A program made the translations under genes and the position numbers. A DNA stretch of 42,352 nucleotides from Acidimicrobiales bacterium. GTDB taxonomy: Bacteria; Actinomycetota; Acidimicrobiia; Acidimicrobiales; SZUA-35. The stretch covers positions 1 to 42,352 of the forward strand of contig JAHDFR010000015.1 in NCBI GenBank assembly GCA_020628065.1, in the 5' to 3' direction. This document shows positions 1 through 42,352 of the stretch, one piece after another. Numbering within the stretch: position 1 is the first letter of the stretch; each line of letters opens with the position of its first letter. Below the pieces are notes generated by a model. The model had not been told where the DNA came from. It did not search any database and saw only the letters and a list, made by a program, of their open reading frames with translations.

Positions 1-2249
1 CCACTTTGCTCCGCCCGTCCACCAATGACATCCAGGGCGCGCTCGTACTCCAGCAGGTCGTCCAACCGATCGACAAGGGGGATGCCGGCGTTGTCGCCAG
101 CCTGGGCGGCGTACCCGTAGTGGCTGGCCGCGACGGCAAAGGCGTTTATCTCAACAGCCTGCTGGGCCGCCGTTGTGTACCACCGATGGGCCTCGGCCCA
201 CAGACCCGCCATACGAGCGTGGTAGGCCATCCGGTCAGGACGGGACGTATCGCTCTCGCTAAGAGCTACATACGTCTGGCGATGGCTCTCCTCTACCTGC
301 CCTTCATCGAGCAGGCTAAGCACCACCCGCCGTGTTTGGTCATGAATGAACTGGTAATCACCGGTGTCGGACTCAACAACAAAGTGACGATCGACAATAA
401 CGTCGAGCGCGCTCAATGCCTCCGCTCGGCTGAGCCCGGTGATTTGCCGGACCAGACCGCCGGAGGTTCGCTCCGTTAGCACAGCCAAGCAGGCCAGAAC
501 CTGCCGGGCCACCGGAGGTAGAAGGTTCAACCGGTCGGCAATGGCACGACGGAGCGCCTCCGGGAACTCCCCCGATCCGACGTCGTCCGGCTCGCTGCCC
601 CAGTTGCCCTCCAAAAGCTCAGGATCACGCAAGGTCTCAAGGAGATAGAGGGGATTGCCTCCGGCCTGCGCCACCAACAGAGCGGCATCCACTTCGAGTA
701 GGCCCGGGCCGTCATCACTATTTCTGGTCACCAACTCGGTGGCCTCGGCGTCCGAGAGCGGGCCAAGCTTCAGGACGGTGGACACCCCCGACGCTTCAAG
801 ATCGGTGATAGCAGACCAGACGGCGGCGCTCTGCTGAGCTTCAAACCGACGGTAAGTGACACACACCAGTAGGCCGCTGGCGGCCAGCCGGGAGCTGAGC
901 GCCGACAACACCTGCATGGAGTCGCCGTCGGCCCAGTGCACGTCCTCGAAGACCATAACGGTGGGTTTCGCCACCCCCTGGGTCAGTAGTATGCGCGCCA
1001 GCGCCTCGCTCATTCGAGCCGGCTCCTCCTCCGGGTGGAGAGCCTGAGAAGGCTGAGCCTGATCGATCATCCCGGCAAGACCCGGAAGAAGGTGGCTCAC
1101 CTGACGAAGCCATACAGATTCGACCGACTCCACTACGTGTTCGGCTCGCAGTCCGACCAGCACCGGCGCCAACATTTCCCGGAAGGCCTGATAGGGATCG
1201 CCGGCACTGACGGCAGTATGCGAAGACTCCAATGTGCGTACGCCAAGGAAGTCGGCACGCTCCAACATGTCGCTGATCAACCGAGACTTACCGATTCCCG
1301 GATCACCCTCGATGAGGACGCAACCTCCGCGACCTGCTGAGAGGCCGTTTAGTAGCTGACTCAACTGAGCCCGCTCCCGCTCCCGTCCAACTATCCGGGG
1401 CAGGTCTGACTGCGCCGGAGTACCGATAGGCGAACCACCACCTCGGCCTTCGGCCCTAATGGACTCGAGGAGTGCAGTGGTGTCGTCCGACGGAGGCGCA
1501 CCGAGCTCTTCATGGAGAGCAAGACGGCACCGCTCGTACTGACGCTCGACACCGGCATGATTTCCCAGAAGCCCATACAGCCTCATGGCCTGCTGATGAG
1601 ACTCTTCACGCAGGGGGTCCAGCTCAACCAGATCCGCAGCGAAACGCAGCGCCCTTTTGTAGTCCGAAACCCCTCGATACATGTCGATCAGCCGAGAAAG
1701 CGCTTCGACCTGCCTATCGCTGAGTCGTCGTCGCTCGGCCAGCATCCAATCGTCGTAGTATCCCGACAGGAAGTCTCCCGTGTATGAGGCAACCGCCGAT
1801 CCCAAACGAGCGGCGAGGGAAACATCGACACCGCGTTCAAAGGCGTCGTCGCTCACCGCATCAAGCTCGGCCTCGTACCGTTCGGAGTCAACGGCGAACT
1901 CCAGTCCGGCCTGCACGGTGACCTGAGCCCGATCGGCCAGCAACAGCTCGGGCAAACCTGACTCTTGAGTCGCCTTTCGGATCTGCCAGAGGATGTTGCT
2001 GAGCTGACGACGAGCCCGGTCCTCCGATCGGTCCGACCAGAAACGTCCGGCCAGAAGATCTCTTGTTTGGGGGCGACCTCGGCTGTGGATGAGATAGGCC
2101 AACAGCGACGTGGCCTTGCTGCCAAGTCTTGGCAGATGTGACTGGCCGACGAACAGCTCGAATCCGCCTAAAAGACGAACATCAACCTGCAAACTCGGCT
2201 GTTGGACCTCGCCGATGTCAACGTCTCCCCCGCCGCCGTCCCCCGCCAT
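1..2249 (-). CDS. BTAD/SARP-type transcriptional regulator with AAA ATPase domain, 3' end outside window
   Basis: An uninterrupted reading frame of about 749 codons runs off the window edge at position 1, so the C-terminus is missing. Residues about 18-100 look like an OmpR-like winged helix (LLGGFELF, then LAYLIHSRG). Residues about 105-260 form the helical bacterial transcriptional activator domain, with the typical stretch ELDPLREESHQQAMRLY. An AAA/NACHT-like ATPase follows, with Walker A GDPGIGKS (Lys about 321) and Walker B VMVFEDVHWAD. This order is that of large AfsR/SARP-like or LuxR-family (LAL) regulators; the missing end could hold TPR repeats or a LuxR helix-turn-helix. The ATG at 2249 lies 12 bases after the msrA stop and in the same frame, so translation is probably coupled to msrA. 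The target genes cannot be read from the sequence. Confidence 0.85.
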   Translation of the reverse strand, partial: MAGDGGGGDVDIGEVQQPSLQVDVRLLGGFELFVGQSHLPRLGSKATSLLAYLIHSRGRPQTRDLLAGRFWSDRSEDRARRQLSNILWQIRKATQESGLPELLLADRAQVTVQAGLEFAVDSERYEAELDAVSDDAFERGVDVSLAARLGSAVASYTGDFLSGYYDDWMLAERRRLSDRQVEALSRLIDMYRGVSDYKRALRFAADLVELDPLREESHQQAMRLYGLLGNHAGVERQYERCRLALHEELGAPPSDDTTALLESIRAEGRGGGSPIGTPAQSDLPRIVGRERERAQLSQLLNGLSAGRGGCVLIEGDPGIGKSRLISDMLERADFLGVRTLESSHTAVSAGDPYQAFREMLAPVLVGLRAEHVVESVESVWLRQVSHLLPGLAGMIDQAQPSQALHPEEEPARMSEALARILLTQGVAKPTVMVFEDVHWADGDSMQVLSALSSRLAASGLLVCVTYRRFEAQQSAAVWSAITDLEASGVSTVLKLGPLSDAEATELVTRNSDDGPGLLEVDAALLVAQAGGNPLYLLETLRDPELLEGNWGSEPDDVGSGEFPEALRRAIADRLNLLPPVARQVLACLAVLTERTSGGLVRQITGLSRAEALSALDVIVDRHFVVESDTGDYQFIHDQTRRVVLSLLDEGQVEESHRQTYVALSESDTSRPDRMAYHARMAGLWAEAHRWYTTAAQQAVEINAFAVAASHYGYAAQAGDNAGIPLVDRLDDLLEYERALDVIGGRAEQS

Positions 2250-2261
2250 CAACCGGGTCCG

Positions 2262-2912
2262 CTATCCGGCGTCGGAGGTGAACTCCACCTGGCAGAAGCC
2301 GTGGTTGCAGTAGCCCATCGGGTTCTTGGCCAAATACTGCTGGTGGTAGTCCTCGGCATAGTAGAACGGGCCTGCCGGGGCGATCTCAGTGGTGATCTCA
2401 CCGAAGCCGGCCGCAGCCAGGCTGGCCTGATAGGCGTCTCGACTGGCCATAGCAGCCTTCAGCTGACCCTCGTCGCTGGCATAAATCGCCGATCGGTATT
2501 GGGTTCCGATGTCGTTGCCCTGCCCCATGTACTGAGTCGGGTCATGATTTTCCCAAAAGATCTTGAACAAGATCGACAGATCGACTTCAGCTGGATCGTA
2601 GACCACCAGCACCGCTTCGGTGTGTCCGGTGCGACCGGTGCAGGTCTCTTCGTAGGTGGGGTTTGGTGTGGTGCCTCCGGCGTAACCGACCGCCGTTGTG
2701 TAGACCCCCGATTGTTGCCAGAAGAATCGCTCCGCTCCCCAGAAACAACCCATTCCGAAGACAATCGAGTCATAGCGGTCATCAAAGGGGCCGGTCATCG
2801 GCGTGCCAAGCACGAGATGGGCGGGTGCTACTTCGATGGCGTCTGAGCGCCCGGGCAGCGTGTCTTCGGGGGCGGGGACCGTCAGAGTCCGTGGATCGAC
2901 TCGTCGAAACAT
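2262..2912 (-). CDS. msrA: Peptide-methionine (S)-S-oxide reductase MsrA
   Basis: MsrA reduces the S epimer of methionine sulfoxide in proteins back to methionine, a cytoplasmic repair step after oxidative damage. The protein is 216 residues. The family signature GCFWGAE lies at residues 55-61 with catalytic Cys56. Conserved stretches [24 protein letters not shown] and AEDYHQQYL follow in the usual order. Two further cysteines in the C-terminal YCNHGFCQ stretch (about 202 and 207) fit resolving cysteines recycled by thioredoxin. The extra N-terminal 45 residues resemble the long E. coli-type form. A GGGAG ribosome site lies 11 bases before the ATG. The gene precedes the BTAD regulator by 12 bases, suggesting one transcript. 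Confidence 0.97.
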
Positions 2913-3249
2913 CTGAGATGCAACTCCCTGTGCAGAGTGGTGAGGGGCTCTAAGAGAAGCCGGGCGCCTCTCCGGGAGCTGCGCCTACCTCTCTCCTACC
3001 AGCGTAGTGGGCCGTCAGGTGGGGAATCGACTCGAACCGTGGTGAGTGCGGAAATGACCTGCCGGAAAAAAAGATGGCCCGACCGCTGCTTGAATAACCT
3101 TCCGCCGCGAAGAACCCAAGCAATCGATCGGACCTTACTTTGTATGGTAGCACCATCAATGTCCATGCTGAAAGGCATATGTCTTTCAGCTTTGTAACAA
3201 TCGGACGAATGTGAGCAGCTGATGCCCCTCGGCGACCGACGTGTGCTAC
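2913..3249. other. Intergenic region between msrA and the UPF0182 gene
   Basis: This stretch separates the start of msrA from the end of the UPF0182 gene; both genes read leftward. Short open frames exist on both strands but none has recognisable protein character or a good ribosome site. It should contain the msrA promoter. The only clear structure is the hairpin at 3167-3190, listed separately. Confidence 0.5.
3167..3190 (-). terminator. Perfect 8-bp hairpin downstream of the UPF0182 gene
   Basis: GCTGAAAG and CTTTCAGC form a perfect 8-bp stem around an 8-base loop, about 60 bases past the UPF0182 stop codon. It is a plausible 3' end for that transcript. On the minus strand no run of T follows, so intrinsic termination is uncertain. 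On the plus strand a short TTT follows. Confidence 0.4.
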
Positions 3250-6150
3250 CTACGTGTCGTCGTTCGTAGCTTCTTGACTCTGCGCTGTGCCGCCCAATAG
3301 GGCTCCAGCCTGATCCAACGCTCGCTGAGCAAAGCCTCTGAGGCGGGCCGCTTCCTCAGGGTTGGATGCCTCGGCCTGCTCCGCCCGTTCCAGGAACTCG
3401 TTGGCAGCGATGATCAGGTCGACTACCGACTCGCCTGACGGGTCATAGCCGTCGTCGGCGCTACCACCGTCGACTTCGCCGTCATCGCCGGTAGTGGCAG
3501 TGGGCACGCCACTGGACGAAACAACACCGGCCAGCGCTTCCTCCACCGTATTGGCCATCGAAATTCGTGTGCCGTTGACGGCAACAATCCGCTGGAGCTC
3601 AGGGACCGAGGTGGCGCTGTTCGACTCCACGTACACCGGCCGGATGAAGACAATGGTGTCGTCAACCAGGACAATGCTCATCTCACCGAATCGCACCCGA
3701 GCGCCGGCTTTATCCCTGATGAAGTCCGTAAGATCTTCGCTCTGACGGATCTCGGCGTGAACCAGGTCTGGAGCGTTGATCTCACCCGACGGCACGTCGA
3801 GCAGTACAAGCTCTCCGTAGTTGTCGGGATCTGAACGGGCCATCATGATGCCGGTCAGCTCGGGACGGGCGGTCGTACTACCAGAAGCTCCGCCCCGAGG
3901 CACGAAGGCCCGCTGAAGGACGTATTCGGCCTGCTCCTCGCCCGGCAGTCGCGCCATCAGGTACTGCGGATTCATCGGGATGGAAACCGTGTTGTCGCCC
4001 TCTTCGGTCTGAGCCTCGATCCGGGGCTGTGATGCGATCGACCAGGCGACGTCCTGCTGGATGAAATCGCGGGCGTCCGATACCACATAGTCGGACCACA
4101 TATCGGTTTGCACGGTAAAGAGCTCTTCCGGGTACTTGAAGTGCTGGCGAATCTCATCGGGCACATCAGCTTCGTCGGAGAACAACGACGGGAACGCTTC
4201 CTGCCATGCGGCGATGATTGGATCCTCATCGTCGACAACGAACATCTGCACCGTGCCGTCGTAAGCGTCGACGACAACCTTCACCGAGTTCCGGATGTAG
4301 TTGAAGCCGCCGGCCAGGCTTGATCCAAGCTCAACCTGGGTGGAGACGGTCTGCGAATACGGGAACTCGTTGGTGGTGGTGTAGCCGTTCATCACCCAGA
4401 AGATTCGACCTTCAGCGATAACCGGGTACGGATCTCGATCGAATCGGAGGAACGGGGCCATCGTCTGCACCCGGTCGACGACGTCACGGTTGTAAATGAC
4501 CTTCGAGCGGTCCGTGATGTTGCGGGAGATCAGCGGATCCAGCTGCCGGAATCGCAAAGCAAAGGCAATCCGCCGGCCAATCGACCCTATGCCTACGCCT
4601 GCTTCACCGTCGTAGCTGAACAACTCCGACGTTGTCCGATCCTGGAAGTCGACTTCTTCACGGTCGGCACCGACAATGGCGTAGCCACCGAAGTTCTCGC
4701 CGATGTAAACCCGAGGCTGCTCCAGCGGAACCGGGAACATCTCGTCCTGTTGAATCTCGCCCAGGCCGCTGATGAGGAAATTGAGAGCCCGGGAATCACC
4801 TGATGAGGCTGCTGTCGCCTCGTCGTATCCGGCCACCACGGCGGCTCCGTAGCCGTGGGTGAAGATGACGTGTTGGCTCTCCCACGTTGTCCCAACCTCG
4901 TTGACGTTCAAACCTCTGGCTGACAGAACAACCGGGCGAAGCTCACCGTTGATCATGTACCGATCAACATCCAGGGGGGCGGAGAACTGGTAGATCTGGC
5001 GATCGGCCTCGATGCGGGTCACCTCGTCGAAGGCCAGCAACGGGTCGACCACCGGCACGTTCTGCAATACGTCGGCGTTGGCCTCCACGTCAGCGGTGGT
5101 CAGACCGGCGCTGTAGTCCAGAGGCTCCCGCTTCAGCCGTCCCTCGTCAAGACCGTAGGCGAAGCGGGTGGCTTCGATGTTGCGGCTGACGAAATCGACT
5201 TCGCGCTGCGACTGCACCGGCTCAACGCGAAGACGCTGATACGCCAGCGGGAAAGCATTTCCGATAATGAAGTGGCTGGCCAACCAAACGGCGACCGCCA
5301 CGGCCGGAAGCCCCCACCCGGGCCGGAAAATGTTGTAGAGGAACAGCACGCCGCAGAACAACGAAATCAACGCCAGCAAATTGAACGCCGGTTCACGGAT
5401 GAGAACGTCCGTGGCCAACGCCCCGTCGAAGTTGCCCGTCTTGGAGTTGACCAACTGCAACCGATCAAACCAGTAGGCGACGGCTCGCAGGACGGCCAGT
5501 GCCGCCAGCAGCAGCGAAACGTGAATCTTGATGCCCCGGCTCACGCGGTGATCACCGATGGATGGACGGATACCACCGTTGAGGTAGTGGGCGACCAGAA
5601 CGACGATCAGCGTGAGTACCAGCGTGGCAAACAGCCAGTCGACCACAAACGACCACATGGGGAGTCGAAATACGTAGAAGCCGACGTCTCGACCGAAAAG
5701 GGCGTCGTTGACGCCGAAGTCCTGCCCGTTGCGGAACAAAACCCACGTTCGCCACTGGGCCGACGTGTTGGCACCCGCGACCAGAGCGAAGAAGGCGGCA
5801 AGAGCCAACCGGACCTTGCCGGCGTTGCGGCCGACCATGGCGTGATACCGCTCGACCAGCTCCTCCTCGGCTGACACTGGCCGTTGAGCCGGTTTGAGGC
5901 GGTCGGCCAAGAACAGATTGCCCCAGAAAATCGCGAAGAACGCCAGACCGAAGATCACTGCCAGCAGCCATTGGGTGCCGACCCTCGTCAACCAGGCCGA
6001 ACCAACGTCGAGCTGCTGGAACCAGAGCCAGTCGGTATAGACGCTGGCGATTCCGTTGGCCGAAAGGAACAGGACAAAGAAGATTCCGGCTACGACCAGC
6101 GAGATGATCCGAAGCCGCGACGTTCCCGGCCGATCACGTAAGGTGCGCAT
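3250..6150 (-). CDS. UPF0182 family membrane protein
   Basis: The protein is 966 residues, close to the usual size of UPF0182 proteins. The first 300 residues hold about seven hydrophobic segments, for example IISLVVAGIFFVLFL, WLLAVIFGLAFFAIFW and VVDWLFATLVLTLIVVLVA. They are followed by a large, probably extracytoplasmic, domain of about 570 residues with family-like stretches such as NYIRNSVKVVVDAYDG and PYPVIAEGRIFWVMNGYT. The last 90 residues are acidic and Ala/Glu-rich, probably a flexible tail with a short helix. The biochemical function of the family is unknown. A TACGAT box lies 8 bases before the ATG, so the mRNA may be leaderless. In mycobacteria a UPF0182 gene lies beside a PDZ-Lon gene, and both are present here. 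Confidence 0.93.
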   Translation of the reverse strand: MRTLRDRPGTSRLRIISLVVAGIFFVLFLSANGIASVYTDWLWFQQLDVGSAWLTRVGTQWLLAVIFGLAFFAIFWGNLFLADRLKPAQRPVSAEEELVERYHAMVGRNAGKVRLALAAFFALVAGANTSAQWRTWVLFRNGQDFGVNDALFGRDVGFYVFRLPMWSFVVDWLFATLVLTLIVVLVAHYLNGGIRPSIGDHRVSRGIKIHVSLLLAALAVLRAVAYWFDRLQLVNSKTGNFDGALATDVLIREPAFNLLALISLFCGVLFLYNIFRPGWGLPAVAVAVWLASHFIIGNAFPLAYQRLRVEPVQSQREVDFVSRNIEATRFAYGLDEGRLKREPLDYSAGLTTADVEANADVLQNVPVVDPLLAFDEVTRIEADRQIYQFSAPLDVDRYMINGELRPVVLSARGLNVNEVGTTWESQHVIFTHGYGAAVVAGYDEATAASSGDSRALNFLISGLGEIQQDEMFPVPLEQPRVYIGENFGGYAIVGADREEVDFQDRTTSELFSYDGEAGVGIGSIGRRIAFALRFRQLDPLISRNITDRSKVIYNRDVVDRVQTMAPFLRFDRDPYPVIAEGRIFWVMNGYTTTNEFPYSQTVSTQVELGSSLAGGFNYIRNSVKVVVDAYDGTVQMFVVDDEDPIIAAWQEAFPSLFSDEADVPDEIRQHFKYPEELFTVQTDMWSDYVVSDARDFIQQDVAWSIASQPRIEAQTEEGDNTVSIPMNPQYLMARLPGEEQAEYVLQRAFVPRGGASGSTTARPELTGIMMARSDPDNYGELVLLDVPSGEINAPDLVHAEIRQSEDLTDFIRDKAGARVRFGEMSIVLVDDTIVFIRPVYVESNSATSVPELQRIVAVNGTRISMANTVEEALAGVVSSSGVPTATTGDDGEVDGGSADDGYDPSGESVVDLIIAANEFLERAEQAEASNPEEAARLRGFAQRALDQAGALLGGTAQSQEATNDDT

Positions 6151-6158
6151 TACTCAAG

Positions 6159-6164
6159 ATCGTA
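6159..6164 (-). promoter_or_regulatory. -10-like TACGAT, probable leaderless start of the UPF0182 gene
   Basis: TACGAT (TANNNT class) ends 8 bases before the ATG at 6150, and no Shine-Dalgarno sequence is seen. No convincing -35 box is visible, which is common in actinobacteria. Confidence 0.45.
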
Positions 6165-6289
6165 GTGCTCTAGGCCTACAGCCCGGTCCCACCGACCGAA
6201 AAAGGTCTCGAAAAGACACCGTGATAAACGCCACCTAAAGAAGGAACCCGCACAGGTCCGATGAGGCCTTGGCCGAAGAGCCATGTGAT

Positions 6290-6325
6290 GCCTAGGACGT
6301 GCGCCTACCAGCGCAGGTCCTAGGC
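6290..6325 (-). terminator. Long hairpin over the stop codon of the DivIVA-like gene
   Basis: Two 15-base arms, GCCTAGGACGTGCGC and GCGCAGGTCCTAGGC, pair with a single mismatch around a 6-base loop. The right arm covers the TAG stop codon (6322-6320) of the DivIVA-like gene. No T run follows on the minus strand. It may end transcription by a U-tract-independent route or protect the mRNA 3' end; either role is inference. Confidence 0.5.
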
Positions 6326-8785
6326 GGAAATGACCAGGCAGCGACAGCTTGGCACCGCCAGTGGACGAGCGTGTCCGCTGGGGAAGGCATCGCCCTTCAC
6401 CAAGCCTTGGCGGTCGGCGTTGATTTCACACGCCGGATCCGGATCGAAACGGGGATCCAGCAACCAGGAAACTTCCGCTCCATCGCCGATGGCGGCGAAC
6501 ACGCCTATGGCGAACGCTTCGTACATCGAGTCTTCAACCAGATCTATCAGGCTGCCGTTGCGAAAGTCCCGGTAGACCGACCGGATGGGGTCCAAAATGG
6601 CCTCCCGGTCATCGGTTTCGTCCTCTTCGATCAGCTGAATCACCGGGATGCGGAGCCGATCAACGATGTAGCGGGCAACAGCTTGCTCAAGACGTTCGAG
6701 CGGCTCGGGTGTATCGGGAACCTTCCCGCCGACACGAGCTCCTGCCAAACCAACCGGCAAGAGACCCCGATGCACGGGAACCAGATACCGCTCGAGTTGC
6801 TGGTTGAGCGGAGCCAGCTCATCAACCTTCAGCCGGCCCTTGCCTCCTCGGATCCGGTCGAGGACGTCACTCTGATCATCGTTGACCACCCTGCGCATGG
6901 CCCGCTGGGTGTCATCCAGCCCCTTGAGCGCCTTGTCTCTGGCGATGAGCGGCGAAGCCAATTTGCCTCGGAAGTCGGAACCTTCGATTCGGAGATCGCC
7001 TCGGTTGACGTCGTGATCCGAGCCACGAACCGCAGTTCGACTCCGCGATTCGACGGTGGTGATGATATTGGACAGCTCCTGTTCGGGCTCTTTGCGACGC
7101 TGCTCAGCGGCCAGGTCGATATCGGCCTCGGACAGTTCGATAGTGGTGAAACCTTCGATCAAGCCGGTGGCGATGCGCTGTTTCTCGGCATCGGCCTCGA
7201 CGGTTGTGTCGGTTTCCTCAGCCTCCGCCTCGGTCCCGGCAGAGTCGCCGGGTACAGAATCACCGTCTACAGAATCACCGTCTACAGCGTCAACGTGCTC
7301 AGGAGCACCGTCGGGAGCTTCCACGTCGGCGGTATTGGGCTTGCTTTCGGTCCCAGTCTCCTGGGCGGGGCCATCGGTTTCAGGCACCGAGTCGTCCGTG
7401 TGGATGTCTGACTCCACAACGTCCTGCGGCCGTTCGGCCAACGCTGTTGCCGTGGCTGTCTGGGCACTGGCCGCGGTGTCATCGGCGGCTGGTCGGGTAC
7501 CGCCACCCGGCTGGCCCTTGGCCTTGCTCTTGGGCGACTTGGCTCCGGTCGTCTTGGACCGGTTGGTCCGCTTTTTGCTCGCTCTCGAAGTCCCTTGGTT
7601 ACTCTTTGAGCCTTCAGCCGAGCGATCGGCCCGGTGGGATGCGTCGTCACCGGTCGATTCCGAGTCCGTCAGATCAATGACGGTCTGCTCGGCGACGGCA
7701 TTCGTGTCAGCCGATGCCTCGCCGGCCTCTGTGTTGTTTGTGCTGTCTGTCTTGCCTGTTGTCGGGGCCTCGGCATTGTCTCCAGCCTTGCCGACGATGG
7801 CGTCAGAATCTTCGGGCGGGAGGCCCAGGCGTGAGTCGAGTTCGGCCGCCAATTTGGCTACCTCGTCATCGACGCTGGCGTCGAGGCCGGCGACATCCGG
7901 GGCATCGGGGTGACCTGTCTTCCGGCCTTCCGGCCTTGTTGTGATCTCCTCGAGACGCTCGGACATTTCGTCAATCTCGGATCGGGCGACCCGCAGTGCC
8001 ATGGCCAACCGATCACGAGTGGCCGCCATCTCTTCCAGATCGGTCTGTGACTTTGTCCGCTCGACAACCAGTTCGGAAAGGATCTGCTGCCGGATCGCTT
8101 CAGCGTCAGCCACGATTTGTTCGGCTCTTGACTGGGCTTCCCGTTCCGACTCCTCGGCCGAGAACTCGGCGTCGGAAAGGATTTTGCTCGACTCTTCGAG
8201 CACCATTTGCCGATGTTCATCGGCGTCGTCTCGAACCTGCTGGGCCGACTCCTCGGCCTCGGCCGTGACCCGGGCAACCAGATCCTCAACTTCGGCCTGC
8301 TTGTCTGTCAGGTAGGTGCGGGCCTCTTTGCGAGCAGCGCTCAGCTCCTCTTCAGCCGACTCCAGCTTCTCGGCGGCGTCGGCCTCGGAGCGTTTGATGA
8401 TGTCGGCGGCCGCTGATCTGGCCGATTCAAGCACCCGTGCCGTTTCCTGTCCGAGCAGCTCAATGGCCCGGTGCTCGTCAATCTCGCCCGGGTCGCTCGG
8501 CGTTTCAACGTCTTCACCGGAGACGGTCCGCTGGACCGATTCAAGCTCTAGCTCCCTCAGCTCCCGACGAAGCGTCTCGTTTTCCTCTTCGAGTTCCTCG
8601 ATGCGATCCTGCGTCGTTGTCCTGGCCAGGATGGCCAGGCCATCGTCTCCGGTCTCTTCCAGTATGGTCGCCAGACGGCTCAAGTATGAGCGGACGGCAT
8701 CTGGGTCAAAGCCCCGGAAGGCTGTAGGAAATTCGGCGGAAGCAATCTTCTTCGGAGCGAACTCGTCGTCACTCATCGTTGCCAT
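6320..8785 (-). CDS. DivIVA-domain coiled-coil protein with a C-terminal phage Mu F-like motif
   Basis: The protein is 821 residues from the ATG at 8785 (a second ATG lies at 8776). The N-terminus (FPTAFRGFDPDAVRSYLSRL) matches the DivIVA/Wag31 membrane-binding head used at cell poles and septa. Long coiled coils follow at about 40-75 and 100-300. Residues about 310-560 are acidic and low-complexity with one basic patch (KKRTNRSKTTGAKSPKSKAK) and a VDGDS repeat. The last 230 residues are folded-looking and end with DPACEIN, then FPSGHARPLAVPSCRCLVI. That spacing resembles the C-terminus of Mu gpF/SPP1 gp7 head-morphogenesis domains (CxxC/N, GH, P, CRC). Cys786, Cys814 and Cys816 are the only cysteines and with His805 could bind a metal. 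A role in polar growth or division is inferred from the head domain; the role of the tail is unknown. Confidence 0.85.
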   Translation of the reverse strand: MATMSDDEFAPKKIASAEFPTAFRGFDPDAVRSYLSRLATILEETGDDGLAILARTTTQDRIEELEEENETLRRELRELELESVQRTVSGEDVETPSDPGEIDEHRAIELLGQETARVLESARSAAADIIKRSEADAAEKLESAEEELSAARKEARTYLTDKQAEVEDLVARVTAEAEESAQQVRDDADEHRQMVLEESSKILSDAEFSAEESEREAQSRAEQIVADAEAIRQQILSELVVERTKSQTDLEEMAATRDRLAMALRVARSEIDEMSERLEEITTRPEGRKTGHPDAPDVAGLDASVDDEVAKLAAELDSRLGLPPEDSDAIVGKAGDNAEAPTTGKTDSTNNTEAGEASADTNAVAEQTVIDLTDSESTGDDASHRADRSAEGSKSNQGTSRASKKRTNRSKTTGAKSPKSKAKGQPGGGTRPAADDTAASAQTATATALAERPQDVVESDIHTDDSVPETDGPAQETGTESKPNTADVEAPDGAPEHVDAVDGDSVDGDSVPGDSAGTEAEAEETDTTVEADAEKQRIATGLIEGFTTIELSEADIDLAAEQRRKEPEQELSNIITTVESRSRTAVRGSDHDVNRGDLRIEGSDFRGKLASPLIARDKALKGLDDTQRAMRRVVNDDQSDVLDRIRGGKGRLKVDELAPLNQQLERYLVPVHRGLLPVGLAGARVGGKVPDTPEPLERLEQAVARYIVDRLRIPVIQLIEEDETDDREAILDPIRSVYRDFRNGSLIDLVEDSMYEAFAIGVFAAIGDGAEVSWLLDPRFDPDPACEINADRQGLVKGDAFPSGHARPLAVPSCRCLVISA
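7253..7287 (-). repeat. 15-bp tandem repeat inside the DivIVA-like gene
   Basis: The 15-bp unit TACAGAATCACCGTC occurs twice head to tail (7253-7267, 7268-7282), followed by a degenerate third start. On the coding strand it encodes the repeated pentapeptide VDGDS in the acidic linker. In-frame expansion or contraction would only change linker length. Confidence 0.75.
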
Positions 8786-8794
8786 ACAACGATG
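8774..8794. promoter_or_regulatory. 8-bp perfect inverted repeat at the DivIVA-like gene start
   Basis: CATCGTTG, a 5-base spacer, then CAACGATG form a perfect inverted repeat. It spans the proposed start codon at 8785 and touches the -10-like box. If the mRNA is leaderless, only one arm would be transcribed, so a DNA operator is more likely than an RNA hairpin. Confidence 0.4.
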
Positions 8795-8797
8795 GTA
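8792..8797 (-). promoter_or_regulatory. -10-like TACCAT, probable leaderless start of the DivIVA-like gene
   Basis: TACCAT lies 6 bases before the ATG at 8785 and no Shine-Dalgarno sequence is seen. The identical hexamer stands at the same distance before the zincin gene at 14933 and 9 bases before the MFS gene at 17715. Confidence 0.45.
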
Positions 8798-8888
8798 GGA
8801 CCCCGGCAACCTCTGATGCTGGATGCCCTGGATGAGGATTCTCCCTCACTGTCGGCATTTGTTGCCACCACTTGCTGGAATGGTGTCG

Positions 8889-10160
8889 CTACTGACCGTC
8901 CCGGCCGTCTTCCTGCACCGAGGCGGCGAACTCGTCAACTGCTCCAACATTGCCACCGATTTCCTCGAGAGCAATCAGTGCGTCTTCGATGGTTGCCACC
9001 GGCACGATCTTCAACTTGTCCCCGGCCCGGTCCTCCAGATCCTCCAGAGAAATGGACCCGAGATCGGCCGGCACCAGAAATACGTCGGCTCCCATATCAC
9101 GGACGGCCGCCGTCTTTTGCAGGACGCCACCGACCGAGCCCACGTTGCCGATGACATCGATGGTGCCGGTCACCGCCACATCGGCGCCGCCGGTCAGTTC
9201 GCCTTCGGTCAGCTGATCAAGAACGGCAAGGGTAAAGGCCAACCCGGCGGACGGGCCGCCCACCGAACCACTGTCGATTTCGACGTTGAATTCGAAGCCT
9301 TCGTTGAACAGCAAATTGTCAACCGGCGTTATACCAATGAAGCTTCCGCCCGGTATCTCGGGGTGTTCGCCCAAGACCAGGGAAACGACCTCCGCCTGCT
9401 CCTCGCCGTGTCGACGAACTTCCATTTCGATCTCGTCGCCAGGTGCGTAGCCGGAGAGCACTTCCCGCAGAGTGTTTGTGCTTGGAATCCCAACGCCGTC
9501 AATGGCAACAATGAGGTCCTGGGGCATCAACAGCCCGTCGGCCGGGTCGCCTTCGGTGGTGTTGACCACGATCACCGCGTCGGACTGCACGGCGTCGTAA
9601 CCCAGCTTCTCAAGGGCCACCGCAACGGCGACCTCCTTGGACTGGTCCATAAACTCGAGGTTCTGGCTTCTGTTCTCTTCTGGTGTCCGACCGTTGAGAA
9701 TCAGCTCCTCGGGAACGACTTCGACGTCACGGTCGGCCCGTAACCACAACCACTCCCAAAAGTTCGGCCGCTGCCGCATCTGAACGGTGGTGAAGAGGAA
9801 CGTTCCATCACTGGGGAACTCGTCAATGCCTTCAACCGCCAAGAGCGGTTCGGTGTCACGAGCCGAGCCCGGCATCAAACCGATGTAGGGAACTTTGACG
9901 AACGCGCCCACGGCCACGCCGACAGCCAACAGAGCGACCAGCAGTACCGCCATGTTTCTGACCATGCGTCGAACCCGGCTGCTGTACACATCGGCGGCGC
10001 CGGACGAATCGGACACATGGTCATACACCTCGGTCATGTTGTCTGCCGGGTTGCCTTCAGCCGGATTTTCCATCGCCGTATCGCCTCCGGTACCGCCAAC
10101 TTCAGGTGCTGCGTGACCTGGCTGGTCGTCACCGCGTACACTGGGAGAAGCGTCGTCCAT
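8889..10160 (-). CDS. Membrane-anchored PDZ-Lon (S16) protease, YlbL/Rv3194c type
   Basis: The protein is 423 residues from the ATG at 10160, chosen because AGGAG lies 4 bases upstream; an earlier start at 10190 is less likely. A charged cytoplasmic N-terminus of about 65 residues precedes one membrane segment (AVLLVALLAVGVAVGAFV). A PDZ domain (about 195-270, with DGLLMPQDLIVAIDG) and a Lon-type proteolytic domain follow. The catalytic dyad is visible: Ser304 in GGPSAG and Lys349 in GGVLQKTAAV. There is no ATPase domain, as usual for this family, so substrates must already be unfolded or extracytoplasmic. In mycobacteria the homologue lies next to UPF0182; here the DivIVA-like gene sits between them. 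The substrate is unknown. Confidence 0.93.
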   Translation of the reverse strand: MDDASPSVRGDDQPGHAAPEVGGTGGDTAMENPAEGNPADNMTEVYDHVSDSSGAADVYSSRVRRMVRNMAVLLVALLAVGVAVGAFVKVPYIGLMPGSARDTEPLLAVEGIDEFPSDGTFLFTTVQMRQRPNFWEWLWLRADRDVEVVPEELILNGRTPEENRSQNLEFMDQSKEVAVAVALEKLGYDAVQSDAVIVVNTTEGDPADGLLMPQDLIVAIDGVGIPSTNTLREVLSGYAPGDEIEMEVRRHGEEQAEVVSLVLGEHPEIPGGSFIGITPVDNLLFNEGFEFNVEIDSGSVGGPSAGLAFTLAVLDQLTEGELTGGADVAVTGTIDVIGNVGSVGGVLQKTAAVRDMGADVFLVPADLGSISLEDLEDRAGDKLKIVPVATIEDALIALEEIGGNVGAVDEFAASVQEDGRDGQ

Positions 10161-10359
10161 CGTTCTCCTATCGGACACTATGACGACCAAACTACAGCGG
10201 AGACCTAAACCTCCCGAAAAAACCCACGCAAAATGGCGACAAATGATCCTTTTGTGTGGCCCGCAACCGCCGATCGGTCAAACGAACGACCGCCACGGGT
10301 CCCCGGCGGAACTCTTTCGAACACTCACCCAAACCGATGCATCGACCAGGTACGTCCAC

Positions 10360-10542
10360 ATGACGGCAAGCAGCCAAACAGCACCCCGAACGCCCCGATC
10401 AGCTCGAATACCGCTGTGGCGACGGTTCACTGCGGTCATCTCGTTGGCGGCCATGGTGCTTATCGGCGGGCTGGTGCTGGCCGGCCTGATTACGATCACC
10501 ATCTTGCTGCTCATCTTCTTGGTCGAGCAGGCCATCGCCTAG
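10360..10542 (+). CDS. Small single-span membrane protein, hypothetical
   Basis: This 60-residue frame has a basic N-terminus (TPRSARIPLWRRF) followed by one long hydrophobic helix, VISLAAMVLIGGLVLAGLITITILLLIFLV. The positive residues before the helix predict an N-in orientation. The open frame continues upstream to 10180, but the upstream part has no protein character, so the ATG at 10360 is preferred. There is no strong ribosome site. It lies divergent from the PDZ-Lon gene, and a weak GC-rich hairpin follows. The function is not recognised. Confidence 0.5.
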   Translation: MTASSQTAPRTPRSARIPLWRRFTAVISLAAMVLIGGLVLAGLITITILLLIFLVEQAIA

Positions 10543-10552
10543 ACCAGTTGAG

Positions 10553-10571
10553 CCCCGGCCGCTCACCGGGG
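10553..10571 (+). terminator. Weak GC-rich hairpin after the small membrane protein gene
   Basis: CCCCGG and CCGGGG form a 6-bp stem with a 7-base loop, 10 bases after the stop codon. No T run follows, so termination is uncertain. Confidence 0.3.
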
Positions 10572-10713
10572 AACACAGTCCCGTTAACGCGCAAAGCCAC
10601 CGGTTTGTTAGCCCGGCGGCCAAACACCGACCCGAGTGCTACGTCGGGTGTGAGATCCTCTTTTTGGGAGGCTGACGACCGGTCTGGTCTCCAGACCCGG
10701 CCGATGCGTTGGC

Positions 10714-11109
10714 CTAGCGGCCGAAGAGCCCTCGTTTGGGTCCGTCGTCACCGTTGTCATCAACCACTGCCACGGCCGAAGCGGACTCCTCGACCGCCAC
10801 CGCGTTTCCGTTGGCGCCTTGGCCCATCTGGCCGACCCCGACCTCGGCTGGGGCGTCCATTGGCAGTCCGGCGTTGGCCTCGTCGGCGTTTAGCATGGCG
10901 TCGGACGAGATCGTGGTTCCGTCGGACAGTTCGACCCGGTAGTACGGCTTGTATTCGAAGACGACCTCTTCCAGCCTGAAGATCCGGGCGTGTTCGACTC
11001 CACTGTCGTTTCGCATCCGTTCCACGAACGCCACGGCGTCGTGAATATCGTCGGTCTGGTGGTAGCCCGGCTTCCCATCGGAGCCTCGGTAGATGACCAT
11101 GTGAGACAC
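10714..11109 (-). CDS. Conserved-looking hypothetical protein with acidic C-terminus
   Basis: The protein is 131 residues. The GTG at 11109 is preferred because GAGG lies 7 bases upstream; an internal ATG is three codons later. The first 75 residues look like a small alpha/beta domain (VIYRGSDGKPGYHQTDD, then IFRLEEVVFEYKPYYRVEL). The remainder is Gly/Ala/Val/Asp-rich and ends in KRGLFGR, a basic C-terminal tip. No membrane segment or known motif is seen. It is divergent from the HEAT-repeat gene, with 53 bases between the starts, so both promoters must share or overlap that gap. The function is not recognised. Confidence 0.65.
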   Translation of the reverse strand: MSHMVIYRGSDGKPGYHQTDDIHDAVAFVERMRNDSGVEHARIFRLEEVVFEYKPYYRVELSDGTTISSDAMLNADEANAGLPMDAPAEVGVGQMGQGANGNAVAVEESASAVAVVDDNGDDGPKRGLFGR

Positions 11110-11162
11110 GTCAGAACCTCTTCATTTCCCTTGTTCGGCGGTGGGATGTCGACGGCGCGGCG

Positions 11163-11816
11163 GTGCGCGAACGACATGCGGCGGTGAGCCAGAAGTATAG
11201 TGGCGCGATTAGAGACTTGTGGCAAAAGCGCCAAGAGGTGGCGGTGGCCGGGCACTCAGGCGACACACCGACAATCGTCGCGGCATTGACCGATGTCGAC
11301 CCGATGGTTCGCCGTTTGGCCCTCGGCGCGGCCGACAAACAGAATCTGCTTGATCTCGGACGATTGAGGGCGGCTTTGGCCGACTCGGCCGAACAGGTTG
11401 TGCGGCGGGCCATCGAGTTGACCCCAAGGTCGAACAGCGGTGCCCGGCTCTGGCCCGAGTTGGTCAACCTGCTGGGTGACGATCGCTACTGCGAACTAGC
11501 AGCCTTCGCTCTGGGCGAGCTCGAGATCCCCGACGAGGCGCTGGATCCGACCACGCAAGCGCTGTCCTCACAGGCGACGGACCATTCGGATCCGCTGGCC
11601 AGAGAATCGGCTGTGGCCGCCTTGGGAGCATTGGGCACGGGCCTCGATGCGATCCTGCACGGCACCGAGGACGTTGCCACCGTACGGCGGCGAGCGGTCC
11701 TGGCCTTGGCTGCTTTCGATGATGACCGGGCCGAAGCTGCGCTGACCAAAGCGCTGGACGATCGGGACTGGCAGGTTCGCCAAGCCGCTGAGGACCTCAC
11801 CGAAACTTCATTGTGA
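11163..11816 (+). CDS. HEAT-repeat protein
   Basis: The protein is 217 residues from the GTG at 11163; another GTG at 11184 is equally possible. The sequence is built of about five helical hairpins with HEAT/PBS-lyase-like pattern, for example IVAALTDVDPMVRRLALGAA, LARESAVAALGALG, VRRRAVLALAAFDDDRAEAA and LDDRDWQVRQAAEDL. Such repeats act as protein-binding scaffolds; no catalytic domain is present. It has no signal peptide or membrane segment, so it is probably cytoplasmic. It converges on moaE, and the 43-bp tandem repeat fills the gap between the two genes. Partner and pathway are unknown. Confidence 0.75.
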   Translation: MRERHAAVSQKYSGAIRDLWQKRQEVAVAGHSGDTPTIVAALTDVDPMVRRLALGAADKQNLLDLGRLRAALADSAEQVVRRAIELTPRSNSGARLWPELVNLLGDDRYCELAAFALGELEIPDEALDPTTQALSSQATDHSDPLARESAVAALGALGTGLDAILHGTEDVATVRRRAVLALAAFDDDRAEAALTKALDDRDWQVRQAAEDLTETSL

Positions 11817-11830
11817 GACCGAGGGTCCTG

Positions 11831-11933
11831 CCAACTAGTCGACGGCGGTCGGTGGCGACCAGCCAGCGTTCCGCCAACTAGTCGACGGCGGTCGGTGGCG
11901 ACCAGCCAGCGTTCCGCCAACTAGTCGACGGCG
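11831..11933. repeat. 43-bp tandem repeat between the HEAT-repeat gene and moaE
   Basis: A 43-bp unit beginning CCAACTAGTCGACGGCGGTC is present in two identical head-to-tail copies (11831-11873, 11874-11916), followed by the first 17 bases of a third (11917-11933). The third, partial copy contains the moaE stop codon and last codons, so the array probably arose by duplication of the moaE 3' end. Each full unit carries a hairpin GGTCG-GTGG-CGACC (11847-11860, 11890-11903). Lying between convergent genes, these could act as bidirectional terminators; that role is inference. Confidence 0.9.
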
Positions 11934-12451
11934 TCCACGCTCACGATGTGTTGCGCTTCCAGGCCCCAGCTGGTGCCTTCAGCCCAGTCCTCACGTTTCC
12001 AGATCGGAACCGTGGACTTCAGCGTGTCGATACCAAATCTGCCGGCTTCAAAGGCGGCGTCTCGATGCGGAGCGGACACGACAACCACCACCGCGGCGTG
12101 GGTCAACGGCACTTCGCCTACGCGATGGATCATGGCTATCCGGGCGACGTCAGGCCAGCGTTTGCGAATCTCGTCGGCCACCGCCCGCAACCGCGGCACC
12201 GCTTCTTCCTCGTAGGCCTCGTATTCGAGCCGGGTTACATCCTCACGCCCGGTCGAATGATCTCGAGCGGTACCGGTGAAGGTCACGACCGCTCCACAAC
12301 TGGGCACGGTGGCCCAATCCGAAGCCTGATGTACCGGCAGCTCGGCGCCGCTGATCGCTATCCATGTATCTTCCTGCGGACCTTCCGGAGTATGTTCCGG
12401 TGCATCTTCCGGGGCCGGTGTCGGAACCGATGCTGCGCTGTCACTGCTCAC
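11921..12451 (-). CDS. moaE: Molybdopterin synthase catalytic subunit MoaE
   Basis: MoaE, with the sulfur carrier MoaD, converts cyclic pyranopterin monophosphate to molybdopterin in the cytoplasm. The core (about residues 40-160) shows family stretches CGAVVTFTGTARDHS, LEYEAYEEEAVPRL, IHRVGEVPLTHAAVVVVVSAPHRDAAFEA, and the lysine-containing LKSTVPIWKRE. The open frame extends upstream to 12601, but the GTG at 12451 is preferred. It gives 176 residues and has a TAAAAT box 8 bases upstream, implying a leaderless mRNA. The first 35 residues are Pro/Glu/Ser-rich and absent from ordinary MoaE proteins. No moaD or other moa gene lies nearby. The 3' end overlaps the 43-bp repeat. Confidence 0.92.
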   Translation of the reverse strand: MSSDSAASVPTPAPEDAPEHTPEGPQEDTWIAISGAELPVHQASDWATVPSCGAVVTFTGTARDHSTGREDVTRLEYEAYEEEAVPRLRAVADEIRKRWPDVARIAMIHRVGEVPLTHAAVVVVVSAPHRDAAFEAGRFGIDTLKSTVPIWKREDWAEGTSWGLEAQHIVSVDAVD

Positions 12452-12459
12452 AACACAGG

Positions 12460-12465
12460 ATTTTA
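12460..12465 (-). promoter_or_regulatory. -10-like TAAAAT, probable leaderless start of moaE
   Basis: TAAAAT ends 8 bases before the GTG at 12451. It supports this start over the longer open frame. Confidence 0.45.
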
Positions 12466-12612
12466 GGCCGCCAATGGGCAAGTGGGGCGGTTCGGCCATC
12501 TCGATCGGTTGACCGGTGAACCTGCCTAGTCGATCATCGACAACCATATCGATGCGCTGGAAATTGTCGGGTATTTTCTCCGACCCGACGGAACGCATCA
12601 ACTACCTAGCAC

Positions 12613-12618
12613 TACTCT
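12613..12618 (+). promoter_or_regulatory. -10-like TACTCT, probable leaderless start of the pseudo-HtrA gene
   Basis: TACTCT lies 8 bases before the GTG at 12627. No Shine-Dalgarno sequence at useful spacing is present. Confidence 0.4.
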
Positions 12619-12626
12619 GTAGGTTC

Positions 12627-13910
12627 GTGGCGGCAGACGACGAAGCTGAACCGACGATACGGGGCCTTCCAGACCCGTCGCAGCGCGCCTGGCGCCATCC
12701 GTCGGAGATGAACGGCAACCTGTCCACCGGTCCGGTACCGGTGGTGGAATCCGGGTCTTCGCCCTTCGCCGCGTCCTTGGCCTCCAAAGGTTTGTTCGGC
12801 GCAGTCGTGCTGTTGGTGGCGGCTGCCACCGCGTTCCAACTCTTCACCGCCGGTCAAACCGGTTTGCCAGATGAATTCTTGAGCCAAGCCGAGCAGGGAA
12901 ACAGCGCGGCCACCATTCCTGATTCGGACTTCGATCCAAACGGGTCGCCAGGCGACGATCTCGATGAGCCGGGGGCGGTGGTACCAGCAAGGGAGTCTCC
13001 CCCCACGCTGCCCGATCTAACGCCTGAGCGGCCAGCGTCATTTGCCGACAAGTCGGTGGCACAGGGCTCGCTGTTCTCATCCGACGACGCCGAGTCAGCG
13101 TTGGCAACAGTCATGATCATGGGCGACATCATGGTCACCTCGGCCAGTGCGATCGATTCCTACTCCGAACTGTGGCTTGAAGGAACAACGGCCAGAGAAC
13201 CGTTCCCGGTCAGGATCCTGGGCCACGACCGCTTCGCCGATATTGCTGTTCTGGCCACCCCCGACGCGGCGAACGTGGTCGACGGAGAGCCGGGTCTTCT
13301 TCTTGAAGAACTGGTAGCGCTCCCCCGCTTCGACCCGGAACAGGTAGAACAGGTCATTGTCGGAGACGGACGCAGGGTGCCATCAAAAGACGGAGCCGTC
13401 ATCAGCGTGGACGAAGCCATCTCCCACTACTCCGGCCATACGATCTACTCGGCCATCGTCACATCGATACCGTTCGAAGACCATCTGGCCGGCGCCCCTC
13501 TAACCACGCCGGCGGGAGATCTGGTCGGTCTGGTTGTCAACGCCGCCGGCGCCGTGGTCGCCGCCCTGCCGGTGGATGACGTCATCCGTCTGGCCCAGTC
13601 TCTACTGTCACTCGACGGCAGCGACGAATCCTTCGCCGTCGATCTTGACTCCGACGCCGACGGACGCTCAACAGTGATCGGCGTCGACCCGACCGGTCCG
13701 TTTGCCAACGACTTGATAGACGGCGACGTCGTGGTCGCCGTTGACGGCATCTCCATCATGAATCCGGACCACTTGACCCACGTCATGCGACGAGTCGAGC
13801 CCGGTTCGTCGGTGGTCCTTACCGTCGAACGAGCCAACGTCCAGTTCAAGACGTCAGCGTTGCAGGTTGACAATCCGCACCTAGCGGTCAACCCGATTTC
13901 GCAGCCATAG
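12627..13910 (+). CDS. Membrane-anchored trypsin-like/PDZ protein, probable pseudoprotease (HtrA-like)
   Basis: The protein is 427 residues from the GTG at 12627. The N-terminus has the QRAWRHPSEM motif common in actinobacterial HtrA-like proteins, then one membrane segment (about 56-73, LFGAVVLLVAAATAFQLF) and an acidic linker. A trypsin-like fold follows (about 155-320) and a PDZ domain (about 340-410, with GPFANDLIDGDVVVAVDG). The catalytic triad looks lost. The usual TAAHVV histidine region reads VTSASAI (Ser174 in place of His). The GNSGGPL serine motif reads HLAGAPL (Ala288 in place of Ser). Only the aspartate in FADIAVL (Asp205) remains. A binding or sensing role outside the membrane is inferred. 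Its 3' end overlaps the convergent SDR gene by 30 bases. Confidence 0.85.
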   Translation: MAADDEAEPTIRGLPDPSQRAWRHPSEMNGNLSTGPVPVVESGSSPFAASLASKGLFGAVVLLVAAATAFQLFTAGQTGLPDEFLSQAEQGNSAATIPDSDFDPNGSPGDDLDEPGAVVPARESPPTLPDLTPERPASFADKSVAQGSLFSSDDAESALATVMIMGDIMVTSASAIDSYSELWLEGTTAREPFPVRILGHDRFADIAVLATPDAANVVDGEPGLLLEELVALPRFDPEQVEQVIVGDGRRVPSKDGAVISVDEAISHYSGHTIYSAIVTSIPFEDHLAGAPLTTPAGDLVGLVVNAAGAVVAALPVDDVIRLAQSLLSLDGSDESFAVDLDSDADGRSTVIGVDPTGPFANDLIDGDVVVAVDGISIMNPDHLTHVMRRVEPGSSVVLTVERANVQFKTSALQVDNPHLAVNPISQP

Positions 13911-14915
13911 GGCGGCCCCCGCCGTGGCCGCCCCGGCGGCCCCCAGCACACCCAGTACCAGCTCCTGCCGCTCTCGTGGGCCAAGAGACGCAAGCAACGG
14001 AGCGGCCGTTCCGGCCATGTAGCTCTCCTCGTTGCTGTAGCGAGGCGCCCAGCCTTCCGCCCGCAACCGATCGTTGGCCACCACCCACGGATAGCGAACG
14101 TAAGGCTCGAGACCGTCAAGCAACGCGCCGTCGACCACTCGTCGAGCCAACTTGTGGCGGATCTCACCCAGCCGCTCCGGTAGTCGAACCTCGATCTCCC
14201 CTCGCATCGCCCGGAAGACGTCGGCCCCGATCCAGCCGTCGGCCGAGACGTTGTAGACATCGTCCAGTCGATTGCTGGCGGCCAAGACGGCGGCCGAGGC
14301 CAGATCCTCGTGATGAACGAACTGCATCGGGGGGTCGACCTGTTCGGCTCTTACGCTCATGGCGGCCCGCAAGGCCGCACCAACCCAGCTCGGTCCATCT
14401 TCCGAGAACGCCGTGGTCGGCCGCAGAACGGCCAAGCGGGCCTTTCGGTCCGCCGCCCACTGGCTGGCCAGCTCCTCCAACTCTGCTTTCAAGCGGGCCT
14501 GCATAAGTGCGTCCACGGGGCGAATAGGGTGAGCTTCGGTTAGTGGAACCGGGTTGTCGGGGTGGGCGCCGTAGACAAGAGCGGAGGACAGGACGACCAG
14601 GTGGCGGACGTTCGCTTCGGTGGCCGCCTCCAACAGCCGCAGGAGGATGGACGTGTCATGGCGGCGACGTCGCAGTCTCCGGTGATCCTCGGCCAGGTGG
14701 ACGACTGAATCGGCGCCTTCCAGCAGCGGTACCAGGTCGCCGGTCCGCAAGTCGACGGTTCGAGGCACGAGTCTGTCCTGCTCGGCATCGTCAGTGTCGC
14801 TGAGAGGCAGGCGGTCCAGGGCCACAACTCGCCCGACATCGGGGCGCTCCAGCAGCTTGGAAACCACTCTTCGCCCGACCCCGCCACCGGCTCCGGTAAC
14901 AACTATGGACTGCAC
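13881..14915 (-). CDS. NAD-dependent epimerase/SDR-like protein with C-terminal membrane tail
   Basis: The protein is 344 residues from the GTG at 14915. A Rossmann fold begins at residue 2 with the nucleotide motif TGAGGGVG, followed by DLRTGDLVPLLEGADSVVHLA, typical of extended SDRs. The motif VVLSSALVYG is present. The expected active-site YxxxK appears as QARLK, with Gln139 replacing the tyrosine while Lys143 remains. Dinucleotide binding is therefore likely, but ordinary epimerase or dehydratase chemistry is doubtful. The last 30 residues include a hydrophobic helix (LVLGVLGAAGAATAGAALWL) ending in RNRVDR, a possible tail anchor. It is divergent from the zincin gene, with only 17 bases between the starts. 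Confidence 0.82.
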   Translation of the reverse strand: MQSIVVTGAGGGVGRRVVSKLLERPDVGRVVALDRLPLSDTDDAEQDRLVPRTVDLRTGDLVPLLEGADSVVHLAEDHRRLRRRRHDTSILLRLLEAATEANVRHLVVLSSALVYGAHPDNPVPLTEAHPIRPVDALMQARLKAELEELASQWAADRKARLAVLRPTTAFSEDGPSWVGAALRAAMSVRAEQVDPPMQFVHHEDLASAAVLAASNRLDDVYNVSADGWIGADVFRAMRGEIEVRLPERLGEIRHKLARRVVDGALLDGLEPYVRYPWVVANDRLRAEGWAPRYSNEESYMAGTAAPLLASLGPRERQELVLGVLGAAGAATAGAALWLRNRVDR

Positions 14916-14920
14916 TGCTC

Positions 14921-14926
14921 TACCAT
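14921..14926 (+). promoter_or_regulatory. -10-like TACCAT, probable leaderless start of the zincin-like gene
   Basis: TACCAT lies 6 bases before the GTG at 14933, in the 17-base gap between the divergent starts. The -35 region would lie inside the SDR gene. Confidence 0.45.
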
Positions 14927-14932
14927 GCCCTT

Positions 14933-16279
14933 GTGAGCAGTAGTAATCCACTCGGTGGAGACATCCCGTTCTTCGACTTCAATGCTCTACTCGGCGGACT
15001 GGCCAAGGCCGATCCGTGGAAGGCGGCCATTGACATGGCGGCAGCCATTGCCTCCGACGGAGGAAGCGAGCACAACATCAATCCGGCCGATCGGATCGCT
15101 ATGGAAGACCTCGGCCGAGTGGCCGAACTCCATGTCGGTCAGGTACCAGGCCTACGGCTTCCTCCGGGCCTGAAAGTGACGGCGGTGACCCGCTCGGTGT
15201 GGAGCACTCAAAGCATCGTTGCCTACCGGCCGTTTTTCGAACGTTTCGGCGAGGCCCTGTCGGAAAATCTGGCGTCGTCGTCCGGCTCGACTACCGGAGA
15301 GTCCGATGAAACCGACGTTGAGCAGTTCGGGTCGGCGGAGGACAGCCCCTTCGGCGCCGATTTCGCCGCCCTGTTCCCCGCCCAGATCATGGGCCAGCTG
15401 TTTGCCTCCCTCGGCCCGTTTCTCGTTGCCACCTCGGCCGGCAACATGTTGGGTCACCTCGGTCGCCGGGCGCTGGGGCAGTACGATCTGCCCGTTCCGC
15501 GAGACGGCGCTGAGGTGCTGGTGGTTCCAACCAATATTGACCGGTCGGCCAAGGTGTGGGGTGTCCCCAACGACGACCTTCGCTTGTGGATCCTGATCCA
15601 CGAGATGGTCACTCATGCCGTTCTCAACATCGACCACGTACGCAGCCGTCTGGAGGCGCTCCTGATCGACTTCGCCTCCGCCTTCCGCCCCAACGAGCAA
15701 GCCATCGCCGAGAAGCTGGGTCCGGTCACCGACATGTCTCAAATGCAGGAAGTATCAGAGGCCTTTAATGACCCTGACACAGTCCTGTCGCTTCTGCGCT
15801 CACCCGCTCAAGACCTTCTGGTGCCGCAAATCGACGCCCTGCTATCGGCCATTCTCGGCTACGTGGACCACACAGTGGGAACCATTGCCGAGTCGTTGAT
15901 TCCCAGCCATGAAGACATTCGGCGCCGCATGACCGATCGAACATCAGAGGCCGACCCGTCGGATCGGTTCACCGAACGTCTGCTTGGTCTTGAAGTGGGC
16001 CCGGTCACCGTGGAGCGAGGCCGGGTGTTCATCTCAGGCATCGTCGAGCGGGCGGGCCACGACGGCCTCCAGCGCCTATGGGCTGATGAGTTGGACCTGC
16101 CTACAGCGGCCGAGGTTGACGCCCCGGGGTTATGGCTGGCCCGTATCGGGTTGGCTGACGACCCCGACGGCATGGGGCTGATCGTTCCTGATGACCTTTC
16201 AGGTCTCGACGACCTCGATGGCGATCACAACGATCATGGCGAGGGCGGCAGCGAGCCTCAGGGCGACGAGTCGGAGTAG
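14933..16279 (+). CDS. DUF2342/Zincin_2-like protein with disrupted HExxH motif
   Basis: The protein is 448 residues from the GTG at 14933, a usual length for the actinobacterial DUF2342 family (Rv3195-like, sometimes labelled F420-biosynthesis-associated). It matches in overall order: N-terminal helical region, GNMLGHLGRRALGQYDLPVPR, VVPTNIDRSAKVWGVPNDDLRLWILIHE, then a long helical C-terminal domain. In the family the zinc motif is HEVTH. Here it reads HEMVTH (residues 223-228), with one extra residue between Glu and His, so no HExxH exists in the protein. Peptidase activity is therefore doubtful. The C-terminus is acidic and disordered. The 3' end overlaps the convergent MFS gene by 22 bases. 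Confidence 0.85.
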   Translation: MSSSNPLGGDIPFFDFNALLGGLAKADPWKAAIDMAAAIASDGGSEHNINPADRIAMEDLGRVAELHVGQVPGLRLPPGLKVTAVTRSVWSTQSIVAYRPFFERFGEALSENLASSSGSTTGESDETDVEQFGSAEDSPFGADFAALFPAQIMGQLFASLGPFLVATSAGNMLGHLGRRALGQYDLPVPRDGAEVLVVPTNIDRSAKVWGVPNDDLRLWILIHEMVTHAVLNIDHVRSRLEALLIDFASAFRPNEQAIAEKLGPVTDMSQMQEVSEAFNDPDTVLSLLRSPAQDLLVPQIDALLSAILGYVDHTVGTIAESLIPSHEDIRRRMTDRTSEADPSDRFTERLLGLEVGPVTVERGRVFISGIVERAGHDGLQRLWADELDLPTAAEVDAPGLWLARIGLADDPDGMGLIVPDDLSGLDDLDGDHNDHGEGGSEPQGDESE

Positions 16280-17715
16280 GTTCCAGCCGATCCGGTCCGG
16301 TCACCGGGGTCAGCCGCCCGGGCCCAGGTTCGGACTCGAAGCCGTTGACCGAGCGATGCCGGTAGAGACTCGGCCAGCCGATCAAGGTTCTGGGCCAGAA
16401 CGCCGTCGGAGACGACGGCCGCCGGATTCGGTGTTCGTCCAACCCAATACGTAGCGGCCACGAATGCCGCCGATGCGGCGATCATGAGGTAGCCGATCCT
16501 TGCCGGCAGCGGGATTACGACCGGGATGATGGCACCCAAGACCCAGATCAGCTGGAAGCGGCTCTCATAACGGCTGAACGTCCGCCCGAGGTTTGCCCGA
16601 GGGGCGTCTCGCTGCACGATTGCGTCAAAGGCCTGTTTGCCGCCCTGGGCGGCCAGTGCTGTTCCCAGGCTCATGATGAACGCCCCGGCCAGCCCGGTGG
16701 AAATGGCGGCCAGTACGGCCAGAACGGTAAGAGCTATAAGGCCGTAAGCGAGAATCCGTTCTTCTCGAAGGCTTGCCCGTAGTCGGGGCACCGCCACCGA
16801 TCCCAATAGTCCGCCGAGCCCGACTCCGACCAGAGCCACCCCGAAGTGCCACGGCGGAGCTCCGCCGCTGGCCAAATCAAGCCGGTCGAAACCGACCGCT
16901 TGGCGGACCTGGTGACCAAGTTCGACCCCGGCGTTGGTCGGGCCGGGATCGATGCCACCCCGCAGGGCGAAGGCCAACAGCATGGTCACAAATCCGGCGA
17001 CACCGCGGAGATAGCCCATGGCACTGGACGAAACCAGAATCCCGGCACCACGCAGCTCGTTTCGTTCCGCTCGACCCTCCCGTTTGGGTGCCACGGTGGT
17101 GGAAGGGATGGCGAAGCCGAAGAAGGCGGCAGCCAGAAATGCGAATACACCCAGGGCCAGAACCCACTCCGCTCCCCCGAATCGCAGCAGCAATACGCCA
17201 GGCACACTGGCCGCTGCTCCCGACACGGCGGAAAGAATGGCCAGCCGGGAGTTGGACCGCACCAGGTCGGCTTCGGTGGCAACGGTCGTCGGCACCACCG
17301 CGCTCTTGGCCACCGCGTAGGTCTTGCCCATCACCAACATGGAAAATGCCAGCGGAAACAGTGGCCAGTCCTGTACGTACCGCACCAACGCGGCCATGAG
17401 GCCGGCTCGTACCAGCGCCGAGAAAATGATCATGTACCGACGTCCGCCGGGTACGCGATCCATCACCGGCCCCAGGAAGGGGGCTACGAACGCAAACGGG
17501 GCAATGGTGAGCAGCAGATACGCTCCGACCCGCCAGCGGGCGTCGTTGGGGTCGACGTCGAAGAACAGCGAGTCGGCCAGAGCAATGGCCAACAGGGCGT
17601 CGCCGGCGACCGAGAAGGCGTGTGTGCGGGCCAGGCGTTGGAACGGCGTGACGCTGCCGGGGGCGCGGCGGCGTGAGGGGTTCGTCCGGCCGCCGCCTGT
17701 TGTCGAAGTAGTCAC
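16258..17715 (-). CDS. MFS transporter
   Basis: The protein is 485 residues from the GTG at 17715 and has about 10-12 hydrophobic segments. After the first pair of helices comes a loop resembling the MFS motif A region (FLGPVMDRVPGGRRYM). Helices such as GAYLLLTIAPFAFVAPFLG, WVLALGVFAFLAAAFFGFAI and LAYGLIALTVLAVLAAISTGL follow. N- and C-terminal ends are predicted cytoplasmic. The transported compound cannot be inferred; the family includes EntS-like and drug-exporter-like members. TACCAT lies 9 bases before the start, suggesting a leaderless mRNA. It follows regX3 on the same strand after 87 bases, but probably has its own promoter. Confidence 0.9.
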   Translation of the reverse strand: MTTSTTGGGRTNPSRRRAPGSVTPFQRLARTHAFSVAGDALLAIALADSLFFDVDPNDARWRVGAYLLLTIAPFAFVAPFLGPVMDRVPGGRRYMIIFSALVRAGLMAALVRYVQDWPLFPLAFSMLVMGKTYAVAKSAVVPTTVATEADLVRSNSRLAILSAVSGAAASVPGVLLLRFGGAEWVLALGVFAFLAAAFFGFAIPSTTVAPKREGRAERNELRGAGILVSSSAMGYLRGVAGFVTMLLAFALRGGIDPGPTNAGVELGHQVRQAVGFDRLDLASGGAPPWHFGVALVGVGLGGLLGSVAVPRLRASLREERILAYGLIALTVLAVLAAISTGLAGAFIMSLGTALAAQGGKQAFDAIVQRDAPRANLGRTFSRYESRFQLIWVLGAIIPVVIPLPARIGYLMIAASAAFVAATYWVGRTPNPAAVVSDGVLAQNLDRLAESLPASLGQRLRVRTWARAADPGDRTGSAGTYSDSSP

Positions 17716-17724
17716 CAGGACAAG

Positions 17725-17730
17725 ATGGTA
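17725..17730 (-). promoter_or_regulatory. -10-like TACCAT, probable leaderless start of the MFS gene
   Basis: TACCAT ends 9 bases before the GTG at 17715; no Shine-Dalgarno sequence is present. Confidence 0.4.
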
Positions 17731-17802
17731 AACCGAATCAGTCCCGGACCAAAGACACCCCGGTCGGACGAGCGCCTCAGTCCCATGTTATTCGGGTGTT
17801 TC

Positions 17803-18549
17803 TCAGCGCTGGCGCTCGAACTTGTAACCCAGTCCTCGAATCGTGACGATCACACCCGGCTTGGACGGTTCTTGTTCGACCTTGCCTCTGAGTCGCTTAA
17901 TGTGCACGTCCAGGGTCTTGGTGTCGCCGACGTAGTCATGGCCCCAGACCCGGTCGATAAGTGCGTCTCGGGTAAGTACCCGACCGGCGTTGGCCATCAG
18001 GTAGTGAAGGAGCTCGAACTCCTTTAACGGCAAGGAGACCTCTTCACCCCGGATCACCACCTCATGTTTGGCGACATCGAGGGAAACATCACCGACGACG
18101 ATGGCCTCATCGACCGGCGTATCGGACCCTGTGTCGGCAACCGGCGTTGAGCGCCCGGCTTCGGCTCGGATAATGTCCTCCCGACGGAGAAGGGCACGGA
18201 TGCGGGCGACAAGCTCCCGTATCCGGTACGGCTTGGTCACATAGTCGTCGGCGCCCACCTCCAGCCCGACGACCGTGTCGACCTCCGCCGACTTGGCCGT
18301 GACCATGATGATCGGCACCGTTGAACGACTCCGGAGCTCACGGCAGACGTCCAGCCCCGAGACGCTGGGCAACATCAGGTCGAGCAGCACGACGTCGGGA
18401 TCACATTCGTCGAAGCCGGACAACGCTTCCGCTCCGGTCCTGGCGACAGACACGTCAAACCCCTCCCGGGACAACCCGACGGTCAGGGCGTCAACGTATG
18501 CTTCCTCGTCCTCGACTACCAGTACTCGACTGCGCTCGGCCTTTTCCAC
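17803..18549 (-). CDS. regX3: RegX3/PhoB-like OmpR-family response regulator
   Basis: The regulator controls phosphate-starvation genes in related actinobacteria. It is 248 residues from the GTG at 18549, which has a GGAGGAAGG ribosome site upstream; the frame remains open to 18594. The receiver domain (about 5-120) has the acidic pair in VVEDEE, phosphoacceptor Asp57 in VVLLDLMLPS, and the lysine in DYVTKPY. The winged-helix DNA-binding domain at the C-terminus shows LPLKEFELLHYLMANAGRVL, DRVWGHDYVGDTKTLDVHIK and VTIRGLGYKFE, nearly identical in pattern to mycobacterial RegX3. It follows the kinase gene after 116 bases containing a 14-bp repeat array. It is the last gene of the pst-phoU-senX3-regX3 group. 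Confidence 0.93.
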   Translation of the reverse strand: MEKAERSRVLVVEDEEAYVDALTVGLSREGFDVSVARTGAEALSGFDECDPDVVLLDLMLPSVSGLDVCRELRSRSTVPIIMVTAKSAEVDTVVGLEVGADDYVTKPYRIRELVARIRALLRREDIIRAEAGRSTPVADTGSDTPVDEAIVVGDVSLDVAKHEVVIRGEEVSLPLKEFELLHYLMANAGRVLTRDALIDRVWGHDYVGDTKTLDVHIKRLRGKVEQEPSKPGVIVTIRGLGYKFERQR

Positions 18550-18606
18550 CCTGGATCCTTCCTCCAACTTGTTTTGACCAACTCGTCCAACCAACTCACT
18601 TTGGCT

Positions 18607-18646
18607 GACTCGCTACTGCATACTCGCTACTGCAAACTCGCTTCAG
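18607..18646. repeat. 14-bp periodic repeat array before regX3
   Basis: ACTCGCTACTGCA occurs twice, 14 bases apart (18608-18620, 18622-18634), followed at the same spacing by the related ACTCGCTTCAG (18636-18646). A further CTCGCTTCAG starts at 18660 and overlaps the senX3 stop codon. The array lies in the senX3-regX3 spacer. It could be a set of regulator half-sites or a slippage product. Confidence 0.7.
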
Positions 18647-18665
18647 AACTCCCTACCGGCTCGCT

Positions 18666-20024
18666 TCAGGGTCGGCCGTTGCCCGCCTCGACGTCGGTTT
18701 GGGTTGGTGTGGAATCCAACTGCAGTTGAGCGGGAGACAGTGGAAGACGGACCGTGAACGTCGAACCGCGTCCTTCAACCGAGTCGACGTCAATAGTTCC
18801 GCCGTGGTTCATGACCGTATTGCGAACGATCGAGAGGCCAAGACCGGTTCCCCCGGTGTCACGGCTTCGGGCATTGTCGACTCGATAGAAGCGCTCGAAA
18901 ATGCGGTTGAGATCAGCCTCGGGAACGCCGATGCCCTGATCGGCCACCGACATCACCGCCTCCGGCCGGTCGGTTGAAGATGACCCGCCCTCAATAGCCA
19001 GCGACACGGTTACTGTGGCGTCGAGTCGCTCATCACTCGCCCGTCGACTACCGCCGACGGGCTCGGAGATGCCGAGAGGATCGAAGTAGGGAACATCGGA
19101 GTACTTGATGGCGTTGTCCAGCAGATTGGCCACCGCCGAGACGAGCTGCCCCTGCTCTCCGTCGACCAGGACCGGACCACTCTCGGTGTTGTCGACAACG
19201 ATGTCCACACCACGTTGCGTCGCCACCTCACTGACCCTGTCAATGGCCATGGACACGACCGACGCCAAGTCGGTGGTATCGGACGCGGTCACCGCTCCGG
19301 CGTCAAGCCGGGATAGGACCAACAGGTCGGCGATGGTCTGGCTCATGCGAACCGCTTCCCGTTGAATTCGGGCGGTCAACCGAGCCGCCACTGCATCGTC
19401 ATCGCAGTCGGCCAGCGTCTCGGCCAGGACACTCATGGCCCCGACAGGGGTGCGGAGCTCGTGGCTGACGTTGGCCACGAAGTCGCTGCGAACCCGCTCC
19501 GCATGGCGAGCTTCGGTTACGTCTTCCACCACAGCGGTCACACCGGTGATCTGGTCACCATCAAGACTGGGCGAAGCTTGGACTCGTAGGCTTCGTTGCG
19601 GCGGTCCGTAGAGGTCGAGGCTCTCTTCCAGCGACAGCCCGATGAGAGCGCCTTCCACCACCCGCTCGATGGCGGCCTCGGTCAAGGCGTTGCCGTGACG
19701 GGCGGTTTTGAACTCCTCGGCCGTCAGGTTCCTGTAAAGCTCCTCGCCTTGACCGTCGAACACCACCACACCGAGGCGAAGATCGGCCAAGGCTTTGGCA
19801 ACCAGGCTGGCCGCCAGTTGCGCGCCCGGCGGTTCCTCGCCGACGCTGGCGGCAACGTCGGCTGAACTTCCGACGATGCCGGCGCCGTACACCTCGGCGT
19901 CTGGATCGGCCGGCGGCGTTGAGTTGATCTCACCGGCCGACATCCGGGCCCGCCGCCCGGCCCAAAGAAGGCCAAGGACGGCTCCAATGACCAGTGCAGC
20001 CAGGACGGTGAGAACGCCTACCAC
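18666..20024 (-). CDS. senX3: SenX3/PhoR-like membrane histidine kinase
   Basis: This is the sensor partner of the adjacent RegX3-like regulator. From the GTG at 20024 it has 452 residues and begins directly with a membrane helix ([23 protein letters not shown]), as SenX3 does. The frame is open to 20087, but that start would overlap phoU by 53 bases. A PAS-like domain (about 75-175, [18 protein letters not shown]) precedes the dimerisation and phosphorylation box VSHELRTP (His188). The catalytic domain shows the N box [12 protein letters not shown]1 DQGIGVP, the F box IFERFYRVD and G2 GTGLGLSIV. There is almost no extracytoplasmic part, so signal input probably comes through PhoU and the Pst transporter. 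Confidence 0.92.
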
Positions 20025-20034
20025 TACCCCGCTT

Positions 20035-20769
20035 CTACTCCTCCGCCGAATCGCCGTGACCGTCGGCCATCTCGGCGTGAACCTCATGGCTACCGGTAAC
20101 CATGTAAATCACTCGTTCTCCGATGTTGACCGCGTGATCACCGACTCGCTCGTAGTAGCGGGCGATAAGCGCCAACTGGACCGCTCCCGAAAGCTCGATT
20201 TCCTGCTGCCCTTCGTGAGCGAAAATCGCCTCGACCATGTCACGGTTGAGCTGGTCGAGTTCGTCGTCGATGTCACCCAGGGCCGCCGCCAACGACACGT
20301 TGTTGTCGGCAAAGGCGTCCAGCGACAACCGAAGGAGCTTGTTGGCTTCCTTGCTCATGGAAGCGGCAAGACCGCGGATCTGCGGAGTGAGAGATTGCCC
20401 GAACATTCGTCGACTGGCTTTGCACACGTTGACCATCAGATCGGCTGAGCGCTCGATCTCGGAGAGCATGTGAATACAGGTCACAAGCCGTCGGAGCTCG
20501 CCCGCCATCGGGGCCTGTCTGGCCATGATGGAAAGGCACTGCTCTTCCAGCTCGGCGGCCAGGTCGTCGACCTCGTCATCGGCATCGATGACAGCCTGCG
20601 CATCGCTCAGATTCCCGGAGAGAAGAGCTTCAGTACTTCTGGGGATCGTTTCGCACGCCAGCGCTCCAAGCCGGAGAATCCCATTGGTAAGGTCCTCAAG
20701 CTCTCGGTGGTAGGCAATTCGGTGTTCAACCTGCGGTGGCTGATTTGATGTGGTCTCGTCGATGGTCAC
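20035..20769 (-). CDS. phoU: Phosphate transport regulator PhoU
   Basis: PhoU is a cytoplasmic helical protein that links the Pst transporter to the phosphate sensor kinase and restrains it when phosphate is plentiful. The protein is 244 residues from a GTG with AAGGG 5 bases upstream. It contains two PhoU three-helix units, with the first at about 20-110 (LEDLTNGILRLGALACETI, ADDEVDDLAAELEEQCLSIMARQAP) and the second at about 125-215 (DALADNN-like region, DIDDELDQLNRDM, YYERVGDHAVNIGERV). The family D/E-x3-D/E metal-site pattern is visible in both units. It lies between pstB and the kinase gene, the order expected for co-regulation. Confidence 0.95.
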   Translation of the reverse strand: MTIDETTSNQPPQVEHRIAYHRELEDLTNGILRLGALACETIPRSTEALLSGNLSDAQAVIDADDEVDDLAAELEEQCLSIMARQAPMAGELRRLVTCIHMLSEIERSADLMVNVCKASRRMFGQSLTPQIRGLAASMSKEANKLLRLSLDAFADNNVSLAAALGDIDDELDQLNRDMVEAIFAHEGQQEIELSGAVQLALIARYYERVGDHAVNIGERVIYMVTGSHEVHAEMADGHGDSAEE

Positions 20770-20859
20770 GTCGACCCTTTCCTGTTGCGGCGGCGGGATG
20801 GGCCGGTCAGCTCTCGGACCTGGACCGCTTACCGCCCGCGGGTGTTCTGGCGATACGGC

Positions 20860-21756
20860 CTAGCCGAATCTACCGGTCACATAGTTCTCCGTCCGCTCAT
20901 CACTGGGGTTGGAGAAGATCTTTTGGGTTTCGTCGAACTCCACCAGCTGGCCTGTTCGTCGATCGCTTTGCGAGTCGAGTTCGGTGGTGAAGAAGCCGCA
21001 GCGGTCACTGACCCTGGCGGCCTGCTGCATGTTGTGGGTCACAATCATGATGGAGTAGTCGTTCTTGAGCTCCTGCATGAGGTCTTCAATGCGCCCTGTG
21101 GCGATGGGGTCAAGAGCCGAACAAGGCTCATCCATCAGCAACACATCAGGCTTGGTGGCAATGGCTCGGGCAATGCACAGCCGCTGCTGCTGACCCCCGG
21201 AGAGCCCGAGAGCCGAATCGTCCAAGCGGTCTTTGACTTCGTCCCAGATCGCAGCAGAGCGCAACGACTGCTCCACCAGCGCGTCCCAATCCCCTTTAGG
21301 CACCCCGGCGATCCGGGGCCCATAGGTGATGTTCTCCCTGATCGATTTGGGGAACGGATTCGGTTTCTGGAATACCATTCCAATCCGACGGCGAACCTCA
21401 ACCGGGTCAACGCTTTCGCCATAGAGATCGATCCCCATGTACGACACCAGTCCCTCCACCCGGGCGGTGGGGATCAGGTCGTTCATGCGGTTGATCGACC
21501 GGAGCACGGTCGACTTGCCACAGCCCGAAGGGCCGATCATGGCTGTGATCTCATGCCGGTTGATGGGCATGGTCACGTTTCGCACGGCCCGGAAGGTTCC
21601 GTAGAACACGGAAACGTCCTCCAGGGTCACCACGGCTTCAGCCTCGGCACGCAACGCCAGATCGCCTTCGGCCGAAGGTGAGACGGCCCCGCCCGAAGCC
21701 AGTTGTGTTGGGTTTGAGCTGTCTTCAGCCTGCATAGATTTTGCCTCTGTAGCCAT
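20860..21756 (-). CDS. pstB: Phosphate ABC transporter ATP-binding protein PstB
   Basis: PstB powers phosphate import through PstA and PstC. From the ATG at 21756, preceded by GGAG at 5 bases, it has 298 residues; the frame is open to 21798. The first 40 residues are a variable extension. Walker A is GPSGCGKST, the Q loop is in [13 protein letters not shown], the ABC signature is LSGGQQQR, Walker B is [12 protein letters not shown], and the switch His is in IVTHNMQQA. The C-terminal [16 protein letters not shown] and the family ending ENYVTGRFG are present. It is third in the pstC-pstA-pstB order. Confidence 0.96.
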
Positions 21757-21900
21757 TGCGACTCCTTCTCCCGGATTCATGCCGGTTGCCGGACTCATAC
21801 CGGATACCGGTTCGATACCGAGTCTGATACCGGATCGACGGTACCGGCCTGCGGGTATCGGCCTCTTGCGTTCTCAGTCAGGGTGACTCGACGGCGAGCC

Positions 21901-22866
21901 TCAGCCCTGACGCTTTCGTTCAAATCTGTTTCGTAGTATCACTGCTGCCGCGTTGAAGCTCAGTACCACCAGGAGCAGTACCACGATGGCAGCTGAGGTC
22001 ACCGGCTGCCATTCAGCACCCGGCTGCTTGGCCATGTCCGTTATCACAATGGGCATGGCGGTGAATTTCTCACCAAGCTGTTGTAGTTCGAAAAACCCGG
22101 TCCGGGGCCCCAACTTGCCCTGCACTGCGCCCACCAGAATTAGCGGTGCGGCCTCGCCCAGGGCTCGGGCCAACGAAAGCAGCGTGCCGGTCAGAATGCC
22201 GGGAGCGGCGTAGGGCAGGGTATGGGATTTGATGACCTCCCACTTGGTGGCCCCAACGCCGTAGGCGGCCTCTCGGAGGCTGCTGGGTACGGCCCGAATG
22301 GCTTCGGCCGAAGTGATGATGACCACCGGCAGCGCCAGCGCGGCCAGCGTCAATCCACCGGCGGTGGTGGTGTTTCCCCTGGACAGCGCCACATCGCCGT
22401 ACACCCCTTTGAAGATGCCAACGAAGATGGTCAGACCGAGGATGCCGTACACAACCGACGGCACGCCCGCCAGGTTACGAATGTTGATGTTGATTGTCCG
22501 GGTCAACCAATTGTCGGAGGCGTACTCCTCGAGGTAGATAGCCGCCGCGATGCCGACCGGGAAGGTGAGAAAGATGACAAAGACGCCGATCCAGAAGGTC
22601 CCGCGCAGCCCTTGAAAGATGCCGGTCTCGTCTGCTCGCGTCCGGCTTGGGTTGGCCAGGAACGTGTCCAACCGTTCACTGAACACCGGGAACCCGTCGA
22701 CGAAGACATCGTAAACCAGTACGGCCAGCACCAGAAGGGCGAAGCCCAGGGTGCTGATCAAAGCCCACTTGAAGACACCTTCAGTGAGGTTAAATCCACC
22801 GGTCTCCAGTTGGCGACGGACCCGGTCGGAGGTGTTCTTGTCGAGGATGGGCTGGGTGATCGACAT
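21901..22866 (-). CDS. pstA: Phosphate ABC transporter permease PstA
   Basis: PstA is one of the two membrane subunits of the phosphate importer. The protein is 321 residues with six membrane segments, starting with LISTLGFALLVLAVLVYDVFV and then IGVFVIFLTFPVGIAAAIYLEEYA. The permease EAA-like loop that contacts PstB appears as SLREAAYGVGATKWEVIKSHTLP with the downstream GILTGTLLSLARALGEAAPLI. The start lies 2 bases after the pstC stop codon, and GGAGG lies within the end of pstC, so the two are translationally linked. Confidence 0.96.
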   Translation of the reverse strand: MSITQPILDKNTSDRVRRQLETGGFNLTEGVFKWALISTLGFALLVLAVLVYDVFVDGFPVFSERLDTFLANPSRTRADETGIFQGLRGTFWIGVFVIFLTFPVGIAAAIYLEEYASDNWLTRTININIRNLAGVPSVVYGILGLTIFVGIFKGVYGDVALSRGNTTTAGGLTLAALALPVVIITSAEAIRAVPSSLREAAYGVGATKWEVIKSHTLPYAAPGILTGTLLSLARALGEAAPLILVGAVQGKLGPRTGFFELQQLGEKFTAMPIVITDMAKQPGAEWQPVTSAAIVVLLLVVLSFNAAAVILRNRFERKRQG

Positions 22867-22868
22867 TG

Positions 22869-23840
22869 CTAGTACACCTCCCGTACTCGGCGAACGAATC
22901 TGTCGGCGATGAGGTTCAGCGTGAGCGTGATCACAAACAACACGAATCCAACAAAGAAAAGTGAGCCGAAGCCGAGCTCCGATATGGTCCCATCGGTTCC
23001 CGAGGCCTGGCTGGCCATGGCCGCGGTCATGGTTGATCCCCGTTCAAGAGGGTTGACGGTGAACAGGGCACTGTTGCCGGACGCACCGGCGGCCAGGAAG
23101 ACGACCATCGTCTCTCCGATGGCACGAGAGGTGGCGACGATTCCTGCAGCCACCAGGCCTGAAATGGCGGCCGGCAACACAACTGAGAGCGTGGTCGTCC
23201 GCTTACGGGCTCCAAGGCCGGCCGACGCCATCCGGAGAGCGTGAGGAACCGAGCGCATGGCGTCCTCGGAGATCGACGCCATCAGGGGGATGGTCAGCAG
23301 CCCGACGCCAAGACCGGCAGCCAGCAGGCTCTGTCCGTCGGCTCCGTCAAACACGTTGCCAACGACGTTGGGGGCGATCCAGCGAAGGGCGAAGAATCCC
23401 AGCACAACCGAGGGGATGCCGGCGAGCACCTCAAGAATGGGCTTGACGATTCGACGCACCCGCTCGTTGGCGTATTCGGAGAGATAGATGGCCGAGCCGA
23501 GGCCGATTGGTGCGGCGACCGCCATAGCCACGATGGTGACCACGATGCTGCCGACCAAAAGAGTCTTGATGTCAAAGTCGAAGAAGCGGGGTGCCCACTT
23601 GTCCGACCACAGATTGGCGAAGCTGATACCTTCGCGGGCTTCGGCCAGGTCCACCGCTCCGGGGTTGGCCAAGCCGATCATGAACTCGATCGCCCGGTAG
23701 AGCAGCGATCCGACAATGCCAAAGCTGATGAGGATGGACGTCAAAGCCGCTGCAGCCACGATGATGTGGACGGCCCGTTCCCTGGTTCGTCGTCGAGCGT
23801 TGCCCGACAGCGTTTCAGGCTGAGGTGTTGCTACCGCCAA
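22869..23840 (-). CDS. pstC: Phosphate ABC transporter permease PstC
   Basis: PstC is the other membrane subunit of the phosphate importer. The 323-residue protein starts at a TTG (23840) with AAGGAG about 10 bases upstream. It has six membrane segments; the loop that meets PstB reads HALRMASAGLGARKRTTTLSVVLPAAISGLVAAGIVATSRAIGET in register (fragments HALRMASAGLGARKR and VLPAAISGLVAAGIV). The conserved PLGLGSAIYLSEYA-like stretch APIGLGSAIYLSEYANE is present. It is the first gene of the operon. The periplasmic phosphate-binding gene pstS, which normally precedes pstC, is absent from the window. Confidence 0.96.
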   Translation of the reverse strand: MAVATPQPETLSGNARRRTRERAVHIIVAAAALTSILISFGIVGSLLYRAIEFMIGLANPGAVDLAEAREGISFANLWSDKWAPRFFDFDIKTLLVGSIVVTIVAMAVAAPIGLGSAIYLSEYANERVRRIVKPILEVLAGIPSVVLGFFALRWIAPNVVGNVFDGADGQSLLAAGLGVGLLTIPLMASISEDAMRSVPHALRMASAGLGARKRTTTLSVVLPAAISGLVAAGIVATSRAIGETMVVFLAAGASGNSALFTVNPLERGSTMTAAMASQASGTDGTISELGFGSLFFVGFVLFVITLTLNLIADRFVRRVREVY

Positions 23841-24254
23841 TGCAGTGCTACTCCTTCGCTAACGCCGTGGTCGGCGCCGGTTTCGACCTCACAGGCAACC
23901 TGTCGGCCAACCACACCGTCGAATCCACAGCTGAACCCATACTCGACGAAGCAACCCGAAGCTGACCCCATGAGGGTCCTGCTCTCCCCGGCGTACCGAT
24001 CGCCGCTACCCATATGCATTAGCATCTCGCCAATCTCGATGACGTCCTGCGACCCCCAGTGGAGGTCGTGCCTCGGACCAGCAATTTCTGTGATCCATTC
24101 CTGAGGTTATGTATCGGACGTTACGGCCCCTTAGTTCACAGGTGAACGGAAGGAAAACAGAATGTGACGGTTCAACGAACTGCAGCGAGCAGCAGCACCA
24201 AAGATCGTGACCCTGGCCTCCGGCCTGCGACGACTCCTGTGGGTTGGCGGCTTC
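23841..24254. other. 414-bp control region upstream of pstC
   Basis: No convincing gene lies between pstC and the Nudix gene. The region holds the two GTTC/GAAC palindromes listed separately and about 290 bases between them and the pstC start. That gives either a long 5' leader or a downstream promoter. Short frames on the minus strand (for example 23831-24025) show no PstS features such as a signal peptide or phosphate-binding motifs. Confidence 0.5.
24134..24180 (-). promoter_or_regulatory. PHO-box-like palindromes upstream of pstC
   Basis: GTTCACAGGTGAAC (24134-24147) is a perfect 6-2-6 inverted repeat. On the minus strand it contains GTTCACCTGTG, close to the actinobacterial PHO-box repeat unit GTTCACC. 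A second palindrome GTTCAACGAAC lies at 24170-24180, about 34 bases away centre to centre, near three helical turns. Binding by the RegX3-like regulator encoded in the same operon is inferred. Confidence 0.5.
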
Positions 24255-24812
24255 TCAGTCGACGTTGGTGACGCCTTCCGGCCCGGATCGCCCGTCGGAC
24301 CACTCATCGATCAGATTCCTGGCGTGGCCGTAGGAGAGCATGTTCTGGGCCTCGGCCGGCGCCAGCCAGCGAATCTCATCCACTTCGCTGTTGGAGACGA
24401 AAGCGCCATCGGTGCAACGCATGACCCACCACCGAACCACTTTGTCTCGGCCCCGGACCAAGTAGTGATCGGGCGATAGTTCCCGCTCGATCTCCCCACC
24501 AAATCCGGTCTCTTCCCGGGTTTCCCGGATGGCGCACTCCAGATCGGTCTCGCCGTCCTCCCGCTTGCCTTTGGGAAGGTCCCAGTCGTCGTATTGGGGC
24601 CGGTGGACAACCAGCACCTCGCTCTGACCATTAGCCTCGCGATAGACAAGACACCCGGCGGCCCGGATGATTTCTCCCTCGTCGATCTTCAACAGAGAGG
24701 TCAGCTCGGAGATCTGTTCGGCGGCGTTGTTGGCATTGTCCGGCCCGTCCAGGCGTTCGATGGTTCCCGAATCCTGGTCGTCGGCGCCGGCGCTGCCCGC
24801 AGCCTCATTCAT
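24255..24812 (-). CDS. Nudix hydrolase (MutT1-like domain)
   Basis: The protein is 185 residues. After a 45-residue acidic, poorly conserved N-terminus comes the Nudix fold. The Nudix box at residues 82-104 reads GKREDGETDLECAIRETREE followed by TGF, a full match to GX5EX7REUXEEXGU. Upstream stretches AAGCLVYRE and WDLPKGK match the MutT1/Ap6A-hydrolase branch. Such enzymes cleave nucleoside diphosphates linked to another group, such as 8-oxo-dGTP or diadenosine polyphosphates. In mycobacteria mutT1 also lies beside ppk, but MutT1 there has an added histidine phosphatase domain that is absent here. The gene follows ppk after 118 bases on the same strand. Confidence 0.92.
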   Translation of the reverse strand: MNEAAGSAGADDQDSGTIERLDGPDNANNAAEQISELTSLLKIDEGEIIRAAGCLVYREANGQSEVLVVHRPQYDDWDLPKGKREDGETDLECAIRETREETGFGGEIERELSPDHYLVRGRDKVVRWWVMRCTDGAFVSNSEVDEIRWLAPAEAQNMLSYGHARNLIDEWSDGRSGPEGVTNVD

Positions 24813-24930
24813 GCGGTTACCTGCATGAGCTCCACATTAGGTCACAGGATCGAATAGAGGTGAACTTTGCCAAGTTCGACAGCTTAGACCGGACCGCCCG
24901 GCCCTACGCAACGTCTCGACGTCAAGATCG

Positions 24931-27114
24931 TCAACGACGGTACTCGTCCAAGTCGCTGGAGCTCAGAGTTCGTGGCCGGACCTCGATATCGCCGGGCTGA
25001 TCGCCGCCGCTTGACCGGATCGCCGCCAGCTCCTCCAGGGCGTCGTGAGCGTTCACGCCTCCACCGAGATGACCGACCCGACGATAGGTGCCGTCGCCGT
25101 CAAGCACCCACGAAAGCTCGGTGTCGTCAAGGCAGGTGACCAGTATCTCGCTCAGCCGTCTTTTGGCCTCGACGGCGGCCACTTCGACCAAAACCTCCAC
25201 CCGCCGATCCAGGTTGCGGGGCATCAGGTCAGCCGATCCGATATAGAACCGGTCCTTGCGCTCCAGTTCGCTGTGGGCCGTGTCCTCGATCAAGGCCCCG
25301 TTGGCGAAGTAGTAGATGCGGGAGTGTTCGAGGTAGCGACCAAGAATGCTGCGGACATGGATGGTCTGGGACAGGCCGGGGACCTGAGGCCGCAAGCAGC
25401 AAATGCCACGGATGATGAGATCAACCTGTACTCCGGCCATGCTTGCCTCGTAGAGCTTGTCTATCAACCGAGCGTCCACCAACGAATTCATCTTCATGAC
25501 GATGTGGCGGTCGGGGCCCTCGGCCGTGATCTCGTTGTCGATCAGGCGTGTCAGCTCGTCGCGCATGTGCGTGGGAGCCACAGACAACCGTTCGTAGGCC
25601 ACGTCGCGGCCGTATCCGGTCAAGAAGTTGAACAGCTGAGTTACGTCTGCGCCCACCTGAGCGTCAGCGGTAAGCAGACCGATGTCTTCGTACAGTCTGG
25701 CCGTCTTCGGGTTGTAGTTGCCAGTACCGATGTGGCAGTAGCGCTTGATGCCATCGCTCTCGCGCCGAACCACCAGCGTGATCTTGCTGTGAATCTTCAA
25801 ACCCACCCAGCCGTAGACCACATGGACGCCGGCGTTCTCCAGCCGACGAGCCCATTCGATGTTGGCCTGCTCGTCGAAACGAGCCTTCAACTCAATGAGC
25901 ACCGCCACTTGCTTACCGCGCTCGGCCGCTCCGATGAGAGCCTCGATGATCGGGCTGTCACCCGACGTGCGATACAGCGTGATCTTGATGGCCAGCACAT
26001 CCGGATCAACCGACGAGTGGCGAACAAACTCGGTTACCGAAGACTCAAAAGATTCGTAGGGGTGGTGGACCAATACGTCTTCGCGGCGAATCCGATCGAA
26101 GAAGTCTCTACTCCCCTCAAGGTCCTTCAGCCGTCGAGGCGCCACTCTGGGTCGACTGGGAGTCTTAAGGTCAGGCCGGTCCAGACTTACCAACTCCCAG
26201 TAGCAGCTGGGGTCGATGAGGGTGGTTTGAGAGAAGACGCTGTCAACCTCCAGTTCCAGCTCGCGCAGCAACAGCTGAAAGGCCTCATCGGGGATGTCGT
26301 CGGTGACCTCGAGTCGGATGGCCTGACCGAACCGTCGGCGCCTCAACTCGACCTCGACCGCTTCGAGGAGGTCGTCGGCTTCGGAGTCCAGCGTCAGGTC
26401 CGAGTTGCGGGTGACCCGAAACGGCCAGCCCCCAATGACATCCATCCCTGGGAACAGTTCGTCCAGATGGGCCACCATCACCGATTCCAGAGCAACAAAA
26501 CGCTGATCGCCGGGCAGGGCCAACAGGCGAGGCACGGACGCCGGAACCTTGACCCTGGCAAACCGATGCTGTTCGGTCTCGGGGTCGTTTATCAGCACCG
26601 CGATGCTGACTGAGAGGTTGGAAATGTAGGGGAACGGGTGGCCTGGGTCAACGGCCAACGGAGTAAGCACAGGAAAGATTCGATCCTCGAACTCGCCGGA
26701 GGCGTATTTGCGTTCCTCGATTGTCAGATTCCGCCAATCGACGACTTCGATTTGCTCACTCTCCAGCTCGGGCAGAATGTTCGCCACCAAGACGGCGTCG
26801 AGCCGTTCGAGCTGACGGTCGACCTCGCTGCGGATGGCGGTCAGCTGAGCCAGCGGACTCATCCCGTCCGGTCCCGACTTGTTGACCCCGCCCGCCACCT
26901 GGTCCCGCAGGCCGGCCACTCGGACCATGAAGAACTCATCGAGGTTGGACGAGAAAATGGCACAGAACTTCAGGCGCTCGAGCAGCGGAAGCTGCGGATC
27001 CTCGGCCTGGGCCAGGACGCGTGAATTGAAGTCAAGCCAGGAAAGCTCGCGATTGGTGAAGCGAGCCTCGGCATGCTCCGCGATTACATCATCGGGAAGG
27101 GGCAACATGTCCAT
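24931..27114 (-). CDS. ppk: Polyphosphate kinase PPK1
   Basis: PPK1 reversibly transfers the ATP gamma-phosphate to long-chain polyphosphate, the cell's phosphate store. The protein is 727 residues, the normal length. The N-terminal domain begins FTNRELSWLDFNSRVLAQA. The two catalytic phospholipase-D-like domains carry the autophosphorylated histidine in HIGTGNYNPKTARLYED (His461) and the second conserved histidine in LGRYLEHSRIYYF, along with IKITLYRTSGDSPI, ELKARFDEQANI and MPRNLDRRVEV. It stands upstream of the Nudix gene and the pst operon, all on the same strand, forming a phosphate-metabolism block. A TATAAC box lies upstream at 27157-27162. Confidence 0.97.
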   Translation of the reverse strand: MDMLPLPDDVIAEHAEARFTNRELSWLDFNSRVLAQAEDPQLPLLERLKFCAIFSSNLDEFFMVRVAGLRDQVAGGVNKSGPDGMSPLAQLTAIRSEVDRQLERLDAVLVANILPELESEQIEVVDWRNLTIEERKYASGEFEDRIFPVLTPLAVDPGHPFPYISNLSVSIAVLINDPETEQHRFARVKVPASVPRLLALPGDQRFVALESVMVAHLDELFPGMDVIGGWPFRVTRNSDLTLDSEADDLLEAVEVELRRRRFGQAIRLEVTDDIPDEAFQLLLRELELEVDSVFSQTTLIDPSCYWELVSLDRPDLKTPSRPRVAPRRLKDLEGSRDFFDRIRREDVLVHHPYESFESSVTEFVRHSSVDPDVLAIKITLYRTSGDSPIIEALIGAAERGKQVAVLIELKARFDEQANIEWARRLENAGVHVVYGWVGLKIHSKITLVVRRESDGIKRYCHIGTGNYNPKTARLYEDIGLLTADAQVGADVTQLFNFLTGYGRDVAYERLSVAPTHMRDELTRLIDNEITAEGPDRHIVMKMNSLVDARLIDKLYEASMAGVQVDLIIRGICCLRPQVPGLSQTIHVRSILGRYLEHSRIYYFANGALIEDTAHSELERKDRFYIGSADLMPRNLDRRVEVLVEVAAVEAKRRLSEILVTCLDDTELSWVLDGDGTYRRVGHLGGGVNAHDALEELAAIRSSGGDQPGDIEVRPRTLSSSDLDEYRR

Positions 27115-27156
27115 TGTTAGTCAACGAGCAGGGATGCGGCAACCCTACTGTCGGCT

Positions 27157-27162
27157 GTTATA
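27157..27162 (-). promoter_or_regulatory. -10-like TATAAC upstream of ppk
   Basis: TATAAC within the palindrome GTTATAAC (27157-27164) lies 43 bases before the ppk ATG. It is an AT-rich patch in GC-rich DNA and would give a leader of about 35 bases. Confidence 0.4.
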
Positions 27163-27235
27163 ACTCAGGCTGAAGAAAGGCTTGGAAACGAAGGCCGGAA
27201 TTCGCCGCAACGGCCTACCGGCTGCGGCCCGCCGG

Positions 27236-28249
27236 CTAGTCTTGGGCCGCCAAAAGTGCGGCACCAATGGCTCCGGCATCATCGAGCCTCTCGGCCAGGA
27301 CCAATCGGGTCACGTCGGGCCCAAATCCCCCAAAGCGCGGTGATGCAGCAATGTCGTCGAGGAATGTCTGCCCCAACCTGTCGACGATGCCGCCGCCGAG
27401 AACGACAACCGGAATGTCCAGCAGACTGGCGGCGTTGCCGATCGCCTGGGCCAATGCGTGCACCGCGTCGTCCACCAGTTCGAGAGTGAGAGGATCTTCG
27501 GCCTCAACACCGGCTTGAATGTGGCGGGACTTGATAGGGCTTGAGCCCACGAGGTCGGGAAGGAACGGACTTGCCCCTTCCTCCGTCCTCCGCCGGGCTT
27601 CCCGGTCGATCCCGGCCCGCCCGGCGTAGCACTCAAGATGCCCGGCTCCGCCACACCCGCAGGGCCGCCCACCGGGTTCGACGGTCATGTGACCGATCTC
27701 GCCCACCATGCCTCGGGCCCCGACAACCAGTTTGTTGTCGAGCACCAGACCTCCACCGACGCCGGTGCCGACGAAAACAGCCAGGAGGCTGTCGGAACCT
27801 TTCCCGGCTCCTACCCGGTGCTCGGCCACGGCGCCGCAGTTTACGTCGTTGGAGACCACGACATCGACACCCAGTCGGTCACCCATCACGTCCGACAGCT
27901 GGATGGGCTTGTCCCATCCGTTAATGTTGGGACACTTCTGCACCAAGCCGTCGCCGTCAACCGGGCCGGGCACACCGATACCCACCGCCGACAGGTCGTC
28001 CTTTGACGCTCGCCCGTCGAGCAGCTCATCGATGACCGCTTCGATGGTGTCAAACACGTCATCCAGGCCGGTCTTCGGCGTTGATGCTTTGGCCCAACCG
28101 TCAGCCTCTCCGGTCTCGGAGTCGACCAGTCGGGCCAACACTTTGGTCCCCCCGACGTCAACGCCGACTATCGGGCCGGCCTTGGCATCCTTTTTTGATT
28201 TCTTGGATGACTTGGCCTTCTTCTTCGCTCCGCCGTTGCCCTTGGCCAC
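27236..28249 (-). CDS. ROK-family sugar kinase (glucokinase-like)
   Basis: The protein is 337 residues from a GTG that overlaps the stop codon of the preceding gene by one base. Residues 1-24 form a lysine-rich tail (GGAKKKAKSSKKSKKDAK), which is not part of ordinary ROK kinases. The kinase core follows: ATP phosphate motif GVDVGGTKVLARLVD, the aspartate region VVVSNDVNCGAVAE, GTGVGGGLVLDNKL, and EIGHMTVEPGGRPCGCGGAG. The zinc motif reads CGCGGAGHLEC, with histidine in place of one common cysteine, as in some ROK members. The likely reaction is ATP-dependent phosphorylation of glucose or a related sugar; exact specificity cannot be read. Confidence 0.9.
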   Translation of the reverse strand: MAKGNGGAKKKAKSSKKSKKDAKAGPIVGVDVGGTKVLARLVDSETGEADGWAKASTPKTGLDDVFDTIEAVIDELLDGRASKDDLSAVGIGVPGPVDGDGLVQKCPNINGWDKPIQLSDVMGDRLGVDVVVSNDVNCGAVAEHRVGAGKGSDSLLAVFVGTGVGGGLVLDNKLVVGARGMVGEIGHMTVEPGGRPCGCGGAGHLECYAGRAGIDREARRRTEEGASPFLPDLVGSSPIKSRHIQAGVEAEDPLTLELVDDAVHALAQAIGNAASLLDIPVVVLGGGIVDRLGQTFLDDIAASPRFGGFGPDVTRLVLAERLDDAGAIGAALLAAQD

Positions 28250-28779
28250 TACTCCTCTTCCGAGGACGCCGGTTCGGCGGAGTCCTCGGAGTCGGTTGAG
28301 TCGGCCGGGCCAGCGTCAACATCGGCGTCTGAAGGCGTCTCGTCGGTGGCTGTCTCGCCGTCGCCGGCGTCATCAACGACCGGTTCTTCGGACGGTGTGT
28401 CCGTTTCGCCAGCGACTACTTCGTCTTGAGGCTCTTCAACAGGTGCCTCGACCGCTGCTGCAGCAGGCGCCTGACCATTGGAGGAGCGGCCGGCCCGATG
28501 GCCGCCGCTGTTATTGTCTTCCTCGTCACCGAGATCCCAGTCGCACACGATGAGCTCACGTTCGGCGTCTCGGTTGACCCGTTCGCGGTTGCGGCGGAAT
28601 TGGGGATCGTGCTTGGGAAGAAGAAGCAGCCGGGCTGTTACCCGAGCCCAAAAGTCGTCGACGAGTTTCTGGTCGCCATAGCGGACCCGCAGGTCCCAAT
28701 GAGGTGCGGCCGGGCCGGTGTAGACCACCGTGACGTGGGCCACTGGCGCCTGTTCCTCCTCGACTTCGATATCAGTCAT
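28249..28779 (-). CDS. Hypothetical protein with long acidic C-terminal tail
   Basis: The protein is 176 residues from the ATG at 28779, which has a TAGGAT box 8 bases upstream; the frame remains open to 28848. The first 85 residues look folded (HVTVVYTGPAAPHWDLRVRYG, then LVDDFWARVTARLLLLPKHD and ERELIVCDWDLGDEED). The last 85 residues are almost purely Asp, Glu, Ser, Thr, Ala and Pro, ending EPASSEEE, and are surely disordered. The stop TAG overlaps the GTG start of the ROK kinase gene, so the two are translationally coupled. Its acidic tail and the kinase's basic N-terminus are of opposite charge. No known domain is recognised. Confidence 0.75.
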   Translation of the reverse strand: MTDIEVEEEQAPVAHVTVVYTGPAAPHWDLRVRYGDQKLVDDFWARVTARLLLLPKHDPQFRRNRERVNRDAERELIVCDWDLGDEEDNNSGGHRAGRSSNGQAPAAAAVEAPVEEPQDEVVAGETDTPSEEPVVDDAGDGETATDETPSDADVDAGPADSTDSEDSAEPASSEEE

Positions 28780-28787
28780 GGGCGACC

Positions 28788-28793
28788 ATCCTA
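28788..28793 (-). promoter_or_regulatory. -10-like TAGGAT, probable leaderless start of the acidic-tail gene
   Basis: TAGGAT lies 8 bases before the ATG at 28779, with no Shine-Dalgarno sequence. Confidence 0.4.
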
Positions 28794-28900
28794 GTGTGAC
28801 CGCGGGCCTGATCGGATGCCTGAGAGCCCGCCGGGGCAAGTTTCCCACCGGGCCGTGGGTGAGGTGTCGAACTCGGCCGATTTGCCCGACGTAGCAGATT

Positions 28901-28906
28901 TACAAT
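28901..28906 (+). promoter_or_regulatory. -10-like TACAAT upstream of the whiB-family gene
   Basis: TACAAT in a clearly AT-rich patch (28898-28918) lies about 50 bases before the whiB start. No good -35 box at 16-18 bases is visible. Confidence 0.45.
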
Positions 28907-28957
28907 AATTTTCTTATTCGGAGGGAACCGATCGACCTAGTTGTGCGTCTAAAGGGT

Positions 28958-29197
28958 ATGGAGAGCAATTGGATGGCCATAGGCAACTGCAGCAATCACC
29001 CGCCCGAGACCTTCTTCCCCAGCGATGGAGTTGGTGTTGAGATCGCCAAGAAGATATGCAACGGCTGCCCGTCCCAGGAGACCTGCCTGGAGTACGCACT
29101 CGCCCACCGAATCGACCACGGTGTCTGGGGCGGAACGTCGGAACGACAGCGACGTCGAATTCTCAAGGCCCGACGTCAGGCCGAAGTAACCGTGTAG
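28958..29197 (+). CDS. WhiB-family iron-sulfur transcriptional regulator
   Basis: WhiB proteins bind a redox- and NO-sensitive [4Fe-4S] cluster and act on transcription with the main sigma factor. From the ATG at 28958 the protein has 79 residues. The four cluster cysteines are Cys11, Cys34, Cys37 and Cys43, in NC...ICNGCPSQETC. The turn GVWGGTSERQRRR and a basic C-terminal tail (ILKARRQ) follow. Other starts are possible: GTG 28943 keeps the frame open upstream, and ATG 28973 has GGAG at 9 bases. An intrinsic terminator follows at 29223. It is a different subtype from the WhiB2-like gene at 29600. Confidence 0.93.
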   Translation: MESNWMAIGNCSNHPPETFFPSDGVGVEIAKKICNGCPSQETCLEYALAHRIDHGVWGGTSERQRRRILKARRQAEVTV

Positions 29198-29222
29198 GTC
29201 CAACACAACAAGCCAGCAACGG

Positions 29223-29257
29223 AACCCGCCCCCAATCAGGGCGGGTTTTTCGTTTTT
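29223..29257 (+). terminator. Intrinsic terminator after the whiB-family gene
   Basis: AACCCGCCC and GGGCGGGTT form a perfect 9-bp stem (29223-29231, 29239-29247) around a 7-base loop. They are followed by TTTTTCGTTTTT. This is the clearest intrinsic terminator in the window. Confidence 0.92.
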
Positions 29258-29357
29258 ACCCGCAGGCCAAGGAAGGACCAACGAGCCCTACCTTGCCTCA
29301 CAGACCGGGTCTCACCGATCGGTTTCTCCGGTCAGATCTGGCCGACCGGGTAACCGA

Positions 29358-29528
29358 TCAGCTCTTCTCTGCGGTCTCCTCAGCCTGGGCGTCTTCCAGG
29401 CCGGTCTTAAACTCTCGCTGGGCTTGCCCCAGGCTGCGGGCCAGTTTGGGAATCTGCGTGCTCCCGAACAGGACCATGATGATCACCACGATGAGCAAGA
29501 TTTCCTGCCCTTGAAGAACTGCAAACAT
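29358..29528 (-). CDS. tatA: Sec-independent (twin-arginine) translocase TatA/E subunit
   Basis: TatA forms the pore-like ring that lets folded proteins cross the membrane. This 56-residue protein begins MFAVLQGQEILLIVVIIMVL, a short N-terminus and one membrane helix. The hinge FGSTQIPKLARSLGQA follows, matching the family FG..KLP..A pattern, then an amphipathic helix (REFKTGLEDAQAEETAEKS). It is at the short end for TatA. A TAGTCT box lies 6 bases before the ATG, and GAGG lies further upstream. It stands alone between two whiB genes; no tatB or tatC is near. Confidence 0.92.
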   Translation of the reverse strand: MFAVLQGQEILLIVVIIMVLFGSTQIPKLARSLGQAQREFKTGLEDAQAEETAEKS

Positions 29529-29534
29529 GCTTTC

Positions 29535-29540
29535 AGACTA
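29535..29540 (-). promoter_or_regulatory. -10-like TAGTCT upstream of tatA
   Basis: TAGTCT lies 6 bases before the tatA ATG, allowing a leaderless mRNA. A GAGG 12 bases upstream leaves a normal ribosome site possible. Confidence 0.35.
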
Positions 29541-29599
29541 CCTCAGTCCGGGGACGCTTACTAGAGCCATGCGACGCATTCGCAGCCGCGGTGGGTCAA

Positions 29600-29893
29600 T
29601 CAGGCCGACTCGGCCGAGGCAGTCAGCGCCGCTGCCTGGCGCTCCAGGGCTCGCTGACGGCGGATGCGGCGACGCTCTCGCTCACTCATGCCGCCCCAGA
29701 TCCCGAACTTTTCGCCGTTGGCCAGCGCAAACTCAAGACAGTCGTCTTTGACTACGCAGCCGCGGCAAACCTCTTTTGCCTCGCGAGTCGATGCCCCTCG
29801 CTCGGGAAAGAACAGGTCGGGATCGACTCCAAGGCAGTTTGAGAACTCCTGCCAGCTGGTGTCAAGCATCAGGTGCTTTCGACCTATTCGCAT
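29600..29893 (-). CDS. whiB2: WhiB2/WhmD-like transcriptional regulator
   Basis: This 97-residue protein starts at the ATG at 29893, which has a strong GAGGAGG ribosome site 5 bases upstream; the frame is open to 29926. Cluster cysteines are Cys20, Cys43, Cys46 and Cys52. The stretches DPDLFFPERGASTREAKEVC and FGIWGGMSERERRRIRRQRA match WhiB2 of mycobacteria and WhiB of Streptomyces, which act in septation and sporulation. That role is inferred by similarity. The upstream 659-bp gap probably carries its promoter and leader. Confidence 0.93.
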   Translation of the reverse strand: MRIGRKHLMLDTSWQEFSNCLGVDPDLFFPERGASTREAKEVCRGCVVKDDCLEFALANGEKFGIWGGMSERERRRIRRQRALERQAAALTASAESA

Positions 29894-30552
29894 GATTGCC
29901 TCCTCGTGCGGCGCCACTGCCGACAACCGGTTCGTACGACTACTTCAAACATTCACTGAACACTCACTGGGGCTTGGGGCCGCACGACCGAAGCGGCCGT
30001 AGGACTCACCTACCCGATCCGTTGCTTGCCGTGGCTCCCGACCTGCGTTCACTCGCCTTACGTAACCCACGGCTGTAACGGACCGATGTAATTACAACAC
30101 TGTGATCTTGCCGTTTCCAACCTGAAAGCACAAGCAAAAATCCCAGAAATCCCATTGTTTAAGCGGGTTTATGCACTGCCAGTGTGGATTATCGATGTTG
30201 ATCAAGGCCCGACAGGCAGGATTTCCAGCGGCAAATTCGCGACAAGCCAAGCCCTCGACGGTCACCCAGAGTGATGTTGGTTCGGCACTTTCAGCGCGAT
30301 TCCTGCCGCTCGGACGCAACGCAGCAGCCCCAGCGCTGCCGGCAGGTACGATTCCGCCCCAGTCGCGGCCCAAATCGACCAATACCAACCCACGGGCCGA
30401 CCAACGGCCACACGGAGTGAAGACCGGTGCCCGGGTGACCGACAAACAGGAAATCACCCAGCAGCGGTGTCCGATCAGGTACCCGACCCCGGGCCGAGCC
30501 TCCGATGAACCCGAGATATGACATCAGTCACAAACGCCTCGGTTGGGGCCGA
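29894..30552. other. 659-bp region without a supported gene, upstream of whiB2
   Basis: Two overlapping open frames exist on opposite strands (about 30171-30521 and 30092-30457) but neither shows recognisable protein features or a good ribosome site. The part from about 30065 to 30240 is visibly richer in A and T than its surroundings. It should hold the whiB2 promoter and perhaps a long leader or non-coding RNA. No tRNA, tmRNA or RNase P structure was recognised. Confidence 0.45.
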
Positions 30553-31617
30553 TTAGTCCCGAATCTGCACCTCGGAGACGATCTCAATTGTCTGGCGAAT
30601 ATCGCCGCTTAGGGCGTCGTAATCAGTTCCAGACAGACCTTCCAACACCGTTTCGGCCGACGCCACATGAGTGACCACCGACGCCACACGAGACTGGTGT
30701 ACCGGCCGACTCAAATCGATATCGATGGTGCCGGTGACGGTCCTGTCGTCCTGCTCAAGCCCTCCAGCCGTCAACTCCCCGACCCGCAATTCATCGGCAT
30801 TCGCTTCGCCGACCAGCGATTCACCGCCGGTTGACTCAATCGCCACCCGCACCGACTCAGCGCTGCCGTTCTCTCCAGTGGCGATGTCCAACACCTCCAC
30901 CCGGATCGCGCCGGAAACGCCGTCTACAAGCCAAGTCGCTCCGATTCCTACCGCTTCTTCCGGCAGGCCGACCATGACGGCGCCGTCACCGCCCGACTGG
31001 GCGCCAAGCGATGCGAGGAGATCATCGCCTTCAACCCCACCAACATCGGTATCGCCGGCTTCGCCTTGGTTTTGGGCGGCAAAGGTCCGCCCACGCCGAT
31101 CGACCAGGTAACGGCTGCTGCCTCCGACGGCGGACTCCGAGGCCGAGCGGGCCGCCTGCGCCACCTCGTCAGAGTCGGCGCTCTCGACCGAAACCTCCCG
31201 AACGTCGCTGTCGACGGCAAAAAGCTGGACGCCGTCGGAGTCAAACCCGGCAGGTTCTGCCGACACGACGGCCGCGGAGCCAATGGTTACGTTCACCTCG
31301 GCCGCCGCCCCGGGCACCGCAACCGTGTCGCCGAGCGGGTCCGACCCGGACAAGACCTGTTGACTGAGCCGGATCACATCGGTTGAAACAACCTCGACCT
31401 GGTCGTCGCTGAAGTCGTAGCGAAGCGCCACCCGTGGCCGCTCACCGGCTTGGATCATCTCGATCCGATCGGTGACAACAACCGAGGCGAGGGCTGACGG
31501 GCCGTCATCTTGAGCGACGAACGAACAGGCCCCGCCGAGCGCAGCCGCCAACAGCACCAGGCCGACCAATCGTTCTCGGCCCGGTGGCCCGTAGCGGGCT
31601 TGTCGCCTTGGCACCAT
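30553..31617 (-). CDS. Secreted lipoprotein, hypothetical
   Basis: The protein is 354 residues. The N-terminus is a typical lipoprotein signal: basic residues (RRQARYGPPGRER), a hydrophobic core (LVGLVLLAAALGG) and the lipobox GGAC with Cys31. The mature part is acidic and beta-rich, with runs such as VVVTDRIEMIQAGERPRVALRY and DRTVTGTIDIDLSRPVHQSRVASVV. It ends TIEIVSEVQIRD. The second half has the look of a DUF6263-type repeat of beta strands, but this is only an impression. It follows the VWA-domain gene after 89 bases on the same strand. Its function is not recognised. Confidence 0.8.
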   Translation of the reverse strand: MVPRRQARYGPPGRERLVGLVLLAAALGGACSFVAQDDGPSALASVVVTDRIEMIQAGERPRVALRYDFSDDQVEVVSTDVIRLSQQVLSGSDPLGDTVAVPGAAAEVNVTIGSAAVVSAEPAGFDSDGVQLFAVDSDVREVSVESADSDEVAQAARSASESAVGGSSRYLVDRRGRTFAAQNQGEAGDTDVGGVEGDDLLASLGAQSGGDGAVMVGLPEEAVGIGATWLVDGVSGAIRVEVLDIATGENGSAESVRVAIESTGGESLVGEANADELRVGELTAGGLEQDDRTVTGTIDIDLSRPVHQSRVASVVTHVASAETVLEGLSGTDYDALSGDIRQTIEIVSEVQIRD

Positions 31618-31706
31618 GTCGGTCCCGTCGGCAGATCGGCCCGGCGTTCAACCCCTGACTACAGCCAACCGCCCGCAATCACCAAGAACCTGGCGGGCGA
31701 CCTGGG

Positions 31707-33779
31707 CTACCGGCCCCGGACGATGGACCGCTTGTGCTCGATGAAGTCCACCAGCACGTAGTCACCCAGATTCTCGGTGTTGGTGTAGAACGCCCGACCC
31801 TTATTGAGGGCGGTCAGGCGTTCGACGAAGCCCCGCAAACCCGAGTCCGGATCGAGCATGAAGGTGTTGATGGTGATTCCGGCCCGGGTGCAGCGGACAA
31901 CCTCAGCCATGGTCTTGTTGACCGTTTCCCGGGTTGGCGGGTACATGAAGAACGGACTGCCGTCATTGTTTAGGTGAGCGGTCGGTTCGCCGTCGGTGAT
32001 CATGATGATCTGCTTGGTGCCGGTCTCTTTGGCCAGCATCCGGCGACTCAACATGAAGCCGTGCTGCATGTTGGTGCCATAGACGAAATCCCAAGAAACC
32101 TCAGGCAAATCGGACGGCTTAAGCTGCATGGCCGTTTCGCTGAACGTCACCACTCCCAGGTAGTCCCGGGGAAACTGGCTGCTGATCAACGCGTGCAGAG
32201 CGATAGCCACTTTCTTGGCCGGTAAGAAATTGTCCCGCATGGGCATCGACAGCGACAGGTCCAACATCAACACCGTGCTTGACCGGACCTGCTTTTCGGT
32301 TCGCTCGATCTCGAAGTCGTCGGGGGTGAGACGGACCGGCATGTCAACGCCTGCGTTGCCGCCGACCCCGTCGGCCCCCACGCCGTCGCTGGCCCCCTGA
32401 CGACGGATGGCGTTACCCACCGTCTTTTCGATGTTGAGGTTGAACGGATCACCGAACTCATACGGCTTGGTGCTGTAGTTGCGTTCATGCCCGATGCCGG
32501 AGGCATCCATGTCATGTTTGCCCAACTTGTCCGGTGACAGCCGTTTGAACAGTTCACCCAGGGCTTGCTGACCCAACCGGCGCAAACCCTTGGGGGTCAG
32601 CTCCAGCTTGCCTTCCTTGTTGTGGAGCAAACCCTGTTGCTCCATCATGTTGGTCAAGTCGGCCAGGCGATCAAGGCTGTCGGCTGCCTGATCACCCAGC
32701 AGCCGCCGGACCTGCTCCATGTCGGCTTCGGCCAGTGCCTGAGGCGAGTTGGCCGACCGAAGGAACTGCTCCAGTTGGTCCAGCTCCCCCAGCTCCCGCA
32801 TCATCGATGAGGCGTCGGCCAGGCCAAGCGGGTCGAACCCCGAGAAGTCATATCCCTGTTGCCACCCGGCGTCGGGAAACATCTGCTGAAGATTCTGACC
32901 TAATCGGTTGACCTCGAAGTTCAGGTCGAGATCTTCAAGCAGCTGGTTGGACAGCTCCATTAGCTGCTGACGCTGTTCCGGGGTCATGGAGTTCAACATG
33001 GCCTGCATGGCCGCCATCTGTCGGGCCACGTCTTCCAGCAACTCGTCCAACGTTTGAGGGTTGTTGGGGAAGAAGTCTCCGTATTCCTCCATGAAGGCGT
33101 CGAAGTCCGGCTCTTCACCGGACGCCCGCTGCTCAAGCATCCGGTTGAGCTCGGCCATCATGTCCTTCATCCGGGCCAGATCTTCCGGACTTGGGTTGGA
33201 CATGGCCTCGGACATGGAGCTGAACTGCTGGTCGACCAGTTGCTGGCGAAGGCGGTCCAACAGATCTTCAAATTGTTGCTGAGCGTCGTCGGACTCGAAC
33301 TCGTAGTTCTGAAGGCCACGCACCTTCCCCGCCAGATCGGGCGGCAACATGTCGAGCTGCATGGCTTTGGAGGCAGTGGTTTCCTTGGCCAACTCGGCGT
33401 TGCGTCGATCGGTGTCGGACGCGTCAGGGTCGCCCAATTGCATGTCGGCCAGTGCGGAACGGTCGTCCAGGCCCTGTCGTTCGGCATCAACCAGGTCGTT
33501 GAGCTCGGAGTTGATTTCGTCGTAGACCCCGCCGAGATCGTAGTTCTCCAGCCGCTCTTGGCGCTCCTGCCGGAGCCGTTGCAACATCTCCCGGAGGCCT
33601 TCGATTTGTTGACCGTCGCGGTCCTCAAACCCCTCCTGCATCAGCCGCCGCAGGGCGGCCATCGGGTCGCCGTGGTACATCAAGTCGTCGGCCATCTGGC
33701 CCATCAGGTCGAAGGCGTCGAAGTCAAAGCCCTTCTGGGTTCCATCCCACCGGGAGTAGCGATATCGCTGACCGACCAT
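31707..33779 (-). CDS. VWA-domain protein with long helical N-terminal region
   Basis: The protein is 690 residues from the ATG at 33779; a GTG one codon earlier is also possible. The first 430 residues are helical, Gln/Leu/Met-rich, with coiled-coil stretches such as LREMLQRLRQERQERLENY and MAAMQAMLNSMTPEQRQQLM. The C-terminal von Willebrand A domain begins near 495 and has the metal site motif DLSLS (Asp507), plus the later MITDGEPTAH. Related actinobacterial proteins work with MoxR-type AAA ATPases to insert metals or remodel complexes; no such ATPase lies here. No membrane segment is seen, so it is probably cytoplasmic. Confidence 0.9.
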   Translation of the reverse strand: MVGQRYRYSRWDGTQKGFDFDAFDLMGQMADDLMYHGDPMAALRRLMQEGFEDRDGQQIEGLREMLQRLRQERQERLENYDLGGVYDEINSELNDLVDAERQGLDDRSALADMQLGDPDASDTDRRNAELAKETTASKAMQLDMLPPDLAGKVRGLQNYEFESDDAQQQFEDLLDRLRQQLVDQQFSSMSEAMSNPSPEDLARMKDMMAELNRMLEQRASGEEPDFDAFMEEYGDFFPNNPQTLDELLEDVARQMAAMQAMLNSMTPEQRQQLMELSNQLLEDLDLNFEVNRLGQNLQQMFPDAGWQQGYDFSGFDPLGLADASSMMRELGELDQLEQFLRSANSPQALAEADMEQVRRLLGDQAADSLDRLADLTNMMEQQGLLHNKEGKLELTPKGLRRLGQQALGELFKRLSPDKLGKHDMDASGIGHERNYSTKPYEFGDPFNLNIEKTVGNAIRRQGASDGVGADGVGGNAGVDMPVRLTPDDFEIERTEKQVRSSTVLMLDLSLSMPMRDNFLPAKKVAIALHALISSQFPRDYLGVVTFSETAMQLKPSDLPEVSWDFVYGTNMQHGFMLSRRMLAKETGTKQIIMITDGEPTAHLNNDGSPFFMYPPTRETVNKTMAEVVRCTRAGITINTFMLDPDSGLRGFVERLTALNKGRAFYTNTENLGDYVLVDFIEHKRSIVRGR

Positions 33780-33785
33780 CACACG

Positions 33786-33791
33786 AGCCTA
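33786..33791 (-). promoter_or_regulatory. -10-like TAGGCT, probable leaderless start of the VWA gene
   Basis: TAGGCT lies 6 bases before the ATG at 33779. This favours the ATG over the preceding GTG as start. Confidence 0.4.
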
Positions 33792-33977
33792 ACCGCCACC
33801 GCCCGGCGGTACCGGATCGGCCTCCATCGGACCGATCGATCTCTGCCTGCCTCTTCGGTGACACCTGGCCCCGACGACCCGACAGCCAGCGACGATACCG
33901 TTGCCTGCTGGTAAGGCTCGGCCACAGTCGACGGCGTATCCCGGGCCGAGAACGAGAACGAACAGGAAGCGGACCTC

Positions 33978-34406
33978 ATGGGAATTCTGGCATCGACCAA
34001 CAGCGCAGCACTGGACCTGGACTCCATACGTATCACCCTCCATCTCCTGGGTATGGCGGTTTGGATCGGCGGGCAGATCATCATGATGGCGCTGCTTCCG
34101 GTGCTCCGAGCCGCCGGCGACGGTGTACCAGCCCAGGCGGCCGCCGCCTTCGGTCGGGTGGCATGGCCGGCCTTTGCCGTGGCTGTGGCCAGCGGTATCT
34201 GGAACATCTTGACCATTGAGATGGCCGGCGTGAGCACCGGTTACAACATCGTGCTGGGTATCAAGCTCCTGCTGGTTGTTCTGGCCGGAGGCGCCACGTT
34301 TATGCACCAACGAGCCACCACCGCTTCGATGCGAGGCGCTACCGCCGGTATCGGCTTTCTCGCTTCACTGATCGTGGTTGTGATGGGGACGATGCTCGCT
34401 CACTAG
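33978..34406 (+). CDS. Four-helix membrane protein, CopD-like
   Basis: The protein is 142 residues, with AGGAAG 9 bases before the ATG. It has four hydrophobic segments: about 20-42 (TLHLLGMAVWIGGQIIMMALL), 62-80, 90-108 and 122-140. The first helix carries LHLLGMAVWIGGQ, which resembles the start of CopD/PcoD-type and related integral membrane domains with a conserved His near the membrane surface. A copper or haem role is therefore possible but not shown. It is divergent from the VWA gene and converges on the next hypothetical gene with an 18-base gap. Confidence 0.75.
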   Translation: MGILASTNSAALDLDSIRITLHLLGMAVWIGGQIIMMALLPVLRAAGDGVPAQAAAAFGRVAWPAFAVAVASGIWNILTIEMAGVSTGYNIVLGIKLLLVVLAGGATFMHQRATTASMRGATAGIGFLASLIVVVMGTMLAH

Positions 34407-34424
34407 GCAAGGCGCCGGCACCCA

Positions 34425-34934
34425 CTAGGCCAGCGAACGGCGGATGGCATTGGGGTGTGCTTCCGACCGGCCGATAACCAACACCGGCTCATCAACAGAC
34501 GGCCTGTGAAGTGCCGCTCTGGTCAGGCGACCCACCGGCTCGACCGCACCGCCGAGCGCATCGGCGATCAAGCGAAGATGTCGCCGGTGGACAAAGATGA
34601 CCGAACCCGGCGAAGCGACGGTTACCTTTACGTCGAGATCGGGCTCAAAGATCATCCACGGACCGCTGATCTCACCCGCTCGGTGGACTTTCAGTCGTGG
34701 CGACAAACCGATCAGGGCGTGAGACTGCGACCACGAACGCCGGGTGACTTGTTGACCGACGTGGGCCAGGTGGTGGTCCCCTATCTGGATGAGCAGCAAC
34801 GTCTGAGAGTCGGTTGTGCCGAGTCGAGATCGGATTTCGGTATAGGCCGGACTTCGCCGGATTCGCCGACGTTCACGTCGCGTCGGTTTGGGTGGCAGAT
34901 TCTGCGGTCGAGGTTCGAGTTGATTTCCTAGCAC
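34425..34934 (-). CDS. Hypothetical protein, basic N-terminus
   Basis: The GTG at 34934 is preferred because AGGAGGG stands 7 bases upstream; the frame stays open to 35333 but the extra part is not protein-like. The resulting 169-residue protein starts with a proline- and arginine-rich tail (PRPQNLPPKPTRRERRRIRR). A compact alpha/beta region follows (TLLLIQIGDHHLAHVGQQV, SGPWMIFEPDLDVKVTV, SVIFVHRRHLRLIADAL) and it ends with DEPVLVIGRSEAHPNAIRRS. No catalytic motif or membrane segment is recognised. It is divergent from the DUF1295 gene. Confidence 0.6.
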   Translation of the reverse strand: MLGNQLEPRPQNLPPKPTRRERRRIRRSPAYTEIRSRLGTTDSQTLLLIQIGDHHLAHVGQQVTRRSWSQSHALIGLSPRLKVHRAGEISGPWMIFEPDLDVKVTVASPGSVIFVHRRHLRLIADALGGAVEPVGRLTRAALHRPSVDEPVLVIGRSEAHPNAIRRSLA

Positions 34935-35108
34935 CGGGCTTCCCTCCTGGTTGCTCTCCACTCTCCAGAGGGACCATAGATCGCCCCTGATACACCACGG
35001 AGGCGAATTGGCTGTGACATCCAACGCAGGAGCCGATTGCTGTAGCGCATCGGCCGGCGCCGATGCCAGAATCTTGAGCAGCGTCACGCCAGGTATGGGA
35101 GCGAACAG

Positions 35109-36020
35109 ATGGAAGACGACCAAGCCACAGCCACCGACGGTCAGGGGGCCAACCAGGCCCGCGACCTGGCCCAGATAGCCGTCATCGTCGCCATTGGACT
35201 CATGGTGGCGCTGGCCGGTGCCTCCGGAGGCCGAACAGCGGCCGGGCTGGGCGTTCATGTCTGGGTCGCCATCACCGCTTTTGTCATCAACTGGGTTGTC
35301 TTTGTCCCCTCGTTCGCCGCTCGCACGGAGCACTTCTACGATCTCACCGGAAGTCTGACCTACTTGTCGACAACCTTGCTGGCCGTGGCTCTCGGAGGGC
35401 CGGCGGACGGAAGGTCCTGGCTGTTGACCGTCCTCATTGTGATTTGGGCGTCACGCCTGGGCACCTACCTGTTTCGGCGTGTGCGCCAGACCGGCAAAGA
35501 CGGCCGGTTCGATCGGATCAAACAGAGCCCAACCCGTTTCGGTATGACTTGGACGTTGCAGGGCCTGTGGGTGGTCTTCACCGCCGCCGCCGCCCATGCC
35601 GCCATCGCATCGGAGACCAGGCAAGCCCTTGGCCTGTGGGCCGCCGTCGGCGTTGCCATCTGGCTCGGCGGCTTCGCTATCGAAGTGCTCGCCGACTCAC
35701 AAAAGGCCGCCTTTCGAACAGATCCGGCCAACAACGGCCGGTTCATCACCAGCGGCCTTTGGGCCTGGTCCCGGCATCCCAACTACTTCGGCGAAATCCT
35801 GCTCTGGATCGGTATCGCCATCATCGCCGTCCCGGCGCTGCGGGGCTGGCAGTTGGTCACGCTCATCTCACCGGTCTTCGTCTACCTACTTCTCACTCGG
35901 ATAAGCGGGCTGCCAATGCTTGAGCGGCGGGCCGACAAGCGTTGGGGTGGCAACGATGCCTACGAGACCTACAAGGCGGCCACTCCGGTCCTCATCCCCA
36001 GGCCCCCACGTCGCCAGTAG
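35109..36020 (+). CDS. DUF1295 / steroid 5-alpha-reductase-like membrane protein
   Basis: The protein is 303 residues, with GGGAG 7 bases before the ATG. After a short acidic N-terminus it has six or seven membrane helices (for example AQIAVIVAIGLMVALAGA and WLLTVLIVIWASRLGTYLF). The family signature is clear in the second half: FEVLADSQK-like FAIEVLADSQKAAFR, then GLWAWSRHPNYFGEILLWIG, and the final PMLERRADKRWGGNDAYETY. These residues bind the nicotinamide cofactor in related reductases and methyltransferases of this fold. The substrate is unknown. Membrane location is certain from the helices. Confidence 0.9.
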   Translation: MEDDQATATDGQGANQARDLAQIAVIVAIGLMVALAGASGGRTAAGLGVHVWVAITAFVINWVVFVPSFAARTEHFYDLTGSLTYLSTTLLAVALGGPADGRSWLLTVLIVIWASRLGTYLFRRVRQTGKDGRFDRIKQSPTRFGMTWTLQGLWVVFTAAAAHAAIASETRQALGLWAAVGVAIWLGGFAIEVLADSQKAAFRTDPANNGRFITSGLWAWSRHPNYFGEILLWIGIAIIAVPALRGWQLVTLISPVFVYLLLTRISGLPMLERRADKRWGGNDAYETYKAATPVLIPRPPRRQ

Positions 36021-36105
36021 TGCCCGTGCCCGTAGCCGATCATCTGACCGGGGCTTAGCCAAGCGACTGCAAGACCAAAGCCGCACAGACCAGTTACCGG
36101 ACCGG

Positions 36106-36681
36106 TTACTGCCCGGTGTACTCGGCGATGTAGCGCAGATTCCGGTAACGCTGGCGGGCATCGAGGCCGTAGCCGATGACGAAGGCCGGTGGGATGTCGA
36201 AACCGACGTAGTCAATTTCCAGGTCTGCCGTTTGCGTGCCTTGGCGCCGCAACAGGGTGCAGGTTCGCACCGAGGCCGGCTGACGGCCCGCCATGTAGTC
36301 GTTCAAATATCGCAGCGTCAGACCCGAGTCGACGATGTCTTCCACGATGATGACGTGACGACCAGACACCTCGTTGTCGAGGTCCTTGAGGATTTTGACC
36401 ACTCCCGTACTCTTGGTCTCCTGACCGTAGGAACTCACCGCCAGAAAGTCCAAGTCGACGGGGCCGGCGATCTCACGCATCAGGTCGGCGACAAAGACCA
36501 CGCTGCCTTTGAGTATCCCCACCAGAACGGGGATCTCCCCTGCCATATCGTTGGTGATTTGCTGGCCGAGTTGCCGGACCCGTTCCTGAATCTCGGACTC
36601 GGTGATCATGATGGTTCCGATGTCGCCGGGAGTCGGGTATGGACCCGGCTCCCCCGGCGATTCGGATGATTCGGCAGTCAC
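36106..36681 (-). CDS. hpt: Hypoxanthine(-guanine) phosphoribosyltransferase
   Basis: Hpt salvages hypoxanthine and guanine by joining them to PRPP to make IMP and GMP in the cytoplasm. The protein is 191 residues from the GTG at 36681; the conserved part starts with the internal ATG at 36609 (MITESEIQERVRQLG). The PRPP-binding motif is HVIIVEDIVDSGLTL. Other family stretches are VGILKGSVVFVADLMREI, FLAVSSYG and YVGFDIPPAFVIGYGLD. A TACAGT box 8 bases before the GTG supports the longer form and a leaderless mRNA. The gene lies 36 bases after the enoyl-CoA hydratase gene on the same strand. Confidence 0.95.
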   Translation of the reverse strand: MTAESSESPGEPGPYPTPGDIGTIMITESEIQERVRQLGQQITNDMAGEIPVLVGILKGSVVFVADLMREIAGPVDLDFLAVSSYGQETKSTGVVKILKDLDNEVSGRHVIIVEDIVDSGLTLRYLNDYMAGRQPASVRTCTLLRRQGTQTADLEIDYVGFDIPPAFVIGYGLDARQRYRNLRYIAEYTGQ

Positions 36682-36695
36682 AGTTCGGAACTGTA
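36680..36695 (-). promoter_or_regulatory. -10-like TACAGT and overlapping palindrome at the hpt start
   Basis: TACAGT (36690-36695) ends 8 bases before the hpt GTG. A perfect palindrome ACAGTT-CGG-AACTGT (36680-36694) covers most of this box and the start codon, a suitable place for a repressor. Confidence 0.45.
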
Positions 36696-36717
36696 GACCA
36701 CTGTCGATTTACAAGAC

Positions 36718-37527
36718 CTATTGGCCGGTGAACTCGGCTTTGCCCGGGCCGTTCTCCAGGAAGCTCTGAATACCGATCACCGCATCATCGGTCTGGAACG
36801 ACGCTACGAACTCCCGTTTCTCGGTGGCGATGGCTTCGGCGATGTCAAGCGAGAAGCCGTCCTGAATCGAGCGCTTCACATTGGCCAGCGCCGCCGGTCC
36901 CTTGGTGAACGGCGTAACCATCTCAATGGCCTTGGCCAGCACCTGGTCGTCGGGATAAGCGGCAGACGCCAGACCAATCTCCACGGCCTCAGCCGCCGGC
37001 ACCATGCGGCCGGTGTAGCCGATTTCCTTGGACTTGGTCATGCCGACCAGGCGGGTCAAGCGCTGCGTGCCGCCGGCCCCGGGGATGATGCCCAGCAGGA
37101 TCTCGGGCTGGCCGAAGTTCGAGGACTCACCGCACACGCGGAAGTCGGTGGCCATCGACAACTCGCAGCCGCCGCCCAGCGCGACACCGTTCACAGCCGA
37201 GACGGTTATCTGGGGAAGAGCCTCAAGGCGAAGCAGCGCCTCGTTCAGAGGATCAACCATGTTCGAGGGGTCACGGTGTCCTTCTCCGATAGGGAAGGCG
37301 GCGATGTCAGCCCCAGCGGCGAAAATCTTGGGACCGCCCCACAGGACCACGGCCCGAATGTCCGAGCGACCCTCCAGTTCGATGGCAGCGTCAAGGAGCT
37401 CTTGCGATAGTTGCAGGTTGAGGGCGTTGACTTTTGGCCGATCCAAGCGTAGGACGGCAACTCCCGACGGCAGATCAACGGGGACGGACTCCGACTTGGA
37501 CTCAACGATGCTCACAAATTCAGACAT
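36718..37527 (-). CDS. Enoyl-CoA hydratase/isomerase (crotonase family)
   Basis: The 269-residue protein fits the crotonase family, whose members hydrate 2-enoyl-CoA in beta-oxidation or related routes. It shows the oxyanion-hole stretches PKIFAAGADIAAF and AVNGVALGGGCELSMATDFRV. Both catalytic glutamates are in place, in GGCELS and in GQPEILLGIIPGAGGTQRL. The typical ending FQTDDAVIGIQSFLENGPGKAEFTG is present. It is thus probably an active short-chain hydratase; chain-length preference cannot be read. Its promoter has a consensus -35 TTGACA. It is divergent from glpD. Confidence 0.94.
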   Translation of the reverse strand: MSEFVSIVESKSESVPVDLPSGVAVLRLDRPKVNALNLQLSQELLDAAIELEGRSDIRAVVLWGGPKIFAAGADIAAFPIGEGHRDPSNMVDPLNEALLRLEALPQITVSAVNGVALGGGCELSMATDFRVCGESSNFGQPEILLGIIPGAGGTQRLTRLVGMTKSKEIGYTGRMVPAAEAVEIGLASAAYPDDQVLAKAIEMVTPFTKGPAALANVKRSIQDGFSLDIAEAIATEKREFVASFQTDDAVIGIQSFLENGPGKAEFTGQ

Positions 37528-37534
37528 GAGGGAC

Positions 37535-37563
37535 AGTCTTCACACTGCGTCCCTCGTTGTCAA
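37535..37563 (-). promoter_or_regulatory. Promoter of the enoyl-CoA hydratase gene
   Basis: A consensus -35 TTGACA (37558-37563) is separated by 17 bases from AAGACT (37535-37540), which ends 7 bases before the ATG. This is the best -35 box seen in the window, although its -10 is imperfect. Confidence 0.5.
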
Positions 37564-37658
37564 CGCTCTTGCTACGGTTGGATATGGAGTAACAAGATCA
37601 CTACCACGTGCCGTCGGTGTCGGGCCCCGGGCCAAAAACGGCAGAGAAGGTTATGAAC

Positions 37659-39293
37659 ATGATCGGCGAAAATAGCCACGACGCCCTACGTCAGCAACAG
37701 CTGGACCGTCTGGACGGCGGTCACTTCGATGTCTTCGTGATCGGCGGCGGCATCAATGGTGCCGTCAGCGCCGCCGCCCTCGCCGCCTCCGGTCTGTCGG
37801 TAGGGCTGGCCGAGCAGGGCGACTTCGCAAACTTCACCAGCCAGGAGTCCTCCAACCTCGTCTGGGGCGGTTTCAAATACCTGCAGAACTACGAGCTCCT
37901 GCTGGTCAACAAGCTGTTGAAGTCCCGCAATCAGCTGATGAAGTCATATCCGACGGCCATCGCCGAACTGCCCTTCCTGGCCACACTTGACCGTACAGCC
38001 CCGTTTCCTTCGTGGCTGGCGGGCTTGGGCAGCGTCGGATATTGGATCCTCGGTCGTCTGGCCACCAGGCCACCCCGGTACTTCAAGCCGGCGGCAATCA
38101 ACCGGTTGGAACCGATCGTCAACACGGCCGAAGCCACAGCGGCCATCGAGTACGCCGATGGCTACCTGAAAGACAACGACGCTCGTTTCGTCTGGAACTT
38201 CATTCGATCCGCTTTGGACAACGGCGGAACGGCGGCCAACTACGTCACCGTCGTCGGAGCCAACCACGGTGCGTTCAGCGCCGGGCAGGACGACAACACC
38301 CATCCCGACGCACCTGGCCCATGGCGCATTGAGCTGCGAGACGAATTGACCGGCAAGCTTATGAGAGCTTCAGCCCGCTCCATCGTCAACGGCGCCGGCC
38401 CCTTCACCGACCGGCTCAACCGTTCGATGGGCGTAACCGCCGAGCATCGCATCGTGTACTCCAAGGGCATTCACCTGGTTGTACCGCAGCTGACCGACAG
38501 CGAACGGGTACTGGCCTTCTTTGACGACACCCAACGGCTGTTCTACGTCATTCCCATGGCACACCGTTCGGTTATCGGCACCACCGACACCCGCACGGAA
38601 GACGCCCACGAGCCTGTGACGGACGAGGACCGGGCGTTCCTGTTGTCGCAGATCAACGCCAGGCTCAACTTGAAAACCCCGCTGACCACCGACGACATCA
38701 TCGCCGAACGAAGCGGAGTTCGTCCGCTTGTCGTCCCCTCTTCCGGCGACGACAAGTTGGAGACCGATTGGACGGCTCTTTCCCGCAAGCACGTCATCGA
38801 AACCGACCGGGGCCGGTCAGTGGTCTCGATCTTCGGTGGCAAGCTCACCGACTGCCTGAACGTGGGGCTGGAGGTGGTCGAAGCCGTGACCGAACTAGGA
38901 CTACGTCCGGCAGATCCCGGCAACGGCTGGTACGGGGAGCCGTCGGCCTCCGAACGCAAGGCCTTCTATGCTCGCGCCGCCTCCGTCGGGCTCGATCGCA
39001 AGCCCGAGGTCGAGCGGGCCGACTCGCTGGCCGAAGTGTTGTGGAGACGACACGGCGCGGCGGCTTTTGACATCGTTGACGCCATTGAGTCGGATCCGTC
39101 GCTGGCCGAGCCGGTGATGGTGGAATCCGATGTGTTGAGGGGCGAGATCCCGCTCTACCTGGAGCGCGAGATGGTAGTCAACTTGGACGACCTTCTGCGC
39201 CGTCGCACCAAGCTGGCCCTCATTCACCGAAACGACAAGCTGGTAGCCGAGCCGGCCATTGCCGACATCGACCGTCAGCTGTTAGGTGTCTAA
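37659..39293 (+). CDS. glpD: Glycerol-3-phosphate dehydrogenase (FAD-dependent)
   Basis: GlpD oxidises sn-glycerol 3-phosphate to dihydroxyacetone phosphate at the membrane, passing electrons to quinones. From the ATG at 37659, with GAGAAGG 8 bases upstream, it has 544 residues, a normal length; ATG 37653 is also possible. The FAD motif is FVIGGGINGAVSAAALAASG (residues 26-45). Family stretches SSNLVWGGFKYLQNYELLLVNK, SARSIVNGAGPFTD, MAHRSVIGTTDTRTED, and GVRPLV follow. A C-terminal GlpD domain covers about 390-530. It is divergent from the enoyl-CoA hydratase gene, and converges on the Rieske gene. Confidence 0.95.
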   Translation: MIGENSHDALRQQQLDRLDGGHFDVFVIGGGINGAVSAAALAASGLSVGLAEQGDFANFTSQESSNLVWGGFKYLQNYELLLVNKLLKSRNQLMKSYPTAIAELPFLATLDRTAPFPSWLAGLGSVGYWILGRLATRPPRYFKPAAINRLEPIVNTAEATAAIEYADGYLKDNDARFVWNFIRSALDNGGTAANYVTVVGANHGAFSAGQDDNTHPDAPGPWRIELRDELTGKLMRASARSIVNGAGPFTDRLNRSMGVTAEHRIVYSKGIHLVVPQLTDSERVLAFFDDTQRLFYVIPMAHRSVIGTTDTRTEDAHEPVTDEDRAFLLSQINARLNLKTPLTTDDIIAERSGVRPLVVPSSGDDKLETDWTALSRKHVIETDRGRSVVSIFGGKLTDCLNVGLEVVEAVTELGLRPADPGNGWYGEPSASERKAFYARAASVGLDRKPEVERADSLAEVLWRRHGAAAFDIVDAIESDPSLAEPVMVESDVLRGEIPLYLEREMVVNLDDLLRRRTKLALIHRNDKLVAEPAIADIDRQLLGV

Positions 39294-39330
39294 ACGAGCA
39301 GCCCTACTGGGCGCCTAGACTTCCGGGCCA

Positions 39331-40482
39331 TCAACCCCCGAGGTGGCGGCGATAGGCCTTCCAGATGAGGCCGTGATAGTGACGGGAGACATCTTCCATC
39401 CCGTCCACGTAGATCAGCTCGTCGATACGACCGCTGGCCAGATTCTGTTGAATGCGCTCAACCACCACTGCGTCCTCGTCGTAGGTCTGGTTCCAGAGCT
39501 TGACCCACTGTTCAACCCGATCGGGATCAGCACCGTCTTCAGCCAGATAGTCGGCCTCGAAACGACAGCTGCCGGGTCCGGTGGGAACGACACGCCCCAT
39601 CACCATGAGGTCGTTGTGCTGGATGTACTGGGTTCCCGGAAATAGCTGAAGCGACCGGAAGTCGCCGCCCACCAGCTCAACTCCGCTGTTGCGGGTCGAC
39701 TCGAAGTAGCCGGATGAGTAGGCACCGTGGATGTTGAACGAGTAAACGCCTTCGGTGGTGTCGAATGCGGCACCGAACGACGCTCCGTGAACCGTCGGGC
39801 AGTGGTAACACTCGGTGCCGTTGTCATACCAGAGTTTCCAGTTCGACTTTTGCTCCACCGAATATCGGGCCACGGGCCGGTAGCGATTCAGATCCGGATC
39901 GAGGCCGATGTCGAGCGCCACCCGATCGATCCCGGGAAAGGCGTCAACCAACTTCCCGGCATCGGGTTTGGGGTTGACGAATATCCCTTGGCCAAGCACG
40001 TCTACGCTGACGGGCAACAATCCGAGGGCGTCTTTGACCAACGACTTATCGGTCTCTCCCCGTCCGACAGCGGCCAGCGAGCCGTCCAGGCGATACACCC
40101 ACCCGTGATAGCTGCACTGCATCCGGGACTTGGCCTCCGACGCCGAGCAGTCCACCAGCCGGTATCCCCGGTGGCGGCAGGCGTTGACGAACCCTCGCAG
40201 CTGCCCGTCGTCGTTTCGAATCACCACCACCGGGGTTCGGCCAACCGTGCCGACAACCCGGGACCCGATTGCTCTCAGGTGATGGACCGGGGCAAAGTAC
40301 TGCCAGGCGTCGCCGAAGACGGCATCGAGCTCAAAGTGGTGGACGGCCTCGTCCAAATAGCACTGTGTCGGAAGATTTCGGCCAGCGGCGAGGCGTCGCT
40401 CGATCTCGCCGACGTCGAACTCAGGCAACCCGGACTCCCCCGGCAACGCTTCGCCTCCAACATCGACTTCTGTGATCGACAT
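39331..40482 (-). CDS. Rieske non-haem iron oxygenase, alpha subunit
   Basis: The protein is 383 residues from the ATG at 40482, with GGAGG 4 bases upstream; the open frame extends to 40851 but that part is not conserved-looking. The Rieske [2Fe-2S] ligands are Cys102, His104, Cys123 and His126 in CRHRG and CSYHGW. The mononuclear iron site is in WYDNGTECYHCPTVH, with His227 and His232 and bridging Glu224. The domain order and length match the ring-hydroxylating oxygenase alpha family, including carnitine- and choline-type enzymes. The substrate and the reductase partner are not in the window. Confidence 0.94.
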   Translation of the reverse strand: MSITEVDVGGEALPGESGLPEFDVGEIERRLAAGRNLPTQCYLDEAVHHFELDAVFGDAWQYFAPVHHLRAIGSRVVGTVGRTPVVVIRNDDGQLRGFVNACRHRGYRLVDCSASEAKSRMQCSYHGWVYRLDGSLAAVGRGETDKSLVKDALGLLPVSVDVLGQGIFVNPKPDAGKLVDAFPGIDRVALDIGLDPDLNRYRPVARYSVEQKSNWKLWYDNGTECYHCPTVHGASFGAAFDTTEGVYSFNIHGAYSSGYFESTRNSGVELVGGDFRSLQLFPGTQYIQHNDLMVMGRVVPTGPGSCRFEADYLAEDGADPDRVEQWVKLWNQTYDEDAVVVERIQQNLASGRIDELIYVDGMEDVSRHYHGLIWKAYRRHLGG

Positions 40483-40576
40483 GACACCTCCCTGATTCGA
40501 TTGGGCTCGGATCAGGGAGTATGTCGAACGGTCACCGCCCCCGTCAACTGCGTCCAAGCCGATCAGCACCGCCTGG

Positions 40577-40582
40577 TATAGT
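40577..40582 (+). promoter_or_regulatory. -10-like TATAGT, probable leaderless start of the gene at 40591
   Basis: TATAGT lies 8 bases before the GTG at 40591. It differs from TATAAT at one base and is the best -10 box in the leaderless set. Confidence 0.5.
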
Positions 40583-40590
40583 CGGCGTCT

Positions 40591-41202
40591 GTGGATCGGC
40601 GGTCGTTGGTAGTCGGCGGTGCAGCGGCGGCAACGGTCCTGCTGTGGTTTGGGGTCGCTCCCTACATGGAGGTGGCGGGAGGCACTCGGGTCTTTTCCGA
40701 TGCGCAGCCGTTGCGATGCGCCGATGGGCAGGCAACAACCACCGCCGACATCGGAGCAGTCGAGCCCGATGAACCGGTTCGCCATGCCGTCGCCATGACC
40801 GAAGACCTCGACTGCGTCATGCGGTTCTTCGTAGCCAACGAGACCGGCCACGCGGTCACTATCGATCGGATCAGCGTGCCGCTCCTGTCGCCTGGCGCTG
40901 GCGGCCCAGCCGTTCAGGCCGACAGCCTGATAACCAACTACAACGACGTAGCCGAAGCCGAAATCGAAGAACGGTCTGATGTCGCTTGGCCGGTCGGGGA
41001 CCCTCTACTTCCAGGGGAGACGCTGCACTACGCCATTGCACTCTCGTTTGATGAGACCGGCTGCAGCACCGTTGGAGGCAGTGTCAGTATTCCTGACATC
41101 CCGACAGTGACCGTGTCGTTCCGAGGGCGCGACTCAATGGCCCACTCGGAGACCGTCGATCTGGCCTTTGTGGGTACCGAGGATTCTTCCTGTGACAGCT
41201 AG
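40591..41202 (+). CDS. Exported or membrane-anchored hypothetical protein
   Basis: The protein is 203 residues from a GTG. It starts MDRRSLVVGGAAAATVLLWFGVA, a basic N-terminus and one hydrophobic helix, which may be an uncleaved anchor or a signal peptide. The rest lies outside the membrane. It contains four cysteines (in PLRCADG, EDLDCVM, ETGCSTV and EDSSCDS) that could form two disulfides, and beta-sandwich-like stretches such as HAVTIDRISVPLLSPGAGGP and LHYAIALSFDETG. No known domain is recognised. The gene converges on ilvC with 10 bases between the ends. Confidence 0.7.
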   Translation: MDRRSLVVGGAAAATVLLWFGVAPYMEVAGGTRVFSDAQPLRCADGQATTTADIGAVEPDEPVRHAVAMTEDLDCVMRFFVANETGHAVTIDRISVPLLSPGAGGPAVQADSLITNYNDVAEAEIEERSDVAWPVGDPLLPGETLHYAIALSFDETGCSTVGGSVSIPDIPTVTVSFRGRDSMAHSETVDLAFVGTEDSSCDS

Positions 41203-41212
41203 TTGAGTTTCG

Positions 41213-42352
<1,140 letters not shown>

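Follow-up and report, generated by a model that had tools for sequence, protein, structure and literature searches.

Organization of the locus

The window analyzed here, a stretch of 42,352 nucleotides from an Acidimicrobiales genome, carries on its minus strand a gene encoding a protein with an N-terminal DivIVA head and a C-terminal domain that appears to derive from phage MuF proteins. The features of this DivIVA-MuF gene and of its neighbours are summarized in Table 1. The reading frame is uninterrupted and comprises 821 residues plus the stop codon, and the gene is the single match of its kind in its own genome. No Rfam family was detected within the window at gathering thresholds.

Table 1. 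Features of the DivIVA-MuF locus (positions refer to the window)
Feature	Position	Strand	Basis or detail
UPF0182 membrane protein gene, next downstream	3250..6150	-	PF03699, 749 bits
DivIVA-MuF gene, 821 aa	6320..8785	-	ATG at 8785, stop 6320-6322; stop-free translation
MuF-derived C-terminal domain (putative), residues 610-821	6323..6958	-	hhalign, AlphaFold, Foldseek against BFVD
Cys tail, residues 783-816: D783, C786, FPSGH805, V811, C814, R, C816	6338..6439	-	
Acidic low-complexity linker, approx. residues 291-609	6959..7915	-	composition
Charged region, probably coiled coil, approx. residues 61-290	7916..8605	-	composition; sub-cut-off Wag31 match; approximate boundaries
DivIVA head, residues 11-40, RGFDPDAV motif	8666..8755	-	TIGR03544, 25.3 bits
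PDZ and Lon-type protease gene, next upstream	8889..10190	-	PF13180 and PF05362 (Lon_C)

The coiled-coil and disorder assignments were made from composition, predictor-free: residues 61-290 are highly charged, while P, G, S, T, Q and N together make up 41% of residues 291-545. The C-terminal domain consists of long helices followed by the cysteine tail. This layout agrees with the original prediction, which was made from the sequence and had proposed a DivIVA-like head (now above the family cut-off), long coiled coils and a disordered linker (compatible with the composition), and a separate C-terminal domain (folded, according to AlphaFold). The three cysteines to which that prediction had drawn attention, C786, C814 and C816, are the only ones in the protein, H805 lies where it had been placed, and the UPF0182 and PDZ/Lon_C genes adjoin the gene as described. 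A Lys/Arg-rich stretch, SKKRTNRSKTTGAKSPKSKAKG, occupies residues 403-424 (window 7514-7579, minus strand) within the acidic linker of the window copy.

The DivIVA head and its paralogues

The head was recognized by the NCBIfam model TIGR03544 (DivI1A domain; cut-off 22 bits). The Pfam DivIVA model gave 20.7 bits against a cut-off of 28, or 28.2 bits with neighbouring in-frame matches summed, and the Wag31 model matched residues 61-253 far under its own cut-off. TIGR03544 was found (E <= 0.1) in 91 of 101 homologous N-termini, a set drawn from 127 uncut frames, of which 26 were dropped by hand to keep it small. The protein shows the organization by which DivIVA-like proteins are defined, i.e. 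an N-terminal DivIVA domain with an RG[YF]D motif followed by a coiled coil (the latter judged from composition). With a single TIGR03544 stretch it falls outside the PolyDIV proteins, which have at least two DivIVA-like domains.

Two further DivIVA-headed proteins are encoded in the same genome: a separate DivIVA located beside murB, ftsQ, ftsZ and sepF, and a frame of 611 residues adjacent to genes for a LysR regulator and a thiolase (L261:4572-6407, minus strand). The DivIVA-MuF protein is therefore a third paralogue. The ftsZ-linked DivIVA differs from it in lacking a MuF domain (PF04233 has no match in the genome, and the domain profile A1, described below, finds one place).

Relationship of the C-terminal domain to phage MuF proteins

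Scans against Pfam, NCBIfam and PHROGs assigned the C-terminal domain of the window copy to no MuF or phage head family, and PF04233 (Phage_Mu_F) was absent from the matches of the whole protein at E <= 1. Since the family libraries did not recognize this copy, its relatives were used, and 30 C-terminal domains (the window copy being member 1) were combined into profile A1. The phage portal family PHROG 2662 matched 27 of these 30 members (E <= 1, best 6.9e-14), and PF04233 matched 17 of them weakly (E <= 1, best 1.5e-4). In four members scanned singly, PHROG 2662 aligned with residues 57-212 of 215, 11-219 of 221, 19-218 of 221 and 47-220 of 222, and the matched stretch comprised 178-224 positions near the C-terminal end of the 717-position profile. 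Three of these same four reached 13.9-16.9 bits against PF04233 (cut-off 29.6), and the fourth had no match. The likeness to PF04233 that had been anticipated for the window protein thus failed for this copy itself but holds, weakly, among its relatives.

A tblastn search with one relative as the query detected the portal protein of a Brevundimonas phage (E 7e-7) and a Methanoculleus virus gene located after a presumed portal gene (E 2e-3; these two virus genes are annotated as hypothetical), while a plasmid search with one relative gave no match. In IMG/VR, profile A1 retrieved three records with one and the same phage-like protein, matched at its tail end. A profile-profile comparison by hhalign, in which A1 was set against nine MuF and portal-MuF proteins of phages, gave an E-value of 1.9e-16 (probability 98.7, 111 columns), against 0.14 for a negative control composed of DivIVA N-termini. 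Nine of 11 phage proteins passed the inclusion threshold in an hmmsearch with A1, and the lactococcal and enterococcal phage minor head proteins remained under it. The alignment with the phage proteins stays in register across a helix with an A..G pattern and a tryptophan preceding the tail. After removal of the cysteine tail, the helix part alone gave an hhalign E-value of 0.0049 (probability 7%), and PHROG 2662 was still the top family, with five of the 30 members at E <= 0.1 (best 1.2e-5). The signal without the tail points, weakly, in the same direction.

AlphaFold produced a confident model of the C-terminal 212 residues of the window copy (pLDDT 94.8, pTM 0.90) and of the domain of a canonical relative (pLDDT 96.2). 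When both were compared with BFVD by Foldseek, a phage portal protein ranked first in each case. At E <= 0.001 there were 23 matches for the window domain, the named ones being head, capsid or portal proteins apart from one Zeta toxin domain protein and one uncharacterized protein, and 28 for the canonical relative, where every named match was a head, capsid or portal protein. Many BFVD matches are nameless, and this comparison sets predicted structures against predicted structures. In the PDB, the sequence profile found weak matches only (ribosomal uS19 and ZorA), Foldseek gave none at E <= 0.001, and the VIA-align results of the two models were mostly helical bundles and stalks; the missing PDB relative is uninformative. 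Together, the PHROG 2662 matches, the hhalign result and the head and portal proteins leading the Foldseek matches support the proposed relationship of the domain to MuF/SPP1 gp7-type proteins, at the level of sequence and model comparison.

The cysteine tail

Residue conservation was counted over 83 distinct domains taken from 90 loci, a non-random set of close relatives supplemented with chosen weak and outside ones. Among the domains with a tail, C814 is conserved in 77/77, C816 in 75/77 and C786 in 71/77, and this near-invariance indicates that the tail is no chance feature. A further cysteine, at position 783, is kept in 65/76 domains and a histidine at position 811 in 62/77. The conserved pattern is therefore C..C, PPxH and CxC, with a longer C..C spacing outside the class. 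The C..C and CRC elements are present in most relatives and incomplete in the window copy and in some phage members. At the C783 and H811 positions the window copy has D and V, respectively; its family has lost both motif residues and is degenerate in the tail motif, which makes the window copy a poor representative of it. The original prediction had offered His805 as a possible metal ligand, a role that conservation does not support, as this residue is kept in only 32/76 domains. We suppose that the tail has a structural role as a knuckle, which probably holds zinc in those members that retain four Cys or CCHC ligands; the L021 domain is one with four cysteines.

The tail is missing in 6/83 domains. 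In five of them (L125, L126, L139, L140 and L141) the reading frame ends past the last helix, and no tail was seen in other nearby frames; except in L126, the UPF0182 frame begins within about 50 bases. The sixth (L142) looks like a broken frame.

A conserved motif in the linker

In most relatives from the class that do not belong to the window's family (e.g. L021 and L031), the linker contains the motif V[DE]xLFARLR within otherwise poorly conserved sequence. A hexamer pattern centred on LFARLR occurred in 110 of 126 distinct members of the class other than those of the window's family, in none of four members of that family and in none of 12 frames from outside the class (frames under 450 residues were excluded), compared with one of 2,840 shuffled linkers. 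The pattern was picked once the sequences had been seen, so these counts describe the motif and are no independent test of it. The motif, apparently undescribed, looks like a docking peptide.

Gene neighbourhood

The surroundings of the gene were compared in 140 loci (L031-L110, L125-L144 and L165-L204), chosen as carriers of the domain and including some near-duplicates. In 139 of them UPF0182 is found downstream of the gene in the same orientation, and in the remaining one (L064) the sequence ends 178 bases past the gene. For 33 of the 139, the stop-to-stop frame of UPF0182 begins inside the end of the gene and was labelled as upstream by the script, and the order was taken from the offsets. 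The PDZ-Lon gene is located upstream on the same strand in 120 loci, in 101 of which less than 400 bases separate the two frames; its adjacency is not universal and is least so outside the class. Strand and spacing suggest an operon with UPF0182 and PDZ-Lon. A peptide methionine sulfoxide reductase gene is present at window positions 2262-2912 (minus strand), and also downstream of UPF0182 in relatives of the same family (L190-L193).

No portal, terminase or capsid genes were found beside the DivIVA-MuF gene, whose neighbours are UPF0182 and PDZ-Lon, and the constancy of these neighbours (139/140 and 120/140) excludes a prophage remnant. The view that a phage-derived domain had been adopted by a chromosomal gene is borne out by these bacterial surroundings.

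We take the upstream protease gene to be YlbL-like, and the YlbL protease of Bacillus subtilis is presumably of the same PDZ-Lon kind. In B. subtilis, YlbL helps cells to recover from a division checkpoint, and deletion of both YlbL and CtpA leads to accumulation of the checkpoint inhibitor YneA (PMC6051672). The neighbouring genes thus suggest a connection with the envelope or with division. Together with the DivIVA head, they are the ground on which the polar or septal position and the envelope-growth role of the original prediction may be proposed.

Distribution, gain and loss

A search with the whole protein gave matches in 114 of 148 genomes of the order; among the matches listed, most covered the C-terminal domain and some just the head and coil. 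Profile A1 matched in 191 of 296 genomes of the class and in 54 of 396 genomes of the phylum, 36 inside the class and 18 outside it. These counts are lower bounds, as one genome (G168) was scored as a miss although its locus L242 carries the domain. Outside the class, a second profile (A7) matched in 8/24 genomes of the class of G477 and in 16/66 of the class of G521. The same fusion, which the original prediction had suggested seeking in other Acidimicrobiia, is accordingly widespread there, and most of the N-termini examined carry the TIGR03544 head. The DivIVA-MuF gene is common in the class of the window and patchy outside it.

In a contig search, the titles of the best 80 of 235 relatives were all from Actinomycetota (Acidimicrobiia, Acidimicrobiales, Ilumatobacter etc., or Actinobacteria); these 80 had been chosen by their tail pattern and were therefore left out of the residue counts. 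One relative (L075) lies in the complete genome of Aquihabitans sp. G128. Four loci with the gene (L048, L052, L078 and L096) have Bifidobacterium breve in their titles. The last 48 residues of L052 equal those of L053, from an uncultured Acidimicrobiaceae, bar one, so these titles look wrong.

Of 26 genomes picked as missed by A1, UPF0182 was present in 21, and 20 loci from 19 of these 21 were read upstream of it. In six loci (L240, L241, L246, L247, L252 and L253) UPF0182 comes straight after PDZ-Lon, and in two (L248 and L249) the DivIVA-headed gene has no MuF domain. Genome G158 has two copies of a DivIVA-headed gene followed by UPF0182 (L243 and L244), each with a partial helical domain and no cysteine tail, while the gene at L242 has both the helical domain and the tail. 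The remaining loci contain other frames in the slot, or the slot is unclear. As some class members lack the MuF domain or the slot gene and others lack the tail, the module seems to be dispensable in places.

In an unrooted FastTree phylogeny of 144 host and seven phage rows (two of the latter identical), the host domains were split from the phage sequences with a support of 0.838. This split is compatible with a single capture, on few phage sequences.

Comparison with known systems

Among the closest known systems are the portal-MuF fusion proteins of tailed phages (PHROG 2662; portal of Brevundimonas phage Strzyga), which share with the DivIVA-MuF proteins a C-terminal helical domain, ending in C..C..FPSGH..P.AHPECRC; the hmmsearch alignment with A1 extends over profile positions 93-212. 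In such portal-MuF fusions the domain is carried by the portal, beside a terminase gene, whereas here a DivIVA head bears it and the surrounding genes are chromosomal. The SPP1 gp7 and Mu gpF proteins (PF04233) appear to be remote members of the same family, linked to the window protein through its relatives; they differ in being virion components encoded by head-module genes, and the window protein does not reach PF04233. According to PMC6316719, SPP1 gp7 is a portal-binding protein without which assembly still proceeds, although only about 25% of the virions formed in its absence are infectious.

The N-terminal part resembles Wag31/DivIVA of Actinomycetota, with a DivIVA head and a charged coiled-coil region. 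PolyDIV proteins are likewise DivIVA-like proteins of Actinomycetota, and one cluster has an extra folded domain, but they contain several DivIVA-like domains and the extra domain is a Ser/Thr kinase, instead of one DivIVA-like domain and MuF; this kinase cluster is termed unique by the authors of PMC9858780. As far as their accessible portions extend, neither that survey of DivIVA-like proteins nor the muf survey PMC5576092 describes the DivIVA-MuF architecture. Searches of the open-access literature found no description of DivIVA combined with MuF, and nothing for UPF0182 with DivIVA, for Acidimicrobiia with DivIVA, or for DivIVA with the terms domesticated, prophage or capsid. The words DivIVA and minor capsid occurred once each in PMC10884400 and PMC9430571, and open-access titles and abstract openings yielded no functional study of UPF0182. 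The parts are thus known and the combination is new; being kept across much of the class, it is beyond an accident of one genome.

Possible function and origin

Sequence and model comparisons support the identification of the protein as a third DivIVA paralogue whose C-terminal domain descends from a tailed-phage MuF or portal-MuF head protein, and over much of the class the gene is kept in the chromosome between the PDZ-Lon protease gene and UPF0182. We consider it probable that this domesticated phage-head module acts as part of a membrane-anchored adaptor. In known DivIVA proteins the head seeks concave membrane. The head of the present protein would similarly dock as an oligomer at the septum or pole, the coiled coil would stiffen and multimerize the protein, and the long flexible linker would present the MuF module together with the putative docking peptide (which most class relatives have and the window copy lacks). 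The module may bind a protein partner, in the manner of SPP1 gp7 on the portal ring, and the partner would thereby be concentrated at the growing or dividing membrane. UPF0182 and PDZ-Lon, or an assembly served by both, are the likeliest partners, though this is a guess; an adaptor for the operon's own membrane proteins is favoured by the hints of the neighbours at envelope or division. A bolder form of this proposal, possible but doubtful, is that a single early capture, in this part of the phylum, brought in a portal-binding module of a tailed phage. The module would have become the partner-holding end of a class-wide DivIVA organizer, which would assemble UPF0182 and PDZ-Lon at the septum or pole with V[DE]xLFARLR serving as a second docking site, and it would still recognize ring-shaped oligomers.

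The same origin would also allow the module to bind DNA and tether the chromosome to the pole or septum. The paper cited for SPP1 gp7 in the reference list of PMC6316719 is titled as concerning a DNA-binding protein, helix 1 of the domain is basic on average (+2.5), and the linker of the window copy has its Lys-rich stretch; nevertheless, the domain as a whole is acidic, with a mean net charge of -7.4 in 163 sequences, which favours a protein partner and makes a DNA tether unlikely. We regard as distinctly improbable a role in defence, in which the domain would be a phage-assembly decoy that traps, at the membrane, the portals or head proteins of phages entering the cell. Defence genes usually show a mobile pattern, unlike this gene with its constant pair of neighbours, and in the window copy and two relatives PADLOC defence models did not match the domain; the one signal was from LmuB, which weakly matched the coiled coil (E 0.017). 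The idea draws on the binding of the portal by SPP1 gp7 (PMC6316719) and on a recorded defence that blocks virion assembly (PMC10884400).

Two doubts concern the origin itself, and we give little credence to either. Were the likeness confined to the cysteine knuckle and the helical part unrelated, the poor hhalign score of the helix part alone would be explained; yet the portal family ranks first even without the tail, the Foldseek matches span the whole domain, and the alignment keeps its register across both the A..G helix and the tryptophan ahead of the tail. Transfer in the opposite direction, from bacteria to phages, is accommodated by an unrooted tree with so few phage rows, but it fits poorly with PMC5576092, which reports MuF genes from about 35% of tailed phages and an association with prophages or remnants of them for 96% of the 901 chromosomal muf genes surveyed, and with a DivIVA fusion seen just in part of one phylum, the phylum that the profile searches covered.

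Under the favoured reading as an adaptor, a phage-head module resides inside a long-kept bacterial gene with constant neighbours. The fusion offers a handle on UPF0182 and allows binding by the MuF fold to be tested outside the virion. It suggests that a viral part has been put to work in the bacterial cell, where the DivIVA head would probably anchor it at the cell pole or division site.
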